A DNA stretch of 64,000 nt from Blastopirellula marina DSM 3645 (GTDB lineage Bacteria; Planctomycetota; Planctomycetia; Pirellulales; Pirellulaceae): NCBI RefSeq assembly GCF_000153105.1, contig NZ_CH672376.1, positions 2,271,120-2,335,119 of the forward strand, in the 5' to 3' direction. Positions 1 through 64,000 of this stretch are shown here, piece by piece. Both the position numbers and the translations under genes were made by a program. Numbering within the stretch: position 1 is the first letter of the stretch; each line of letters begins with the position of its first letter. The notes under the pieces were generated by a model that was given only the letters and a program-made list of their open reading frames with translations, ran no database searches and had not been told where the DNA came from.

Positions 1-290
1 GCGCACTTGAACGTCATCCAAAAGGCGAGCGCTTTGACTTCGGCCAGGTCGACATTCGGGTGAAAGCGAATGCCTCCTTTGGTCGGCCCGCGGGTTGCGT
101 CATGCCGAACGCGATAGCCGGTAAAGATTCGCAGCGAGCCGTCATCCATGCGGACCGGAATCGTGACTTCCAATACCTGCTTGGGATGCTTGAGCCGCTG
201 AACCGCTTCCTGGTCGATGTCGGCATGCAAAAACGCTTTGTCGAGCCGGGCGACGGCATGCGAGAAAATATCGTGCGCTGGCTGATCCAT
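1..290 (-). CDS. Glu/Leu/Phe/Val dehydrogenase, N-terminal part (cut by window edge)
   Basis: Oxidative deamination of glutamate (or a related amino acid) to its keto acid with NAD(P), in the cytoplasm. Only about 96 residues are inside the window. The translation opens MDQPAHDIFSHAVARL and reaches the family signatures GYRVRHDATRGPTKGG and IRFHPNVDLAEVKALA, which form the start of the substrate-binding domain. The glycine-rich TKGGIRFHP segment is diagnostic of the family. The spacing fits the NAD-type GudB/RocG-like branch better than the E. coli GdhA branch, but the cofactor cannot be settled from this fragment. The ATG at 288-290 is the natural start. The gene lies 130 bp downstream of the motor operon on the same strand and may have its own promoter. 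Confidence 0.88.
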   Translation of the reverse strand, partial: MDQPAHDIFSHAVARLDKAFLHADIDQEAVQRLKHPKQVLEVTIPVRMDDGSLRIFTGYRVRHDATRGPTKGGIRFHPNVDLAEVKALAFWMTFKC

Positions 291-419
291 GGCGAAGAAT
301 CCCGATAGGTGCGACTCAATTGGACTTGAATAACGTTATACGTCGTCGCATCGATCGTCAATTCGATCGCCATAAATTCCCGGTTAAGGGATGGATGGTC
401 GCTAACAGGCGAGCGGCGT

Positions 420-1448
420 TTATTCTGCCGAAGAACGTGAGCCTTCGGGAGAGCCGCCGATCGGATGATCGGCCGGCAAGGGGCGTCCCGCGGTGGCGAA
501 ACCCCGTTCGACTAGCATCAATTTCAATTGGCGGAACTCTTCAAAGCTATCGGGATAGGCCCACAGCGTAATCGTCGTCCGCTGGGCGTCGCAACCGGCG
601 AGTCGTTGCATGAAGTCGGAGTTAGATCGGAGCGCATCGGCAAACGCTTCTCCCATATTCTCGGACACTGGGACCAGCACAAAGTGATCAAGCTCGACAA
701 CATCACGTCGAGCGGCGCCCATCTTGGTGTCGACCGAATAGGCAGAGCGACGCAGCACATAGCGACAATAAAAACCGTTGATCGGCCCCACGGTTCGGGT
801 CAGCGAGCTTGTCTCGCGCAGTTGCGATGCGCTCCGCTGCGCATCCTCTTTCAATTCGTCGACCAGCGTATTTAACGGGACGAAGGCGATCCGTCCGTTC
901 AACAAGCGAAAGTGTTCTTCTCGCCCGAAAACCGTTTTGGCCATCGGCGTCGGATAGTGTTTGAGGACGACCGACTCGGGCTGGAAGTTCTCGATGCTTT
1001 CGAGCGTCGTGTAAACTTCGTTTAGCTTGGCTTTCTCGTCCAGCAGCTCGCGATTGCGATCAAAGTCTTGCTGTTGCACGGCGCCCAGTTCTTCCCGTTT
1101 CTTGTCGATGGCCGTATTGGAGGCCGTGAGGACGAACTGCATCTGATTGCGATCGTGGAACTTCTGTTGCAGCTCTTGACGAACGGCGGTGCGCTGATGC
1201 GTGATCTGAGCGAGTTCGGCTTGCAGCGCCATCGCTTCTTCCAGAGAACCGGAATCTTGCTGCGCGATCGGCGGTGCGACCGAGGGGGTTGCCGCCGGCG
1301 ATGCTTTGGCGTCGGTGATCGCTTCGTGCGCCGTAATACTGACGACCATGATCAAAATGATCAAAATGCCGACCAGATTGGTCACCACGTCCAGGAAGGA
1401 GTCGAGCGAAGGTTCGGCCGAATCGCGAGATCGAACAAGGCGTCTCAT
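420..1448 (-). CDS. TolR/ExbD- or MotB-like membrane protein, third gene of motor operon
   Basis: 342 residues. A short basic N-terminus (MRRLVRSRDSAEPSLDSFLD) is followed by one transmembrane helix near residues 24-42 (VVTNLVGILIILIMVVSI), then a coiled-coil periplasmic stretch of roughly residues 65-150, then a C-terminal globular part of about 190 residues. The topology and the aspartate just before the helix resemble ExbD/TolR/MotB stator subunits that pair with TolQ-type channels. The protein is more than twice the length of ExbD (about 140 residues), and no OmpA-like peptidoglycan-binding motif is evident. Its ATG overlaps by one base the TAA of the upstream gene, so translation is probably coupled. 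The role as an ion-driven stator partner is inferred from topology and operon position. Confidence 0.75.
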   Translation of the reverse strand: MRRLVRSRDSAEPSLDSFLDVVTNLVGILIILIMVVSITAHEAITDAKASPAATPSVAPPIAQQDSGSLEEAMALQAELAQITHQRTAVRQELQQKFHDRNQMQFVLTASNTAIDKKREELGAVQQQDFDRNRELLDEKAKLNEVYTTLESIENFQPESVVLKHYPTPMAKTVFGREEHFRLLNGRIAFVPLNTLVDELKEDAQRSASQLRETSSLTRTVGPINGFYCRYVLRRSAYSVDTKMGAARRDVVELDHFVLVPVSENMGEAFADALRSNSDFMQRLAGCDAQRTTITLWAYPDSFEEFRQLKLMLVERGFATAGRPLPADHPIGGSPEGSRSSAE

Positions 1449-3259
1449 TAGTTGCGCTCTACCTCCAGGCCGCTGCCGTTCAGCAGAGCCGCCAATTCTT
1501 CAAAACGTTGTTGGGCGCCAGGTTGGACATCGACCTTGAGCGTCGGCTTCCAATAAATGCCGCGGCCGGCGATTCCCCAATCTTCGATGCGGGACCAGAC
1601 TTGCGAGACGAACTCGTCAATTCCGCCGCGAACGTCCGATTGCAATAGCACCACCTGCGGCTGCTTGCTGCTCCCTTTTTCGGGCACGATCACAATTCGA
1701 TCGGCGGCGACAACCACATGAATGGGACGCGTGATGCCGGTTGCACGGGCCGATTGTCCCGGCAACGCCCAGTTACGACCGCGCGTGTTGGCCAACGATT
1801 GCGGCGCCATCTGCGCTCCGCCGCTGTTGCTAGAGCTGCCCCCTTGTTGGCCGCCTGGCGATGGACCTTGTTGTTGCGCTCCATATCCGCCAGAAATGGT
1901 GCTGTCTCCGTTGGGATTGCCCCGCTTGCCGTCGGTCGAACCGGCCGGCACTGACATCGCGTCTGTGCCGTCGGCGCCTGACAATTGCGGGCCCTGCGCG
2001 TTGCGTTGAGCTTGCGTTTGATATCCGCCTGGCAGCGAAGCGGCCATTGTGCCTTGTCCGCCGCTCGAGGTGCGATCAAATTGCTGCGAACCACCGCCGG
2101 CGCCGCGATCAAACGGTTTTCCGCCGTCGGTGGAGGAACGAGCGTACGATTCGGGGCCGCCAGCCGAACCGCCGGTCATCGTCGAGCTGGCGCCTGGTTG
2201 GCCGCCGATCGGCGCGCCTTGTTCGAGAAACGCATTCTTGCCGAACGGGGAGCCCTCTTCCCCACGGCCGCCGCCGTTGCCGCCGCCGCTAGGAACGAAT
2301 CCACCGCGACTAGTTGCGGTCAGCAAACCGGTTTCTTCAACGCGACCATACTCACGCGGCGCCGCTCGCATGACGGCCACTTTGCGCCGCCTAGCGACTT
2401 CGACCGTTTGCATCAACGTTTGCGCGAGGAAGGGATCCGCTTCGGGAAATTGCAGTTCCAGCTCGTCGTCGATCAATTCGTAGCCAAATTCTGAATCCCA
2501 CGACAACATGGCGTCGCGAGCCGCAGCGTAAGATTCGGCCCCATTGGGGCGCACGACCAGCAGCGGATAAGGATCGGGCGCGCTGGGGTTTTGTTTCAAG
2601 CGATATTCGCGAATCGCACGCAGCGCCGCATCCAACGGATTGCCGGCGCCCAACGGAGGACGAAAATCGGCGCCATACAGTTCGATCCCTTCCGGCTGCA
2701 GAATGACGCGATCGCCGGTGCATTCGATATAAATCGGTTGACGGCGCGTGCCGTTAGGTCCGTCGTAGGGAATCAGCGCGTAAGAAGGTTTTTTCTTCGC
2801 CGCCTTCGCTTGCTCTTCGGTCAGCTTGTCTTTGGCGTCGGCCAGCTGCTGGCGAACTTCGGCCAGTTGCTGATCGATGTCGGCTTGATCCGACTTCGTG
2901 GCGTTCCGCTTTTCTTCGAGCAGCTTCACTTGTTCGTCCAGGCCGCGGATTTGCGTCGCCAGACGGCGAATGTGATCTTCGATGCCGCTCAGCTGCAAGC
3001 GCTCGTCTTCTAACTGTTGGCGTTGCTCGGCGCGCAGCTTTCGCAACTCTTCCAGTTCGGCCAGCGGAAAAGCAGGGACTTCCGGCGCAGCGACCGGCGT
3101 TGTTTCAGTCGTGACCGGCGCAGCGTCGACCGAAGCACGAGCCTGCTGCACGAGGACGACCAGCAGCACAATCAGTGCGCCGACCGTACAGATCAGGACC
3201 GCTAGGAACGGGAAGAGTGAGATTTCGACGCCTTGACGACGCGCTTGGGCTCGGCTCAT
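1448..3259 (-). CDS. Large ExbD/TolR-like membrane protein with coiled coil and Gly/Ser/Gln-rich linker
   Basis: 603 residues, no characterised family recognised. The N-terminus (VEISLFPFLAVLICTVGA) is a single membrane helix of TolR/ExbD style. A charged coiled coil follows at about residues 65-160. A globular domain at about 175-300 contains PIYIECTGDRVILQPEG and LLVVRPNGAESYAAARDAM. A long low-complexity linker rich in Gly, Ser, Gln and Ala spans about 315-500. The last 90 residues (RPIHVVVAADRIVIVPEKG and onward) look like a partial repeat of the first domain. The start overlaps the stop of the TolQ-like gene as ATGA and the stop abuts the next start, so the three genes form one translationally coupled unit. 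The long flexible linker suggests a reach across the periplasm; this is inference. Confidence 0.72.
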   Translation of the reverse strand: MSRAQARRQGVEISLFPFLAVLICTVGALIVLLVVLVQQARASVDAAPVTTETTPVAAPEVPAFPLAELEELRKLRAEQRQQLEDERLQLSGIEDHIRRLATQIRGLDEQVKLLEEKRNATKSDQADIDQQLAEVRQQLADAKDKLTEEQAKAAKKKPSYALIPYDGPNGTRRQPIYIECTGDRVILQPEGIELYGADFRPPLGAGNPLDAALRAIREYRLKQNPSAPDPYPLLVVRPNGAESYAAARDAMLSWDSEFGYELIDDELELQFPEADPFLAQTLMQTVEVARRRKVAVMRAAPREYGRVEETGLLTATSRGGFVPSGGGNGGGRGEEGSPFGKNAFLEQGAPIGGQPGASSTMTGGSAGGPESYARSSTDGGKPFDRGAGGGSQQFDRTSSGGQGTMAASLPGGYQTQAQRNAQGPQLSGADGTDAMSVPAGSTDGKRGNPNGDSTISGGYGAQQQGPSPGGQQGGSSSNSGGAQMAPQSLANTRGRNWALPGQSARATGITRPIHVVVAADRIVIVPEKGSSKQPQVVLLQSDVRGGIDEFVSQVWSRIEDWGIAGRGIYWKPTLKVDVQPGAQQRFEELAALLNGSGLEVERN

Positions 3260-4587
3260 GCCGCATGACCTTGCGAGGGTTTCTTCTCCAGTTCAAATCG
3301 ACGACCGCCGCTATCGCCGATGCGATTGTTCAGCAGGTGAATCGTCGCGGCGAGGCTCAATACGGTCTCTTCAAAGTGACCAGCGCCCGCCAACGAGTCG
3401 AGGTTGCGGCTGAGCGTTTGTTCGAGCGACGAGATTTCTCCGACCGCTTCGACCGCTTTCAACATTACTTCCCCTTGTTGGGTCAGTTGAGCCTGTTGAT
3501 CCCGCATCAGACTCGCGTTGTTATCGAGCGCCGTCTGGAACTGCTTCCAATCGACGCGCATCTCGCGAATCACCTCTTTTTCGGCGCCGGCCAGCGCCGC
3601 CGCATGGCGTTCCAGTGAACCAGAAAGAGCCGCAGAGAGCGAATCTTCTAACTGCTGCTTGCTAGAGCCGACGATTTCTTCCCAGTGGTGATGAGCGCCG
3701 TCGATCGTGTTGCGCCAAAGTTGCGTTTGACGTTCGACTAATTGCTCAGTCGCTTGCATCACGCGTTCGGCCATGCGCTGGATCGCAGCGACGCTGGGGT
3801 CGCTTTTTCCGCCCGCTTGTTGGAAACGTCCGCTCAACTGGGCCGAAGCGGCTGAGTCGACGACGGTCAACAGTTCGTTTTCGATGCGGTCGGCGATAAA
3901 CTGCGCGAACATCAGAAAGATCGACAACGACAACGCCAACGCGGTCGTATCAAACGCGACGCTCAATCCGGCGAGCAGGCTTTCCATCGCCGCTTTCGGT
4001 TCGTTCACCAGCGCCTCGGGAGATAGATTGCCGAGCGCGAGCGTAATACCGATAACGGTACCCAAAAAGCCGAGCATCGGAGTCGCCCAAATGACGATCC
4101 GCACCAGCGAAAAGCTTTGATAGGCGCGTTCCGCTTCTTGATCGGCGAAGTATTTCAGTTCTTCCTGCAAGCCGGCGGCGCTGCCGTTGACGTGCACATG
4201 TTCAATTCCTTGAAACAATCGCCGCCAGAGCGAATGTCGCTGTAGACGTTGCGGGTACTCTTCCAATTGATCGAGCAGCCCGGCGGCGTCGTCAATCAAC
4301 TGGCCTTCGCGCGGCGGCGCAGGGAGTTCGATTTTGCTGACGTTGGTCAATTCGCGTGCGACATCCTGCAATTTCAACAGGATCGCCGCTAAGCCGACAA
4401 AGAACATCGCCGTTTCGATGTATTCGACCGGGTGCCCGGCAAAATAGCGCACGATCAGCGGATTGCTGATCACGCCTTGATTGATCAGCGCGAAGAAGCC
4501 GATCGTCGCGGCCAAACCGAGGGCGACTGGCCACCCTAGTTTTCCACTGATGTTGTACCAGAACTTGGAGGTATTTCGTGCAGTCAC
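3256..4587 (-). CDS. MotA/TolQ/ExbB-family proton channel protein
   Basis: 443 residues. Four hydrophobic segments are visible: about residues 18-36, 50-72, 165-185 (TPMLGFLGTVIGITLALG) and 210-232. The GFLGTVIGIT segment is the conserved TolQ/ExbB/MotA signature in the helix that lines the ion path. The C-terminal 190 residues are a hydrophilic, probably coiled-coil extension not present in ExbB (about 240 residues). The family forms a pentameric inner-membrane channel that couples ion flow to movement of an ExbD/TolR/MotB partner. Two such partner-like proteins follow in the same operon, each overlapping its neighbour by one to four bases. The ATG at 4585-4587 follows a divergent intergenic region that should hold the promoter. 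Confidence 0.85.
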   Translation of the reverse strand: MTARNTSKFWYNISGKLGWPVALGLAATIGFFALINQGVISNPLIVRYFAGHPVEYIETAMFFVGLAAILLKLQDVARELTNVSKIELPAPPREGQLIDDAAGLLDQLEEYPQRLQRHSLWRRLFQGIEHVHVNGSAAGLQEELKYFADQEAERAYQSFSLVRIVIWATPMLGFLGTVIGITLALGNLSPEALVNEPKAAMESLLAGLSVAFDTTALALSLSIFLMFAQFIADRIENELLTVVDSAASAQLSGRFQQAGGKSDPSVAAIQRMAERVMQATEQLVERQTQLWRNTIDGAHHHWEEIVGSSKQQLEDSLSAALSGSLERHAAALAGAEKEVIREMRVDWKQFQTALDNNASLMRDQQAQLTQQGEVMLKAVEAVGEISSLEQTLSRNLDSLAGAGHFEETVLSLAATIHLLNNRIGDSGGRRFELEKKPSQGHAA

Positions 4588-5300
4588 CGGTTCGTATCCT
4601 TCCTACGCGGTGCGATCGAGCGGAGCGGGGAGACAAGTCCGCACAATCCTCATAATCGGAACAACCGCAGCTTGGATTTGAGGTTTTGTTGGCGCAATCA
4701 GTAGGAAACCCAAGATGCGGCGTCAATGCGAAGTCCGTTTCGCCCGCTAGCAAATGAGGAGAGCCAATTCAGCAACATTTGCCGGTTTTATCGAAAAGAA
4801 CGTGAATGTCCCCGCGACTGGTTGCCGATAACTTCCTTTGTCGCAAATGACAACATTCGACGCAAACCGCTATGCCAACCAAGGTTGCATCAATCTTTGG
4901 CAGACGCGTTGCCTAAATAAATCCCGGGGGGGAATGAAAGTTCGGTTGGGGTCCACTTGACTCCACCGAACTTCTTTTATTTCTTGGCCCTCTTTGGTTG
5001 CCCTATCTTCTTGGGGGTATCGTGCGTGATTGACATTGCCAGCATTTCCGGGCTACCGCTACGATACGCAGGTCTCAGTGCGAGCGAATCGGCTGGAAGC
5101 GGCGGCTGCTAGCATAAGTCTTTTGTTTCTTTAGGCTTAGGGCTATCGCGAACGCTCCGTGTTCGCCCTTCCCGTGCGTCCTGGCCGTGGGGGAAGCGAT
5201 TCGCCGCTAACATTTGGGGACGAAAAGAGTTGCATCAAGGAAACGGGCTTCTAGAATAGATAGAGGTCCGATTCCGCAATCCACGAAGAGTAGGTGGTTT
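4588..5300. other. Intergenic region of about 710 bp between divergent units
   Basis: Holds the upstream regions of the minus-strand motor operon and of the plus-strand secreted-protein gene. The only clear structure is a hairpin followed by a T-rich stretch at 4938-4973 (separate entry). A possible 64-codon reading frame at 4726-4920 on the plus strand has no convincing ribosome binding site or composition and is not called as a gene. No tRNA or riboswitch was recognised. Confidence 0.6.
4938..4973 (+). terminator. Hairpin followed by T-rich tract in intergenic region
   Basis: The arms AAGTTCGGT and ACCGAACTT pair perfectly. An inner stem GGGGTC/GACTCC (one G-U pair) closes on a five-base loop, and the hairpin is followed by CTTTTATTTCTT. 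This looks like an intrinsic terminator on the plus strand, but no recognised gene lies immediately upstream on that strand, so it may end a small transcript. Confidence 0.5.
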
Positions 5301-5639
5301 ATGCGTAATGCGGTATTGGGCTTTGCCCTTGTCGTTAGCCTCGTCATTGCAGTCGCTTGGTTGGAAACTCCTCCTTCTCCAGCGCAGGCACAAGCACCGT
5401 ACGCGGCGGCGCCAAGCGGTTCGCTGATTTCCCATTCGACCAATACGGCGTTGGGAATGCAGCAGGTCGTTCTGATTGATCCGCAAACGAGAGTTATGGG
5501 CGTCTATCACGTAGATGGAACGACCGGAAAGATTTCTCTCAAGAGCGTTCGCAATCTACACTGGGATCTGTTGCTGGAAGCGCACAACAGCACCAATCCG
5601 AGTCCTAGCGAAATAAAAGCATCGCTCGGCAGACCCTAA
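5301..5639 (+). CDS. Small secreted protein of unknown function
   Basis: 112 residues. The ATG at 5301 is preceded by an AGGTGG ribosome binding site and opens a signal peptide (RNAVLGFALVVSLVIAVAWL) with likely cleavage after AQAQA near residue 35. The mature part is about 75 residues and includes QQVVLIDPQTRVMGVYHVDG and SLKSVRNLHWDLLLEAHN. The layout suggests a compact beta-rich unit, but no named family was recognised. The gene ends 51 bp before the helix-turn-helix protein on the same strand and may be co-transcribed with it. The role is unknown, and export to the periplasm is inferred from the signal peptide. Confidence 0.75.
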   Translation: MRNAVLGFALVVSLVIAVAWLETPPSPAQAQAPYAAAPSGSLISHSTNTALGMQQVVLIDPQTRVMGVYHVDGTTGKISLKSVRNLHWDLLLEAHNSTNPSPSEIKASLGRP

Positions 5640-5690
5640 GCATTTGCTTCGGCGGCCGGGCTTTTACGATTTGATTCACCGGAGCCTGGC

Positions 5691-6980
5691 ATGGCCAAAT
5701 TAATCCCCCTCAGCGAAGCGGCTGAAATCTTGGGTATCTCGGAAGAGCAGTTGGTCGAAATGCGATCACGCAACGAGATCCACGGCTATCGCGATGGGGC
5801 GAGCTGGAAATTCAAAGAAACCGAAATTGAGCGGGTCAAAACCGACCTTGCCGGCGGCGGTCAAGCTTCCGAGCTCGGGGATAGCGGTGAAGATCTAATC
5901 GAATCGCCCAGCGATTCGGATGATGACAGCGAATTTGAATTGTCGCTCGGCGGCGATGACGGATCGTCCGGCGAAATCGACTCGCTCCTGATTCAGGACG
6001 AAGGTCGCAGCGGCGAATCTGGGGTCGTGATCGGCGACGAACTCTCGTCAGGCGGCAGTGACTTGAAACTGGCCGATAGCGATATCGAGCTTGGTTTTGA
6101 GGGCTCCAGCGCCATCGACCCTGCGTCCGACACCAACAGCAATTTGAATCTCGATCTGGAAGGTTCGGACGTGCTCGGCAGCTCGTCCCTCAATGCTCCG
6201 GTCGACGCCGATGACGACGATGATGATGAGCTGTTGCTCTCCCCAATCGGCAAAGACGATGACGTCGGGATTGGAACCGAAAAACGCGATCCCGAAGGTA
6301 CCGGTTCGGGGGTTAGTCTGGCGCTCGGCGAGGATGACCTGGATCTGGGCGAAAGCGCGATCTCGGCCATCGATGATCTCGATAGCGGCGAATTGACGCT
6401 TGACGCCGGCGATAGCGGAGTCAGCCTGGTCGATCCGGCCGACAGCGGTATCGACATCGGCATGGAGCCGCTGGACCTTTCAGGCTCGAAGGTCGACGCG
6501 TTTGACTTGGCGGGCGACTCCGGGGTCGAAGTCGACCAAGATATTGCGTCGGGCATTTCCGCCGGCAAGAGCAGCGGCGATGACGACTTCCTGCTGACTC
6601 CGGTCGAAGGGGAACTGGACGACGACGATAGCGGCTCGCAAGTGATCGCGCTCGATTCTGATTCGATCGGTTCCGAGTCGGCTCTGTTTGGCGCCGGTAT
6701 CGACGACGGAGATTTTGGGGCTGCTGACGACGGACTCGAAGTCGTTGACGAGATGGGGACCATGGATGTCACCTCTCCGGCGGGTGCGCCTGCCGCGGCG
6801 GCGCCGGTTGAAGCTCCCTATAGCGTGCTCAATCTCATTAGTCTGGCCGCGACCGCCGCTTTGGTATTGGTCGCGGGACTCATGGTGACCGACCTGATTC
6901 GCAACATGTGGTCGTTTGACGAACCCTACGCAATCAACAGTTCGATCATGGACGGCATTATCAGCTTGATGGGGGTCTAG
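5691..6980 (+). CDS. Excisionase-type helix-turn-helix protein with long Asp/Ser-rich region and C-terminal membrane helix
   Basis: 429 residues. Residues 1-50 (IPLSEAAEILGISEEQLVE and a following GASWKFKETEIER strand) match the excisionase/MerR-like HTH_17 DNA-binding fold. Residues about 55-370 are extremely rich in Asp, Ser, Gly and Glu, with recurring short phrases such as DSGVSL, DSGID and LLSP/LLTP followed by acidic runs. A hydrophobic helix at about 382-402 (ISLAATAALVLVAGLMVTDL) is followed by a short tail. The order suggests a cytoplasmic DNA- or protein-binding head joined by an acidic, probably disordered tether to the inner membrane. Function is unknown; it could be a membrane-tethered regulator or nucleoid anchor. 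A strong intrinsic terminator follows the stop. Confidence 0.8.
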   Translation: MAKLIPLSEAAEILGISEEQLVEMRSRNEIHGYRDGASWKFKETEIERVKTDLAGGGQASELGDSGEDLIESPSDSDDDSEFELSLGGDDGSSGEIDSLLIQDEGRSGESGVVIGDELSSGGSDLKLADSDIELGFEGSSAIDPASDTNSNLNLDLEGSDVLGSSSLNAPVDADDDDDDELLLSPIGKDDDVGIGTEKRDPEGTGSGVSLALGEDDLDLGESAISAIDDLDSGELTLDAGDSGVSLVDPADSGIDIGMEPLDLSGSKVDAFDLAGDSGVEVDQDIASGISAGKSSGDDDFLLTPVEGELDDDDSGSQVIALDSDSIGSESALFGAGIDDGDFGAADDGLEVVDEMGTMDVTSPAGAPAAAAPVEAPYSVLNLISLAATAALVLVAGLMVTDLIRNMWSFDEPYAINSSIMDGIISLMGV

Positions 6981-7019
6981 CTTCGGCGCCCAGAGCGAGA
7001 TCACCGCAAACCAACCGTC

Positions 7020-7049
7020 AAAAGCCGCGAGACGCCTCGCGGCTTTTTT
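7020..7049 (+). terminator. Intrinsic terminator after the HTH/acidic membrane protein
   Basis: The arms AAAAGCCGCGAG and CTCGCGGCTTTTTT are fully complementary around a short loop, and the second arm runs into the T tract. It lies 40 bp after the stop at 6980 and should end that transcript. Confidence 0.88.
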
Positions 7050-7312
7050 CGTAACTGCTGTTTGGTGCAATCGTTACAACCGATCACCTTAATCCGGCGG
7101 GAGTGCGGCGGCGGCGGTATCTTTTCCCCCTGGTCGCGCTATAATCTACTAGTTGCGGATGTAACGTCCGCGTGCTGAGGGCGAGTTCGTCTCTTGGCGC
7201 TGTATCTGAATTTGGCGTTTTGACAGCCGAGCGCTGACGTTGTTGTCGCTTGGTCCCGCCGCTTGACGCCCTGTAATTGCCAACTTATCCCCACGCTGGC
7301 CAGTCCAAACGC

Positions 7313-10300
7313 ATGGCTCGACCCAAACTTGCCTCCTCGGATCAATCTTCCTTTGTCTGGGGAGTATTGCGTCTGTACGAAATCGCCGCATCGCTCAAAT
7401 TGGCGGTCTGCCTGTTATTTGGGATGGCGCTGACGTTGGGCATCGCGACGGCGGTGGAAGCGGCGTTTAATACCAACGTCGTGCAGTTTTACGTCTACCA
7501 ATCGTGGTGGTTCTCGCTGCTTTACATGCTTCTAGCGGTCAACATCTTCTGCGCCGCGTCGATTCGCTTTCCCTGGAAGCGGCATCAAACCGGGTTCGTC
7601 ATCACGCACATTGGCCTGCTGACGCTGTTGTTTAGCGGTGTCGTCAGTCGCGTGTGGCGAATCGACTCGCAGGTGAGCGTTTGGGAAAATAACATCTCCG
7701 ACATCCGTGCGTTTGAGCCTGATCATTACCGGTTCGCGCTGCGAGTGGATCGTCAGACCGGTTCGCCGCTCGATCCGCCGGAGATTACGGAAGTCGATAT
7801 TCCGTTCAAGCCGGGGCCGTTTAGTTGGGCCGACTACCAGGAAGGCTTCAGCAAAATTCAAGTCGCGCGACCCGAAATCGCGAATCTCTTCTCGCCGCTC
7901 TTTTATCTAGCGGGAAGACATAGCGCCGGAAATGTCCTCTACTCGGACGGCGACATTCGCTTGGAAGTATTGGACTACTACGGCAACAGCCATTGGGAAG
8001 ATGGCGTGCCGGCCGTCGAAATGCGGCTGAGCATGCCCGCCGGGAAGAAACAGTCGGCCGATGGCCGACTGGTCGCCGACGACATGCAGTGGGTCCCGAT
8101 TCAGCTGGGGGTCCACATGGTCGAGGGAGACACGCAATACAAATATGGGGTGGGCGATCGTCAGCCGATGGGCGCCGGAGCGTTCACCATGGCGATGGCC
8201 CCCAATCGCGCCGCGACGGTCGCCTTCTTAGAAGGTGGTCCCCAGGGAGAGATCGGCGAGCAGGGACAAGTCGTCCTCTTCGCCGCCGGCAAACGACTAG
8301 AGATCGATGTCGCTGCTGAGCTCGACAAAGAACCGCAGCCGCTCGCAGGAACGGCGCTCTCGTATCAACTCACTTCCTACATGCCGTCGGCGGTTCCGAG
8401 TCGAAAGCCAGGCGGCGGCATCGTGTGGGGAGACGGCGAAGAGAACGACGTGCCGCAGAACCCGGCCGTGCGCATCGAGTTGACCCAGGATGGAAAGCCG
8501 GTGGACGAGTTGATCCTGCTGGCCGACATGCCCAACTTCAACGCTCAGGCCTTCGACGCCGAAGTTTACGGCTCGTATTGGTTTAATCATGGCGAAAAAA
8601 CTTCGGCCGAACTGCTGCAAGGAGGAAGCCCCGGCGGATCGCGAATCGATGTGATCCAAGGCATCGACGAAGATGGCGAAACGAAACGCTTGTACTATCG
8701 CTACTGGAATCGAAAAGAAGTGGTCGTCGCGCGTGACCTGCCGATTGACGGCGACAAGACGAACGCCGTCGATGCGTTCAAGATGCCGATCGCGCAGCTG
8801 AAGATGTATGTCGAAAACTACATCTCTGCCGACACGCCCTCCGCGACCGCGGTGCGCGACCCCTTTGATCCCAAAATGCAAATGCCTTCGCCGGCGGCGC
8901 TGGTTCGTTTGACCAAGGGGGACAAGACGGACGAGTTCTGGATTCAGGCGCACTTCGGCGATCCGAACTCAGGACATGTCGACGATAGTACGCGTCATGT
9001 GATGAAGGTCGGCGATACGACGCTGACGTTGGCGATGCCGATTCAGTCATTCGACATCGGCTTTCGCGTCTTCCTTGAGCAGTTCGAGCGTCGCTTGGAT
9101 CCCGGCACGGCCCAGCCGTCCCACTATTCCAGCGATGTGCACTATCTCGACCGCGTTCGCGATCGCTGGATGATGGTCTGGGACCCGGCGAGCGAAACGA
9201 CGAAACGAGTCGAGTTTCCGTTGACGATCGACAGCAACTCGCCCAGCGATATCACCAGCGGCGCCGGTCAGATCTTTTGGATCGACGACGCATCGCCGGC
9301 TGTGATCTGGAGCATGCCGATCGCCGCATTGGACAGCGGTGATTGGGAACAAGCGAAAAAGATCGTCCCGTTTGGTTTGGCCAATCCGCAGCAATTGGTT
9401 TGCGACGCCGACGGCGGCAAAATCTATTGGACCGATTGGCGCAAGGGCCGGTCGGGGGACGAAGGCTATATTCGCAGCGCCAACGTCGATGGATCGTCCC
9501 CTGCAAGCGTGATCACGTTCGCCGGTCGTCCCAGCGGCATCGCCGTCGATAGCGAGCGAGATTGGATCTATTTCACCAACGACGCGTCGGGCTTTGTCGG
9601 CCGCGTGCATCGCGATGGGACCGAGCTGACGCCAGATTGGATCGCGATTCCCGATGGTCGCGCGACCGATGTGACCGTTGACGCAGGGACCGGCGACGTT
9701 TACTGGACCGACAAAGCGAAGAACGTCATCCGCGGCGCATCGAGCGAAGGCAAACTGTTTGGCTCGCCCCCGTTTTTGGGCTCGGCGGACAAGGGAATGC
9801 CCAATTCGCTGGCATTGGGGGACGGATTCCTGTATTGGACCGACATCGAGCCGAACCCCAGCGATCCTCTCTCGCGTAAGCATCTCAGTGATCCGACTTT
9901 TGACCGCTCGAAGCCGCGTGAAATTTTGACCCGCGTACGTCGTATTGCGTTGGCCGGCGGTGAGAAGCAAGACCACGACGTGGCGACGACGATGGTTAGC
10001 GCTCCGCGCGGCGCCGCGTTTGTCGACGGCAGACTAATGTGGACGCAAAACGCGGTGATCAAAGAAAATGTCTGGATCACGATGAACGCGCCTGACGCGT
10101 TCCGCGATCCGACCTACAACCGCGACTTGCACGTCTTCCAGGAAAGTTTCCAAGGCCCGTTCAAGCCCGGCACGCCGGAATACGCCAAGTTTGCTCCGAC
10201 GCACAGCGACGATGAAGAGATCTACGCGTCGGTCTTTACGGTCAACCACGATCCCGGTTCGGCGCTTCGCTACTGGGGTTGTTTGCTGGTGATTCTAGGA

Positions 10301-10426
10301 ATCGCCACGATGTTTTACATGCGGGCCTACTTTTTCAAGCCGCGCAAACGCGAGGAGTCGCCCGTTGACTCCCGCCGTTCAAATGCAGCAGAGACCAAGC
10401 TTACCGACATGGTCGGTAAGGTTTAG
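7313..10426 (+). CDS. ResB-like cytochrome c biogenesis protein with inserted six-unit YWTD beta-propeller
   Basis: 1037 residues from the ATG at 7313; an upstream in-frame TTG at 7277 is less likely. ResB (Ccs1) works with CcsA to deliver haem to apocytochrome c on the outer face of the membrane (system II). The N-terminal helices lie at about residues 24-48, 58-82 and 92-112 (VITHIGLLTLLFSGVVSRVW), with a C-terminal helix at about 985-1005 (YWGCLLVILGIATMFYMRAY). The ResB hallmark MNAP...FQESFQGPF appears near residue 922. Between about residues 640 and 915 lies an unexpected domain with six regularly spaced units: IFWIDD, IYWTDW, IYFTND, VYWTDK, LYWTDI and LMWTQN. This is the LDL-receptor-type propeller signature. 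The CcsA partner starts 10 bp after the stop. Confidence 0.85.
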   Translation: MARPKLASSDQSSFVWGVLRLYEIAASLKLAVCLLFGMALTLGIATAVEAAFNTNVVQFYVYQSWWFSLLYMLLAVNIFCAASIRFPWKRHQTGFVITHIGLLTLLFSGVVSRVWRIDSQVSVWENNISDIRAFEPDHYRFALRVDRQTGSPLDPPEITEVDIPFKPGPFSWADYQEGFSKIQVARPEIANLFSPLFYLAGRHSAGNVLYSDGDIRLEVLDYYGNSHWEDGVPAVEMRLSMPAGKKQSADGRLVADDMQWVPIQLGVHMVEGDTQYKYGVGDRQPMGAGAFTMAMAPNRAATVAFLEGGPQGEIGEQGQVVLFAAGKRLEIDVAAELDKEPQPLAGTALSYQLTSYMPSAVPSRKPGGGIVWGDGEENDVPQNPAVRIELTQDGKPVDELILLADMPNFNAQAFDAEVYGSYWFNHGEKTSAELLQGGSPGGSRIDVIQGIDEDGETKRLYYRYWNRKEVVVARDLPIDGDKTNAVDAFKMPIAQLKMYVENYISADTPSATAVRDPFDPKMQMPSPAALVRLTKGDKTDEFWIQAHFGDPNSGHVDDSTRHVMKVGDTTLTLAMPIQSFDIGFRVFLEQFERRLDPGTAQPSHYSSDVHYLDRVRDRWMMVWDPASETTKRVEFPLTIDSNSPSDITSGAGQIFWIDDASPAVIWSMPIAALDSGDWEQAKKIVPFGLANPQQLVCDADGGKIYWTDWRKGRSGDEGYIRSANVDGSSPASVITFAGRPSGIAVDSERDWIYFTNDASGFVGRVHRDGTELTPDWIAIPDGRATDVTVDAGTGDVYWTDKAKNVIRGASSEGKLFGSPPFLGSADKGMPNSLALGDGFLYWTDIEPNPSDPLSRKHLSDPTFDRSKPREILTRVRRIALAGGEKQDHDVATTMVSAPRGAAFVDGRLMWTQNAVIKENVWITMNAPDAFRDPTYNRDLHVFQESFQGPFKPGTPEYAKFAPTHSDDEEIYASVFTVNHDPGSALRYWGCLLVILGIATMFYMRAYFFKPRKREESPVDSRRSNAAETKLTDMVGKV

Positions 10427-10435
10427 GAACATGCC

Positions 10436-13400
10436 ATGAAGTCGATTCGCCCTTTGTTTTCCGCTGTTTCCCTGGCGTTGGTCGCCGCGTGGATTGTCCC
10501 CGCCGGGGCCGGCGAGAAATTTGATTCGGCGGTTTGGAAGCAACTTCCCGTTTATCACAACGGCCGCGTGAAGCCGTTGGATACGTTCGCCAACTTGGTG
10601 GTCAAAGAGATCACTTCGCACGACAAAACGTCGGTGAAGGTGAACCTGGTCGACTACTACGCGCCGGACGAATTAGCGAAGCCCGAATATAGTGATGCGC
10701 TCTCGATCTTGCCCGACGGCGAAGTGCGGAAGTTTCAGCCTTCGGAATTGATTTTGAGCTGGTTGGCCGAACCGCAGAAGTGGGAACGAATTCCGTTTAT
10801 CGTCGCCGAACATGAAGACGTGCGCAACTCGCTCGGTTTGCCGATCGAAGGTCCGACGGGGCAACGGCTTCGCTTTGTCTCGCCTTACGAGATCACGCAT
10901 TCGGTTCCGCTCCGCAAGTTTTTGCTCGAAGTCGACGCGCGTCGTAAAGCCGCGATGACCAGCGGCGAAAAGTTTGAGATGACCGCGTCGGAAGAACGCG
11001 TTTGGAACGAAGTGCTGACCAAGTACGCGCTTTATCGCGACGTGACGTTTGATCCGCGTTTGGACATCAACTTGAACGAAGCGTTGCCGATGCCAGGCGG
11101 ACGAGATCGCCTGTTCTATAGCGTGATGGCCGCCGCCAAGATCATGTCGCAAGAGCCCAATGTCAAAAATCAGACGTTGGAAAGCCAGTATCAGATTTTG
11201 ATGCAGCTCGGCGGCGAGTCGCCGATGGCGCTGGCCGCCAATCGGTTGTTGTCGTCGTATCGCGCCCTCTTTTCGCTATTGGTCAACGCTCAGGTCGACG
11301 CACATGAATTTCTAGAAAACGAAGAGCCAGAGCCGCTGACCGCCGACGAACCGCCGACCTTGGAAGAAGCGGAGCCGCTGGTCGCCGAATTTCGCGCCGC
11401 CGCCCACGAACTTGCCGAGCTGTTGCGTGTGGAACGGGATCGCGCCAATACGCAGCAGACGCTTAGCCGCTCGCAATACGAGACGATCAAGCCGATGTTC
11501 CAAGAGATGCTGGTGAAAACGAGCGAATTGGATCGACTAGGGCTCGAGATGCAGTTGGGGCTGTACGAAGGGTCGGATCTGGTCAAAAAGTTCGACCGCA
11601 GTCTTAGCGGTACGCTCTACGTCGTTCCCGCACTCAACGCCGAAGCGCTGAAAAAAGATCGCGGCACCGAAAACATGGCTCAGCCCTGGCTCGGTTTGTC
11701 GACCATCTTGTACAGCTCAGGCGATCTGCTGAAGGGGTATCCGCAAAACAAAGTCGCCGCCGTTCGCAAGTCTTGGAAAGCATTGACCCAAGCATATGTC
11801 GACGGCGCGTCAACTGAGCAGACGCAAAGCGACTTCGCCGCAGCGCTGCGATCGATTGGTGAGCAAACCGACGCCGAACGGCGCGAGCTGGTCGCCGACG
11901 ATCAACAAGACGAACATATCCTCAGCTACACCGCGTACCCGCCGGCCGGCAGTCCGCGCATCGAAGCCGAAGTTCGCTACAACGCGCTCGACCCTTTCCG
12001 CATCGCCTGGATTATCTGTCTGGGGGCGACGTTCTGCTATTCGCTCTCGTTCGGCGTGATTCGCAAGGTGATGTTCTGGATGGGAACGGCGCTGCTGCTG
12101 ACGGCGATCGTTTGGTCCTCGTATGCGTTCTACATGCGGATTTTGATCAGCGGCTGGGCGCCGGTGACCAACATGTACGAGACCGTCGTTTTTGTGCCGT
12201 GGGTCGTCGCCGTCATGGGCGCCGCCTTTTTGATGCTGCCGATCTTTGATCGCGGCCGGCTCGAAGCTTGGCGAGCATCGGCGGTTCCCGGCACGCCGGA
12301 AGCGACGCCGCTGACGCCGCGACATTTAGAAACGCAATCGGCGTCGACTTGGAATATGCTGGGCATCTTCGCCACGATCGTGCGTTTGCCGCTGATGGCT
12401 TTCGTCGTCTGGATGCTGGCGTTCGCTTTGTATAGCGACGGCAATCGTCCGATTATTTCTGACCTCAATCCGCTCGCGGCGTTTTCGCTCTCCTCGAACT
12501 TGGGCAAAGACGCGGCGATCTGGCTGGTCAAAGTGTTGACGCTAGTCATCACGGTTTACTTTGTTCCGCGCCTGCTGCTGAGCGGAGTTTTCGCCGTCTA
12601 CTACGTCCTGCGTGACTGGTTCGTGAACAACAGCATCGTGACCAACTTGCCGGCCGTGCTGGAGCGTTCCTATTTCGGCCTGGCCGCTTCCGGCGCCGCG
12701 ACCTTCTTCTTTTGCGTCGCTTCGTTCGCGCCGGTGCTCGACGAGAACTTCTCGCCGCTGCAGCCGGTGTTGCGGTCCAACATGTGGTTGACTGTGCACG
12801 TGCTGACGATCGTCGCTAGTTATGGCGCCGGCATGCTCTCTTGGGCGCTCGGCGTGATCGCACTCTTCTTCTATATGTTTGGCACGTATCGCGCACCGGT
12901 GACGCCGGTTGGCGCTCCAGAGGGATTTCGACCCGCTCACGACGCGCATGCCGAACTTGGTTATCGTCCGCCGGAGCAATGCGCCGTGTTGGCTGGGTAT
13001 TGTTACCGCTCGATTCAGGTCGCAGTCATGCTGCTGGCGACCGGCACCATCCTCGGCGGCTTGTGGGCCGACGTCTCTTGGGGACGTTTCTGGGGCTGGG
13101 ATCCGAAAGAAGTTTGGGCTCTCATTTCGCTGCTGGTTTACCTGGCGATTTTGCATGGTCGCTTCGCCGGTTGGTTCAATAACTTTGGCTTGGTCGTCGG
13201 CACGATTCTTGGGTTCACCATGATCGTCTTCTCGTGGTACGGGGTCAACTTCCTCTTGCCGATGTTCTCGGGCGGACAAGCCGTTGGGCTTCACTCCTAC
13301 GGTTTCGGTGAAGGTGGACAAGGCTACGTGCTGGGGTTTGTCGCGATGAACTTGCTGTATCTCGGCGTCGCTGCGGTCCGCTTCCAAGTGACCAACGTCA

Positions 13401-13543
13401 TCAAGCCGGGCTCCCCCAAAACCGAAGACGTCTCACGTCTGATCGACGACGAAGAAATCGTCAGCGCCGAGTCAGCGGAACCGACGAAACCGCACGAGGG
13501 CATGAAGAACAGAGAGGAAGAGCAAGAGCATCGGCCAGTCTAG
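10436..13543 (+). CDS. ccsA: CcsA/CcmF-family cytochrome c biogenesis protein with large N-terminal extension
   Basis: 1035 residues. A signal-like helix (RPLFSAVSLALVAAWIV) precedes about 490 hydrophilic residues of unknown fold, presumably periplasmic. The polytopic haem-handling module runs from about residue 521 to 985. The haem-binding WWD-type motif WGRFWGWDPKEVWALI sits near residue 882. The motif APVTNMYETV near residue 575, and conserved histidines in HVLTIVASYGAGM and GLHSYGFGEG, fit CcsA/ResC. Together with the ResB-like protein ending 10 bp upstream it forms a system II cytochrome c synthase. Typical CcsA has about 320 residues, so the extension is striking. The last four bases overlap convergently with the minus-strand gene at 13540. 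Confidence 0.88.
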   Translation: MKSIRPLFSAVSLALVAAWIVPAGAGEKFDSAVWKQLPVYHNGRVKPLDTFANLVVKEITSHDKTSVKVNLVDYYAPDELAKPEYSDALSILPDGEVRKFQPSELILSWLAEPQKWERIPFIVAEHEDVRNSLGLPIEGPTGQRLRFVSPYEITHSVPLRKFLLEVDARRKAAMTSGEKFEMTASEERVWNEVLTKYALYRDVTFDPRLDINLNEALPMPGGRDRLFYSVMAAAKIMSQEPNVKNQTLESQYQILMQLGGESPMALAANRLLSSYRALFSLLVNAQVDAHEFLENEEPEPLTADEPPTLEEAEPLVAEFRAAAHELAELLRVERDRANTQQTLSRSQYETIKPMFQEMLVKTSELDRLGLEMQLGLYEGSDLVKKFDRSLSGTLYVVPALNAEALKKDRGTENMAQPWLGLSTILYSSGDLLKGYPQNKVAAVRKSWKALTQAYVDGASTEQTQSDFAAALRSIGEQTDAERRELVADDQQDEHILSYTAYPPAGSPRIEAEVRYNALDPFRIAWIICLGATFCYSLSFGVIRKVMFWMGTALLLTAIVWSSYAFYMRILISGWAPVTNMYETVVFVPWVVAVMGAAFLMLPIFDRGRLEAWRASAVPGTPEATPLTPRHLETQSASTWNMLGIFATIVRLPLMAFVVWMLAFALYSDGNRPIISDLNPLAAFSLSSNLGKDAAIWLVKVLTLVITVYFVPRLLLSGVFAVYYVLRDWFVNNSIVTNLPAVLERSYFGLAASGAATFFFCVASFAPVLDENFSPLQPVLRSNMWLTVHVLTIVASYGAGMLSWALGVIALFFYMFGTYRAPVTPVGAPEGFRPAHDAHAELGYRPPEQCAVLAGYCYRSIQVAVMLLATGTILGGLWADVSWGRFWGWDPKEVWALISLLVYLAILHGRFAGWFNNFGLVVGTILGFTMIVFSWYGVNFLLPMFSGGQAVGLHSYGFGEGGQGYVLGFVAMNLLYLGVAAVRFQVTNVIKPGSPKTEDVSRLIDDEEIVSAESAEPTKPHEGMKNREEEQEHRPV

Positions 13544-14787
13544 CGGCGAAACTCTTCGTGCACGGGTTCTTCGGCGACGGCGGGAATGACGAGCCATTCC
13601 AGCAGCTTTGCGGCTTCGGCCGTGGCCGGCACCGTGACGCGTTGATGCGCGTCGAGCGCCGCGATCAGGCCAGCAGCGGGAATTAGCGAATCCTCTGCCG
13701 ATGGTTCCATCACCAAGGCACGCTGCGTGTCGGCGAGAATTGCGCCGGGGCCTTGCGCCTTCTGGCAGCAACCATGCAGCGTGAGCAGGCCCGCACTTAG
13801 TTTGAACTCGATTCCCAACTCGGCGAAGCCTGTCAGGAAGTTGCGATCGGTCGAAAGGTCGGTCCGCGGTCGCACGCCTAAGTGGTACGAAGCGTCCTGC
13901 ACCAGCGAAATGCTAACCGTTCCATGTTTTCCTAAGAGCCATCCTTGGGCCGATTGCAGCTTGCCGTCGACCAGCATCGCGTTCATCAAGTGCAGATTCG
14001 CTTTGCCGGTGAGCGTATGGTCGGAGCGCGTCGTGATCAGGCTCGAGAGCGAAATATCGTTGGCGATTCCCTTGATCGTGATCGGCCCCCGGACGCCGCC
14101 GGTGCTTTGAAAGTAAACCTGCTCAAATGTGGCCTCGTCTCCCAGAATACCGGCCGCCGGAAAGATCGCGGTTAGCAGGCCGCTAGGAATCTGAGCGTCG
14201 CGACCATCGAACGCAATCTCCATATCGCCGCGTACTGGAGCCGCCAACTTGACCGTCACCGGCTCGGTGGCGCTGATTCCGTCGAGCAAAAACTGAGCCG
14301 CTGAACGGCGCAGGCCGGTGGGATCCATTTTGGTGTGCGATGCAAATTGCATCAGGTTGGGGATCGCCGGATCGTCAATATGAATCGTGCCGATCTGAAC
14401 CGCGATCGGCTGATCGCCGGCGATCGCGAGACGCTCGCACAGCGTTTCCCACAGTCGACGACGATGCGTCCAAGAGAGATCGCATTGGGGGGCCCGGATT
14501 CGCCAAACGCCCCCCTGCTCTTCTGCTTCGATCAGCGGTAGGGTGATCGCCGGCTGCTGAACGACATGCAGCTTCAAGTCTTGCAGGACGTATTTGCCGG
14601 GGCGCGGATTGTAGGCTTTGGAGAAAGTCGCTTTCAGGCCGAGTTCGTCCGAGAGACGGCGCTCGATCGCGGTATGCGCCCAAGAACTGCGGCGGTAGCC
14701 GATCCAGCCAAACGTGGCGAACGTCGGCAAGATGCAGATCGCCAAAAAGGCGATGCGGCAGAGGAATCGGTGGGTCGCCTCGTGCAA
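13540..14787 (-). CDS. Membrane-anchored protein of unknown function, AsmA-like appearance
   Basis: 415 residues. One N-terminal transmembrane anchor (CRIAFLAICILPTFATFGWI, about residues 10-29) is followed by a long beta-rich periplasmic part. Phrases such as VLQDLKLHVV, EMEIAFDGRD-type strands and ITIKGIANDISLSSL resemble the repeated beta structure of AsmA/DUF748-type envelope proteins. No catalytic motif is visible. The stop overlaps the convergent ccsA stop by four bases. The gene lies upstream-to-downstream between aroC and ccsA on the minus strand, starting 45 bp after aroC ends, so it may be co-transcribed with aroC. The family assignment is tentative. Confidence 0.65.
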   Translation of the reverse strand: MHEATHRFLCRIAFLAICILPTFATFGWIGYRRSSWAHTAIERRLSDELGLKATFSKAYNPRPGKYVLQDLKLHVVQQPAITLPLIEAEEQGGVWRIRAPQCDLSWTHRRRLWETLCERLAIAGDQPIAVQIGTIHIDDPAIPNLMQFASHTKMDPTGLRRSAAQFLLDGISATEPVTVKLAAPVRGDMEIAFDGRDAQIPSGLLTAIFPAAGILGDEATFEQVYFQSTGGVRGPITIKGIANDISLSSLITTRSDHTLTGKANLHLMNAMLVDGKLQSAQGWLLGKHGTVSISLVQDASYHLGVRPRTDLSTDRNFLTGFAELGIEFKLSAGLLTLHGCCQKAQGPGAILADTQRALVMEPSAEDSLIPAAGLIAALDAHQRVTVPATAEAAKLLEWLVIPAVAEEPVHEEFRR

Positions 14788-14832
14788 CAGAACTTCCTTG
14801 TTCGTATCGCGCGATGAAGTTGTAAATCGACG

Positions 14833-15972
14833 CTATCTTTCGCGGGCCATCTGCATAAACAGTTCGTGCCGCGCTTTCATCTCTTGCAGGCTATCGCCGC
14901 CAAACTTTTCGACCAGGGCCGTCGCGATTTCAAACGCAACGACATTTTCGACAATGATCGCAGCGGCCGAAACGGCGCAGACGTCGCTTCGTTCGTACGA
15001 AGCGCCCTGCTTTTCTTTTGTGTCTAAGTTGATCGAGTCAAGCGGCTTGGCCAACGTGCTGATCGGTTTTTTGGCGGCGCGAATGATGACCGGTTGCCCG
15101 TTGGTCATTCCCGCTTCCAAACCGCCAGCGTTGTTGGTCGGTCGCACAAAACCAAGGTGCGGCTGATCGCGATGCTCGGGATCAAAGTGAATCGGATCGT
15201 GCACTTGGGATCCTGGGCGGCGAGCCGCTTCAAACCCCAATCCGATCTCTACTCCTTTAATCGCCTGAACCGCCATCACGGCTTGAGCGAGTCTCCCGTC
15301 CAACTTTCGGTCCCATTGGGAATGGGTGCCGAGGCCGAATGGTACTCCGTCTACCCGAACTTCCACAATGCCGCCTAGCGTATCGCCGCTTTTGCCGGTC
15401 GCGTCGATCAGCTGTTTGATCTCGGCGTCTTGGTCGGGATTGAGCGAATAGACGATACTGTCGCTGCGTAATTTTCGCAGCTTCTCTAGATCGCCAGCTT
15501 GCGGGGTGATTTGCACGCCGCCCAGTTCGGCGACATAGCCAAACGCGGTAATGCCGAACTGCTTAAGCAGCAGCTTGGCCAGTCCGCCGGCCGCGACGCG
15601 AACCGCAGTCTCCCGGGCGCTAGCACGTTCGAGAATGCCGCGAACCGGGCCGAGATACTTGATCGCACCCGTTAAATCTCCGTGACCAGGTCGCGGTCGC
15701 GGTAGATCTTCGAGCCGTTCGAGCTTGTAGTCCTTGTTGACCACTTGCAGCGCGATCGGACTGCCGAGCGAGAGCCCTTTCCAGATGCCGGTCAGGACTT
15801 CCACTTTGTCGGTTTCGATTCGCTGACGACCGCCGCGACCATAGCCCCCTTGGCGAAGCTTCAAATCGGCGTCGATCGCGTCGGTTTCAATCTCGACGCC
15901 AGCGGGAAACCCATCGACCAGCGCGAGAAGCGTCTTGCCGTGGGATTCGCCTGCGGTGCTGTAGCGTAACAT
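14833..15972 (-). CDS. aroC: Chorismate synthase
   Basis: 379 residues, the normal length. Converts 5-enolpyruvylshikimate-3-phosphate to chorismate, the last step of the shikimate pathway, using reduced FMN. The N-terminus LRYSTAGESHGKTLLALVDG carries the first AroC signature. GRGGRQRIETDKVEVLTG, RPGHGDLTGAIKY and RASARETAVRVAAGGLAK are the further conserved FMN/substrate-binding segments. The start ATG at 15970-15972 is preceded by AGAAGA. The gene stands in front of the AsmA-like membrane protein on the minus strand, with no other shikimate gene near. Confidence 0.96.
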   Translation of the reverse strand: MLRYSTAGESHGKTLLALVDGFPAGVEIETDAIDADLKLRQGGYGRGGRQRIETDKVEVLTGIWKGLSLGSPIALQVVNKDYKLERLEDLPRPRPGHGDLTGAIKYLGPVRGILERASARETAVRVAAGGLAKLLLKQFGITAFGYVAELGGVQITPQAGDLEKLRKLRSDSIVYSLNPDQDAEIKQLIDATGKSGDTLGGIVEVRVDGVPFGLGTHSQWDRKLDGRLAQAVMAVQAIKGVEIGLGFEAARRPGSQVHDPIHFDPEHRDQPHLGFVRPTNNAGGLEAGMTNGQPVIIRAAKKPISTLAKPLDSINLDTKEKQGASYERSDVCAVSAAAIIVENVVAFEIATALVEKFGGDSLQEMKARHELFMQMARER

Positions 15973-16180
15973 GTTCTTCTATAGTGACTTACGAATGATC
16001 TCGGCCGCTAATATCTGGCGATCGCCAGGGACTAGCGGCAATTGCCGCGCCTGTCGACTCAAGCGAGCGACGCCCAGTGGGTCAATTCTAACTGTTGACG
16101 TAGCTTGAAGATAGATTGCTTGTTGTTGGGCCGATCGCCGCTCACAATAGGGCGTCATCCTTAAACAGGGGATTTGCTTC

Positions 16181-17170
16181 GTGATTCGTTTCGTCGGCCG
16201 CTATTGGTTTCTCCTGCTGTTAGCGGTTGTAATCAGTGTTGGCTTTGGATTTTCGCCGACGCTGGAGCCGGTGACTAAGATTCCGTTTCTGCAAAATGCG
16301 ATCGTCGTCACCGTTCTGTTTTTGATGGCGTTTCCGCTCGAATTTGGCGATCTGCACAATGCGGCCAAGCGGCCCGGGCCGGCGGCGCTGGGGACGCTGA
16401 TGAACTTTGGCCTGCTGCCGCTGCTGGCTTGGGGAGCTTCGCTGCTAGTGAGCGGCGACCTGCGAATCGGCGTCAATATCGCCGCCGCGATCCCGTGTAC
16501 GCTGGCGTCGGCGGCGGTTTGGACCCGCAAAGCTGGCGGAAATGACGTAGCGGCGCTCGTCGTGACGATCGTGACCAACCTGCTATGCTTCGTCGTGACG
16601 CCGATGTGGTTGAAGTTGACGACCGGGGACTCGGTTTCCCTGGATTTGGGGGCCATGGTCAGCAAGCTGTTGATTCTAGTCGTCGCGCCGATGATGGTGG
16701 GCCAATTGTGCCGTATTCCGTGGTCCATCGGTCGCTGGGCGACCGCCAATCGGACGACGATGAGCATCGCCGCCCAGTTCGGCATTTTGTCGATGGTCTT
16801 TCTCGGCTGCATCGGGGCCGGAATGAGCCTGCGAACCTTGCAGGAAGCGGCGCCTCCGGTCGGGATGCTCGCGTTGACGCTGGGAGTCGTTATCGGCGTG
16901 CATGCGACCGCGCTGGTCGTCGGCTATGGATCGGCCCAATGGCTGGGCATGCGGCCGGCGGATCAGATTGCGGTCGGGATTTCGGGGAGTCAGAAGACAT
17001 TGATGGTCGGTTTATGGCTGGCGAATTTGTTCTATCCGACGCAGCCGCTGGCGATTCTTCCGTTGATCGCCTATCACGTAAGTCAGCTATTCATCGATAC
17101 TTGGGTCGCCGATCGGCATTTACAGCGGCAATTGGCTGCGGCGGGCGATTTGACGCCCGATTCGTCATAA
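16181..17170 (+). CDS. Bile acid:sodium symporter-family (SBF-like) membrane transporter
   Basis: 329 residues, starting at a GTG. The protein is almost entirely transmembrane, with about nine or ten helices from residue 8 to 315, for example PAALGTLMNFGLLPLLAWG and LVVTIVTNLLCFVVTPMWL. The pattern matches the SBF/BASS superfamily (the SBF-like branch also called YfeH type), which imports organic anions with sodium. The conserved helix near residue 265, QIAVGISGSQKTLMVGLWLA, resembles the second sodium-site region of the family. The substrate cannot be told. It stands alone, with about 120 bp separating it from rpmE. Confidence 0.8.
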   Translation: MIRFVGRYWFLLLLAVVISVGFGFSPTLEPVTKIPFLQNAIVVTVLFLMAFPLEFGDLHNAAKRPGPAALGTLMNFGLLPLLAWGASLLVSGDLRIGVNIAAAIPCTLASAAVWTRKAGGNDVAALVVTIVTNLLCFVVTPMWLKLTTGDSVSLDLGAMVSKLLILVVAPMMVGQLCRIPWSIGRWATANRTTMSIAAQFGILSMVFLGCIGAGMSLRTLQEAAPPVGMLALTLGVVIGVHATALVVGYGSAQWLGMRPADQIAVGISGSQKTLMVGLWLANLFYPTQPLAILPLIAYHVSQLFIDTWVADRHLQRQLAAAGDLTPDSS

Positions 17171-17291
17171 CCGAGTCATGCTTCCCCTTGTCCCCCTGCT
17201 TGCAGGCCGATATCATTGATGGATTATCGATCGAACGTGAACGAGACAGGGTAGTTCCGTCTCGCGACCAACCACTCAGGAAGATGCCGTC

Positions 17292-17531
17292 ATGAAAGAA
17301 AAGATTCACCCCCGCTACGAGGAAGCGGCCGTGAAATGCGGTTGTGGTAACAGCTTCACCACCCGCAGCACGCGCAAAGAAATCGTCGTAGACGTTTGCA
17401 GCGCCTGCCACCCGTTCTACACAGGCAAGCTGAAATTCGTCGACTCAGGCGGACGCATCGAGAAGTTCAAGAACAAGATCGCCAAGAGCGGTTACGCGAG
17501 CCTCGAGAAGCCGAAGAAGAAAAAGAAGTAG
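17292..17531 (+). CDS. rpmE: 50S ribosomal protein L31
   Basis: 79 residues. The protein opens [20 protein letters not shown] and contains [20 protein letters not shown], the L31 signature. The cysteines in CGCG and CSAC place it in the zinc-binding (C+) type rather than the zinc-free paralogue used under zinc starvation. The tail is a lysine run (KPKKKKK) that is typical of planctomycete and other longer L31 proteins. It precedes prfA, a common bacterial arrangement, with a hairpin terminator between them. Confidence 0.95.
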
Positions 17532-17557
17532 CGACGGCATCAACGATCTTCGCCCAG

Positions 17558-17587
17558 CGCGAGCTTTCTATCCACGGAAGGCTCGCG
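17558..17587 (+). terminator. Hairpin between rpmE and prfA
   Basis: The arms CGCGAGC and GCTCGCG pair perfectly, with further partial pairing inside, followed by TTCTTCGTT. The T tract is weak, so it may attenuate rather than fully terminate rpmE transcription before prfA. Confidence 0.6.
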
Positions 17588-17645
17588 TTCTTCGTTGACT
17601 GACTTCTATTTTTCTTATTCGCCATAGTGACCAGAGGGTTCTCCC

Positions 17646-18722
17646 ATGCGTGAGATGTTGGAGGAAAAGCTGTCCCGCTTCGAGTTTCTCGAAAAGCAGA
17701 TGAGCGATCCCGATGTCATGGGAAATTCGCATCAGATGGCGACGATTGCGCGCGAGCATGGCTCTCTGGCCAAGTTGGCGACCAAGTATCGTACTTTCAA
17801 AAATACGATCGATGAGATGGGCGAAGCGAAAGAGCTGCTGGAAAGCGACGACGAAGAGATGTGCGAGTTGGCGGCAGCCGACATCGTGACGCTGAAAGCG
17901 AAGCGCGAAAAGCTGTGGCAAGAGCTGCTCGATATGACGATCGGCGGCGACGACGCTAATCGTACGCGAATTGTCTTGGAAATCCGGGGCGGCGCCGGTG
18001 GCGATGAAGCGGCTCTGTTCGCTCGCGACTTGTACGAAATGTACAAGCGCTACGCCGAAACGAAAAAGTGGAAGTACGAAGTGATGGAAGCCAACCCGAC
18101 CGAGTTGGGCGGCTTCAAAGAAGTCATCATCAGCGTCGAAGGGGAAGGAGTCTATCGCGAGCTGCAGTACGAGAGCGGCGGTCACCGCGTGCAGCGCGTT
18201 CCCGAAACCGAGGCCAAGGGCCGAGTTCATACGTCCGCCGCGACCGTCGCAGTGATGCCGGAACCGGAAGATGTCGAGTTTGAGCTGAACCCGGAAGACT
18301 ACGAAGTCGAACGTTACGCGGCTTCCAGCGGTCCCGGTGGTCAGCACGTGAACAAGACGGCGTCGGCCGTTCGTTTGATTCATAAAGACGGCGTGATCGT
18401 GCAATGCTGCGAAGAGCGAAGTCAGCACAAAAATCTGGCCAAAGCGCTTCGCTTGCTGAAGACCAAGCTGTACGAAGTCAAGCGTGCCGAAGAAGAGAAG
18501 CAACGGAGCGATCATCGCAAATCGCTGGTCGGATCGGGCGATCGCAGCCAACGCATTCGGACCTACAACTTCCCAGAAAATCGCGTCACCGATCACCGTA
18601 TCAATCTGACGCTCTATAAGCTGGATCAAATCATCGCCGGCGCCATTCAGCCGGTGATCGATGGTTTGGTCGACTACGATCGCCAGCAGTTGCGCGGCGA
18701 CATGGGCGACCTCGAAGAATAA
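17646..18722 (+). CDS. prfA: Peptide chain release factor 1
   Basis: 358 residues, the usual RF1 length. Recognises UAA and UAG in the ribosomal A site and triggers peptide release. Conserved RF domain 2 begins at [19 protein letters not shown] (about residues 117-135). The catalytic GGQ is in [17 protein letters not shown] near residue 230, and the glutamine is the methylation target of PrmC, whose gene follows 42 bp downstream. RF1 rather than RF2 is supported by the absence of the programmed frameshift and by the C-terminal sequence [20 protein letters not shown]. Gene order prfA-prmC is classic. Confidence 0.96.
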
Positions 18723-18764
18723 TCGATCCAATGACGCCGCAGAGGCGCAGCCGCAGGAGATGCT

Positions 18765-19649
18765 ATGTCGGCGGAAGAGCCATGGACGGTAGGGCGCCTC
18801 TTGAAGTGGACCACTGACTATCTGCAGCAACAACAGGCCGACTCGCCGCGTCTGGACGCCGAACTTTTGTTGGCCCAGGCCCTCGGTTGCAAGCGAATTG
18901 AACTCTACACGCGCTTTGACGAAGTCGTCGCCGAAGAGCCGCGCGGAAAGTTCCGCCAGTTGGTCAAACAACGCGCCGCCGGAATGCCGGTCGCCTATCT
19001 CCTGGGCCGGAGAGAATTTTACTCTCGCGACTTTCGCGTCACGCCGGACGTATTGATCCCGCGTCCCGAGACAGAGCATCTGGTCATCGCCGCGCTCGAT
19101 CGTTTGCGCGAGACGGCCAAGACCGAAACCGCACGCATTTGCGACGTCGGCGCCGGCAGCGGCTGTATCGCCATCACGCTAGCGAAAGACTTACCCAAGC
19201 TGCAGGTGACGGCGATTGATATCAGCGCCGCAGCACTGCAAGTCGCCCAGCAGAACGCCGAAGAGCACGGCGTCGCGGAGCAAATCAAGTTTGTCAAAAG
19301 CGATCTGTTGACTGCGCTGCCCGAGAACGCCGTTTTCGATCTGATCGTCAGTAATCCGCCTTACATCGGGCTGGTCGAGAAGCCGTCGCTTCCCAAGGAT
19401 GTGCTGCAGTATGAGCCGCATGTCGCGCTCTTTAGCGGCGAAGATGGGCTGGACGCGATTCGAGAATTAGTGCGTCAGGCGCCGTCGCACCTCAAGCCGG
19501 GCGGATGGCTGTTGATCGAATTTGGCCCGGTAGTGGCCGAAGCCGCGGTGGCGATTGTGACGGCCAGCGATCAATTTGAGGCGCCGACCGTCGAAAAAGA
19601 TTTGGCGAAACTGCCGCGCGTGTTGATCGCCCGGCGCAAAGCGACTTAG
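18765..19649 (+). CDS. prmC: Release factor glutamine methyltransferase
   Basis: 294 residues. Transfers a methyl group from S-adenosylmethionine to the glutamine of the GGQ motif in release factors. An N-terminal helical domain (residues about 1-85) is followed by a Rossmann methyltransferase fold with the SAM-binding motif DVGAGSGCIAITLAKDL (about residues 126-142). The substrate-binding motif NPPYIG is near residue 198. The upstream neighbour is prfA, as in most bacteria. The stop overlaps the stop region of the convergent GGDEF gene by four bases. Confidence 0.95.
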   Translation: MSAEEPWTVGRLLKWTTDYLQQQQADSPRLDAELLLAQALGCKRIELYTRFDEVVAEEPRGKFRQLVKQRAAGMPVAYLLGRREFYSRDFRVTPDVLIPRPETEHLVIAALDRLRETAKTETARICDVGAGSGCIAITLAKDLPKLQVTAIDISAAALQVAQQNAEEHGVAEQIKFVKSDLLTALPENAVFDLIVSNPPYIGLVEKPSLPKDVLQYEPHVALFSGEDGLDAIRELVRQAPSHLKPGGWLLIEFGPVVAEAAVAIVTASDQFEAPTVEKDLAKLPRVLIARRKAT

Positions 19650-20953
19650 CGTTCCTCGACTTTAACCGTCCGGCCGACGACTTTGTATTCGGGCGCCGTG
19701 ATCGGCGTCGGACCGTTGCCTTCATCAATCACCGTGCAGTTGCGTCCATTTTTCTTCGCGACGCGCGTCGCTTTTTCCAGACGCTTGATCACCTTGGTCG
19801 TCGTGTCGTCGGCGCCCACCTCGGCGACGCCGATGCTCACCATCATCGCGACTTCCTCACCATCCAAGTTGAAGATGGTCGATTCCAGCGTTTGGCGAAT
19901 ACGTTCGACGCTGCTGGTCGCATTGCGGGGACCGGTATCGCCGAAGAAGATGATGAACTGTTGCCCTGTGGCGCGGCAAACGATGTCGAAGCCGCGATCC
20001 TTGCGAATGAGTTCGCCCAGCAATCTCCCAAATTCGGCCAGTAGACGATCGCCGGCTTCGGCGCCCAAGCGCTCGTTGATTTTGCGCAGGTTGTCAATGT
20101 CGAGCAATGCGACGCTGACGATCCGCTCGCGGCGGATGTCGGCTCGCCACCATTCGTAGAAGACGACTTCCAGGCCGTTGCGATTGTGTAGTTTCGTGAG
20201 GCCGTCGAACTGCATCTTGCGGTCGACTTCGGCCAAGCGTCGCTCGGCTCGCAAGATGGTCAGCAGCGTCTCTTGCATCTTGTCACGGAGATCGTGGGCG
20301 AGATCGATCAGGCGGCTGATCTCTTGCATCAAGCGACGTCGTCCATCGGCAGGTTCGGTCGAAAGATCCAAGTGTTCGATATTACTGATCGTGGTTTCGA
20401 TCTGGGCCGCTTGTTCCATCAGCACCGTACCCAGCAAGCTGCCGATATCGGAATACTCGCCCAACGAATCGCCGTTGCTATCGAGCGTATTCGCCGCTTC
20501 GGCCTGTTTGTTCAGCCATTCACGATTGAGATCTTCTAGTTCGACCGTCAGCACTTCCATTAGTCCCGAGTCGGGAGACTCGGCCATGCCGCGCAACTGA
20601 TTGTCGATTTCGATCAGCGCATCGCGATATCGACCAACCTCCAACCGCAGCACTTCGGCCGACGCTTCGACCAGGCTATTTGCGACAATCGACTCTCCTT
20701 GCAGCATTCCAATATATTCAGGCGGTATCGCGTCGATCGAAGCAATCGCGCGAGCACGGACTGTGGCTGTGGGGTCCGCATTCGCGGTCGCGCACGAGAG
20801 TTCGCGATGCGCGTCGATCTCGGAGACCTCTTGCTGGGAATCAAGAGCCATGATGGCCCGATTTTCCTCGGCAAGTTGGCGCAGGTAGAACGCAAGCCCA
20901 AATCCGACAAGCAGATTGGCGAACATCATCCCACTTAAAAATAGAAACAACAC
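19646..20953 (-). CDS. Membrane-anchored GGDEF-domain protein with degenerate active site
   Basis: 435 residues from a GTG start. An N-terminal membrane helix (FANLLVGFGLAFYLRQLA) precedes a long helical region of about 240 residues. A GGDEF domain follows at about 255-415, with KLHNRNGLEVVFYEWW and ALLDIDNLRKINERLGAEAG intact. In the active-site turn the usual R-GGDEF is replaced by RATGQQF, so the metal/catalytic acidic pair is missing. Diguanylate cyclase activity is therefore unlikely; the domain may bind nucleotide or act as a receptor or scaffold. The N-terminal linker is rich in Glu and Leu, probably a coiled coil. It lies convergently against prmC. Confidence 0.85.
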   Translation of the reverse strand: MLFLFLSGMMFANLLVGFGLAFYLRQLAEENRAIMALDSQQEVSEIDAHRELSCATANADPTATVRARAIASIDAIPPEYIGMLQGESIVANSLVEASAEVLRLEVGRYRDALIEIDNQLRGMAESPDSGLMEVLTVELEDLNREWLNKQAEAANTLDSNGDSLGEYSDIGSLLGTVLMEQAAQIETTISNIEHLDLSTEPADGRRRLMQEISRLIDLAHDLRDKMQETLLTILRAERRLAEVDRKMQFDGLTKLHNRNGLEVVFYEWWRADIRRERIVSVALLDIDNLRKINERLGAEAGDRLLAEFGRLLGELIRKDRGFDIVCRATGQQFIIFFGDTGPRNATSSVERIRQTLESTIFNLDGEEVAMMVSIGVAEVGADDTTTKVIKRLEKATRVAKKNGRNCTVIDEGNGPTPITAPEYKVVGRTVKVEER

Positions 20954-21087
20954 GCTACAGCCCCAGAAATTCGTAGTCGATGCGATCGACGATTGGTCAG
21001 ACCACCCTCATGGAAGCCTACGTTAGTAAAATGTCGGAAGTCTACCGGCGGCGGACCTTCTGGCGAATGGCGATCCGATTGTTCCGA

Positions 21088-22140
21088 TCATTTCGGCAAC
21101 GACATGGGGTTCGCATCTGCGGCGGGGACTTCTTCGCCGCGTAAGATGGCTCGACGAAACGGGTTGTCGGCTGAAATTATTGGTCCTTGAATCGGCGTCT
21201 CCAGCGCTGCGGTAAACCGTTGCAGCTCCGAATCGATGCGATCGGCCTGTTGAACCAGCAACGCTTCTAGCGAAATGGGGCGGCGGTAGTCGCCATCGGC
21301 GTAGTAGTCCTGATGCGTCAGAAAGATCAGTTCTAAGCGGCGGAGCTGCTCGGCGGCGATCCCCAGCGTGCGGCCAGTGTCGCGAACCAGATCGCGTCCC
21401 AGCAGAACATGCCCCAAAATCTGACCATCCGGCGTAGCGGCGACGCCTCCGCCGTCAAGATCGATCTCGATTAGTTTCCCCAGGTCATGCGTCAGGGCGC
21501 CGGCGATCGCCAGGTCGCAAGTGAGCGAGTCGCGCAGCACTGCGTACTGGTGTCGATATTGCAGGATCAGTTCCAGCACGGTCTGAGCGACGCTGACAGA
21601 ATGTTCGAGCAGTCCTCCCTGGTAGCGATGATGATGAACCATGCCGGCCGGCGCAATGAGCAGCGCCTCGAAATTTTGCGAATAGATCGTGGTCACCAGC
21701 TCACGGATCAAATCGTCTTTGATCTCATGTCGGCAGATCGCCAGCGCCGTTTCGTAAAGATCGGCGGGATCTTCCACCGAACGGGGTTGGCAGCGAATCG
21801 GGTCAAAGCCTTGCGAACGGTCGTCGTCGGTGACTGGGCGAATCTTCTGCAACCGCAACTGGCGACCATGCGCCGATTCGGTATAGATCGCGCGAATCTT
21901 GAAGTGCTCACCGATCTTCCAGTCGAGACGACAAGTTTCGAGCCAGGGGGAATCTTCCCAAAGCATCACCGTAGCGCGGCGGCGATCATCCCGAAACTCG
22001 ACGCGGATGTAAAGACGCCCGCTGCGAGTCACCGCTTCTTCGCGCGAGACCAATTGCACAAAGATGTCCCCACGTTCTCCGTGGAGCAGGTCGCCAAGCG
22101 TGGTGGAAATGGAGAATGCTTCGTCGTTCATGCCCGCCAT
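21088..22140 (-). CDS. YhaM-like OB-fold plus HD-domain 3'-5' exoribonuclease
   Basis: 350 residues. The N-terminal 120 residues resemble an OB-fold nucleic-acid-binding domain (YIRVEFRDDRRRATVMLWED). An HD metal-dependent phosphohydrolase domain follows, with HHHRYQGGLLEHSVSVAQ, the HD pair in GALTHDLGKLIE, and later histidines in LGHVLLG and LTHQDYY. This order is the YhaM/CBF1 architecture, which degrades RNA or single-stranded DNA from the 3' end. An in-frame ATG nine bases downstream (22131) with GGCGGG before it is an equally possible start. It precedes no obvious operon partner; the acyltransferase gene lies upstream on the same strand with about 110 bp between. Confidence 0.85.
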   Translation of the reverse strand: MAGMNDEAFSISTTLGDLLHGERGDIFVQLVSREEAVTRSGRLYIRVEFRDDRRRATVMLWEDSPWLETCRLDWKIGEHFKIRAIYTESAHGRQLRLQKIRPVTDDDRSQGFDPIRCQPRSVEDPADLYETALAICRHEIKDDLIRELVTTIYSQNFEALLIAPAGMVHHHRYQGGLLEHSVSVAQTVLELILQYRHQYAVLRDSLTCDLAIAGALTHDLGKLIEIDLDGGGVAATPDGQILGHVLLGRDLVRDTGRTLGIAAEQLRRLELIFLTHQDYYADGDYRRPISLEALLVQQADRIDSELQRFTAALETPIQGPIISADNPFRRAILRGEEVPAADANPMSLPK

Positions 22141-22251
22141 TTTAGCGGATGCCGACCCCCCTTCAAGAGTTTTTAGGGCCTCTGCAGAAACCGGAGAAAT
22201 GCTTGAGAACGTCTCAATTCAGGTCGCCCGAGAAACGCGCCAATGGAACCG

Positions 22252-23466
22252 CTAGACGCTATAGAGCGGCGATTCGAGGGCCAGCTTCGCTAGTTTCGCC
22301 GCCAAGCGATCGCGCAACGTTTCCATCAGCGGGTCGACGCTGGCCGTGCGATCTCGTTCTGGCGAAACTTCGATCGCTGGATCGACGTCAATTACGACAT
22401 GCAGTTTGCCATGCCTGCGGACTTTGTCGGTCAGGTCTTCCTCGTATCGCTCGACCGTTTCCAGCATGCGATCGACCGAGGGATAATCGGCCAGATAGTC
22501 CGGCAAATAGCAGGAAAGTTGTTGCGCAAGATAGATGTCGGCCAACTGATTCCAGCGGCGATTGCGTTCCTCGGTGGGCAATTTTTCTTTCACCATCGCC
22601 GGCATGATCTTCATGCGCAGCGCTTTGACCCGCGGAACGACGGCCGTTAGTTCAGTATGACCGATCCATTCCGCTTCCAACGGCCCCAGCAGACGATTGA
22701 TCAAATCATCAAGTCGCTGCCGCGTGCTGCCGGTCCGAATTTGCTGGAAGTGATCAATCTCTTTTAACGCCAGCAGGGCGCTGCCGACTTTGGCGATCCG
22801 ATCAAACAAGGGGAGATGCGTTTGCGGTCGCCAGGTCAGGCGATGTTCGATCTCGGTCAGAACCGGATCGACGGCGCGGCTTAGATCGCCGCGGAACAAA
22901 TATTTGATGCCGATCGGATGAATCACCACTTTGCCGCCGCATGCTTTGGCCCGCTTTTTGGCCGCCGTGCGCGCGATAAACGAAACTCCGTCCAGTAACG
23001 CATGCACGCGGTCGTTGGTCCGCGTGGTCGACCCCTCCGGAAATAGCAGCAGCGGGCGTTCGGCGTTCGCCAATGCGTCAATCGCCGTATTGATCGCCTG
23101 GCGGTCGATCCCTTCGCGATAAATGCTAAATCCTCCCATCATGCGGATCGCCCACGCGGTGAACCAGCCTTGATTGAACAAGTGCCAGCTCGCCATCGCG
23201 TAGAGATGAAAACCAACATCTTTGGCCAAGTAGCCAAGCGTCAATGGATCGGAGGTGCGGCAATGATTGGGGGCCATCATCACGCCGTGACCGGCGTCGA
23301 TCGACTCGCGGAGCAGATGCTGATTTCTCAGCTCATAGCTCTCTACTCCTTCGACCTTGCGCAGGTAGAGTCCGTAGAGGTCAAACCGCTGGATCAGCGA
23401 CGGCCACCAGGAGCCGCGATGGGGAGGGATAAACTTGTACGGTTTTTCGAAAACGATCTGCTGCAT
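22252..23466 (-). CDS. PlsC-type 1-acyl-glycerol-3-phosphate acyltransferase family protein
   Basis: 404 residues. The acyltransferase block NHCRTSDPLT (the NHX4D motif, histidine as base) is near residue 67 and FPEGSTTRTNDR (substrate-binding FPEGTRS equivalent) is near residue 142. A C-terminal region of about 200 residues, without recognised motifs, follows the family domain and is longer than in standard PlsC proteins (about 240 residues). No transmembrane helix is strong, so a peripheral membrane location is likely. The expected reaction is acyl transfer to lysophosphatidic acid or a related acceptor; the exact substrate is open. It starts about 20 bp after galE ends, so the two may be co-transcribed. 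Confidence 0.85.
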   Translation of the reverse strand: MQQIVFEKPYKFIPPHRGSWWPSLIQRFDLYGLYLRKVEGVESYELRNQHLLRESIDAGHGVMMAPNHCRTSDPLTLGYLAKDVGFHLYAMASWHLFNQGWFTAWAIRMMGGFSIYREGIDRQAINTAIDALANAERPLLLFPEGSTTRTNDRVHALLDGVSFIARTAAKKRAKACGGKVVIHPIGIKYLFRGDLSRAVDPVLTEIEHRLTWRPQTHLPLFDRIAKVGSALLALKEIDHFQQIRTGSTRQRLDDLINRLLGPLEAEWIGHTELTAVVPRVKALRMKIMPAMVKEKLPTEERNRRWNQLADIYLAQQLSCYLPDYLADYPSVDRMLETVERYEEDLTDKVRRHGKLHVVIDVDPAIEVSPERDRTASVDPLMETLRDRLAAKLAKLALESPLYSV

Positions 23467-23487
23467 GATGGGAAGCGATAGTTTCCG

Positions 23488-24471
23488 CTAGTCGGCGTAA
23501 CCGTTCGGATGGGCGACGTGCCAATTCCAAGCGGTTTTCACGGTTTCTCGAATATCCAGGTATTTGGCGCGCCAGCCCAGTTGCTCGGCCGCCAGCGATG
23601 CGTCAGCGACCAGTTCCGGAGGATCGCCAGGTCGACGGGGAGCGATTTTCTCAGGGATCTCTCGGCCGGTGACGTCACGACACGCCTGAATCACTTGGCG
23701 AACGCTGACTCCTTCGCCGGTTCCCAGGTTCAAGCGGAGCGCCACGCCGGGCTCCAGCTTTTGCATCGCAGTTAAATGGGCCGAGGCCAAGTCGTCCACA
23801 TGAATATAGTCGCGAACGCAGGTCCCGTCCGGCGTGGGGTAATCATCGCCAAAAATTGAAATTGCTTCGCGCTGCCCCAGAGCGACTTGCAGCACGATCG
23901 GTATTAGGTGGGACTCGGGATCGTGGTCTTCACCGATGTCGCCGTCCGGCGAAGCGCCCGAAGCGTTGAAGTACCGCAGCGCTGCATAGCCAAAACCATA
24001 CGCATGGCTGTAATCGGCCAGCGCATGCTCAATACAAAGCTTCGTAAAGCCGTACGGATTGACCGGCGACTGCTTTGTCGATTCGGTAATCGGCATTTGA
24101 TCGGGTTCGCCATAGGTGGCGCAGGTGCTCGAGAAGACGATGCGCCGCACGTCGGCTGCTCGCATCGCGTCCAGCAGCGAGAGGGTCGCAACGATGTTGT
24201 TGCGATAGTATTTGGCCGGATCGGTGACTGATTCTCCCACCAATGCGCTCGCGGCGAAATGCATCACTGCTTCGATCTTGAGCTCGCGCATCAGCCCGGT
24301 CAGGCGTTCCCCTTCGTGCAGATCTCCCACAATCAGTCGATCAGCCGGGACCGCGCCGCGATGTCCTTGCGAGAGATTGTCGTAAATCCAAACGTCATGT
24401 CCCTGCCGACTCAACAGACGAGCGGTGTGCGAGCCGACATAGCCGGCGCCTCCTGAAACCAAGACGTTCAT
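23488..24471 (-). CDS. galE: UDP-glucose 4-epimerase
   Basis: 327 residues, normal length. Interconverts UDP-glucose and UDP-galactose through a bound NAD. The Rossmann nucleotide motif SGGAGYVGSHTARLL is at residues 6-20. The catalytic serine and threonine lie in SSTCATYG near 122-129, and the Tyr-X3-Lys pair in YGFTK near 148-152. RYFNASGASPDG, HLIPIVLQVALG and CVRDYIHVDDLASAH are the conserved GalE segments. The acyltransferase gene begins 22 bp after its stop on the same strand, suggesting an envelope-polymer context. Confidence 0.95.
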   Translation of the reverse strand: MNVLVSGGAGYVGSHTARLLSRQGHDVWIYDNLSQGHRGAVPADRLIVGDLHEGERLTGLMRELKIEAVMHFAASALVGESVTDPAKYYRNNIVATLSLLDAMRAADVRRIVFSSTCATYGEPDQMPITESTKQSPVNPYGFTKLCIEHALADYSHAYGFGYAALRYFNASGASPDGDIGEDHDPESHLIPIVLQVALGQREAISIFGDDYPTPDGTCVRDYIHVDDLASAHLTAMQKLEPGVALRLNLGTGEGVSVRQVIQACRDVTGREIPEKIAPRRPGDPPELVADASLAAEQLGWRAKYLDIRETVKTAWNWHVAHPNGYAD

Positions 24472-24696
24472 GATGGGGGCCTTCCCATGGGCGGGGTTCC
24501 ATTTTCAAGCGTGCGATCCATTGCGCCCAGATTTTGGACGAAATCGCCGCTAGGATCAATACGACCGGTAAGGATAACCGTAGCTTGAAGTTACGTTTTT
24601 CAGACCGACGAAATCGGGGTAGTTTCAATCTAGCCCTGTTTGCCGCCGATATTGGATAATGACGCACTCAAACATACCGCGAGAAAATCGGCGCGC

Positions 24697-25638
24697 ATGG
24701 CCAGATTACGACGAAAATTAGTTCGCCCCCCGTCGCAATCGCGCGGTAACGTCGCGGCCCGCATGTCGGCGGCCTTTACCGACTATCTGCAGAGCGAGTG
24801 CCATTTAGCCGCAAATACGGTGGCCGCCTACCGCCGCGATTTGGTCCGCTTCGAAAGATGGCTCGGAGCCCGCGAGATTCGTACGCTGCGGGTTGGGGAA
24901 CTTTCGGACTATGTCGCTTGGCTTTACAAGGAAGAGTTGGCCCCGGCTTCCATTGCCCGCGCGGTCGTGTCGCTCAAGATCTTCTTCCGCTATCTCCAGT
25001 TGGAAGGGATCTTGCAAGACAACTTGGTCGAATTGCTCGGCAGTCAAAAAATTTGGCGCCGCATTCCGTCGGTGATCGCCCCGCACAAGATTGATGATCT
25101 GCTGACGGCGCCTTGGAGCGAAGACCCTTACTGGCGTCGCGATCGAGCGTTGTTAGAAGTGCTGTACGCGACCGGTTGCCGCGCCTCAGAAGTAAGCGGC
25201 TTGCGAATGGATGACGTCCATTTAGACGAAGGCTACGTCAAGTGCGAAGGCAAGGGATCCAAACAGCGGATCGCGCCGCTGGCCCAAAAGTCGGCGCGCG
25301 TTGTTAAGACCTATCTCGACGAAGAACGGCCGCGACTATCGAAAAAGAATCTGCGCGACGCGGCGTTTCTGTTTTTGTCGCGCAGCGGAAAGCGATTATC
25401 ACGCATCGCAATCTGGGAGTTGGTGAAGAAGTACGCCGCGAGAGCTGGGATCGATCCCGATGTCAGTCCCCACTCGCTGCGACACAGTTTTGCGACCCAC
25501 TTGCTTGCCGGCGGCGCCGACCTGCGGCATGTGCAAGAGATGATGGGCCATGCGAGCATCGCGACGACGCAGATCTACACGCATGTCGACCAGTCGCGGT
25601 TGAAGAAGGTCCACGCCCAGTATCATCCGCGAGCTTGA
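24697..25638 (+). CDS. xerD: Tyrosine recombinase of the XerC/XerD family
   Basis: 313 residues from the ATG at 24697; a later ATG at 24763 would give 291 residues, closer to the usual 298. Resolves chromosome dimers by site-specific strand exchange at dif. An N-terminal SAM-like core-binding domain (YLQSECHLAANTVAAYRRDL) is followed by the catalytic domain. The active residues are Arg in TGCRASEVSGL, Lys in GKGSKQRIAPL, His-X2-Arg in HSLRHSFATHLLAGG, His in MGHASIATTQIY, and the nucleophile Tyr in IYTHV. No phage or integron genes adjoin it, so a housekeeping role is more likely than an integrase. XerC versus XerD cannot be decided. Confidence 0.9.
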   Translation: MARLRRKLVRPPSQSRGNVAARMSAAFTDYLQSECHLAANTVAAYRRDLVRFERWLGAREIRTLRVGELSDYVAWLYKEELAPASIARAVVSLKIFFRYLQLEGILQDNLVELLGSQKIWRRIPSVIAPHKIDDLLTAPWSEDPYWRRDRALLEVLYATGCRASEVSGLRMDDVHLDEGYVKCEGKGSKQRIAPLAQKSARVVKTYLDEERPRLSKKNLRDAAFLFLSRSGKRLSRIAIWELVKKYAARAGIDPDVSPHSLRHSFATHLLAGGADLRHVQEMMGHASIATTQIYTHVDQSRLKKVHAQYHPRA

Positions 25639-25661
25639 ACTGCGCAAGATTTTGGACTTTG

Positions 25662-25705
25662 GCGCCATTGCTCTTTCGGCAAAGACGCCGTAACAGCAAT
25701 GGCGC
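25662..25705. terminator. Bidirectional hairpin between xerD and the exbD gene
   Basis: The arms GCGCCATTGCT and AGCAATGGCGC are perfectly complementary across a 22-base loop. It sits between two converging genes and is flanked by a TTTT-rich arm on one side and GAAAAC on the other, as expected of a shared terminator. The loop is longer than usual. Confidence 0.6.
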
Positions 25706-25727
25706 GAAAACGCTTGCTCAGCTTCGG

Positions 25728-26234
25728 TTAGCCGCCGCCTGAGGAGGGTGAAAACTTGACCTTTTCGATCAAGCGTTGGATGTTCCCCTCTTTATCGACG
25801 CGGCCGGTGACGGCGGTCATCGCTTCGATGACGAACTCGTACTGCAAGTTATAGTCGGCGTCGATTTCGATCTCGGCGGTTTCTCGCGCCGAACCGGGAC
25901 CGGTGTCGGTGCCGATTTGCGTGACGATTTGGTCCTGCAGCTTTCTGAACTTGTCCTGATAGGACAAGCCGCTGAAGGTTCGTTCGCCGAGACGGACTTC
26001 GTCCAGCTTGCCAGTTGGCGTGGCGCGCAACGTGAGCTTCAGCGGCAAGTTGTCAAAGCTGGGCGAACCTTGCGCGGCGGCCGGCATCTTGATATCGAAA
26101 TCCCCTTCCATCGCCGCGACTTTGAACGTCATGACGAAGAAGACGAGCAGCTGAAACACGATGTCGATCATCGGCGTCATCTGCAATTCGATTTTGTTGC
26201 CCCCCTCGTGGCGGGCCGAATTTCGTAACTTCAT
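25728..26234 (-). CDS. ExbD/TolR-family biopolymer transport protein (second copy in operon)
   Basis: 168 residues. A short cytoplasmic N-terminus, then one membrane helix, QMTPMIDIVFQLLVFFVMTF, carrying the conserved aspartate that takes part in proton translocation. A periplasmic ExbD/TolR domain follows. With ExbB it converts the proton gradient into mechanical work on an envelope partner such as TonB or a Tol-like protein. The reading frame begins 15 bases after the preceding ExbD gene ends, so they are one unit. Two non-identical ExbD copies beside one ExbB are usual in planctomycetes. No TonB was seen nearby. Confidence 0.9.
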   Translation of the reverse strand: MKLRNSARHEGGNKIELQMTPMIDIVFQLLVFFVMTFKVAAMEGDFDIKMPAAAQGSPSFDNLPLKLTLRATPTGKLDEVRLGERTFSGLSYQDKFRKLQDQIVTQIGTDTGPGSARETAEIEIDADYNLQYEFVIEAMTAVTGRVDKEGNIQRLIEKVKFSPSSGGG

Positions 26235-26248
26235 AGGTGGGCGACTTC

Positions 26249-26677
26249 CTAGCGGTTCAACCGTTCTTTGGCTCTTAGGGCAAATAGTTCAAAGCCGACG
26301 TCTTGGCAAAGCCGGATTACCTCCTGGACTTTGCCGGTCGGCACCGCCTTGTCTCCGCGGATGATGATTGTCACCTTCTTCGGATCGTCCGTGTATTGCT
26401 TTTCTAGGATCATCCGCTTCCGCAGTTGCTCCATGTCATGCTCATCATTGGAAATCACAGTGAGGCCGCTCTGACGAACATGCAAGGTCAGTGCGTCGAC
26501 CAACGGCGCATCTGGCGGTCGGGCCAGTTCGCTGTCGGGCAGTCTCACCTTGTCGTCTTGTTCGGCCTGACTGAAATTGATCAGCACCATAAAAAAGGCG
26601 ATCAACTGAAACGTCATGTCGATCATCGGGGTCATATCCCCTTCGGCCAACTCACGACGTGACTTTTTGATTCGCAT
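26249..26677 (-). CDS. ExbD/TolR-family biopolymer transport protein (first copy in operon)
   Basis: 142 residues, the standard ExbD length. The membrane helix DMTPMIDMTFQLIAFFMVLI contains the conserved aspartate. The periplasmic part ends with DKAVPTGKVQEVIRLCQDVG, matching the swapped-strand ExbD/TolR fold. It lies 40 bp after the ExbB gene and 15 bp before the second ExbD. The two ExbD proteins differ clearly in the periplasmic domain, which may give a hetero-oligomeric stator pair. Its partner in the operon is the MotA/TolQ/ExbB protein encoded at 26718-27554. Confidence 0.9.
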   Translation of the reverse strand: MRIKKSRRELAEGDMTPMIDMTFQLIAFFMVLINFSQAEQDDKVRLPDSELARPPDAPLVDALTLHVRQSGLTVISNDEHDMEQLRKRMILEKQYTDDPKKVTIIIRGDKAVPTGKVQEVIRLCQDVGFELFALRAKERLNR

Positions 26678-26717
26678 GCAATGTCTCCGCTTAAAAGGGG
26701 GTCGATTTCAGCAGGGC

Positions 26718-27554
26718 TTACTTACGACCAACCGTTTGGAAGCGGCTCATCAGGCCTTCGCTGGTGATGCCGACTTCCAGCGCCAGACGATCGACACGAT
26801 TGCGAAGAATGCTGTACGAAGCAATCGCCGGAATCGCGATCGCCAGACCGACCAGCGTCGTCATGAGTGCGGTCGAAATACCTTCGGCCAATTGAGCCGG
26901 GTTCGGCGTTGAACCGCCGAGCGCGATCACGCTAAACGCGCGAATCATCCCGTCGACCGTACCAAACAGGCCGATCATCGGGCTGAGCGAACCAATCAGC
27001 GCCAAATAGCTAAGGCGATGATCGAGTTTCATGTTTTCTTCTTCGCCCACTTCCTGCATCGCTTCGAGCGCCTTGTCGTAGCCGAGCGAGACTTTCTCAA
27101 GGCCGGCCGACAACACTTTGCCCAGGAACGTGTCGTCCTCTTTGGCCAAGTCGTAGGCGTCTTGCACCTTGTTCTCTTCGAGACAGGCTTCAAAGCTTTC
27201 GACCAGGTGCAACGGCACGACGTTGTCGCGGCGGGCATTCAGCATGTTCATCACAAACAGGGCGACGAAGATCACCGAGATCAACAGGAAGATGAAGAAG
27301 TAGTAGCTGAGCGCGGTCATGGTCCACGTCAGCGCGTCCAGCTTCTTGGGGGCTTCGGCGGTATCATCGGTGGCCGGCGCACCATCAGCAGCAGGCGCTG
27401 CTGCTGCTGCTGCGGCTGGCTCGGCGGCGGGTTCCGCTGCTTCGTCTTGGGCCCAGGAAGTAGACTGCATCGGACCGGCCGTGACGCAAATAACGGCCAA
27501 CGCCGCAATCACAGGAAATAGCCAGCGAGAAATGAGGGACGACCCTGCGACCAT
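26718..27554 (-). CDS. MotA/TolQ/ExbB-family proton channel protein with N-terminal extension
   Basis: 278 residues from the ATG at 27552-27554, which has GGAGCG upstream; the reading frame is open further upstream but that extension has no signal. A cleavable-looking signal helix (LFPVIAALAVICVTAGPM) is followed by an Ala/Pro-rich periplasmic stretch, then a membrane helix (YYFFIFLLISVIFVALFVMN). Further helices lie around LIGSLSPMIGLFGTVDGMI (the TolQ/ExbB signature) and TTLVGLAIAIPAIASYSIL. It forms the channel through which protons drive the ExbD partners encoded immediately downstream. ExbB with an N-terminal signal and Ala-rich segment is common in TonB-dependent planctomycete operons; this is family knowledge. 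Confidence 0.88.
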   Translation of the reverse strand: MVAGSSLISRWLFPVIAALAVICVTAGPMQSTSWAQDEAAEPAAEPAAAAAAAPAADGAPATDDTAEAPKKLDALTWTMTALSYYFFIFLLISVIFVALFVMNMLNARRDNVVPLHLVESFEACLEENKVQDAYDLAKEDDTFLGKVLSAGLEKVSLGYDKALEAMQEVGEEENMKLDHRLSYLALIGSLSPMIGLFGTVDGMIRAFSVIALGGSTPNPAQLAEGISTALMTTLVGLAIAIPAIASYSILRNRVDRLALEVGITSEGLMSRFQTVGRK

Positions 27555-27770
27555 CGGACGCTCCGTTCGAGTTAGATCGATTGTGTGGGATGTGTGGGCG
27601 AAAAGAAAGCGGCCAGCCGAAAGTGGGGACTGGCGATGAGTGTCATTCATTGTTGTGAAAAGCCCCGAAGGGGAAATTCTCAGTCTAATCACTGGAGCCT
27701 GACGGACAATCAGGGCCCAATGAGGGTGGATACGTTGTTTTCGTGCGGCAAGTAGAGATTTATTCCCGAC

Positions 27771-28790
27771 CTAGTTCATGTTGGCCCAGCGGCTGCCGGC
27801 GTAGCGCGAACGAAGCAGATCGTAAGCGGCCACTCCTTTGTCTGGATCGTTGACCTCTTTCCAAAGCTTGCTCAAGTAGTAGAGCGCTTCGGCGTGCATC
27901 TCTGGATTGCCGTAAAACAGAATGTCCGTGTGCAGGTAAGCCAACAGCGCGTCTTTGGGTTGTCCCGCTTTTTGGTGGCAGCGGCCAAGCGCGTTGTAGG
28001 CTGCCGAGAAAAGGTCGATATCTTTGGGGTTGGCCCGCTCGAGGACCGGTTCGATCATTTTCACGCCGTCGGCTGGTTTGCCCAACTCAGCCAGGCAAAT
28101 CGCTTTGCCGACGGTGGCGAAATCCTTCTGGCGCGCGACGCCGGACGAAGGAGCCTTCAGCGCGAGAACTTCGTCATACATCTTGCTCGCTTCGGCAAAC
28201 TTGTCCTGAGCGATCAAAGCCCGAGCGGCCAACACGCGAGCGCGAGCGCGATAGTCGGCCGACTTGGCGTTGGCGATGCTGCTGTAGTATAGCGTCGCAC
28301 GGTCGTACTGCTGTTGGGCGACCGCCAGATCGCCAAGCAGTTCGGCCGCTTCATAAAAGTGCCAGCTGTTGGGGGCGCTCTGCGCGAACTTGAACAGCAG
28401 CTCGGTCGCCACTTTCTGATCGGCCGAGCCGGCGAGCGCCAAGCGAGCGGTGCAATAGGCCTTTAGGTATTCGCTCTCTTGCTTCACCAGATCAGGACCG
28501 GACGGCTCTAACTTGGCCAAGCGATCGAGCGCGTCTTGCAATTGGCCGTTGGCCGCTTCTTGACGAGCTTGTTTCAGCGGGAACGATTCGTCGTCAAACG
28601 AAACGGTCACGATGTCTTCGACCGGGATTTCGACCGGCGAGCCTGACTTGTTCAGGATCAGCGCGTCTTTCGTACTGTTGACGATCGAGCCTGATTGTCC
28701 GCCCGATTCGGTACGAATCTGATCGGCGGCGACGACGCTGGTCAACGCTGCGATCAGCGTGAGGGAAAGGAATCGACGGGTAATTCGCAT
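27771..28790 (-). CDS. Secreted TPR-repeat protein, upstream of ExbB
   Basis: 339 residues. A signal peptide (RFLSLTLIAALTSVVA, cleavage near ADQ) is followed by a region resembling a small beta domain (SGSPVEIPVEDIVTVSFDDE) and then repeated helical TPR units from about residue 100 to 330, for example PDGVKMIEPVLERANPKD and GRCHQKAGQPKDALLAYLHT. TPR arrays mediate protein-protein contact. The gene lies between the large TPR protein and ExbB on the same strand, with about 70 and 217 bp gaps. It is likely a periplasmic element of the same system. Confidence 0.8.
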   Translation of the reverse strand: MRITRRFLSLTLIAALTSVVAADQIRTESGGQSGSIVNSTKDALILNKSGSPVEIPVEDIVTVSFDDESFPLKQARQEAANGQLQDALDRLAKLEPSGPDLVKQESEYLKAYCTARLALAGSADQKVATELLFKFAQSAPNSWHFYEAAELLGDLAVAQQQYDRATLYYSSIANAKSADYRARARVLAARALIAQDKFAEASKMYDEVLALKAPSSGVARQKDFATVGKAICLAELGKPADGVKMIEPVLERANPKDIDLFSAAYNALGRCHQKAGQPKDALLAYLHTDILFYGNPEMHAEALYYLSKLWKEVNDPDKGVAAYDLLRSRYAGSRWANMN

Positions 28791-28859
28791 CTTGTCGCTC
28801 CAGATATTTTTGAGCTGGAATTCGGCTCGTAATGAGTGGGAATTGGTGACGAGGGTATT

Positions 28860-31800
28860 TTAGGAATCGGCGGAATCTTGCTTTTGGAGGCCGACCGCCG
28901 GTTTTCTCAAAGCGGCTTGGATTTTCTTCAACAGAGCGTCAAACCGTGGACGCCAGGCGTCGCCTCCCATGTCGGGATAGGCGAATTCGGTCGAGAGGAT
29001 ATCTTTCTCGGCCATCGCGGTGAACTTTTGCTTCGCGTCATCGGTCGTTTGTCGCGTTGCGAACTGATAACGAGCCAACGCCATGTTGTAGCGGGCCTCG
29101 AAGAAGACTTCGCGATAGGTCGGTTGATTGGCGTCCTTCGCAGCGTATTTGGTCAGGATGAATTGAATTCGCCCCCAACCCCAGATGATGTTCTGCTTTT
29201 TGTCGTTCGGCTCGACCCCCTGGATCGCTTCGCCAAACTTGCGTGCTTCATCGGTCGCGATCCCCCAGTCGTACAGCATTTTCGCCGCATCGACCTGCAC
29301 GTTGACCATCATGGGATTTTCGCGAAGCACGTCGACGTAGGTCTCCAGCGCCGGTTCAAACTCGCCCAAGCCGGCTCGCGCAGCGGCCAGACGAACTTTG
29401 ACTTGCAGTAGAAGTTGCGGGTTGGCCGAGGCGCCTTCTTTTAAAACCCGCTGGTAGATGGCGATCGCTTTGGTGAAGAACTCGTTGGCGTCCGCCGCTG
29501 CGGACGGGTCTTCTTTCATGCTCGCGCCCAGCCCATAGAACGTTTCGCCGACCCAGTTCAAGACCAACGGGTCGTTGGAGGATTCGGCGACGCGATTAAG
29601 GAAGGCCTCGAATCCGCTGGAGAGCGCCTTTTTCTGCGCCGGCTCGGCGTTCTCAAGCTGCGTTTGCAGATCGCGGGCGAGCGAGATGTAAACCGCGATC
29701 AGACGCTTCTGGCCTGCCGCATCATCGCCGACGAGCGACTTCAGTTGCGACATGGCCTCTTGCGCTTTGGCCATCAGCGCGTCGGTATCGGCTTGGCTTT
29801 TGACGTTCGGCAGCGCCGAGATATAGGCTCGCACAGCCGCTTTGTAAACCAATTCGGACAAGCCGGGACGCGAGACCGCATCCGAGTTCGCTTCGACCAA
29901 TTTCAGTAGGCCGATCTCTTTTTTCTCCAGCAACGGAAACGCTTTTTCCGGCTCGCCGATGTCGGTGTAAATCTGGGCCAGCGACAAAGCGGCGATCACA
30001 TAGCTATAGTCGGCGGATTTGCCGGCGAATTTCGCCACTCCGTCGGCCAGGATCTTTTGCGACTTCTCTTTCAGCGTGTTGAGGTCCGCTTCGGACGGCG
30101 CCGCGCTGGCGTCTCCATCGGCCGTCGCTTGGCGTCGTGCGTTCATGCCGCGCAGGTAATTCGCCCAGATCGTTTGCCCGAGTTTTAGTTCGGCTTCCGA
30201 GCGAGCGGGCGCGTCGGCGGGGATCTTGGCCAATGTTTTTTCGGCAGCGGCGACTTGCCCCTGCGTGACTTCAAAGCCGACCAGCGTCGCCAAAGCGTCG
30301 TTCGATTCAGGTTCTCCGGCCCATTGATCGGCGATGAAGTTGACGATCTTCTGAACCTGGACGACTTCAAAATCTTTCTTTTCGCTCGGCGAATCCTGAT
30401 AGATCAGCAGGGCGGACGCAAGCGCCAATTTGGCGCAGGCTTTGGCGCTGGCGCTGGTCGGATAACGGCGAGCGACAAAGGACGATTGCACCATGGTGCG
30501 GTAGTAGTCCTTTTTCTGGAAATCGAGAAACGCCAGGTTGTAGCGAATCACGTTCAACTCATCGCTCGGCACATCGACGTCCGCTTTGCCTAAGGCCATC
30601 TTGAAATAGCGGTTGGCCGCGTCGCGCGACTTGGCCAGGCCTGTTTCGGCGGTTTTGATCTGCTCTTTCAGGTCTTCTTTCTCCGCCGGCTTTTTGGCCG
30701 CGGCGAACTGCTCTTTCAGCTTCGTGAGAACAAAGTTTTGGGCCTGAATCTCTTGCATCGCAGCGCGGCCTGCTTCGTTCGCTTCCTGGAAGGTCTCCGG
30801 CGGCTTGTCATCGGCGGCTAATGCGGCGTCAGCGCCTTGCAGTTCGGTTCGCAGCGCGAGCGCATCCTTTTGATAAGGATTCGGATATTTTCCGGCTTCG
30901 ACGGCCAGCTTGACGGCGCGTTTCAGCGCTTCGGCTTTGTCCCCTTTGTTTTCCAGCTTGGGCGCGACCCCTTGATAGGCTTGGGCCAGCATCAGCTTCA
31001 GTTCGATCCATTCCGGATCGCGATCTTCACTGATACGCAATTGCTGGGCGTCGTACCATTCGCCGGTCACTTTGACGATTTGTTCGTACTTCGGCGGATC
31101 TTGCAGCCAGCATTTGGTCAGCAATTTGACCGACTTGAGCTTGAGCAGGCGAATGTCGGCCGGCTGATCGCCGAGGATCATTAGGTCGTTCTGAATCGTC
31201 GTCACTGCTTTCTTGGCGTCGCCCAGCGCCAATTCGCACTCGGCTTGATAAAGCCGTGCATAAAGGCCGGAAAGAAATTGACGATACTTGCCGAAGACTT
31301 CGTCAAACTCCTTCGCCGCAGTGGTCAGGACCTCTTTCTGATTTTTCGCATCGGTCGTGACTTTCGCTTTTTCGTACAGCGAAGTCGCCGCTAGCAAGTG
31401 AGCGCGAACGTAGGCGCTGCGAAGCTCGTTGCGAAGTTCGATTTTGGCGGCGTCGTTTTTCGGATCCAACGTTTTGGGAATCGCGCCGAGCGCGTCGCGG
31501 ATCTGTTTAATCGCGTCTTGATAGACCTTGCGGGCCGAATCGTATTGCTTGTTCGCTTCGGCCAAAAACGGCTTTTTCGCCGCTTCCTCTTTCTCGCGAT
31601 CGGCGAGCAATTCTTCCAGCTTCGCACGCTCTAGCATGATTGCGCCCCGTTGCATCCGAGCGTCGATCATTTTGTCGTGGTTAGGCTGCGCCTTCACGAA
31701 CGCCGCAAAGTTGGCGTCGGCCTGATCCAGCAGGTCCTTGCGCGTCGCGGGATTGCGTTGCGCACGCGAAACTTCTAGCTGGGCGGTCGCTTTACGATAG

Positions 31801-31997
31801 GGAAGCGTCGCCTTCATCTCGGTCGGCGTGGTGGGCGATTGTTCTAATCGCTCGATATACCACATCGCCGGATCGAAATATCCCCGCTGGATCAGTCCGT
31901 CCAAAAAGGCTTCACGCGGCTCTTCGGCGCCTAAGGGAGCCGAAAGGAAGATCGCTAGCGCGAACGTTAAGCTGAAACGTTGAACCCACAGAGGCAT
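28860..31997 (-). CDS. Very large secreted TPR-repeat protein, first gene of ExbBD operon
   Basis: 1045 residues with an N-terminal signal peptide (FSLTFALAIFLSAPLGAEE). Long helical repeats, read by regular Ala, Leu and Tyr spacing, run through most of the chain, for example LKEGASANPQLLLQVKVRLA and AKMLYDWGIATDEARKFGEA. No enzymatic motif was seen. Its size and export suggest a periplasmic scaffold. The downstream TPR protein, ExbB and two ExbD genes on the same strand suggest that it is the partner of a proton-driven complex. Comparable TPR-ExbB-ExbD arrays occur in planctomycetes and Bacteroidetes (batD/batE-like modules); equivalence is inference. Confidence 0.78.
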   Translation of the reverse strand: MPLWVQRFSLTFALAIFLSAPLGAEEPREAFLDGLIQRGYFDPAMWYIERLEQSPTTPTEMKATLPYRKATAQLEVSRAQRNPATRKDLLDQADANFAAFVKAQPNHDKMIDARMQRGAIMLERAKLEELLADREKEEAAKKPFLAEANKQYDSARKVYQDAIKQIRDALGAIPKTLDPKNDAAKIELRNELRSAYVRAHLLAATSLYEKAKVTTDAKNQKEVLTTAAKEFDEVFGKYRQFLSGLYARLYQAECELALGDAKKAVTTIQNDLMILGDQPADIRLLKLKSVKLLTKCWLQDPPKYEQIVKVTGEWYDAQQLRISEDRDPEWIELKLMLAQAYQGVAPKLENKGDKAEALKRAVKLAVEAGKYPNPYQKDALALRTELQGADAALAADDKPPETFQEANEAGRAAMQEIQAQNFVLTKLKEQFAAAKKPAEKEDLKEQIKTAETGLAKSRDAANRYFKMALGKADVDVPSDELNVIRYNLAFLDFQKKDYYRTMVQSSFVARRYPTSASAKACAKLALASALLIYQDSPSEKKDFEVVQVQKIVNFIADQWAGEPESNDALATLVGFEVTQGQVAAAEKTLAKIPADAPARSEAELKLGQTIWANYLRGMNARRQATADGDASAAPSEADLNTLKEKSQKILADGVAKFAGKSADYSYVIAALSLAQIYTDIGEPEKAFPLLEKKEIGLLKLVEANSDAVSRPGLSELVYKAAVRAYISALPNVKSQADTDALMAKAQEAMSQLKSLVGDDAAGQKRLIAVYISLARDLQTQLENAEPAQKKALSSGFEAFLNRVAESSNDPLVLNWVGETFYGLGASMKEDPSAAADANEFFTKAIAIYQRVLKEGASANPQLLLQVKVRLAAARAGLGEFEPALETYVDVLRENPMMVNVQVDAAKMLYDWGIATDEARKFGEAIQGVEPNDKKQNIIWGWGRIQFILTKYAAKDANQPTYREVFFEARYNMALARYQFATRQTTDDAKQKFTAMAEKDILSTEFAYPDMGGDAWRPRFDALLKKIQAALRKPAVGLQKQDSADS

Positions 31998-32197
31998 TGA
32001 TAGAATCCTTGCTGGTCGCGAAATGCGCAGCGATACGAGTGAAGAGGAGGAAACGACTCGATCGCGAGGCTAGTCTAACTTACCAGTGAAAAGCGAAAAG
32101 CGTTGGGTGTTGGCCAAAACTGTGCCGCAAAAGGGCTGATTTGGCGGCTATTTTTAACTTATACGTCTGCAGTCGATCATTCAACTGCATCTGTCAT

Positions 32198-34282
32198 CTA
32201 AAATCCGTTTGTTCGCCGTCTTTCCGTCGCTCTTACCAGTTGTTCCAGATAAGCAAACTCAGGATGACCAGCGAGTTGACGATTGGCGCGGCCGAGCAGT
32301 GCGGACAACTCCGCCGCATCTCCTCCCCGCTGACGCACAAAATACGATTCGCGAATCAACCCGCCCGCTTGAACCGCTAGTTGCGCAGCTTGCAGCGAAA
32401 GGGGAGACGCTTCCCACGACGGGGCAAATTGTAAGCGGCTGACGACCTGGATCTCTTTTTTGACTTTGCTGGTCGCAGGGTCGCGCCAGGTCGCTTCGAT
32501 CCGGGCAACTTCGTTGGGGCCATCCGGCGTCAGAACCAGTTCAAACAACGTCGCGGCCGCTTCGTCGCCGTGCAGTTGCAGCGGAGCCTTGCCGGCGCCC
32601 AGCGCCGCGGCCTCCACATGGCAACCAACCAGCCGGTACGACGCAACGCTCTTGGGATTCCAATGGACGGTCAGGCGGATGTCTTCGGCCAGACGGGTCG
32701 ACTTGCCGTAGACGACGCTTTCTAAGGCGCGAAGAATCGATCGCTCGTGGTCACCGGTAAAGACCGAGCCATGATCGCGCCAAAATTGCGAGATCGCTTC
32801 GTAGCGATCATGGGCTTCAATCGCGAACCAGTGATAGTCGACCCGCTCTGAGTTGGCGTCGTCGATCAGCGGCTGCAACTCACGGCGGTCGGCGTCGCCC
32901 AAGCGATCCAAGCGGTCCGAGATGACGATCAAGGGGCGGCGAATGTCGCCAAACGAGGAGGTTCGCAGCGCGACGGCCGAAGAAAATCGAATTCCTTCCG
33001 CCAGGCAATCGCTGTCGTTCGGTTCCAATTGCTGCAACGTTTCTCGCCAAGCGAGCGAATCGGTGGATGTCGCGTCTTCTACCAACGTGTGACTGAATTC
33101 ATCAATGCAAACCAGCGAGACGGTATCGTACGGAGACATCCGATCGATCAAATTGCCCAACGCCTGGCGAACGCTGATCCAGCGCCCGCTGCGCTGCATG
33201 TCGGAAGTTAAATCGATGGCGATCGTCAAATGAGTCGGCGGGCGATCCACGATGTCGGCGCTGCCGGCGACCATGCCGACTTGCAGCATCTGCACGCTGG
33301 AATTGGCGAAGACGGCGGGACCAGCGGCCGTACGAAGTGCGATCTCTTGGCGGCCTGTTTCAATAAACAATGCGGCGCCCAACGCTCCCAACTCTTCCAA
33401 GCGAATCGGCTGCGGTACTCCCGATTCGCCGCTCATCTGGCTCGCGGCTTCGCGCCAACTGCCGGCGGTGACCAGCGGCGGCGTGATGGAGTTCAATTGG
33501 GGATTGGGAAGCGAAATAAACGGCTGCTCTTCTTCACGAAGCAAGAACTGGCGATCAAAGCCAGGAACCAGCGAGAAGTACTCGGCCTGTTGATCGGTAG
33601 CAGGCGCGCGAAGAATCTCTCGCGGCAAAGCGTCAATCAACGGGCGCGCCCCTAGCGGTTTCCAACGCATTAAAAACGCGTCGGCCATCAAATCGGTCGG
33701 TAGGTCAGAGGCCAAGTGAGCCAGTTGCGGATCCAACGGCGCCGGCCGCGGTTGCAATGACGCGTTCCAAGCGACGGTCTCGGACCGGACAGAAGACGAG
33801 TCGGGTGATTCCCCTTGCGGCAGATCAAGATGCTCGCCGTCGGCCGGTTCTGGACCAAGCCAACTCAAAAGCCCTGCTGAATCGTTCGCAGCGGCAGGTG
33901 CCGCGGGAAACGGTTGCGTAGGATTGGCCGTCGGAATTGTCCCGGATTGCCATCGCAACAGCGTAACCGTCAGCAATAAGCATGCGGCGGTTCCCCAGGC
34001 TATGCCGCGGACGAGGGTGCGTCTCCAAGGCGACCTAGCGGTCTCTTGACGATCTTTACGAGCGAGACGCTCGTTGCGCGAACCGTGCAAAATTCGCTCT
34101 GCAAGGCCGGGCGGAATAGTCACATCACCCAGCGCCACGTCGATTTCGGTTTCGCTCAAGGGAGCCTGCGACGCGGCTTGTAGTCGCGCAGCAAGCCCAG
34201 TCGGCGTCGGCATACGGCGAAGGACGTCGTCTAAATCATCAAATTGTGGATCGGGGGTATCCACTAGGGGGGAGTGCTCCAC
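32198..34282 (-). CDS. Membrane-bound von Willebrand factor A-domain protein, probable anti-sigma partner
   Basis: 694 residues. The cytoplasmic N-terminus contains two related short repeats (PTPTGLAARL and IPPGLAERIL), then a membrane helix (GIAWGTAACLLLTVTLLRW, about 92-110). A long extracytoplasmic part follows. A vWA domain at about 355-530 starts at HLTIAIDLTSDMQRSGRW. The MIDAS sequence DLTSD lacks the second serine of the DXSXS motif, so metal binding may be altered. A YfbK-like C-terminal region follows. It starts 26 bp downstream of an ECF sigma factor gene and is probably co-transcribed, which suggests sigma regulation in the way of an anti-sigma factor. This role is inferred from position and topology, not shown. 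Confidence 0.75.
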   Translation of the reverse strand: MEHSPLVDTPDPQFDDLDDVLRRMPTPTGLAARLQAASQAPLSETEIDVALGDVTIPPGLAERILHGSRNERLARKDRQETARSPWRRTLVRGIAWGTAACLLLTVTLLRWQSGTIPTANPTQPFPAAPAAANDSAGLLSWLGPEPADGEHLDLPQGESPDSSSVRSETVAWNASLQPRPAPLDPQLAHLASDLPTDLMADAFLMRWKPLGARPLIDALPREILRAPATDQQAEYFSLVPGFDRQFLLREEEQPFISLPNPQLNSITPPLVTAGSWREAASQMSGESGVPQPIRLEELGALGAALFIETGRQEIALRTAAGPAVFANSSVQMLQVGMVAGSADIVDRPPTHLTIAIDLTSDMQRSGRWISVRQALGNLIDRMSPYDTVSLVCIDEFSHTLVEDATSTDSLAWRETLQQLEPNDSDCLAEGIRFSSAVALRTSSFGDIRRPLIVISDRLDRLGDADRRELQPLIDDANSERVDYHWFAIEAHDRYEAISQFWRDHGSVFTGDHERSILRALESVVYGKSTRLAEDIRLTVHWNPKSVASYRLVGCHVEAAALGAGKAPLQLHGDEAAATLFELVLTPDGPNEVARIEATWRDPATSKVKKEIQVVSRLQFAPSWEASPLSLQAAQLAVQAGGLIRESYFVRQRGGDAAELSALLGRANRQLAGHPEFAYLEQLVRATERRRTNGF

Positions 34283-34307
34283 GTCAAACAGGAAGTCAGG
34301 CTATCTG

Positions 34308-34808
34308 TCACTTCGGTTGACGTGCCGAAAGATATTCCCGCAGCCGCCCGCGGGCTCGATTCACGCGTGATAATACCGTTCCGAGCGGCACTCCTAGCGT
34401 TTCAGCCGCTTCCCGGTGGGTTAGCTCACCCACAACGACCAGCAGCAGGGTTTCTTTCAATTCGACCGGCAGACGATCGAGCGCCAACTGCATTTCGGCG
34501 CTAAGTTCATTCCCAAACGGATCGGCGTCAAACGAGGCTCGATCGAGCGTTTCCGAGTCGCCGACGCACTTGACGTCACTCTTTTTCCGCCAGCGATCGA
34601 TGATCCGGCGGCGCAAGATCGCCGCGAGCCAGGCACGTTCGCTCCGCTCGGGATCGAGTTTCGCGCGGCCTGTCCAGACTGAGCGAAAAGCCTCTTGCAG
34701 CACATCTTCGGCCAAATGGCGATCACCGAGCATCCGAAACGCGACGCGATAGAGCGCCGGGCTATGCTCGTGAATGAGTCGCTCAAACTGCTCAGAAGAT
34801 AAGGGCAA
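34308..34808 (-). CDS. ECF-family RNA polymerase sigma factor
   Basis: 166 residues. Region 2 is seen in ALYRVAFRMLGDRHLAEDVL and the following QEAFRSVWTG, for core binding and -10 recognition. Region 4 is in VVVGELTHREAAETLGVPLG plus TVLSRVNRARGRLREYL, a helix-turn-helix for -35 recognition. There is no region 1.1 or 3, as expected for sigma-70 family group 4. The downstream membrane vWA protein is the likely sensor or anti-sigma. The regulon is unknown, and the operon may be autoregulated, as most ECF units are. No clear AAC-type promoter was seen in the 127 bp upstream. Confidence 0.93.
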   Translation of the reverse strand: MPLSSEQFERLIHEHSPALYRVAFRMLGDRHLAEDVLQEAFRSVWTGRAKLDPERSERAWLAAILRRRIIDRWRKKSDVKCVGDSETLDRASFDADPFGNELSAEMQLALDRLPVELKETLLLVVVGELTHREAAETLGVPLGTVLSRVNRARGRLREYLSARQPK

Positions 34809-34935
34809 CGCGGAAATCTCCGACGGGCCAGTGGCGCGAAATGGAAACCATTATCATAACATAACGGTTATTTTTCACCGCTGATTTTCCAGCAAAGTCG
34901 CGATCCCCCCAGCGGAGGACGATAAGATAAAGAGT

Positions 34936-36009
34936 ATGAACGCCTCGGATCCCTCGAAAAGACGCCCTCCCCGTAACTATTTCGCGCGACGAGAGCAAGT
35001 CCGTCTGCTTTTGCTGTCAGGAGCGTTGACGCTGACCTGCGCGTTGATTTACCAAGCGGCCCAGCCCGAGACCTGGCGGCGACTGTTTGGCGGCGAAGGT
35101 CAACTGACGGCGGAGATCGATCCGGTCGAAGCCGAACAGATCGACACGCGTGTTCCGCGGAAAGCGGTCGAGGATCAGCCGGTCGATGGGGCGTTTCGCG
35201 TGGTGCCCCCGACGCCGTTTACGATGAATCGTGACGGCGGAAAGCTCGACCCCAACAAGCCGGCGATTGGGGAAGAGCAGCTTGCGCTGATTCGAGACGA
35301 CACGGTGTTCCGTCAGGCCGAGTTCGCCCCTTGGCGCGAGATTTTCTTCGCGCTGCGGAAGACTCCCAGCGAATTGTTAACTCCGGCCCAGGCCGAACCG
35401 GTGCAGTTCGCCCAGTTGTTTCGCCAGCCCGACGAGTATCGCGGCAAGCTGGTCGCGATCTCCGGCGTGATCAAACGTGTCGTGCGGGTCGACGCGTCGG
35501 TCGAAGAGATGGGCGTCGATCACCTTTGGCAAATCTGGCTCTTCTCAGGGGCGGACGCCAATCCGACGGTCATCTATTCGCTCGAGTTGCCCGATAAGTT
35601 TCCGACGGGACTAGATGTCAACGAGCGCGCGACGGTGGTCGGTATTTTCTTCAAGCGTTGGATTTACCCGGCGAAAGGGGGCATTTTTACCGCGCCGCTG
35701 CTGCTCTCGAAAAGCGTCGCCTGGTCCCCTCCCCCGCCGGTTCGGACCTTGTCCAACTGGCAACTTGCGCTCGGCGTCACGGCGTCGATCATCGCCGCGT
35801 TGGTGATCGCGACGTTGATTTTCCGCAAGAGCAACGACGCGGACTCGGCGGCGGAGCAAAAAATTCGCGAGCGTCAGGCCGAGAAATTTAGAGCGGAAGC
35901 CGGCGAACTGGATACCGGCGTCTCGGTGCGTGATCAACTGCGCATCGTCGCCGCCGAGTTGGAAAAACCGAGCGGTGAGTCAGAAAGTGACGAAGCAAAA
36001 CATGAATAG
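34936..36009 (+). CDS. Membrane protein of unknown function with OB-like domain
   Basis: 357 residues. N-terminal membrane helix at about residues 25-43 (LLLLSGALTLTCALIYQAA) and a second near 275-293 (LGVTASIIAALVIATLIF). Between them is a predicted extracytoplasmic domain with FRQPDEYRGKLVAISGVIKR and a strand-rich sequence that suggests an OB-like barrel. The same phrase type occurs in the next protein, LLTDPGSYRGAAVRVSGTVR, so the two are paralogous over about 150 residues. The last eight bases overlap the next gene's start. Function unknown; no family named. Likely part of an envelope complex with its neighbour. Confidence 0.72.
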   Translation: MNASDPSKRRPPRNYFARREQVRLLLLSGALTLTCALIYQAAQPETWRRLFGGEGQLTAEIDPVEAEQIDTRVPRKAVEDQPVDGAFRVVPPTPFTMNRDGGKLDPNKPAIGEEQLALIRDDTVFRQAEFAPWREIFFALRKTPSELLTPAQAEPVQFAQLFRQPDEYRGKLVAISGVIKRVVRVDASVEEMGVDHLWQIWLFSGADANPTVIYSLELPDKFPTGLDVNERATVVGIFFKRWIYPAKGGIFTAPLLLSKSVAWSPPPPVRTLSNWQLALGVTASIIAALVIATLIFRKSNDADSAAEQKIRERQAEKFRAEAGELDTGVSVRDQLRIVAAELEKPSGESESDEAKHE

Positions 36010-37363
36010 CTCTGCGCGAAAATTGGCCCTCTTTCTGATGCTCGCGACGTTTGCGTCGGCGCCCAGCAGTCGCGCCGACGTGCCGGAAGTGAGCGAGCTT
36101 GATTTGTCGACTCCACAGGGATTTATGGCCGGAATCGGGTTCGACGAAAGCTACTACAAGATGTTCGACGACGACCAGGCGATCAACGAAGAAGAGCAAG
36201 AGCCGTTGATTCGTTTGCTCTCGCGGATCCGTCGTCCCAAGCCGAAGCAGATCGAAGCTTGGCTGCAACTCAGGCCAGATTGGGGCGCCTTTGTCGATCA
36301 GCCGGACCAGTCGCGTCTCGATTGCTTTTTGTTGGTGGGGCGAGTCGTCAAAATCGAGAGTCGCCCGATCTTGCCCGAATTGGGCGCCGTGTATGAACTC
36401 GCAGATTTTTATGCGCTCGAAGTGATTCCAACCGACAGCGAATCGAGCGGCGTCCAACGAGTGACGTTGTTGTCGCTCACAATCCCAGAGCGATTCAAGC
36501 CGCTGGTCGACCAACCGGCAGACGCTATCGATGAGCCGATCAGCGCCGCCGCCTACTTTCTTAAACGAACGACGCCGGCGGCTGCGGCGGAGATGATGAT
36601 CGCGGCGGTGACCGAGCGCGTTTCTTGGCACCCCGACCATGTCAACGCGTCGTTGGGCGTCAACGCCGGGCAAATCCTGCTGGCCGCGCAAGGAGTCGAT
36701 ATCGGCCAGTTCGACACCGTTCGTGATCGCGCGGCGTTCACTGGGCTCGAAAACGAATCGTTCTATCAAAGTATGGCGGCGATCTCGTCGATATCTCCCG
36801 AGCAACTTGCCAAGGTTGCGACTCCGGTTGCGCTGCCGCAACTGCTGACCGATCCCGGCAGTTATCGCGGCGCGGCGGTGCGTGTTTCTGGTACGGTGCG
36901 GCGCATCACCAAAATTGTGGTCGATGAAGAAACGGCTCGCCGCCGCGGACTTGAATATTACTACGAGATCAATCTCTTTGTCCCGCTAGAGACGCCGATT
37001 ATCTCTCAGGCGCATGCCGACACGTCGACCCGCAAAGAGTTTCGTCACTCGTACCCGGTCGTCCTTTGTTCGCGTGAGTTGCCCCCAGGCGGCAGCGTGA
37101 GCGACGACTTGCATCTGCAAGTGACGGCCGACGGAATCTTTTACAAGGACTGGGCCTATCGGACTCCATTTATGTCGACGGACGACCCTAATCGTCGGCA
37201 AATCAGCCCGCTGTTCATCGTGAATCGACCCCGCACGATTGAGGGCGCCACGACGGCGGAGGTCAATTCGATCGCACTCTGGGTCCTGATTTTCGCCGTT
37301 CTCGCTTCTAGTTTGGGAATTGGCGCCGGAGTAATGCTAGCGGGGAAACGGAAACGACGGTAA
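36002..37363 (+). CDS. Secreted or membrane protein paralogous to its upstream neighbour
   Basis: 453 residues, starting at the ATG at 36002 that overlaps the upstream stop by eight bases, so translation is coupled. A signal peptide (ALFLMLATFASAPSSRADV) and a C-terminal helix (IALWVLIFAVLASSLGIGAG) are visible. Two OB-like segments seem present: one around residues 100-150 (CFLLVGRVVKIESRPI) and another near 280-330 (YRGAAVRVSGTVRRITKIVV). The membrane-anchored end leaves a short basic tail (GKRKRR). Function unknown. The domain shared with the gene product before it suggests they act together in the same envelope complex. Confidence 0.72.
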   Translation: MNSSARKLALFLMLATFASAPSSRADVPEVSELDLSTPQGFMAGIGFDESYYKMFDDDQAINEEEQEPLIRLLSRIRRPKPKQIEAWLQLRPDWGAFVDQPDQSRLDCFLLVGRVVKIESRPILPELGAVYELADFYALEVIPTDSESSGVQRVTLLSLTIPERFKPLVDQPADAIDEPISAAAYFLKRTTPAAAAEMMIAAVTERVSWHPDHVNASLGVNAGQILLAAQGVDIGQFDTVRDRAAFTGLENESFYQSMAAISSISPEQLAKVATPVALPQLLTDPGSYRGAAVRVSGTVRRITKIVVDEETARRRGLEYYYEINLFVPLETPIISQAHADTSTRKEFRHSYPVVLCSRELPPGGSVSDDLHLQVTADGIFYKDWAYRTPFMSTDDPNRRQISPLFIVNRPRTIEGATTAEVNSIALWVLIFAVLASSLGIGAGVMLAGKRKRR

Positions 37364-37399
37364 AACATTTGGCGTCGTCACGTCGCGCGGAGATCTGTT

Positions 37400-37660
37400 G
37401 TGGGTTGGTCCTATCGCAAATCGATCTCGCTGGGGCCGCTGCGGATTAATTTCAGCAAGAGCGGCGTCGGGTTTTCGTTCGGCATCCCCGGCTTCCGCGG
37501 CGGCATGAACGCCAGCGGCCGAAAATATGTGTCGGCCGGGATTCCCGGAACCGGAATCCGTTATCAAAAATCGGGCAAGACGTTGATGTCGCTCATCGAT
37601 TTCAGCAAGCCCGCGAAAAAGAAAAAACGAACGTACAAACGCAAATCAACGATTAGGTGA
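37400..37660 (+). CDS. DUF4236-domain small protein
   Basis: 86 residues from a GTG start with GGAG before it. The N-terminal sequence WSYRKSISLGPLRINFSKSG followed by a glycine-rich stretch ending in GIPGTGIRY is the DUF4236 signature, whose function is unknown. The C-terminal 20 residues are strongly basic (KKKKRTYKRK). No signal peptide or membrane helix is present. The stop overlaps a GTG of the next gene. The domain is widespread in bacteria and some phages; here the context is chromosomal. Confidence 0.85.
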   Translation: MGWSYRKSISLGPLRINFSKSGVGFSFGIPGFRGGMNASGRKYVSAGIPGTGIRYQKSGKTLMSLIDFSKPAKKKKRTYKRKSTIR

Positions 37661-37665
37661 CGAAC

Positions 37666-37959
37666 GTGGATATTCAATTTGTTCGCATGGTGCGAACCGA
37701 CAGCTCGGAGCGTTTTGTGTTGCTGGGAGCCGACGGCGCCGAAGTCGGCATGTTCGATCTTCACTTCTTGACGAGCGGCAGCGTGATCGGCTCGCTGATC
37801 TTGCTGGACGCCCAGCTCGCTGAATCGGCGGAAAAATTGCTGCACAAAATCGACGAAGAACTGCTGCCGGCCGTCAGCCTGGACGAGAAGAATCTGTCGT
37901 TCACCGTTGTCAAAGGAGAGCTGATCGGCACGTTCTCCTCCAATGACGAAGACGAATAG
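37666..37959 (+). CDS. Small acidic protein of unknown function
   Basis: 97 residues from a GTG at 37666, preceded by AGGTGA five bases upstream; a GTG at 37657 would add three residues. The sequence alternates strands and helix (RFVLLGADGAEVGMFDLHFL, then an amphipathic helix ending LLHKIDEELLPAVS) and ends in acidic residues. No membrane segment, signal peptide or motif was recognised. Spacing to the pentapeptide-like gene is two bases, so the genes should be co-transcribed. Function unknown. Confidence 0.7.
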   Translation: MDIQFVRMVRTDSSERFVLLGADGAEVGMFDLHFLTSGSVIGSLILLDAQLAESAEKLLHKIDEELLPAVSLDEKNLSFTVVKGELIGTFSSNDEDE

Positions 37960-37961
37960 CG

Positions 37962-38618
37962 GTGGCGATCCGCAAAAAGACATCTGGCTATGGGCTACTC
38001 TCGCCTGACTTGCCGGACGACGAGCAACTGGTCCCCTGCTCTGTCGAGAAGATCCAAGACGATCAAGTTTATGACCGACTCTGGGTTCGAGGAGAGCGCG
38101 AGCCGGCGATGTTGGATCGCCTTTCGATTGCCGAGTCGCGGCTCGATCAGATCAGCTGGCCTCAAGCCCAGTTGCCAGAGATCTCGCTGCGTGACGTGAA
38201 GGCGTCGACCTGCGATTTTTCCAACGCGCGGATGCCGGGGAGCGATTTCCAGCAAGTCGAGTTGATCGGCGCCAAGCTCGTTGGCGTCGATTTCAGCGAA
38301 TCGATCTGGCGCAACGTTGTACTGACCAAATGCAATCTCTCGTTTTGCACGTGGCGCGGAGCTCGGCTAAAGAACTGTCGGTTCGAAGACTGCGAACTGA
38401 GTGACGCCGAGTTCGATCTCGTGCAGTTTGACAATGTCGATTGGATTGACAGCCGCATGCGCCGCAGCCGCTTCTACGGCGCTCGGCTGACAGAAGCAAA
38501 GTTCACTCGCTGCGAACTAACCGACATCGGCGCGGCGCCCGACGATCTCCGCAAACTGCAGATCGACGCCGCCGGTTGGTTGCAATTGGCGCCGCTGTTT
38601 GATGTGGTGATCGAGTAG
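37962..38618 (+). CDS. Pentapeptide-repeat-like protein
   Basis: 218 residues from a GTG start. From about residue 70 to 185 the sequence follows the A(D/N)LXX-type pentapeptide pattern, for example CDFSNARMPGSDFQQVELIG, GVDFSESIWRNVVLTKCNLS and RFYGARLTEAKFTRCELTDI, which folds as a right-handed quadrilateral beta helix. Such proteins can mimic DNA or block gyrase, but most have unknown targets. The first 65 residues are a separate region. It starts two bases after the previous gene. A short sequence fragment related to its 3' part recurs at about 40090-40125. Confidence 0.82.
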   Translation: MAIRKKTSGYGLLSPDLPDDEQLVPCSVEKIQDDQVYDRLWVRGEREPAMLDRLSIAESRLDQISWPQAQLPEISLRDVKASTCDFSNARMPGSDFQQVELIGAKLVGVDFSESIWRNVVLTKCNLSFCTWRGARLKNCRFEDCELSDAEFDLVQFDNVDWIDSRMRRSRFYGARLTEAKFTRCELTDIGAAPDDLRKLQIDAAGWLQLAPLFDVVIE

Positions 38619-38708
38619 GCTTCACCATTCCTTCGGATCGTCTGTGAACCATTGTCAACCCTGCGTGGCAATGATTGTGGACGCCGTTTATCGCAGTGGG
38701 GGTGACCG

Positions 38709-39647
38709 CTAGAAGGTTCTGCAGAGCCGAACGCCGATCGATTGCGAAATCGTTTGCCAGGTGGAGCTGCCGACGAGGGTTCCGGCCTTAATCTGGTTGG
38801 GATCGCTCGGATCGGGACTGGAGAAGGTGCTGTTGAAGTTAAACGTCTTGTTGCCTGTGACGCCAAAGACATAGCTGCACTCCAGGAACCAAGACCGGCA
38901 AAAAAAGTGCGTAACGCCGACTTCCGCGGATCCGCCCCACACCCAGCCTGAATCGGAAAAGTCTTGCGGCGCACCAGAGATATTACTGCGCGTTCCATTG
39001 ATATCGGCGAAACCGACCAGGTCCACGATTTCGGTTCTTACATTCGACAAAGTAGGACCGGCGCCAACGAAAACAAATCCAGTGCCAAACGAATGCCCCA
39101 CATAAGGACGAAAGGCAATCTGATCGATGATCTGGCTCTTGAGCGAGGTCGCGATCGCGTTGCCTGTGAAAGGAACTGGATTTGCCGGATCAGAAGCGTA
39201 AGTGAACGTTCCAACTTGGGGAAGACGAGCCAACCGAGATTCAGAACTCGTCCCGAGGTAGTCATTGGTGAATTTAAATCCCCATAACTGGTGCTCACTC
39301 TGGTCGAAGTGCTGAAAGTAACCCAATTCGATGGAAGGGGACAAATTAAGTTGCGTATCCATGAAAATGGGAGTGCCGCCGGTCGCATCATCTGGACCGT
39401 CCGCCGTGCCGGTCGCGATGGTGACTCCGCTCTCGATTACATCCGATGTTCCTACGGCAATGACATCTTGATTGCCAAAGTTCATCGAGTTGTAGTTAAA
39501 GCCGAGCCCAAAATAGCGAGCGCTGCGAGGCACTAACGACGGCTCGCCCATTTCCATTTCGGATTGGCCTGACGCAGGAAGCGAGATGGCGAGGACCAGT
39601 AGCATGCTAAATGCTGAGAGGAGCAAAGCCGAGTTGAAGGTGCGCAT
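38709..39647 (-). CDS. Outer-membrane beta-barrel protein
   Basis: 312 residues from the ATG at 39645-39647, which opens a signal peptide (FNSALLLSAFSMLLVLAISL, cleavage near ASGQS). The mature part is built of alternating amphipathic strands, for example RYFGLGFNYNSMNFG, SIELGYFQHFDQSEH and FVFVGAGPTLSNVRTEIV, and ends in an aromatic (CRTF). This is what is expected of a membrane barrel. An upstream ATG at 39674 would add nine residues but leaves a poor signal. The function (porin or surface protein) is unknown. No TonB box or plug is seen. Confidence 0.72.
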   Translation of the reverse strand: MRTFNSALLLSAFSMLLVLAISLPASGQSEMEMGEPSLVPRSARYFGLGFNYNSMNFGNQDVIAVGTSDVIESGVTIATGTADGPDDATGGTPIFMDTQLNLSPSIELGYFQHFDQSEHQLWGFKFTNDYLGTSSESRLARLPQVGTFTYASDPANPVPFTGNAIATSLKSQIIDQIAFRPYVGHSFGTGFVFVGAGPTLSNVRTEIVDLVGFADINGTRSNISGAPQDFSDSGWVWGGSAEVGVTHFFCRSWFLECSYVFGVTGNKTFNFNSTFSSPDPSDPNQIKAGTLVGSSTWQTISQSIGVRLCRTF

Positions 39648-40290
39648 GGAAGCCCCAAAGAATGTTTGCGTCATTTCCCACCAAAAATGGTCGTGCGTCC
39701 CCCGATGAAAAAGATCGGAAGCGCCATTGCGACGAAGCTGCGGCACAAGAATCTCGTTCCCCGCCGCCGTTGGATCGCTAATGGACTATCGTGTTTCGCG
39801 ATCCGGGATAATCAGGAGAACCGTTAATATTGATGAAATCGATAATTCGCCCCCATTCGTATGGCACGGGCGTCAAGCGAGGTTGCGGACCAGAGGCGAT
39901 CGCCCGCACGCGTAAGGAAGTGGCCGAAAGCACCAGCGGCGGCAAGCCGTGGTTTGATTGGCGATCCGACAGCTGGCGGAACGCCCTGCGGCAAACCGCG
40001 TCGTCACTAGCTCGCTCTGTGAAGAGAGTATTCGTAAGGCGGGGGCGCCGAAGTCTATTTCGTGCGATTGGACTGCGTCGAAGAACTCGATAGCCGCTTC
40101 TACGGCGCGCGTCTCACTGAAGGGTTAAAGCCGATTGGTCAAGAGTTCCGGGGTTTCCGTTGGCCCCCTATGGGTGATTCATCGCTCAGAACAAATGTCC
40201 AAGGAGGAAGCAGCAGGTCGTTTCCGTTTCCGGCTCCTGCTTCACGAGATATTTGTCCTTCGTCAGTCATGATTTGACCCGATTGGCGAA
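39648..40290. other. About 640 bp without a clear gene
   Basis: Frames in this stretch are short and mutually inconsistent. A plus-strand frame at about 39830-40093 is open but matches no recognised protein. A fragment at 40090-40125 encodes SRFYGARLTE, which also occurs in the pentapeptide-like protein encoded at 37962-38618. Decay of a former gene is plausible, but its identity is unknown. No convincing promoter or RNA was seen. Confidence 0.5.
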
Positions 40291-41598
40291 TCATGACCCC
40301 AGAATATCATCCAGCTCTTCGCGGCGATAATCTTCGCCGGTGATCAGCCGGGCCGAGTGATTGAAAGTGGAGTAAGCCCAACTCCATTGCATCAGCACCA
40401 GCAGGCGATTCTCGAACTGGATCAATTGCATCAAGTGGACGACCAGCCAGAGAACCCACGCGATGAAGCCGGTGAATTTCCATTTGCCCAGGACGGCGAC
40501 GGCCTTCGAGCGGCCGATGGTCGCCAGACTGCCGGGATCGCTGTAGCGGAAGGGTTGGGTCGGCTTATTCTGGATGCGATCGACGATCGTTTTCGCGGCG
40601 TATTTGCCTTGTTGCATCGCAACGGGGGCGACGCCGGGGAGTGGGTGTTCTCCCTGATGCGGATAGCAGGCCATGTCGCCGATGACGAAGATTTCGGGAT
40701 AATCAGCCAGCGTGCAATCGGGCTCGACAATCACGCGGCCGCCGCGATCGGTCTTGGCGCCGGTCCGTTCGGCTAACTTGCGTCCCAAGGGAGAAGCCTG
40801 CACGCCGGCCGCCCAAATGATTGTTTTGGCGCGAATGGTCGTTTCCTGGTCTTCGTGCGTGACGGTCACCGAGCCTTCCTCGACCAATTTGACCCGATGG
40901 TGGTTGTTTACTTCGACGCCGAGTTTAGTAAGCGACATCCGCGCATTTTCAGAAAGCTCTGGCGGAAACGGAGAGAGCACGCGTTCGCCGGCGTCGACCA
41001 AGATGATGCGCGCATCGGCGGGATTAATATTTCGAAAATCGTTCTTCATGGTTTGCCGCGAAATTTCGGCCAACGCGCCGGCAAGCTCGACGCCGGTAGG
41101 ACCGCCGCCGACAATCACGAACGTCATGAGTTCGGTTTGCTCGGTCTTGTCGGTCGTCCGTTCCGCTAGTTCGAAGGCGGAGAGAATCTTGCGCCGGATT
41201 TCGGTCGCGTCTTCGATCGATTTGAGACCCGGCGCCGTCTTGGCCCATTCGCAGTTGCCGAAGTATCCGGTTTCGGCGCCGGCGGCGACAATGAGCGAGT
41301 CATATTCGACTTCGCCGTCATGCAAAATCACTTTGCGGTTGGCGGGGTCAAAGTCGGCGACATCGGCCATCACGACTTCGGTGTTGCGCTGACGAACCAA
41401 GATCCGCCGCAGCGGAGTCGCGATGTTCGCGGGAGAGAGCCCGCCGGTCGCGACTTGATAAAGGAGCGGCTGAAACAGGTGGAAGTTACGCCGGTCCACG
41501 AGTTTGACGTGAACCGGGGATGACTTTAGACTTCGCGCCGCAAAGAGGCCGCCGAAGCCGCCACCGATAATCACAACTCGATGCGTATCGCCCTTCAT
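40291..41598 (-). CDS. ndh: Type II NADH dehydrogenase (NDH-2)
   Basis: 435 residues, starting at the ATG at 41596-41598 with GGGAGAT upstream. Transfers electrons from NADH to quinone without pumping protons. The FAD-binding Rossmann motif VVIIGGGFGGLFAARSLKS is at residues about 7-25. The NADH-binding motif VIVGGGPTGVELAGALAEIS is near 160-180, and the second FAD motif is in FVIGDMACYPHQG. A C-terminal amphipathic helix (FIAWVLWLVVHLMQLIQF) fits membrane attachment. Quinone biosynthesis genes appear at 53511-55778. Gene symbol given by family; the NADH versus NADPH preference was not tested. Confidence 0.9.
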   Translation of the reverse strand: MKGDTHRVVIIGGGFGGLFAARSLKSSPVHVKLVDRRNFHLFQPLLYQVATGGLSPANIATPLRRILVRQRNTEVVMADVADFDPANRKVILHDGEVEYDSLIVAAGAETGYFGNCEWAKTAPGLKSIEDATEIRRKILSAFELAERTTDKTEQTELMTFVIVGGGPTGVELAGALAEISRQTMKNDFRNINPADARIILVDAGERVLSPFPPELSENARMSLTKLGVEVNNHHRVKLVEEGSVTVTHEDQETTIRAKTIIWAAGVQASPLGRKLAERTGAKTDRGGRVIVEPDCTLADYPEIFVIGDMACYPHQGEHPLPGVAPVAMQQGKYAAKTIVDRIQNKPTQPFRYSDPGSLATIGRSKAVAVLGKWKFTGFIAWVLWLVVHLMQLIQFENRLLVLMQWSWAYSTFNHSARLITGEDYRREELDDILGS

Positions 41599-41740
41599 GC
41601 AGGATCTCCCAGGTGAATTCGGGGCTTTCATTGTCGCGATTTCCAGAATTCCTTGAAGCAGGGGGCAAATTGCGGATAATCAAATTCATGCGCGGACGGC
41701 ATTTTTGAATTCCCCCACAGCCTCGAACAAGGATCTCGAC

Positions 41741-42841
41741 ATGCGGAAAACGCTCGGAGCCATAGTGCTCAGCTTGATGATGGTAGCTGGTTTACATGCT
41801 GCTGATGCAGAAATGTACGGCCTGAAAAAAGGAACGCCTGAAATAAAATCGGCCGGTCCGCTCGCGTTTGCTCCGGACGGCGTGTTGCTGGTGGGCGATC
41901 CGAAGTCGGCCGCCGTGTTCGCCATCGCTACGGGTGAGAAGCCTGGCGCACCTGATAAAGCAAAGTTTGAGATCACCTCGCTGCGCGAAAAGCTGGCCAA
42001 AGCGATCGGCGGAAGTCCGGCTAATCTGAAAATCACGGATCTGACGGTTAACCCCGAAACTGGCGTGCTTTATCTGTCGGTCACCTCCGGCGACAAGCCG
42101 GCGCTGGTGAAGATTGACGCGGAGCAAAACATCACGCCTTTGAAACTAAAGGACGTCGCGTTCGCCCAAGTGGAGTTATCGGACGCTCCGGCCGACGAGT
42201 TAAGCGGCGAAGGTCGTCGTCGTCGCAACCTGCGTAACGAGTCGATTACCGACTTGGCCTATGCCGACGGTCAGGTCATCGTTACCGGTCTGGCCGCAGG
42301 CGAAGGCGCTTCGGCGGTTCGCAGCGTTCCCTTCCCCTTCACCACCGGCGATCAACTGTCGCGGATCGAGATCTTCCACGCCGCGCATGGTCGTGACGAA
42401 GATTACGCCGCGATCCGGACGTTCGTGCCGTTTAACATCGGCGGCGAACCTCACGTGTTGGCAGGCTTCACCTGCACTCCGCTGGTGAAATTCCCGGTCA
42501 AGCAACTGCAGAGCCAGGAAAAAGTAAAAGGAACGACCGTCGCCGAGCTGGGCAACCACAATCAGCCGATCGACATGATCGTCTACGAAAAAGGGGGCAA
42601 AACTTATCTGCTCTCGGCCAACACGGCGCGCGGCGTGATGAAGATCAGCACCGAAGATCTGGAACGCGAAGAAGGTTTGACCGAGCCCGTCAAAGGAGGC
42701 GGAACCGCCGGCCAATCGTTTGAAGCGATCGCCGATTGGGAAGGCGTGGTCCAACTGGCCAAGCTGAACGACGCGAACGCCGTCGTCGTCATGCAAGACG
42801 CCGACAACGGCTGGACGCTGAAGTCGATTGCGCTGCCGTAG
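41741..42841 (+). CDS. Secreted protein, possibly a beta-propeller
   Basis: 366 residues from the ATG at 41741 preceded by AAGGAT. Signal peptide (TLGAIVLSLMMVAGLHAADA). The mature chain contains strand-rich segments reminiscent of propeller blades, such as GPLAFAPDGVLLVGDPKSAA, ITDLTVNPETGVLYLSVTSG and ESITDLAYADGQVIVTGLAA. No metal or catalytic motif is visible. A strong terminator follows the stop. Function unknown; the fold suggestion rests on residue pattern only. It has no operon partner, since the next gene is convergent. Confidence 0.7.
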   Translation: MRKTLGAIVLSLMMVAGLHAADAEMYGLKKGTPEIKSAGPLAFAPDGVLLVGDPKSAAVFAIATGEKPGAPDKAKFEITSLREKLAKAIGGSPANLKITDLTVNPETGVLYLSVTSGDKPALVKIDAEQNITPLKLKDVAFAQVELSDAPADELSGEGRRRRNLRNESITDLAYADGQVIVTGLAAGEGASAVRSVPFPFTTGDQLSRIEIFHAAHGRDEDYAAIRTFVPFNIGGEPHVLAGFTCTPLVKFPVKQLQSQEKVKGTTVAELGNHNQPIDMIVYEKGGKTYLLSANTARGVMKISTEDLEREEGLTEPVKGGGTAGQSFEAIADWEGVVQLAKLNDANAVVVMQDADNGWTLKSIALP

Positions 42842-42869
42842 GCGGAATGTGAAGAATTGAAGCTTAGAG

Positions 42870-42903
42870 ACGTGCCGTCCTGACCAGGACGGCACGTTTT
42901 TTT
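42870..42903. terminator. Strong terminator between the secreted protein and thiE genes
   Basis: The arms CGTGCCGTCCT and AGGACGGCACG are fully complementary around a four-base loop, followed by TTTTTTT on the plus strand. On the minus strand the stem is equally stable, so it can serve both converging genes. Confidence 0.9.
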
Positions 42904-42910
42904 GTGCCGC

Positions 42911-43984
42911 TTAATTAGCGCCGCGCAAACTTTGTCGCATTGCTTCTGCAGCTTCGCGTGGATCATTCGCCCCAGCAATCGCGCCGCTTACCGCGACGCG
43001 CGACAGTCCCGCTTCGACCACCTGCCCGATATTCTCGAGCGTAATCCCCCCAATCGCAAACGCCGGCAGGCGGATCTCTCCGGCAACCTGGCGAACCAGA
43101 TCAAGCCCCGGGAACTGATCAAACGATTTGGTTTGCGACGGGAACGTCGGGCCAACTCCGATGTAATCAGCGCCGTCCAGAACCGCGCGGCGAGCCTGAT
43201 CGATGCTGTGGGTCGAGACGCCGATCAGTTTGCCGACGCCGAGAATCGCGCGGGCCTCCTTCACCGAGAGTTCCTCTTGCCCGACATGAACGCCGTCGGC
43301 ATCGGCTAATGCGGCGATGTCGCAGCGATCGTTCACGATGGCGAAAGTGGACGTTGCGGCCGTGATTTCACGTAACTGTCGTGCTCGTTCCAGTAAAGTT
43401 CGATCGTCGAGCGACTTATCGCGCAGCTGCACGATATCGACTCCGCCGGCGATTAACTCAGCGACTATTTGGGAAAATTTTTCCGCATTTTGACAGCCGT
43501 CGATCAGGACATACAGTCGGGCGCCGGCCAGCCGCTCGCTGTTTGCCTGCGTCGTGGTGAGCCCCTTTTCGAGCGTGTAACTGCGATAGCGGAGTTGCTC
43601 GAAGTAAGCAGAAACGGCTGGATGCACCAGCTTGCTGAACTCCTCCAGCGTCCGTAGTGACTGTTGAGCTCGTTTGAGATTGGATGTGGCAATCTGGGTA
43701 AGATTGGTGCGAGACTGCTCGCCGTTCGTGGAGAGGGTCACGCCGACATCGGCTTGCGTATCTCTTGCGCTGTGCAGCGTTTCGGACGAAAATTGCTGTA
43801 GCGCGGACGCTAGGTCGTGCCGCATATTTTTGACGAGCGTCGTTAAGTGACGATCATCGAGACCGAAGCGGACGAAATCTTCGACAACCCGCAATCCTTC
43901 GGCCGCTCGATTTGCGGCAGCGTCGATCGCACGCCAGGCGGCGATGGTCGATTGTGCGTTGGGTGGTTGTTGTTCGTCTGGCAT
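42911..43984 (-). CDS. thiE: Thiamine-phosphate synthase with N-terminal ThiD2-like domain
   Basis: 357 residues; ordinary ThiE has about 210. The C-terminal part (about residues 145-350) is ThiE: QLRDKSLDDRTLLERA, VNDRCDIAALADADGVHVGQ, GADYIGVGPTFPSQTKS and FAIGGITLENIGQVVEAGLS are its conserved segments that bind pyrophosphate and the thiazole phosphate. The N-terminal 140 residues (DAAANRAAEGLRVVEDFVRF and KNMRHDLASALQQF) match ThiD2, a strictly monofunctional HMP-phosphate kinase. The fusion would thus carry two successive steps of thiamine formation. ThiD2-ThiE fusions are known in several phyla, so this is not novel. No TPP riboswitch was seen upstream. Confidence 0.9.
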   Translation of the reverse strand: MPDEQQPPNAQSTIAAWRAIDAAANRAAEGLRVVEDFVRFGLDDRHLTTLVKNMRHDLASALQQFSSETLHSARDTQADVGVTLSTNGEQSRTNLTQIATSNLKRAQQSLRTLEEFSKLVHPAVSAYFEQLRYRSYTLEKGLTTTQANSERLAGARLYVLIDGCQNAEKFSQIVAELIAGGVDIVQLRDKSLDDRTLLERARQLREITAATSTFAIVNDRCDIAALADADGVHVGQEELSVKEARAILGVGKLIGVSTHSIDQARRAVLDGADYIGVGPTFPSQTKSFDQFPGLDLVRQVAGEIRLPAFAIGGITLENIGQVVEAGLSRVAVSGAIAGANDPREAAEAMRQSLRGAN

Positions 43985-44285
43985 CGGTTTTTCCTGGGGT
44001 ATTAGCTATCACGATTGTAGAGACTCTTGTCAATCGGATCAGCAGGGCTATTTTTTCGCGTAACCAGCGCCAGAGCCAAGGGTTGCTGAGATGTGAGCGC
44101 GTCAGCAGGCTAGAAGCATTCGTCACATCGTCATGACAAGCGATACCGATGTGGCTCGCCTAAAGTACGTAAGTTCATGGCGTTTCTTTACTTGCCTTGC
44201 TTGCGCCTTATTTGCGAGTTAGAATTCCTCGGCGATTCCAACCGATCACTCCCTTCGGAGATTGATCGCTTCTGGAGAGGTAGGG
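43985..44285. other. About 300 bp between divergent thiE and TPR genes
   Basis: Should contain promoters for both genes, but none is convincing by eye. A CTGAGA string on the plus strand is in the wrong direction and context for a TPP riboswitch. No repeat or RNA structure stands out. Confidence 0.5.
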
Positions 44286-44942
44286 ATGCTAAATTCGCCA
44301 TGGATATATTGCCTGTGGCCCGGACTTACGCAGTCGTGGGTTTATGGTCGCTGGCAAGGGCTCGTGTGGGCCGGCGGTTTCGCGCTGTTATTAAATACAG
44401 CGTTGATTCTGCACGGCGTTTGGCCAGAGCTCGTGGGCGAAACGATACATCACAGCATTTGGTACGTGGTCACCGCCGTATGGGCGACTTCGACCGGATG
44501 GAGCATCTATCGTGTTGCCCGCGGCGGTTTTCAACCGCTCGACGAGTCGGTCGAGGCCTTGTTTCACGCGGCCCAAAACGAATACTTACAAGGACAGTGG
44601 CATCAGGCCGAAGCAACTTTGCTTCGTTTGCTCACGCGAGATCCGCGTGACGCAGAAGCGCGTCTGATGCTGGCGACCTTGTATCGGCACACGCAGCAAT
44701 ATGACGCGGCGCTCGATGCGATCGCCAAGTTAATCAAGCTGGATGCGGCCGGACGCTGGTGGTCCGAGATTCAGAGAGAACGTCGCTTGTTGGCCGATCG
44801 GATGGCTGACGACGATGGACTTGATGACAGTGACGAGCTGGGTGATCGCGACGAACCGAATGAGTCGCCGCAAGCATCCAAACCAGAAGCAGCAGTGGAA
44901 AGTGAGCACCGCAAAGCGGCGCCGTCAACCGAGGCGGCATAG
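44286..44942 (+). CDS. Membrane protein with TPR-like domain and acidic tail
   Basis: 218 residues from the ATG at 44286 with GGAGAGG upstream. Two hydrophobic segments near the N-terminus (LVWAGGFALLLNTALIL and SIWYVVTAVWATSTGWSIY) form a membrane hairpin or two helices. Residues about 85-150 form TPR-like helices (GQWHQAEATLLRLLTRDPRD, then EARLMLATLYRHTQQYDAAL). The C-terminus is acidic and repetitive (DDSDELGDRDEPNESP). It may assist assembly of a membrane complex. The gene ends 72 bp before clpC on the same strand, but operon membership is uncertain. Function unknown. Confidence 0.72.
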   Translation: MLNSPWIYCLWPGLTQSWVYGRWQGLVWAGGFALLLNTALILHGVWPELVGETIHHSIWYVVTAVWATSTGWSIYRVARGGFQPLDESVEALFHAAQNEYLQGQWHQAEATLLRLLTRDPRDAEARLMLATLYRHTQQYDAALDAIAKLIKLDAAGRWWSEIQRERRLLADRMADDDGLDDSDELGDRDEPNESPQASKPEAAVESEHRKAAPSTEAA

Positions 44943-45014
44943 TCCAATTTGCCCAGTGCGATAGAATAAAAAGAAGCAGACTACCCGCTATTACTCATCG
45001 CGAGGTTGAACTCC

Positions 45015-47564
<2,550 letters not shown>

Positions 47565-47591
47565 CCGCTGCTTCTGAATGACAACGAACAG

Positions 47592-47624
47592 AAAGCCCGG
47601 CCAAGTTGGCCGGGCTTTTTTTCT
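47592..47624 (+). terminator. Intrinsic terminator after clpC
   Basis: The arms AAGCCCGGCCAA and TTGGCCGGGCTT form a perfect stem with a tight loop, followed by a run of T. It starts 28 bp after the clpC stop. Confidence 0.92.
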
Positions 47625-47741
47625 GACTCTCCTCCCTTTTCTGAAACACAAGGACAAATGTTTTGACGCCGCAATCTTGGATGCGGTAGTCTGAACCCAT
47701 GCGGCGCTCGCCCGATTCCCGCTTTCAAAATAAGGTGCAGG

Positions 47742-48773
47742 ATGCGTGGGACTCTGAAAATTGCCTGGTTTGCGCTGATTTTCGCCAGCATCGCTTTGAT
47801 CCCTGCGGCGGTGCGGGCAGAGCATCTGAAGGAGATGTTCCTGCCGCAGTCGGGGCATATCGAGATGAAAGCAAGCATCTCTGTAAAGCTTACGAACGCC
47901 GATGTAAGAACACTTGAAGATGTTCTCGCCTTGCGCGAAAAGCTGAACGATCGTCCTTTCGACGAAGCTTCGGTGACATCATGGAAGTTTCTCGAGCGCG
48001 CCGGATTGAAGAAAGTCGAACGTGAATTGCCGCCCCCGATGCGAAACGTGCCTGCTGACCAAATGATTCTCAGTTCGGAATGGCAGGATGTCGTGATCGA
48101 TTTCGACGGTTCGCGCCAAGGCTTTTCCGTCGACGATCCCGGCGACTTGCCGTATCGCTCGGAGGTGACGGTGGGGCCCGGGTCATGCGTCGAACTGGAG
48201 CAACTCAACGGCCGTTGGACCTATCGGCACTTTAACTATGTACGAACGCATTCTTGGCGGCACTTCAATTGTGAGCGACTTCTTTCGCGTGAAGCATTTT
48301 TGTTTCGCAACAAATATTCGGTCCGCCCGATCGGAAATTTCGAGTTGTTCACCACGATGTTCGAATACCGAGGCCGAGATGAACTGCTGCTCGTTGATCG
48401 TGAGCAAGACGCGGTTTTGGTCCGAGCGTCACGTTGGAAACATAACGACCTCATCCATTCCTTTACGCTGCACATGCAGATGCAGTCGCAAGAGTCGCCC
48501 CAACCGCATCAGGTTCCGGCAGTCACTTTGCATTTTTATGGGGGACGCGGCGTTGGCGCCGACCGCACCTGGCATTGCAATGTCTATTGGCTGGAGAAAG
48601 CGGACTTCGCTGTGACCTTTCCTCCAGAACGATTTGTGCTGAATGTGCCCGCCAAGGAGCGTTACCATGCCGAAGGAGAAAAGTATCCCCGCTGGGTGAA
48701 CGCCCCAATTTTGGACATCACCCACAAAACGCTGAAGATGGTGACTGAGGAACTGAACAAGCAGCATAAATAG
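47742..48773 (+). CDS. Secreted protein of unknown family, first of a tandem pair
   Basis: 343 residues. Signal peptide (GTLKIAWFALIFASIALIPA, cleavage after VRA). The mature chain shares with the next gene the phrases SGHIEMKASISVKLTNADVR, VLALREKLNDRPFDEASVTS, WKFLERAGL, VTVGPGSCVELEQLNGRW, and a C-terminal part with WLEKADFAVTFPPERFVLNV. No membrane anchor, catalytic motif or named family was recognised. The conserved pairs may form a ligand-binding or scaffold fold. Base composition is more AT-rich than the flanking genes by eye, which may point to later acquisition. Function unknown. Confidence 0.75.
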   Translation: MRGTLKIAWFALIFASIALIPAAVRAEHLKEMFLPQSGHIEMKASISVKLTNADVRTLEDVLALREKLNDRPFDEASVTSWKFLERAGLKKVERELPPPMRNVPADQMILSSEWQDVVIDFDGSRQGFSVDDPGDLPYRSEVTVGPGSCVELEQLNGRWTYRHFNYVRTHSWRHFNCERLLSREAFLFRNKYSVRPIGNFELFTTMFEYRGRDELLLVDREQDAVLVRASRWKHNDLIHSFTLHMQMQSQESPQPHQVPAVTLHFYGGRGVGADRTWHCNVYWLEKADFAVTFPPERFVLNVPAKERYHAEGEKYPRWVNAPILDITHKTLKMVTEELNKQHK

Positions 48774-48913
48774 GCTTCCATGCGAACGGCATCGGCAGTC
48801 GTTGGACCTCATTTTCATCGACGTAGTCCGCCCTGCTCTGTTAGTTTAAACAAGTCAGGATACGCTTCTTGCAAAGCGTCCGATCATTTCGACCGCAAAC
48901 AGCGAGGTTTCGG

Positions 48914-49951
48914 ATGTGTACTAGCGCCAAGATTCGGATCCCATTTCTGCACATAACAGCGCTACTCGTGCTGACGTCATTATCCGCCGTGTCGCACGGT
49001 GAGAATCTCTCGCTGCTATACGTCCCGACGTCAGGGCATATTGAATTGCAGGCGGCCTCGGGGATACGGATCGATAACGTCAACGTGAAAACGTTCGATG
49101 ACGTGCTGGCGCTGCGAGACAAACTGAACGATGGTCCGCTGGATGTAAATTCGGTGACATCGTGGAAGTTTTTGAAACGAGCCGGACTAGAGAGAGTGGA
49201 GCCAACGCTCCCGCCTCCTCCGCCGGGAATCAAGATCGAGTCGATTCGGCGCGTACCAGCGTGGAAGGAGGTCGAGTTGGACTTTAGCGGTTCCTTGCTC
49301 CAGTTCACGAAAGAGACTCCCGATGGCAATTTGTGGTGGAAAGTTACCGTGGGACCAAAGTCATGCGTCAGAATCGATCGCCGCGGGGATCGAGTTGTCT
49401 ACCAGCATTTCTCCTATCTTTCCAGTTTGCCCGAGACGGGTCTGACTTGTCGGAATATTTTCTCGCGGGAAGAGGGGCTCTTGCAAGGCAGCGGAAATTT
49501 TAAACCGCATGGTGAGTTGGAGATTTTTACGGATACGATCGAGGGCAGATCAGGAAGCGACAATATTTTCTTGGTTGATCGTAAGCGGGACGCCATTCTG
49601 GCCCACGCAAAGTACTTTCCTAACTCGTATTACGCTCCTTCTGCCGAGCACGTTTATGCCTTCGCGATCCATCTGCAAATGCGGTCGCAAAGCCTGCCGC
49701 GCCCACATCAGATTCCCTCACTCACCATGCGTTTTTACCGCGGAGGACGTGGGTGGTATTGCGACTGCTATTGGATCGAGAAGGCGGATTTCGACATCGA
49801 TATTCCGACTGAGCGATTTGTCGTGAATGTACCTGCACTGCAGCCATATCACGCGTTGGGCGAACATCCGCCGATAAGCCGGGCGCACGTAATTCCGGAT
49901 ATCACCACAAAGGCTCCAGCGACGATACTACACGAGTTGGGCGTCAAATAG
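48914..49951 (+). CDS. Secreted protein of unknown family, second of a tandem pair
   Basis: 345 residues from the ATG at 48914, preceded by GAGG; an upstream TTG at 48869 is less likely. Signal peptide (IPFLHITALLVLTSLSAVSH). It matches the preceding gene product over the whole length in the phrases SGHIELQAASGIRIDNVNVK, VLALRDKLNDGPLDVNSVTS, WKFLKRAGL, VTVGPKSCVRID and WIEKADFDIDIPTERFVVNV. The identity is clearly below that of a fresh duplication. The 140 bp between the two genes hold no clear promoter. The pair is a tandem duplication with unknown function; it may be co-expressed or individually expressed. Confidence 0.75.
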   Translation: MCTSAKIRIPFLHITALLVLTSLSAVSHGENLSLLYVPTSGHIELQAASGIRIDNVNVKTFDDVLALRDKLNDGPLDVNSVTSWKFLKRAGLERVEPTLPPPPPGIKIESIRRVPAWKEVELDFSGSLLQFTKETPDGNLWWKVTVGPKSCVRIDRRGDRVVYQHFSYLSSLPETGLTCRNIFSREEGLLQGSGNFKPHGELEIFTDTIEGRSGSDNIFLVDRKRDAILAHAKYFPNSYYAPSAEHVYAFAIHLQMRSQSLPRPHQIPSLTMRFYRGGRGWYCDCYWIEKADFDIDIPTERFVVNVPALQPYHALGEHPPISRAHVIPDITTKAPATILHELGVK

Positions 49952-49969
49952 CGGGCCTTTTTTGCCTTC

Positions 49970-50113
49970 TTACACTCCCAGATATTCCCGCTGAAACGCC
50001 ATCAGCAACCCTTCACTCTCCGGCGCAGCAACGCACGTCGCTTCAAACTCTTCATACGGCACGCCAGCCACGGGTGTTATGCGATTTCCTGCCTCTGCAA
50101 CGACGATTAGTGA
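49970..50113 (-). pseudogene. 3' remnant of a glutamine amidotransferase gene
   Basis: On the minus strand, positions about 50071 to 49970 encode the end VAGVPYEEFEATCVAAPESE plus GLLMAFQREYLGV and a stop. The intact gene at 52773-53501 ends in the closely similar IAGVPYEEFEATCVAAPESE plus GLLRAFRREYLGM. The match covers about 33 residues and the nucleotides align over about 100 bases with few differences. Upstream of the match the frame is open only to a stop at 50114-50116 and contains no start codon or amidotransferase core. It is therefore a broken copy, not an independent gene. Confidence 0.82.
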
Positions 50114-50931
50114 TTACTGCGATTGTCGCGCAAGAATTTCTCCAACCCCGGCAGATCGTCCGTATTGATCATGTCGACGCCGCTGTCTTGCAAAACTCGC
50201 CACATCGGGGGCGTATCTGGGGTTCCCCAAAAGCGGATTTGTCGTCCATCGGCATGAGCTTGTCGGACCCATTGACGCAGCTTTTGCTTTTCCTCGGCGG
50301 GGATCTCCCCTGCTCCGCGCCACTGGAAATGCGATTTCCAATTGTCACTAATCACCGGAATCAAATGGCTGGCTACGTCGCTGTTCAAATCGCTGAGCCG
50401 ACCGTCGATCCCTGCGAAACGTTTTTTCTCGGCCGCCATGGTCGCTTGAGGACGATTTCCAGAAATCACGACGTTGATAGCGCAAGTCTGGAACTTGTCA
50501 TCCTGTACCTGCGAAAGCATGTCGGAATAGCTGGCCAGCAGTGTCGTCAGCGCCGCGTAGGTCGGCTCGGCGCTGCTTTTGATGTCAATAAACAATCGAA
50601 ATGGTCCCCCGCCGGGCTGAACCTGACCGCCGCCGCTACGGACCCGTTGGCGTAACGGATCCAAGTAGAGGGCTGCCAGCGTCCGATCGGGCGTCGTTTC
50701 TCCCAGCGTGTGACCTACCAGCAATTTGTCACCCACCAGGAATACGTCCGCTTCAACACTGTTAAATCCATGATCGAGGGCGTCGTACAGCGGGCGATCA
50801 TGCAAATAGTCGTTGTGGGCGTGGGCCTGGCTAAGTGGCGAAGCTGGCTTGTCGTCGGCTCGTGTGAAGACGGTCTGGGTCGTCAGCAGCAACAGAAAAA
50901 CCAAGGCGAGCGAAGCGAAGGAGAGTCTCAA
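50107..50931 (-). CDS. Secreted PLC-like / glycerophosphodiester phosphodiesterase family protein
   Basis: 274 residues. Signal peptide (FASLALVFLLLLTTQTVFTR). The first conserved block AHAHNDYLHDRPLYDALDHG and the metal-binding ESVEADVF-like FNSVEADVFLVGDKLLVGH are those of the PI-PLC/GDPD TIM-barrel superfamily, closest in pattern to the Aim6-like branch. The conserved histidine in HAHNDY and the Glu-X-Asp (EAD) pair are present. It should hydrolyse a phosphodiester in the periplasm, but the substrate is unknown. Its end lies beside the amidotransferase remnant. The minus-strand neighbour upstream is the DUF1559 protein, about 190 bp away. Confidence 0.8.
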   Translation of the reverse strand: MRLSFASLALVFLLLLTTQTVFTRADDKPASPLSQAHAHNDYLHDRPLYDALDHGFNSVEADVFLVGDKLLVGHTLGETTPDRTLAALYLDPLRQRVRSGGGQVQPGGGPFRLFIDIKSSAEPTYAALTTLLASYSDMLSQVQDDKFQTCAINVVISGNRPQATMAAEKKRFAGIDGRLSDLNSDVASHLIPVISDNWKSHFQWRGAGEIPAEEKQKLRQWVRQAHADGRQIRFWGTPDTPPMWRVLQDSGVDMINTDDLPGLEKFLRDNRSNH

Positions 50932-51063
50932 GAATTCAGATCCAGTGATCGATTAGGGGCAGGAAGCCGGCAAGCAAACTATCGATTGTAACATGCGGGC
51001 TGGCAAGATTGATTGCCGCCAATAATGGGGGACGCAGGGATTTTGGGGAGTTGTAAATCGAAT

Positions 51064-51092
51064 AGGCCCGCCTAAAGATTGCAGACGGGCCT
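51064..51092 (-). terminator. Hairpin after the DUF1559 gene
   Basis: The arms AGGCCCG and CGGGCCT are fully complementary across a 15-base loop. On the minus strand the stem is followed by a short AT-rich stretch (ATTCGATTT). It lies 30 bp downstream of the DUF1559 gene and is its probable terminator. Confidence 0.6.
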
Positions 51093-51123
51093 AAGAAATT
51101 GGGCGAAGATTGGAGACGGCGTT

Positions 51124-52029
51124 TTAGTAGCTTCCGAGTACTTGTCCGTCGTTGATACCCGACATACCGCGCCAAGTATTGAGGTCGATCGTTTCCGGAA
51201 TGAAATGGACCGATCCATCCGCATTCACGACTTGGACGCCGCCGGGATGTTGGCTGCGAGCGGAAAAGAGACGAGTGCTCGATGCGCCGGCACAAGGCAA
51301 ACCGATTGGTTCCATCTCGTCATTCTTGCAATAGCTCGAAACCAGCAAGTCTGGCGACAAGGTGTTGGGCCCGTAGTGCGTGGTAAAGCCGACATGCTCG
51401 CCGAGCCAAATCAGGCCACGATAATCGCCGGTGATTTGCGCTTGCCGGACTTCACCCACAAGGATGGTGTGAGAAAGGCCGTCCGTAATCGCGGCGAAGC
51501 GGAAATTTCGTCCCGCATGTTCAAACGGCGCTTGCAGGTAGTCGACGCCGTTATAGGGGGTGGTTCGCGCCAGGTCGGTCGTGCCCAAGTTGCAGGCGTA
51601 GTTGTAGTTGGGAACCTCATGGTAGGTCATGGACGGTTCATCACTGGGGCAAAGAAAACTGGGGATCACCTGGCTGACCAGGGTGATATTGTCGGGGTTG
51701 CTGTTGTACCCCTTTTTATAATTCCATTGGTCGTGGAAATTGCCCTGCTCTAGGAATGGCAACAGCGACTTTAGCCAGATCAACCCAGAGGTGTTGCCGC
51801 TATTGCCGGTCGCGGCTGACTTGAGATACGCGGCGGGCAGCGTCAGAAAGGTATCGTGGTAATTGTGAAACGCCAATCCCATTTGCTTTAACTGGTTTTG
51901 GCAAGAAGAACGACGCGCCGCTTCGCGGGCTTGCTGAACTGCCGGCAGCAAAAGTGCGATCAAGGCGCCGATGATCGCGATCACAACCAACAGTTCCACT
52001 AGGGTAAATCCCATCCGTTTCGACTTCAT
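51124..52029 (-). CDS. DUF1559 pseudopilin-like protein
   Basis: 301 residues from the ATG at 52027-52029 with GAGG upstream. A type IV prepilin methylation/cleavage motif GFTLVELLVVIAIIGALIAL is near the N-terminus. It is followed by LLPAVQQAREAARRSSCQNQ, the DUF1559 entry segment. The C-terminal H-X9-DG motif is in HPGGVQVVNADGSVHFI. This large family is expanded in planctomycetes and its members are processed by prepilin peptidase; whether they form pili or a secretion apparatus is unsettled. The gene is followed by a hairpin and is preceded by a small lipoprotein gene on the same strand, a common pairing. Confidence 0.93.
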   Translation of the reverse strand: MKSKRMGFTLVELLVVIAIIGALIALLLPAVQQAREAARRSSCQNQLKQMGLAFHNYHDTFLTLPAAYLKSAATGNSGNTSGLIWLKSLLPFLEQGNFHDQWNYKKGYNSNPDNITLVSQVIPSFLCPSDEPSMTYHEVPNYNYACNLGTTDLARTTPYNGVDYLQAPFEHAGRNFRFAAITDGLSHTILVGEVRQAQITGDYRGLIWLGEHVGFTTHYGPNTLSPDLLVSSYCKNDEMEPIGLPCAGASSTRLFSARSQHPGGVQVVNADGSVHFIPETIDLNTWRGMSGINDGQVLGSY

Positions 52030-52089
52030 CGGCAAACCTCAATAAGCATAAAAAAGGAAAAAGCAGTCGGCTGACTTCGGTTCCGCTTG

Positions 52090-52533
52090 TTAGCGGCCTG
52101 TCTTCAGTTCGAAATTGAACGTATTCGGACCTTCGGCCGAGACTTCGGCGACTAGATCACTATTGGTGCGGTACTTGGCGGGAATCGGATCTTTGAAAGC
52201 AGGCACTGGGGCCCCGTTCATGATCGCGTCGGGATCCAAGCCCGATTCAGGCGGGATCGATTGAATGGAAACCTTGTAAAGGCCCGGCTGCATCATCGCT
52301 TTGGGAGGAAAATTGTAGTGACCATCGGCGATTCGCCGCGATGCGTTCACACCAGACTCTCCAGCGGGCTCAAAGTGAATCAAGCCATTGGCGACCGGCT
52401 GGCCGTCTAACGTGACCATGCCGTCAATGGAGGCGCCGCCAGGAGCCGGTTTACAGCCAACCAGCGCAAGTACGACGAACAATGCACAGAGAATGGGGCG
52501 CGTCATCGTGCGCTTCGTCAGCGAAAAAAGCAT
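52090..52533 (-). CDS. Small lipoprotein, partner of DUF1559 protein
   Basis: 147 residues from the second of two adjacent ATGs (52531-52533), preceded by GGAG. A lipoprotein signal peptide ends in the lipobox VLALVGC, so the cysteine would be lipidated after cleavage by LspA. The mature region begins with a small carboxypeptidase-regulatory-like beta sandwich: SIDGMVTLDGQPVANGLIHF and GLYKVSIQSIPPESGL. Such proteins regularly sit next to DUF1559 genes in planctomycetes and probably act in the outer membrane or periplasm. Its gene ends 61 bp before the DUF1559 start. A start at 52504-52506 is possible. Confidence 0.78.
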   Translation of the reverse strand: MLFSLTKRTMTRPILCALFVVLALVGCKPAPGGASIDGMVTLDGQPVANGLIHFEPAGESGVNASRRIADGHYNFPPKAMMQPGLYKVSIQSIPPESGLDPDAIMNGAPVPAFKDPIPAKYRTNSDLVAEVSAEGPNTFNFELKTGR

Positions 52534-52772
52534 CATGGCTCCGACCATCATCTCTGCCGTTCGCCAAGCGGGGCAAACGCAAGACAACTGGAAATTGTGT
52601 CCAAAAACATTAGCAACAAGGTGCAATTGAATGTATGCGAAATGTGGCTGTTCGCCTTCCCGCCGCACCCGGAGATGGACGGAAATTCACCATAGATTCA
52701 CAATTGGCTGGCCAAGAGAATGTTTGTGTAGGGCTTGTGTGAGCAGTTGCAGATCAGGCTACTCGAGGGGGG

Positions 52773-53501
52773 CTACATGCCCAGATACTCGCGCCGAAAC
52801 GCTCTCAGCAACCCTTCACTCTCCGGCGCAGCAACGCAAGTCGCTTCAAATTCTTCATACGGGACGCCAGCGATCTTTTCGCAGTACTCGGGGTAGGCCC
52901 GTACGCGTTCCAGCAAAGTCTCGACCGTCAGTTCGGGGTGAAACTGCGTGCAGTAGATGGGTTTGCCGGTGACGCGAAACGCTTGCTGCGGGACGAGATC
53001 ACTGGATGCAAGCAACTGTACGCCGGGGGGCAACTCGATCACGCGATCTTCGTGTCCCATGTAGGCCGGAAAACGCGCGCCGAGCGCCGAGAAGATCGGA
53101 TCGGCTCGTCCGGCGTCGGTCAGAAAGAGCTCGTGCGTGCCGAGCTCTGCATGCTCCAAATCGTGGGTCACCTGGCCTCCCAAGGCTTTGGCGAGCGCCT
53201 GAAATCCCCAGCAGGAACCAAACAGCGGGACTTCCAGTTCCACCAACCGCCGTAGTCCGGCCATTGCCCGCTGCAGCCAATCGGCGTCGGTCGCGACCGA
53301 GTAATGCCCGCTGCCGCCGATCATCACCATGTTGATTTTCGCCAGATGTCGCTCGCTAGGAGATCCGGCGAGCAGGTCAAACGGCTCGATCTGCGCAGCG
53401 TCGCATGCTAACGCGTTCGCAAAACAAGAAATCTCTTGACTACGCATGGGATCATCGGCATTACGGATCTGCACCAGCAGATAGTTTAGGCGTTTCGTCA
53501 T
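52773..53501 (-). CDS. Class I glutamine amidotransferase-like protein
   Basis: 242 residues. The nucleophile cysteine lies in the elbow VPLFGSCWGFQALAKALGGQ near residue 95. The catalytic His/Glu pair is in YCTQFHPELTVETLLERV near residue 185. The fold is a GATase1 of the GMP synthase-like (GuaA N-terminal) branch without a synthetase domain, so it may donate ammonia or hydrolyse a gamma-glutamyl bond; the substrate is unknown. It starts nine bases after ubiA, apparently within the ubiE-ubiX-ubiA operon. A broken copy of its 3' end lies at 49970-50113. Confidence 0.87.
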   Translation of the reverse strand: MTKRLNYLLVQIRNADDPMRSQEISCFANALACDAAQIEPFDLLAGSPSERHLAKINMVMIGGSGHYSVATDADWLQRAMAGLRRLVELEVPLFGSCWGFQALAKALGGQVTHDLEHAELGTHELFLTDAGRADPIFSALGARFPAYMGHEDRVIELPPGVQLLASSDLVPQQAFRVTGKPIYCTQFHPELTVETLLERVRAYPEYCEKIAGVPYEEFEATCVAAPESEGLLRAFRREYLGM

Positions 53502-53510
53502 GCCGCTATT

Positions 53511-54419
53511 CTACCAAAGCAGCAGATCAATCGTCGTCACCACAAATAGCCCGACGCCGACAATCGTGTTCACATGAAAGAAGGCGAGATTCACCCGCGA
53601 CAGATCGTCAGGGCGGACGATCGCATGTTCGTAAATCAGCAAGCTCGCGACCGCCGCGACTCCCAGCCAATAGATCAGCCCCAGCGACGGATAGACGACC
53701 GGTAACAGCGTTAGCGCCCCGATCATCAGCGCGTGACACACGGCTGCAATTCGCAATGCGCCAGCGACGCCAAAGGTCGACGGAACGCTGTGCAGCTTGG
53801 CCGCTCGATCAAACTGGGCGTCCTGACAGGCATAGATAATGTCGAACCCGGCGACCCATAGCAGCACCGCGGCGCCCAGCGTGACGGCCGGCAGCAGATC
53901 CAATGGATCGACCAAGATCGCCGCGCCGCGGATCGCGATCCACGCGGCGATCGGCGCTAACATCAAGGACGCGCCCAGCCAAAAGTGAGCCAGCGCGGTC
54001 CAGCGTTTCGTATAGCTGTAGCCGAATAAAAAGAGGAGCACCGGAATCGACAACGCCAGCGGCAGCCAATTGGGCCAAAACAGCAGCGTCGACGCGACAA
54101 AGCCGATCGAACAGGCGATCGTAAACAACGTCACTTCGCCGACCGACAATACTCCGGCCGGAATATGCCGCGATTGCGTGCGGGGGTTCTCGGCGTCGAT
54201 CTGGCGATCGGCGAGTCGGTTGAGGGCCATCGCCGCGCTGCGAGCAAAGACCATGCACAGCACAATTCCCAGCAGTTCGCGCCATGAGAAGCGAATGTCA
54301 ACTCCGGGCGGCGCGGGAGCAGTCCAGGCCATCACCGCCGCCAACAGCGCAAACGGCATTGCAAAAACGGTGTGGCTGAAGCGGATCATCGCCAGGATGT
54401 CGCTAATTCGCTGAATCAT
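53511..54419 (-). CDS. ubiA: UbiA-family prenyltransferase
   Basis: 302 residues, integral membrane with eight or nine helices. The allylic diphosphate-binding motif NRLADRQIDAENPRTQSRHI (an NDXXD variant) is near residue 70, and the second aspartate motif DIIYACQDAQFDRAAKLHS is near 195. It attaches an isoprenoid tail to an aromatic acid, either 4-hydroxybenzoate in ubiquinone synthesis or a naphthoate in menaquinone synthesis. Start overlaps the ubiX stop, so translation is coupled. In planctomycetes menaquinone by the futalosine route (where it would be MqnP) is likely; this is inference from the organism. Confidence 0.88.
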   Translation of the reverse strand: MIQRISDILAMIRFSHTVFAMPFALLAAVMAWTAPAPPGVDIRFSWRELLGIVLCMVFARSAAMALNRLADRQIDAENPRTQSRHIPAGVLSVGEVTLFTIACSIGFVASTLLFWPNWLPLALSIPVLLFLFGYSYTKRWTALAHFWLGASLMLAPIAAWIAIRGAAILVDPLDLLPAVTLGAAVLLWVAGFDIIYACQDAQFDRAAKLHSVPSTFGVAGALRIAAVCHALMIGALTLLPVVYPSLGLIYWLGVAAVASLLIYEHAIVRPDDLSRVNLAFFHVNTIVGVGLFVVTTIDLLLW

Positions 54420-55071
54420 CGCTCCCCCATCGTCGCATCATCGCGTGCGGAATATCGAGCTGATCCAAAATTCGCGCTACGATAAAGTCGATCAAATCGT
54501 CGAGCGAATCGACGCCGTGATACCAGCCCGGCATGGCCGGCAAGACGATGGCGCCGGCTTCAGCGGCCTTGCGCATGTTGTCGAGATAAATCAGCGACAA
54601 CGGCGTTTCACGCGGGACCAGGATCAGTCGGCGGCGTTCTTTTAAATGGACATCGGCGGCGCGTTGGATCAGGTTATCGCTGGCGCCGTGCACGACGCCG
54701 CTGAGCGTTCCGCCGGAACAAGGACAGATCACCATGCCGTGCGATTTGGCCGATCCGCTGGCGATCGGCGCCATGAAGTCGCTGTAGTGGAAGTATCGCA
54801 AATTGCCGCTGCGCTGCGGCTGATTTCTTTGGACCGTCGCGGTCAAGCGTCGGTCGTCAGGCCGCGCCTGCTCGTCCAGGATATCGCTCGGCTCGAACTT
54901 CTTCAGATCGAGTGCGACGTTCAACTCTTGCAGCCAAACGGCGCGTCCCGAGACGCTGATCGACAGATCGACGTCATAGCCGGCGTGAATCAACACGTTC
55001 AGCAAACGCCGAGCGTAAACCGCGCCGCTGGCGCCGGTAATCCCCAGCACAATCGGAGGGACATGGCTCAT
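54403..55071 (-). CDS. ubiX: Flavin prenyltransferase UbiX
   Basis: 222 residues, normal length. Makes prenylated FMN, the cofactor of UbiD-type decarboxylases. The N-terminal FMN-binding motif LGITGASGAVYARRLLNVLI, the central CPCSGGTLSGVVHGASDNLI, and the C-terminal RETPLSLIYLDNMRKAAEAG plus MPGWYHGVDSLDDLIDFIV are UbiX signatures. Start overlaps the upstream methyltransferase stop as ATGA, and its end overlaps the ubiA start by 17 bases. No UbiD is seen in the window, so the decarboxylase must be elsewhere. Confidence 0.95.
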   Translation of the reverse strand: MSHVPPIVLGITGASGAVYARRLLNVLIHAGYDVDLSISVSGRAVWLQELNVALDLKKFEPSDILDEQARPDDRRLTATVQRNQPQRSGNLRYFHYSDFMAPIASGSAKSHGMVICPCSGGTLSGVVHGASDNLIQRAADVHLKERRRLILVPRETPLSLIYLDNMRKAAEAGAIVLPAMPGWYHGVDSLDDLIDFIVARILDQLDIPHAMMRRWGSDDSAN

Positions 55072-55778
55072 TTGGTCCCCACGTAGAGCGTCGCGATGCC
55101 AAACGTCAGCGACTTGTAGAAGACGTTGTGAAGCCCGACGGCCCGCATCCGCTCGGCCAGCGCTTCGCCATAGGGAAACTCGCCGACGCTATCGGGCAAG
55201 TACTTGTAGGCGTCTTCGCGATTCTTGGCGAACAGCCGACCCAACATCGGCAGGATGTTGCGGAAGTACCAAAGGTAAAACGCTTTGAACGGCTGCCAGG
55301 TCGGAATCGAAAACTCGAGCACGGCGATCTTGCCGCCTGGTCGACAGACGCGGGTCATTTCGCTCAGCCCCAGATCGGTATTGGTCACATTGCGGAGACC
55401 AAACGCGACCGAGACGATTTGAAACGTGTCATCCTTAAAGGGCAGCGCTTGCGTGTCGGCTTCCTGGAAACGGATCATCTCGCCGATGTTGGCGCGGTTT
55501 TTCTTCTCTTCCCCCACTTCCAGCATTTCTGGGCAGAAGTCGGTCGCTTCGATTCGGACTTTCCCCTTCGCCGCGCGAAAGTAGGCTATCGCCAGATCGC
55601 CGGTGCCGGTGCAGACGTCCAGGATGGGCGCATCGCCTTGGGGGGGGACAATTTGTACGGTTCGCCAGCGCCAATAGCGGTCGACGTTCATCGACAGCAG
55701 ATGATTCATCCGATCGTATTTTCCGGCAATTTCGGCGAACATTCGCCGGACGCGCGTTTCCGATTTGTCGACGACCAT
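55068..55778 (-). CDS. menG: Demethylmenaquinone / 2-methoxy-benzoquinol methyltransferase
   Basis: 236 residues. C-methylates the quinone ring with S-adenosylmethionine. Signatures of UbiE/MenG are FAEIAGKYDRMNHLLSMNVD at the start, the SAM motif LDVCTGTGDLAIAYFRAAKG, the ATDFCPEMLEVGE loop and FGLRNVTNTDLGLSEMTRVC. The family acts on both menaquinone and ubiquinone precursors, so the symbol reflects the likely quinone. First gene of the operon menG-ubiX-ubiA-amidotransferase. The methyltransferase and prenyltransferase genes together give two membrane-associated steps of quinone maturation. Confidence 0.93.
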   Translation of the reverse strand: MVVDKSETRVRRMFAEIAGKYDRMNHLLSMNVDRYWRWRTVQIVPPQGDAPILDVCTGTGDLAIAYFRAAKGKVRIEATDFCPEMLEVGEEKKNRANIGEMIRFQEADTQALPFKDDTFQIVSVAFGLRNVTNTDLGLSEMTRVCRPGGKIAVLEFSIPTWQPFKAFYLWYFRNILPMLGRLFAKNREDAYKYLPDSVGEFPYGEALAERMRAVGLHNVFYKSLTFGIATLYVGTK

Positions 55779-56173
55779 GCGTAGCGTTTTCCCTGGGCGG
55801 GCGAATCAAAGCAGTGAAACCACCTAATTTACCGCAAGCCGAGCGTTTCCGTAACACGGCGTCTTGCGACACGTCCGTTACCCCCGACAGCTCCGCTAAT
55901 AGGTTTGGCGCAGCTAAAAGCAAGCATCCAAGCCCGACTGCGGCACAAGGAGCGATCGCGATGTCAAACGGCCAAATGATCGCCGATATCAAGCAAACGC
56001 GGCGTGATGCTTCCAATCGACGTTGTCGCCCCTGATAGCGGAGCTAACAGGGGCTCCCCAGCTACGATGTAGACCGAAAAACCTCGTAACTTCCGGAAAT
56101 TGACGATCGGTGGCGCATTCCTTCGTGCGCTCTAACGCATTATCATGGCGACCATCTTATCAAGAGGAATCTC
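55779..56173. other. About 395 bp between menG and comB
   Basis: Contains the divergent promoter area. A 24-codon frame at 55961-56035 with AAGGAG eight bases before its ATG is the only possible gene; its product MSNGQMIADIKQTRRDASNR plus four residues has no recognised match. I do not call it as a gene. No repeat or RNA was seen. Confidence 0.45.
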
Positions 56174-56908
56174 ATGTCGCCGACGATTTACGTACATCTG
56201 CTGCCGGAACTCGCCTCGGAAGAAACGCTCGCTGGATCGACCGCCGTCGTGATCGATGTGTTGCGAGCGACGACCACCATCGTGCATATGTTGGCCGCCG
56301 GCGCTGATCATGTCTCCCCCTGCATCTCGATCGAAGACGCCAAAGAGAAGGCGTCGCTGATCGACGGCGCTTTACTGGGCGGCGAACGCGGCGGCGTTCG
56401 GATTGATGGATTTGATCTCGGCAATTCGCCCACCGAGTATTCTCGCGACGTTGTCGCCGGCCATCCGGTCATCTTTACGACCACCAACGGCACCAAAGCG
56501 ATGCAGCGCTGTCAGCGGGCCAGCCGCATCTTGATCGGCGCTTTTGTTAATCTTTCGGCCGTCTGCCGCGAACTTTCTGACGCCGAAAACGTCCATCTGG
56601 TTTGCGCCGGAACCGCCGGAGAGGTGACGCGCGAAGATGTCTTGCTCGCCGGCGCCATCGTTGACCTGATGACCGCGACCGGCCGGTGGGAAGTCAACGA
56701 CGCCGCTCAGATCGCCGCCGACGCTTGGCGAACCGCGCAGGAGAATCTGGTCGCGGTGCCGCTGGTCGAACGATTGCAAAAGAGCCGCGGCGGCCGCAAC
56801 GTCTTGGCGATCGGCCTGGAAAACGATATCCAGATCGCCGCAACCCTCGACAAGTTTGACCTGGTTCCCGAGCTAGACGCGGCGACCTGGGAAATACGTC
56901 TCCGGTAG
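56174..56908 (+). CDS. comB: ComB-family 2-phosphosulfolactate phosphatase
   Basis: 244 residues. Removes phosphate from 2-phosphosulfolactate, an intermediate of coenzyme M or sulfolactate metabolism. The conserved segments are VVIDVLRATTTIVHMLAAGA near residue 27, EDAKEKASLIDGALLGGERG near 57, the DLGNSPTEYS block near 80 and VIFTTTNGTKAMQRCQRASR near 97. Bacterial ComB-like proteins are widespread and are not always linked to coenzyme M. No other sulfolactate gene is in the window, so the physiological role is open. ATG at 56174 with GAGGAATCTC before it. Confidence 0.9.
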   Translation: MSPTIYVHLLPELASEETLAGSTAVVIDVLRATTTIVHMLAAGADHVSPCISIEDAKEKASLIDGALLGGERGGVRIDGFDLGNSPTEYSRDVVAGHPVIFTTTNGTKAMQRCQRASRILIGAFVNLSAVCRELSDAENVHLVCAGTAGEVTREDVLLAGAIVDLMTATGRWEVNDAAQIAADAWRTAQENLVAVPLVERLQKSRGGRNVLAIGLENDIQIAATLDKFDLVPELDAATWEIRLR

Positions 56909-57012
56909 ACGTAACTCCCGATGGCAAGCTAAACTAGGACCTTTTCGTCCCCAACTTTTGGGGCCGACTGGATAGTCGAAACACCCCTTCATCTGTTAGA
57001 CGAGCCGTAGCC

Positions 57013-58623
57013 ATGGAAATGGAAAAGCTAGTGTCGCTTTGCAAGCGACGCGGATTTCTCTTTCAATCCTCCGAAATCTATGGAGGAATCAACGGCTTCT
57101 GGGACTACGGCCCCTTGGGGGTCGAGCTGAAGCGGAACGTCAAAGAGGCCTGGTGGCGCGACATGGTCAGCGGGCACGACGATATCTCGACCATGCCGGG
57201 CGCTCCGCAGCCGTACGAGATGACCGGGCTCGACTGCACGATCATCATGCACCCGCAGGTCTGGAAGTGCTCGGGACATTACGATCTGTTCCATGACTAC
57301 ATGGTCGATTGTCGCCAGTCGAAAAAACGCTATCGCCATGATCAGGTGGTCGGCCGCTGGGTCGAAGCGAAGGGACAAAAGATCTTCGCGACCGCCGGAT
57401 CGGATTCGGATCAGCCGGAAACCGACATCGAACGGAACGCGTTGAAGTTCTTCGGACTGCGCACCAAGCAGGCCGAACAGCTGGCGTGGGACGGTGCGAT
57501 GGTTTCGCTGACCACGGTCGACGACTTCGCTCAAGTGTTAGGCCCCGACGCGAAAGAACTGGGCACGCTGACTGAGCCCCGCGAATACAACCTGATGTTC
57601 AAGACAACGGTTGGCGCGTTGGGGGGAGAAGAAAATTCGGCTTACCTGCGGCCGGAGACCGCTCAGGGGATCTTCGTCAACTTCAAGAACGTGGTCGATA
57701 GCTCGCGGGTGCGGATTCCCTTTGGAATCGCCCAGGTCGGCAAAAGCTTTCGCAACGAGATCACGCCGCGAAACTTTACGTTCCGCTCGCGCGAGTTTGA
57801 GCAGATGGAAATCGAGTTCTTCTGCCATCCCAGTTCGTCGGCCGATTGGTACACATACTGGCGCAATCGCCGTTTCCAATGGTATCTCGACATGGGCTTG
57901 GCCGGAGACAAGTTGCGTCTGCGCGAGCATCACAGCGACGAACTGAGTCACTATTCGACCGGAACGGCCGATATTGAGTACGCTTTTCCGTTCTTGCCGA
58001 CCGGCGAGTATGGAGAGTTAGAAGGAATCGCGCATCGGGGAGATTTTGATCTCCGCAGCCACATGGAAGGGAAGCTCGATCCCAACAGCAACCCGTTGAC
58101 GCTGGAACTGGATGCGAACGGCAAACCGAAGCATCGCGGCAGCGGCAAAGATCTCACCTACCGTGACGATCTGACCAACGAACGCTTTACGCCGCATGTG
58201 GTGGAGCCGTCCGCCGGCGCCGATCGGGCGACGTTGGCCTTTTTGTGCGAAGCCTACACCGAGGATGAAGCTCCCGATGAAAACGGGAAGCTGCAGTCGC
58301 GGTTGGTGATGAAGCTGCATCCGCGGATCGCACCGATCAAAGCGGCCGTGTTCCCGCTGGTCAAGAAAGACGGAATGCCTGAGATGTCGCAAGACATCTA
58401 TCGCGCGCTCAAAAAGAAGTTCAACGTCTTTTACGACGAAAAAGGAGCGGTCGGACGTCGCTATCGCCGCCAGGACGAAGCCGGAACGCCGTTTTGCATC
58501 ACCGTCGACGGTCAGTCGATCACCGACGGAACGGTCACCATTCGCCATCGCGACACGCTCGAACAATGGCGCGTGAAGCAAGACGATGTGGTCGCCGAGA
58601 TCGATAAGCTGATCAGCGAATAA
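57013..58623 (+). CDS. glyS: Glycyl-tRNA synthetase, dimeric class II type
   Basis: 536 residues. Charges tRNA-Gly. The N-terminal opening LVSLCKRRGFLFQSSEIYGG and GFWDYGPLGVELKRNVKEAW identify the homodimeric (GlyQS-type) enzyme, not the alpha2beta2 form. Class II motif 2 is in FRNEITPRNFTFRSREFEQM, and EFFCHPSS follows. Motif 3 with GADRATLAFLCEAY, and the C-terminal anticodon-binding domain APIKAAVFPLVKKDGMPEMS, are present. A strong hairpin follows the stop. The symbol glyS is used for the dimeric enzyme in many genomes. Confidence 0.95.
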   Translation: MEMEKLVSLCKRRGFLFQSSEIYGGINGFWDYGPLGVELKRNVKEAWWRDMVSGHDDISTMPGAPQPYEMTGLDCTIIMHPQVWKCSGHYDLFHDYMVDCRQSKKRYRHDQVVGRWVEAKGQKIFATAGSDSDQPETDIERNALKFFGLRTKQAEQLAWDGAMVSLTTVDDFAQVLGPDAKELGTLTEPREYNLMFKTTVGALGGEENSAYLRPETAQGIFVNFKNVVDSSRVRIPFGIAQVGKSFRNEITPRNFTFRSREFEQMEIEFFCHPSSSADWYTYWRNRRFQWYLDMGLAGDKLRLREHHSDELSHYSTGTADIEYAFPFLPTGEYGELEGIAHRGDFDLRSHMEGKLDPNSNPLTLELDANGKPKHRGSGKDLTYRDDLTNERFTPHVVEPSAGADRATLAFLCEAYTEDEAPDENGKLQSRLVMKLHPRIAPIKAAVFPLVKKDGMPEMSQDIYRALKKKFNVFYDEKGAVGRRYRRQDEAGTPFCITVDGQSITDGTVTIRHRDTLEQWRVKQDDVVAEIDKLISE

Positions 58624-58637
58624 AAGGCCAAGCCAGA

Positions 58638-58671
58638 GTCGCCATCGCCGCGTTTTCGCGGCAATGGCGAC
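58638..58671 (+). terminator. Hairpin after glyS
   Basis: The outer arms GTCGCCAT and ATGGCGAC and the inner arms CCGCG and CGCGG pair perfectly around a TTTT loop, followed by TTAGCTATTTTCTC. It lies 14 bp after the glyS stop and before the convergent Rrf2 gene, so it may serve both. Confidence 0.8.
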
Positions 58672-58700
58672 TTAGCTATTTTCTCGTTGCAGCAATAGAA

Positions 58701-59183
58701 CTAGGTCCCTTGTCGAACCACGACGCCGGTATCCGCCATAGCGGACGTGATGTGCGGATGAGGCGCGATCACGGGACGTCCGTTGGTGGACTTTGTCACC
58801 AGCTTCGAGATCTTGATGTCGGCCAGTTGTTGCCGCATCGCGGTCGTCACGTTGGCCAGCGCTTCTTTCAAGTTCTCTTGGAAAGACGAATCAACTTCGC
58901 TCTCGATGGGCAATCGCGAGTCCATCGGACCGTCGATCGCTTCAATGATTTCCAACAATGAAATCTGTTCGGCCGGACGTACCAAGGTATATCCGCCGTC
59001 GACTCCGCGGGTGCTACGCAAAATTCCATGCGTAACGAGGTTGCGCAAGACCTGTAGTAAAAACCGTTCCGGCATATCCCCCTTGGCGGCAAGCTTGCTG
59101 CAAGGAACCGGGCTCGAGGAATCGGTTTCAGCCAGTTGGAGTGTCGCTTGAAGTGCGTAAGCGACCGTTCGCGAAAGTTTCAT
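58701..59183 (-). CDS. Rrf2-family transcriptional regulator
   Basis: 160 residues from the ATG at 59181-59183, which has AAAGGGG upstream. The winged-helix signature MKLSRTVAYALQATLQLAET and GILRSTRGVDGGYTLVRPAE identify Rrf2. The three cysteines near residues 90-105 that hold the iron-sulfur cluster in IscR and NsrR are missing; the only cysteine is in VPCSKLA. The sensor is therefore either different or absent. A 25-bp dyad overlaps its promoter at 59305-59329, suggesting that the protein represses itself. No gene it would regulate is obvious nearby. Confidence 0.9.
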   Translation of the reverse strand: MKLSRTVAYALQATLQLAETDSSSPVPCSKLAAKGDMPERFLLQVLRNLVTHGILRSTRGVDGGYTLVRPAEQISLLEIIEAIDGPMDSRLPIESEVDSSFQENLKEALANVTTAMRQQLADIKISKLVTKSTNGRPVIAPHPHITSAMADTGVVVRQGT

Positions 59184-59304
59184 GAGATTGCCCCTTTGAA
59201 GGGAGGTGGAATCTCCCCAGCGCATGATGAGAGGTAATTGACGATTGTTCCGCTTCCGTTTCGTAGCCAATGTGAGGGCATTGACCAGAACTTCTACGGG
59301 ACAG

Positions 59305-59329
59305 GTGATAATTTACTATAAAATATCAC
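59305..59329 (-). promoter_or_regulatory. Candidate Rrf2 operator palindrome
   Basis: The half-sites GTGATA and TATCAC are exact inverted repeats separated by 13 AT-rich bases, giving a 25-bp dyad. The centre also has partly symmetric TTTA/TAAA steps. It overlaps the probable -10 element of the minus-strand rrf2 promoter. Autoregulation is inferred from position. Confidence 0.65.
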
Positions 59330-59337
59330 AATGTCAA
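59310..59337 (-). promoter_or_regulatory. Probable sigma-70-type promoter of the Rrf2 gene
   Basis: Reading the minus strand, TTGACA (rc of 59332-59337) is followed after 16 bases by TAAATT (rc of 59310-59315), a 4 of 6 match to the -10 consensus. The predicted transcript would carry about 115 bases of leader before the ATG at 59183. The operator dyad covers the -10. Confidence 0.5.
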
Positions 59338-59347
59338 TTAATTATGC

Positions 59348-59965
59348 TTACACTTCTTGTTGGGGCGGGTGGTCTTTACGCGATTGCGTCGGATTATCCC
59401 CCACAGGTGCTAAGAATGCGTGAATAAGCAGCAATGCGGCGCCACAAACTAAAAAACTGTCGGCGATATTAAAATTGGGCCAACGATAATTGTACGACCC
59501 GGCCGTCAGCAATATCCAATCCCGAACGGCCCCTTTGTCCCACTGGCCGAAGCCATGGTACATGCCGAGTCGATCATATAAGTTGCCGAAAATGCCTGCC
59601 GTGACGCTCCCCAAGGCGATCGTCAGCCAGAGATCGCTCGCCGCTTTGCGAACGAAGAGCCAATAGATGATTCCGACCGCCGCTAAGACAGAAAAGCCCG
59701 CGAAAATCGGCGTTCCCCCCTGCCCTAGCCCGAACAACGCGCCATGGTTCAGCGAGGTTTCAAACCCAACGTAGTTTTCCACGAGCCAATAGATGCGCAG
59801 CGGATGTGCCCCGGCTCGCTCGGTGAGCGGAAAATTGGCGTCGGCCTGAAATACCGCATGCTTGGTCCACAGGTCCAACAGGCACCCGGCGATCGCCAAA
59901 GTGAAGAAGATGACGTAGCGGCTGCGGGTGACGACCGGCGAAGCCGGCTGTGACGGGCTAGACAC
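59348..59965 (-). CDS. lspA: Signal peptidase II (lipoprotein signal peptidase)
   Basis: 205 residues from a GTG at 59963-59965 that overlaps the dksA stop. Cleaves the signal peptide of prolipoproteins at the lipidated cysteine. Four membrane helices are seen, from VIFFTLAIAGCLLDLWTKH to FLVCGAALLLIHAFLAPVG. The catalytic aspartates lie in GNLYDRLGMY (near 130) and FNIADSFLVCG (near 175). The extra stretch between the two (HGFGQWDKGAVRDWILL and following) is typical of planctomycete LspA. It is encoded together with dksA, and a lipoprotein gene is nearby at 52090. Confidence 0.9.
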   Translation of the reverse strand: MSSPSQPASPVVTRSRYVIFFTLAIAGCLLDLWTKHAVFQADANFPLTERAGAHPLRIYWLVENYVGFETSLNHGALFGLGQGGTPIFAGFSVLAAVGIIYWLFVRKAASDLWLTIALGSVTAGIFGNLYDRLGMYHGFGQWDKGAVRDWILLTAGSYNYRWPNFNIADSFLVCGAALLLIHAFLAPVGDNPTQSRKDHPPQQEV

Positions 59966-60365
59966 GTTCTCGCTGGTTGGCACAGTCAATGCAAAGCGGG
60001 GTGTAAGGAATCGCGTGAAGTCGCGGCTTTTTGATCCGTCCGCCGCATTCGACGCACGCACCATACACGCCGGACTCAATTCTGGCCAGTGCGTCTTGAA
60101 TCAGGTGCAGCGTCCCCTCCTCAGCCGCCAGCATGTTGAGCGTAAACTCTTGTTCGTAATTGTCGCTGCCGATGTCCGCCATGTGGATCGGCATGCTCGA
60201 CAGGTCGCCTGAGGCTTCGCTCCGCGTTTTGCGGAGCGCCGACTCGGTCAACTGCGAGACGTCGCCTCGTAGGCGTGCGCGTAACGTTTGCAGTACTACG
60301 CGAAATGGCTCGGCGTCCGCCGGCTTCATGCCGTTTTTTTTCGGATCCGCAGGGCTCGTGGGCAT
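59958..60365 (-). CDS. DksA/TraR-family zinc finger protein
   Basis: 135 residues. An N-terminal coiled coil (residues about 30-85) is followed by a C4 zinc finger with CVECGGRIKKPRLHAIPYTP and CIDCANQRE. DksA-like proteins insert the coiled coil into the RNA polymerase secondary channel and modulate transcription with ppGpp. The coil tip here reads MADIGSDNYEQE, which keeps an acidic tip but not the exact E. coli DXXDXA motif, so ppGpp synergy is uncertain. Shares an overlap with lspA, a pairing seen in many planctomycetes; its link to lspA function is unclear. Confidence 0.88.
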   Translation of the reverse strand: MPTSPADPKKNGMKPADAEPFRVVLQTLRARLRGDVSQLTESALRKTRSEASGDLSSMPIHMADIGSDNYEQEFTLNMLAAEEGTLHLIQDALARIESGVYGACVECGGRIKKPRLHAIPYTPLCIDCANQRERV

Positions 60366-60564
60366 TGCCGTGGAACTCCGTCGATGTGGATGATAGACCC
60401 CTTATTCTAATGGGGGAGATTTTGCCGCGTCAATTTTTGAACCAACTTCGTCGTTTCCGCCTCTAACGTGGGCGGGATCTCGCCTTGATAGGCGTCGCAT
60501 GCTCCAATAGACTGAGCATTCCGTTTTATGCACAAAAAGCCTTTCATAGTAAGTAATTAGCCAC

Positions 60565-61965
60565 GTGGCCGACGCTCCCTCCGCCTATCAAAAATGCCTT
60601 TCGCCCGACTGTGGGAAAACCTACGACATCGGTCAGGTGCTGGTCGCCTGTCCGGCGTGCGGCGAACTGCTTGACGTCAAGTACGACTGGGACCAGGTGA
60701 AGCCCCCCAGCAGTTGGAAAGATATCGAAGCCAACTGGTCGCGCCGCGATAACCCGCTCAACTTTAGCGGCGTCTGGCGTTTTCGAAGTCTCTTCCCCTA
60801 CGCGACCGACGCGCAGATCGTGACGCTGGGCGAAGGGCAAACGCTGCTGCAGCAAACCGATAAAGTGGGCGGCTACGTCGGGCTCGACTCGGGCAAGCTC
60901 CATCTGCAATACGAAGGGATGAACCCTTCCGGCAGTTTCAAAGACAACGGCATGACCGCCGCGTTTACGCACGCTCAAATCGTTGGCGCCAAGCGGGCCG
61001 CGTGTGCGTCGACCGGCAACACCAGCGCCTCGCTCGCGATGTATTGCTCAGTCACGCAACTGATGAAGGCGGTTATCTTTATCGGGTCCGGCAAGATCTC
61101 ATACGGCAAGCTGTCACAGGCGCTTGACTATGGGGCGCTCACGCTGCAGATCGCCGGCGACTTTGATGACGCGATGGCCCGCGTGCGTGAAGTGACCAAA
61201 GACCTGGGCATCTACCTAGTCAACAGCGTCAATCCTTTTCGGCTCGAAGGTCAGAAGTCGGTGATGTTCCGCGTGTTGGAAGCGCTGCGCTGGGAACCGC
61301 CAGATTGGATCGTCGTACCCGGCGGAAACCTGGGCAACTCCAGCGCGTTTGGCAAAGCGTTCTCGGAGCTGAAAGAGCTGGGCCTGATCACGCGCATTCC
61401 GCGTCTGGCCGTGATCAACGCATCCGGCGCCGACACGCTGGACCAGCTTTACAATCAGCATGGGCTGCGCTGGAACGAAGGGCGTTTCGATCAAGATTTG
61501 ATCAACAGTTACTACCGCAACATGGACGAAACCGGCGCCAAAGCGTCGACCTTGGCCAGTGCGATCGAGATCAATCGGCCCGTCAACCTGACGAAATGTC
61601 TGCGAGCGCTGCATGACTGCGACGGCGTCGTCCGTCAGGTCAGCGATCAAGAGATCATGGACGCGAAGAGTCAGGTTGGATCAGGCGGCATGGGCTGCGA
61701 GCCGGCCAGCGCCGCCAGTGTCGCCGGCGCCAAGATGCTCCGCGAAGAGGGTGTCATCGCTCCCAGCGATCGCGTCGTCTGCATCCTGACCGGGCATCTG
61801 CTGAAAGATCCCAACGCGACGGTCGCCTATCACACGACCGATCAAGACTACTTCAACCAAGTGCTCGGCAGCCGCGGAGTCAAACGGGCCGCGCACGCCA
61901 ATCGCGCGGTCGCGGTCAAAAACGAGTTGGACGAGATTGTCCAAGCGATTCAGCTATACGGTTAA
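60565..61965 (+). CDS. thrC: Threonine synthase
   Basis: 466 residues from a GTG at 60565. Converts O-phosphohomoserine to threonine with pyridoxal phosphate. The N-terminal zinc-type cysteines [10 protein letters not shown] and [10 protein letters not shown] form a rubredoxin-like knuckle. The PLP lysine is in [20 protein letters not shown] near residue 130. [13 protein letters not shown] is the phosphate-binding loop, and [20 protein letters not shown] lies later. The start has no good ribosome binding site, but no better start exists. dapB lies 65 bp downstream on the same strand, so the two share the aspartate-family pathway and may be co-transcribed. Confidence 0.92.
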
Positions 61966-62030
61966 TCATTCTGGCCAGCAATCAATTTGGGCTGCGGATA
62001 TCTTTCCGCCCCAGCGGAGTTTAGAAGCAT

Positions 62031-62828
<798 letters not shown>

Positions 62829-63200
62829 ATGGCGAAGTGCGACGAAGGGTACAACTGTGAAGTCTGCGGCCGCCCGGTCGAGAAACTGACCGAGAGCGAT
62901 CTCTATCTGCGCTACGTTATCGGGATGCTGGATCCGGAAGTGCTGCACACGACGCCGGAACGACACGTTCGCTGCAACCCAGTTTTGGCTCAGTTCATCG
63001 TGCATCCCAGCTTTGAACCGCTGACCGCCGCCGGTGATTTCGCCAAGTCGAATCTCGATCCGGCGTTTGTCGCTGAGCGAGAAGCATTGGCGACGCGCGG
63101 CTATGAACGCTTGCTGGAACTGGTGCAAGTAAATTTGCCAATCGTCGACTATCCTTTGCCCGAAGTGCGAGCCAAGCATGCGGAGGGCCGCGGAGAGTAA
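62829..63200 (+). CDS. Small cysteine-containing protein of unknown function
   Basis: 123 residues, with the ATG directly following the dapB stop without a gap. An N-terminal C-X2-C pair (NCEVCGRPVEKL) could bind zinc with a further histidine or cysteine later (RHVRCNP). The rest is a mixed helical protein, LYLRYVIGMLDPEVLHTTPE and REALATRGYERLLELVQVNL. No family was recognised. The immediate coupling to dapB suggests co-translation; a role in lysine or cell-wall precursor metabolism is possible but not shown. Confidence 0.78.
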   Translation: MAKCDEGYNCEVCGRPVEKLTESDLYLRYVIGMLDPEVLHTTPERHVRCNPVLAQFIVHPSFEPLTAAGDFAKSNLDPAFVAEREALATRGYERLLELVQVNLPIVDYPLPEVRAKHAEGRGE

Positions 63201-63257
63201 AATGCTCTGCGGTTTGCGCGCAGATTCTACAAGCAGCCGAGCGAAGGATCAGGCATA

Positions 63258-64000
63258 ATGAACGATCGCACTTGGTCTTTCACATCTTCAGCTTCGTCGG
63301 AGGGTCGCTTGAACGCCCCCAATCCATTGCCGCGCCGTCAATTTGCCAGTGACAACTACGCAGGCGTCATTCCCGAAGTCTGGGAAGCGCTGGAGCATGC
63401 CCGGTTTGGACATGCGACGGCCTACGGCGAAGACCCCTGGACCGCACGCGCGTCGGATCTGTTGCGTGATTTCTTCGAGACCGACTGCGAAGTCTACTTC
63501 GTCTTCAACGGCACCGCGGCCAACTCGTTGGCGCTGGCCTCGCTGTGCAACTCTTACCACAGCGTCATTTGCCACGCTTTGGCTCACGTCGAAACGGACG
63601 AATGCGGCGCTCCCGAGTTTTTCTCCAACGGCACCAAAGTGCTGTTGGCCGAAGGCGCCAACGGCAAGATTGATCCAGCCGCGGTCGAGAACATCGTCAA
63701 TCGTCGCAAAGACATCCACTATCCCAAGCCGCGCGTCCTGAGCGTCACCCAGGCGACCGAAATGGGAACCGTCTATCAGACCGACGAACTCGCGACGCTG
63801 TGCGATACGGCCAAGCGACATGATCTGCGGCTGCATTTGGACGGATCACGCCTGTCGAACGCGCTGGCCAGTTTGAACGGATCGCCAGCCGATCTGACCT
63901 GGCGACTCGGGATCGACGTGCTCTGCTTTGGCGGCACGAAGATCGGCATGCCGGTTGGCGAAGCGGTCGTCTTCTTCAACAAAGATTTGGCCCATGAATT
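63258..64000 (+). CDS. Threonine aldolase / beta-eliminating lyase, N-terminal part (cut by window edge)
   Basis: About 247 residues in the window, continuing beyond the edge. ATG at 63258; a TTG near 63309 is a shorter alternative. The PLP-dependent fold type I features are RQFASDNYAGVIPEVWEALE, CEVYFVFNGTAANSLALASL, and the conserved lysine context CFGGTKIGMPVGEAVVFF near the end, where the cofactor lysine is expected. It splits threonine into glycine and acetaldehyde in the family. The preceding genes thrC and dapB act in the same amino acid group, so a metabolic neighbourhood is plausible. Family assignment by motifs only. Confidence 0.88.
   Translation, partial: MNDRTWSFTSSASSEGRLNAPNPLPRRQFASDNYAGVIPEVWEALEHARFGHATAYGEDPWTARASDLLRDFFETDCEVYFVFNGTAANSLALASLCNSYHSVICHALAHVETDECGAPEFFSNGTKVLLAEGANGKIDPAAVENIVNRRKDIHYPKPRVLSVTQATEMGTVYQTDELATLCDTAKRHDLRLHLDGSRLSNALASLNGSPADLTWRLGIDVLCFGGTKIGMPVGEAVVFFNKDLAHE

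Follow-up and report, generated by a model that had tools for sequence, protein, structure and literature searches.

A six-bladed YWTD-type propeller predicted within the ResB/CcsB protein of a split cytochrome c synthase in a clade of Pirellulaceae

CcsB and CcsA are together expected to bring haem out through the membrane and to attach it to CXXCH motifs, as is the case for CcsBA of H. hepaticus. In the latter protein, F240 starts the beta-cap loop, which closes over the active-site haem; the beta-cap Phe and Tyr have been described as conserved, not as defining, and for System II synthases the roles of the periplasmic cap and chamber, and the entry of the CXXCH substrate, are stated as open (PMC10663686). 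Here we describe a locus at which this machine, though of a known kind, has a new domain architecture, with a propeller grafted into CcsB. Our search of the literature, whose coverage was partial, found no account of a propeller in ResB. The locus lies in a window of 64,000 nucleotides from Blastopirellula marina DSM 3645 (GCF_000153105.1, contig NZ_CH672376.1, positions 2,271,120 to 2,335,119); coordinates below are positions in this window, and features are on the plus strand unless stated otherwise.

The reading frame is open from 7277 to 10426, and the ATG at 7313 is its likely start, giving a ResB/CcsB-like protein of 1037 aa (7313-10426) that scores 58.1 bits against the Pfam ResB profile (PF05140), whose curated cut-off is 24.6. 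Helices in an AlphaFold2 (AF2) model, built from 42 sequences (mean pLDDT 83, pTM 0.69), give a topology of three N-terminal transmembrane helices (aa 28-51, 65-83 and 90-115; 7394-7657), a large beta-structured periplasmic part and one C-terminal transmembrane helix (aa 982-1007; 10256-10333), and from this topology we infer that the cap and the propeller are periplasmic. When the single 1037-aa sequence was searched against the PDB, H. hepaticus CcsBA (7s9y) was matched by residues 26-127, and a profile alignment to 7s9y aligns His99 (TM-His2; 7607-7609) with its helix 3; this histidine is present in every representative covering the position. A beta-rich periplasmic domain (aa 117-590; 7661-9082), also found in insert-free planctomycete relatives, leads to the sequence FERRLDPGT (aa 591-599; 9083-9109), which the same alignment identifies as the beta-cap loop (PMC10663686), with F591 on F240. 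Of the beta-cap pair, the Phe is thus present and the Tyr245 position is taken by Asp596 (9098-9100), an Asp in 42/42 planctomycete rows, propeller or none. The ResB hallmark MNAP...FQESFQGPF (aa 924-950; 10082-10162), recognised by alignment with orthologues, precedes the last helix. Ten bases past the end of this ccsB gene starts a CcsA/ResC partner of 1035 aa (10436-13543) with the WWD-type motif WGRFWGWDPKEVW, which matches Cytochrom_C_asm at 1.4e-28 and TIGR03144 at 8.8e-38, the latter yet under that profile's cut-off. Judged from its sequence, the propeller-bearing protein is therefore the ResB/CcsB component of a split, presumably active System II cytochrome c synthase. Its cysteines are at positions 33, 80, 697 and 990 only.

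Planctomycete orthologues with and without the insert can be aligned up to the insertion from either side, and diverge between residues ~613 and 915. LDPGT and MNAP are 31-54 residues apart in those insert-free orthologues that were measured, versus 320-355 in insert-bearing ones, which bears out the proposal, made in an earlier sequence-only reading of this DNA, that the propeller replaces a short loop. That reading had also placed the propeller between the transmembrane part and the ResB hallmark; this is right, although the propeller does not follow the transmembrane part directly: some 475 residues of a periplasmic domain that is ordinary for planctomycete ResB lie in between. In the AF2 model the insertion is flanked by beta strands at aa 602-612 (9116-9148) and 915-923 (10055-10081), and, with their pairing inferred from the hairpin of insert-free proteins, the propeller is modelled as replacing the turn of the beta-hairpin right after the beta cap. 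That this arrangement could be an artefact of assembly or gene fusion has practically no probability: nothing was found in its favour, and the same in-frame layout recurs in independent assemblies (28 genomes from 9 genera). Other expansions of the same hairpin, unrelated in appearance and roughly 70-90 residues long, occur in the distant planctomycete ResB proteins L161, L162 and L164. The site thus tolerates inserts, and looks like an insertion hotspot.

The inserted propeller spans aa 613-914 (9149-10054), of which residues ~617-913 superpose on known structures; the range of 9220-10080 suggested previously is somewhat offset from the modelled propeller. The six blade signatures named at that time were all found, in the same order and within that range (9272-10051): IFWIDD (aa 654-659; 9272-9289), IYWTDW (aa 704-709; 9422-9439), IYFTND (aa 752-757; 9566-9583), VYWTDK (aa 796-801; 9698-9715), LYWTDI (aa 840-845; 9830-9847) and LMWTQN (aa 908-913; 10034-10051), the last with a Q912 that is present in all lineage representatives. 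A loose YWTD-like pattern matched the insert six times, whereas 20,000 shuffles gave 0.007 matches on average and 2 at most; because the pattern had been derived from these very signatures, this excludes composition only. Evidence independent of the motifs points to one complete six-bladed YWTD propeller, as had been proposed. Firstly, residues ~633-846 matched LRP2, LRP4 and LRP6 in a phmmer search of the PDB (E 1e-20 to 1e-9), and the insert scored 29 bits against Pfam Ldl_recept_b (PF00058; cut-off 21, one repeat scored). Secondly, the AF2 propeller, with a pLDDT of mostly 70-94 except around residues 637-639 and 848-862, gives Z scores of 27-29.5 and an rmsd of ~2 Å over ~242 residues when its residues ~617-907 are laid over solved YWTD propellers. 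The best superposition of this predicted model is on LRP6 (Z 29.5, rmsd 1.9 Å, 242 residues), and LRP-type chains also rank first in Foldseek. In this sense the predicted model agrees with the closed six-bladed propeller of the earlier reading. Only propellers are among the matches listed for the whole model, and the absence of CcsBA from them is uninformative because one domain occupied them; conversely, a PDB search with the whole alignment A2 found only CcsBA-type chains, because the insert columns drop from the profile. Thirdly, the insert of L011, which is ~20% identical, was modelled separately (pTM 0.83) and still matches YWTD propellers (Z 25.6, rmsd 2.3, 237 residues), indicating that the fold outlasts the decay of the motifs. 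Antisense to the propeller runs a 309-codon open frame (9047-9976, minus strand), probably a by-product of codon bias.

A propeller could also be an enzyme domain, for example one like virginiamycin B lyase (Vgb), and the insert alone does give a weak Pfam Vgb_lyase match. We rejected this reading as very improbable, because the match of 15.7 bits is far below the curated cut-off of 50 (PF24684), and because the model superposes on six-bladed propellers, whereas Vgb is a seven-bladed propeller.

In a tree of the protein without its insert, all insert-bearing rows (21/21) form one clade (support 100/99), which is nested among insert-free relatives, with L012 as the nearest outside row; mapped on this tree the insert requires one change, and the clade is present in 100% of 200 bootstrap trees. 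The single clade indicates that the insert was gained once. With midpoint rooting, the choice of one gain over one loss relies on distant planctomycete rows without insert. Several independent insertions find no support in the tree or in the correlation between insert and core distances (r 0.96; 0/2000 permutations as high). On these sequences, then, the propeller insertion is best read as a single gain, with no loss seen since among the genomes examined. Close orthologues carry it and the next relatives do not, so that the check for lineage specificity proposed in the sequence-only reading comes out in favour of a lineage-specific insertion. Blastopirellula sp. NORP48 and uncultured Pirellulaceae are among the named records that belong to the insert-bearing clade.

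The propeller protein is encoded in 28/241 genomes, from 9 genera, of the Pirellulaceae-type family to which the window belongs. Instead, 203/241 genomes of this family have a fused CcsBA, mostly of about 1200-1350 residues, and the two System II types are mutually exclusive (0 of 241 genomes with both); the fused members that we read have a short hairpin only. Loss of the insert in other members of the family is therefore too simple a picture, since most of them have this different, fused CcsBA. Beyond this family, searches of 397 genomes from the order and 392 from the phylum turned up no ResB with the insert, within their sensitivity, and several ResB frames of 770-990 aa from elsewhere in the phylum showed no YWTD-type insert when read by eye. 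Other fusions were seen as well. L151 (2510-5911) and L152 (minus strand) encode fusions of ResB to CcsA, 1110-1134 aa long, with hardly any periplasmic domain but with the beta cap kept, possibly a minimal version; L153, from another family of the order, has on its reverse strand (2325-7793) a 1823-aa open frame in which a full-length ResB is fused to CcsA.

CcsA adjoins ResB in nearly all of the examined loci of sufficient length, insert-bearing or insert-free, and several neighbouring genes are common to both kinds of loci, which argues that the insert entered in place; no partner gene specific to the insert-bearing loci was seen among the six window genes compared. As to its source, no second propeller of the same kind was found in the genome within the sensitivity of BLAST and Pfam, and on that basis we rejected a recent copy from the same genome. 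Among bacterial sequences, the closest matches found lie in two large multidomain proteins of planctomycetes, L154 and L155 (34-35% identity over about 155-175 residues), and proteins of this type are a plausible donor pool, judging from sequence similarity. The YWTD propeller proteins of L154 (1645-5799) and L155 (3-3476) look secreted or surface-exposed.

We next consider what the propeller might do. In the mechanism that we propose, CcsB with its grafted propeller and the adjacent CcsA would form a split System II synthase that attaches haem to CXXCH motifs. The propeller would occupy the turn of a hairpin that is entered by a strand beginning at the beta-cap loop above the active-site haem. 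As a rigid module outside the cytoplasm, it would dock or guide a protein partner and keep it near the opening of the active site, the candidate partner being the apocytochrome or a thiol reductase that keeps its cysteines reduced. We put the probability that the propeller docks a maturation partner at roughly 0.5: a reasonable and plausible proposal, already made in the sequence-only reading for an apocytochrome or a redox partner, with a putative partner and a putative binding. Its position beside the active-site loop fits this role, and the solved YWTD propellers of LDLR and LRP bind protein partners, as is apparent from the titles of several complexes among the structural matches.

On the other hand, the pattern of conservation argues against docking. 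Among ten lineage representatives, columns conserved to at least 90% make up 5.8% of the propeller, versus 14.8% of the periplasmic domain and 59% of the beta-cap stretch, and in the propeller it is chiefly fold residues (YW.D, aspartates, P, G) that are conserved. No invariant surface patch across the clade was seen in these ten representatives, and the propeller has neither conserved cysteines nor evident haem-ligand histidines. Moreover, orthologues that lack a propeller presumably perform the same task. The main rival to docking is an architectural role, in which an insertion-prone hairpin tolerates the propeller, and the propeller has no specific partner and is retained because the cap has come to fold around it or because it makes the periplasmic part larger. 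The predominance of fold residues among the conserved ones, the fast divergence of the propeller and the expansions at the same hairpin in L161, L162 and L164 all favour such a role, which we consider possible although we lean against it: no loss was seen in the 28 genomes of 9 genera, and the propeller is under purifying selection much like that on the neighbouring domain. Its dN/dS of 0.07-0.16, obtained by a simple counting method with dS near 1 in most pairs, is similar to that of the neighbouring periplasmic domain in the genus of the window and up to about twice as high in another genus. It should be noted that retention and purifying selection are also compatible with an insert that has turned structurally indispensable.

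Over long distances, divergence is faster in the propeller than in the remainder of the protein, and between several insert-bearing lineages propeller identity falls to about 20%. Any partner would thus be lineage-specific or bound non-specifically. The fold of the propeller is maintained by selection, and a binding site shared across the clade is not apparent. One might speculate that a receptor-type propeller was acquired as a substrate-docking gate whose face has been diverging in each lineage to match its own cytochromes, a scenario that we regard as rather doubtful. Fast divergence would also suit a propeller that binds a target outside maturation, such as a component of the cell wall or envelope or a small ligand, and thereby places or regulates the synthase, and the related propellers of L154 and L155 do occur in secreted- or surface-looking multidomain proteins. 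However, nothing ties this propeller to such ligands, and anchoring beside a haem site is not obviously useful, so that we hold this explanation to be quite unlikely.

Whichever role applies, the propeller represents a clean, single-event graft of a domain into a central membrane machine. The clade is a natural experiment, in that orthologues at the same locus either have or lack a domain of 300 residues next to the cap, and the contribution of this domain to substrate access is therefore directly testable.

Compared with known systems, the protein of the window resembles H. hepaticus CcsBA (7S9Y/7S9Z) and split CcsB/CcsA (ResB/ResC) in that the N-terminal helices, the helix-3 His and the beta cap align, as do, for H. 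hepaticus CcsBA, F591 on F240, the C-terminal DPG...TM region and the CcsA partner. It differs from H. hepaticus CcsBA in that the genes are split, its periplasmic domain is larger, the hairpin that follows the cap contains a propeller of 300 residues, and Asp596 takes the place of Tyr245. With the insert-free planctomycete ResB proteins (L012, L013, L014) it shares ~30-58% identity over the common parts, the hallmark motifs and an adjoining CcsA, and it differs from them in the long LDPGT-MNAP spacing. The propeller itself has the six blades and YWTD-type signatures of the LDL-receptor family (LRP6, LRP2, LRP4, LDLR, nidogen), on which it can be superposed, but it is only 16-22% identical to them and sits inside a hairpin that belongs to a membrane protein; in contrast to the LDL-receptor-type YWTD-EGF pair, no EGF module follows it, and the chain rejoins the ResB strand at residue 915. 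Finally, the multidomain propellers of L154 and L155 are its closest bacterial relatives in sequence among the matches found, but those are flanked, as read by eye, by cadherin-like or VCBS-like repeats and dockerin-like ends, whereas the propeller described here is flanked by ResB.
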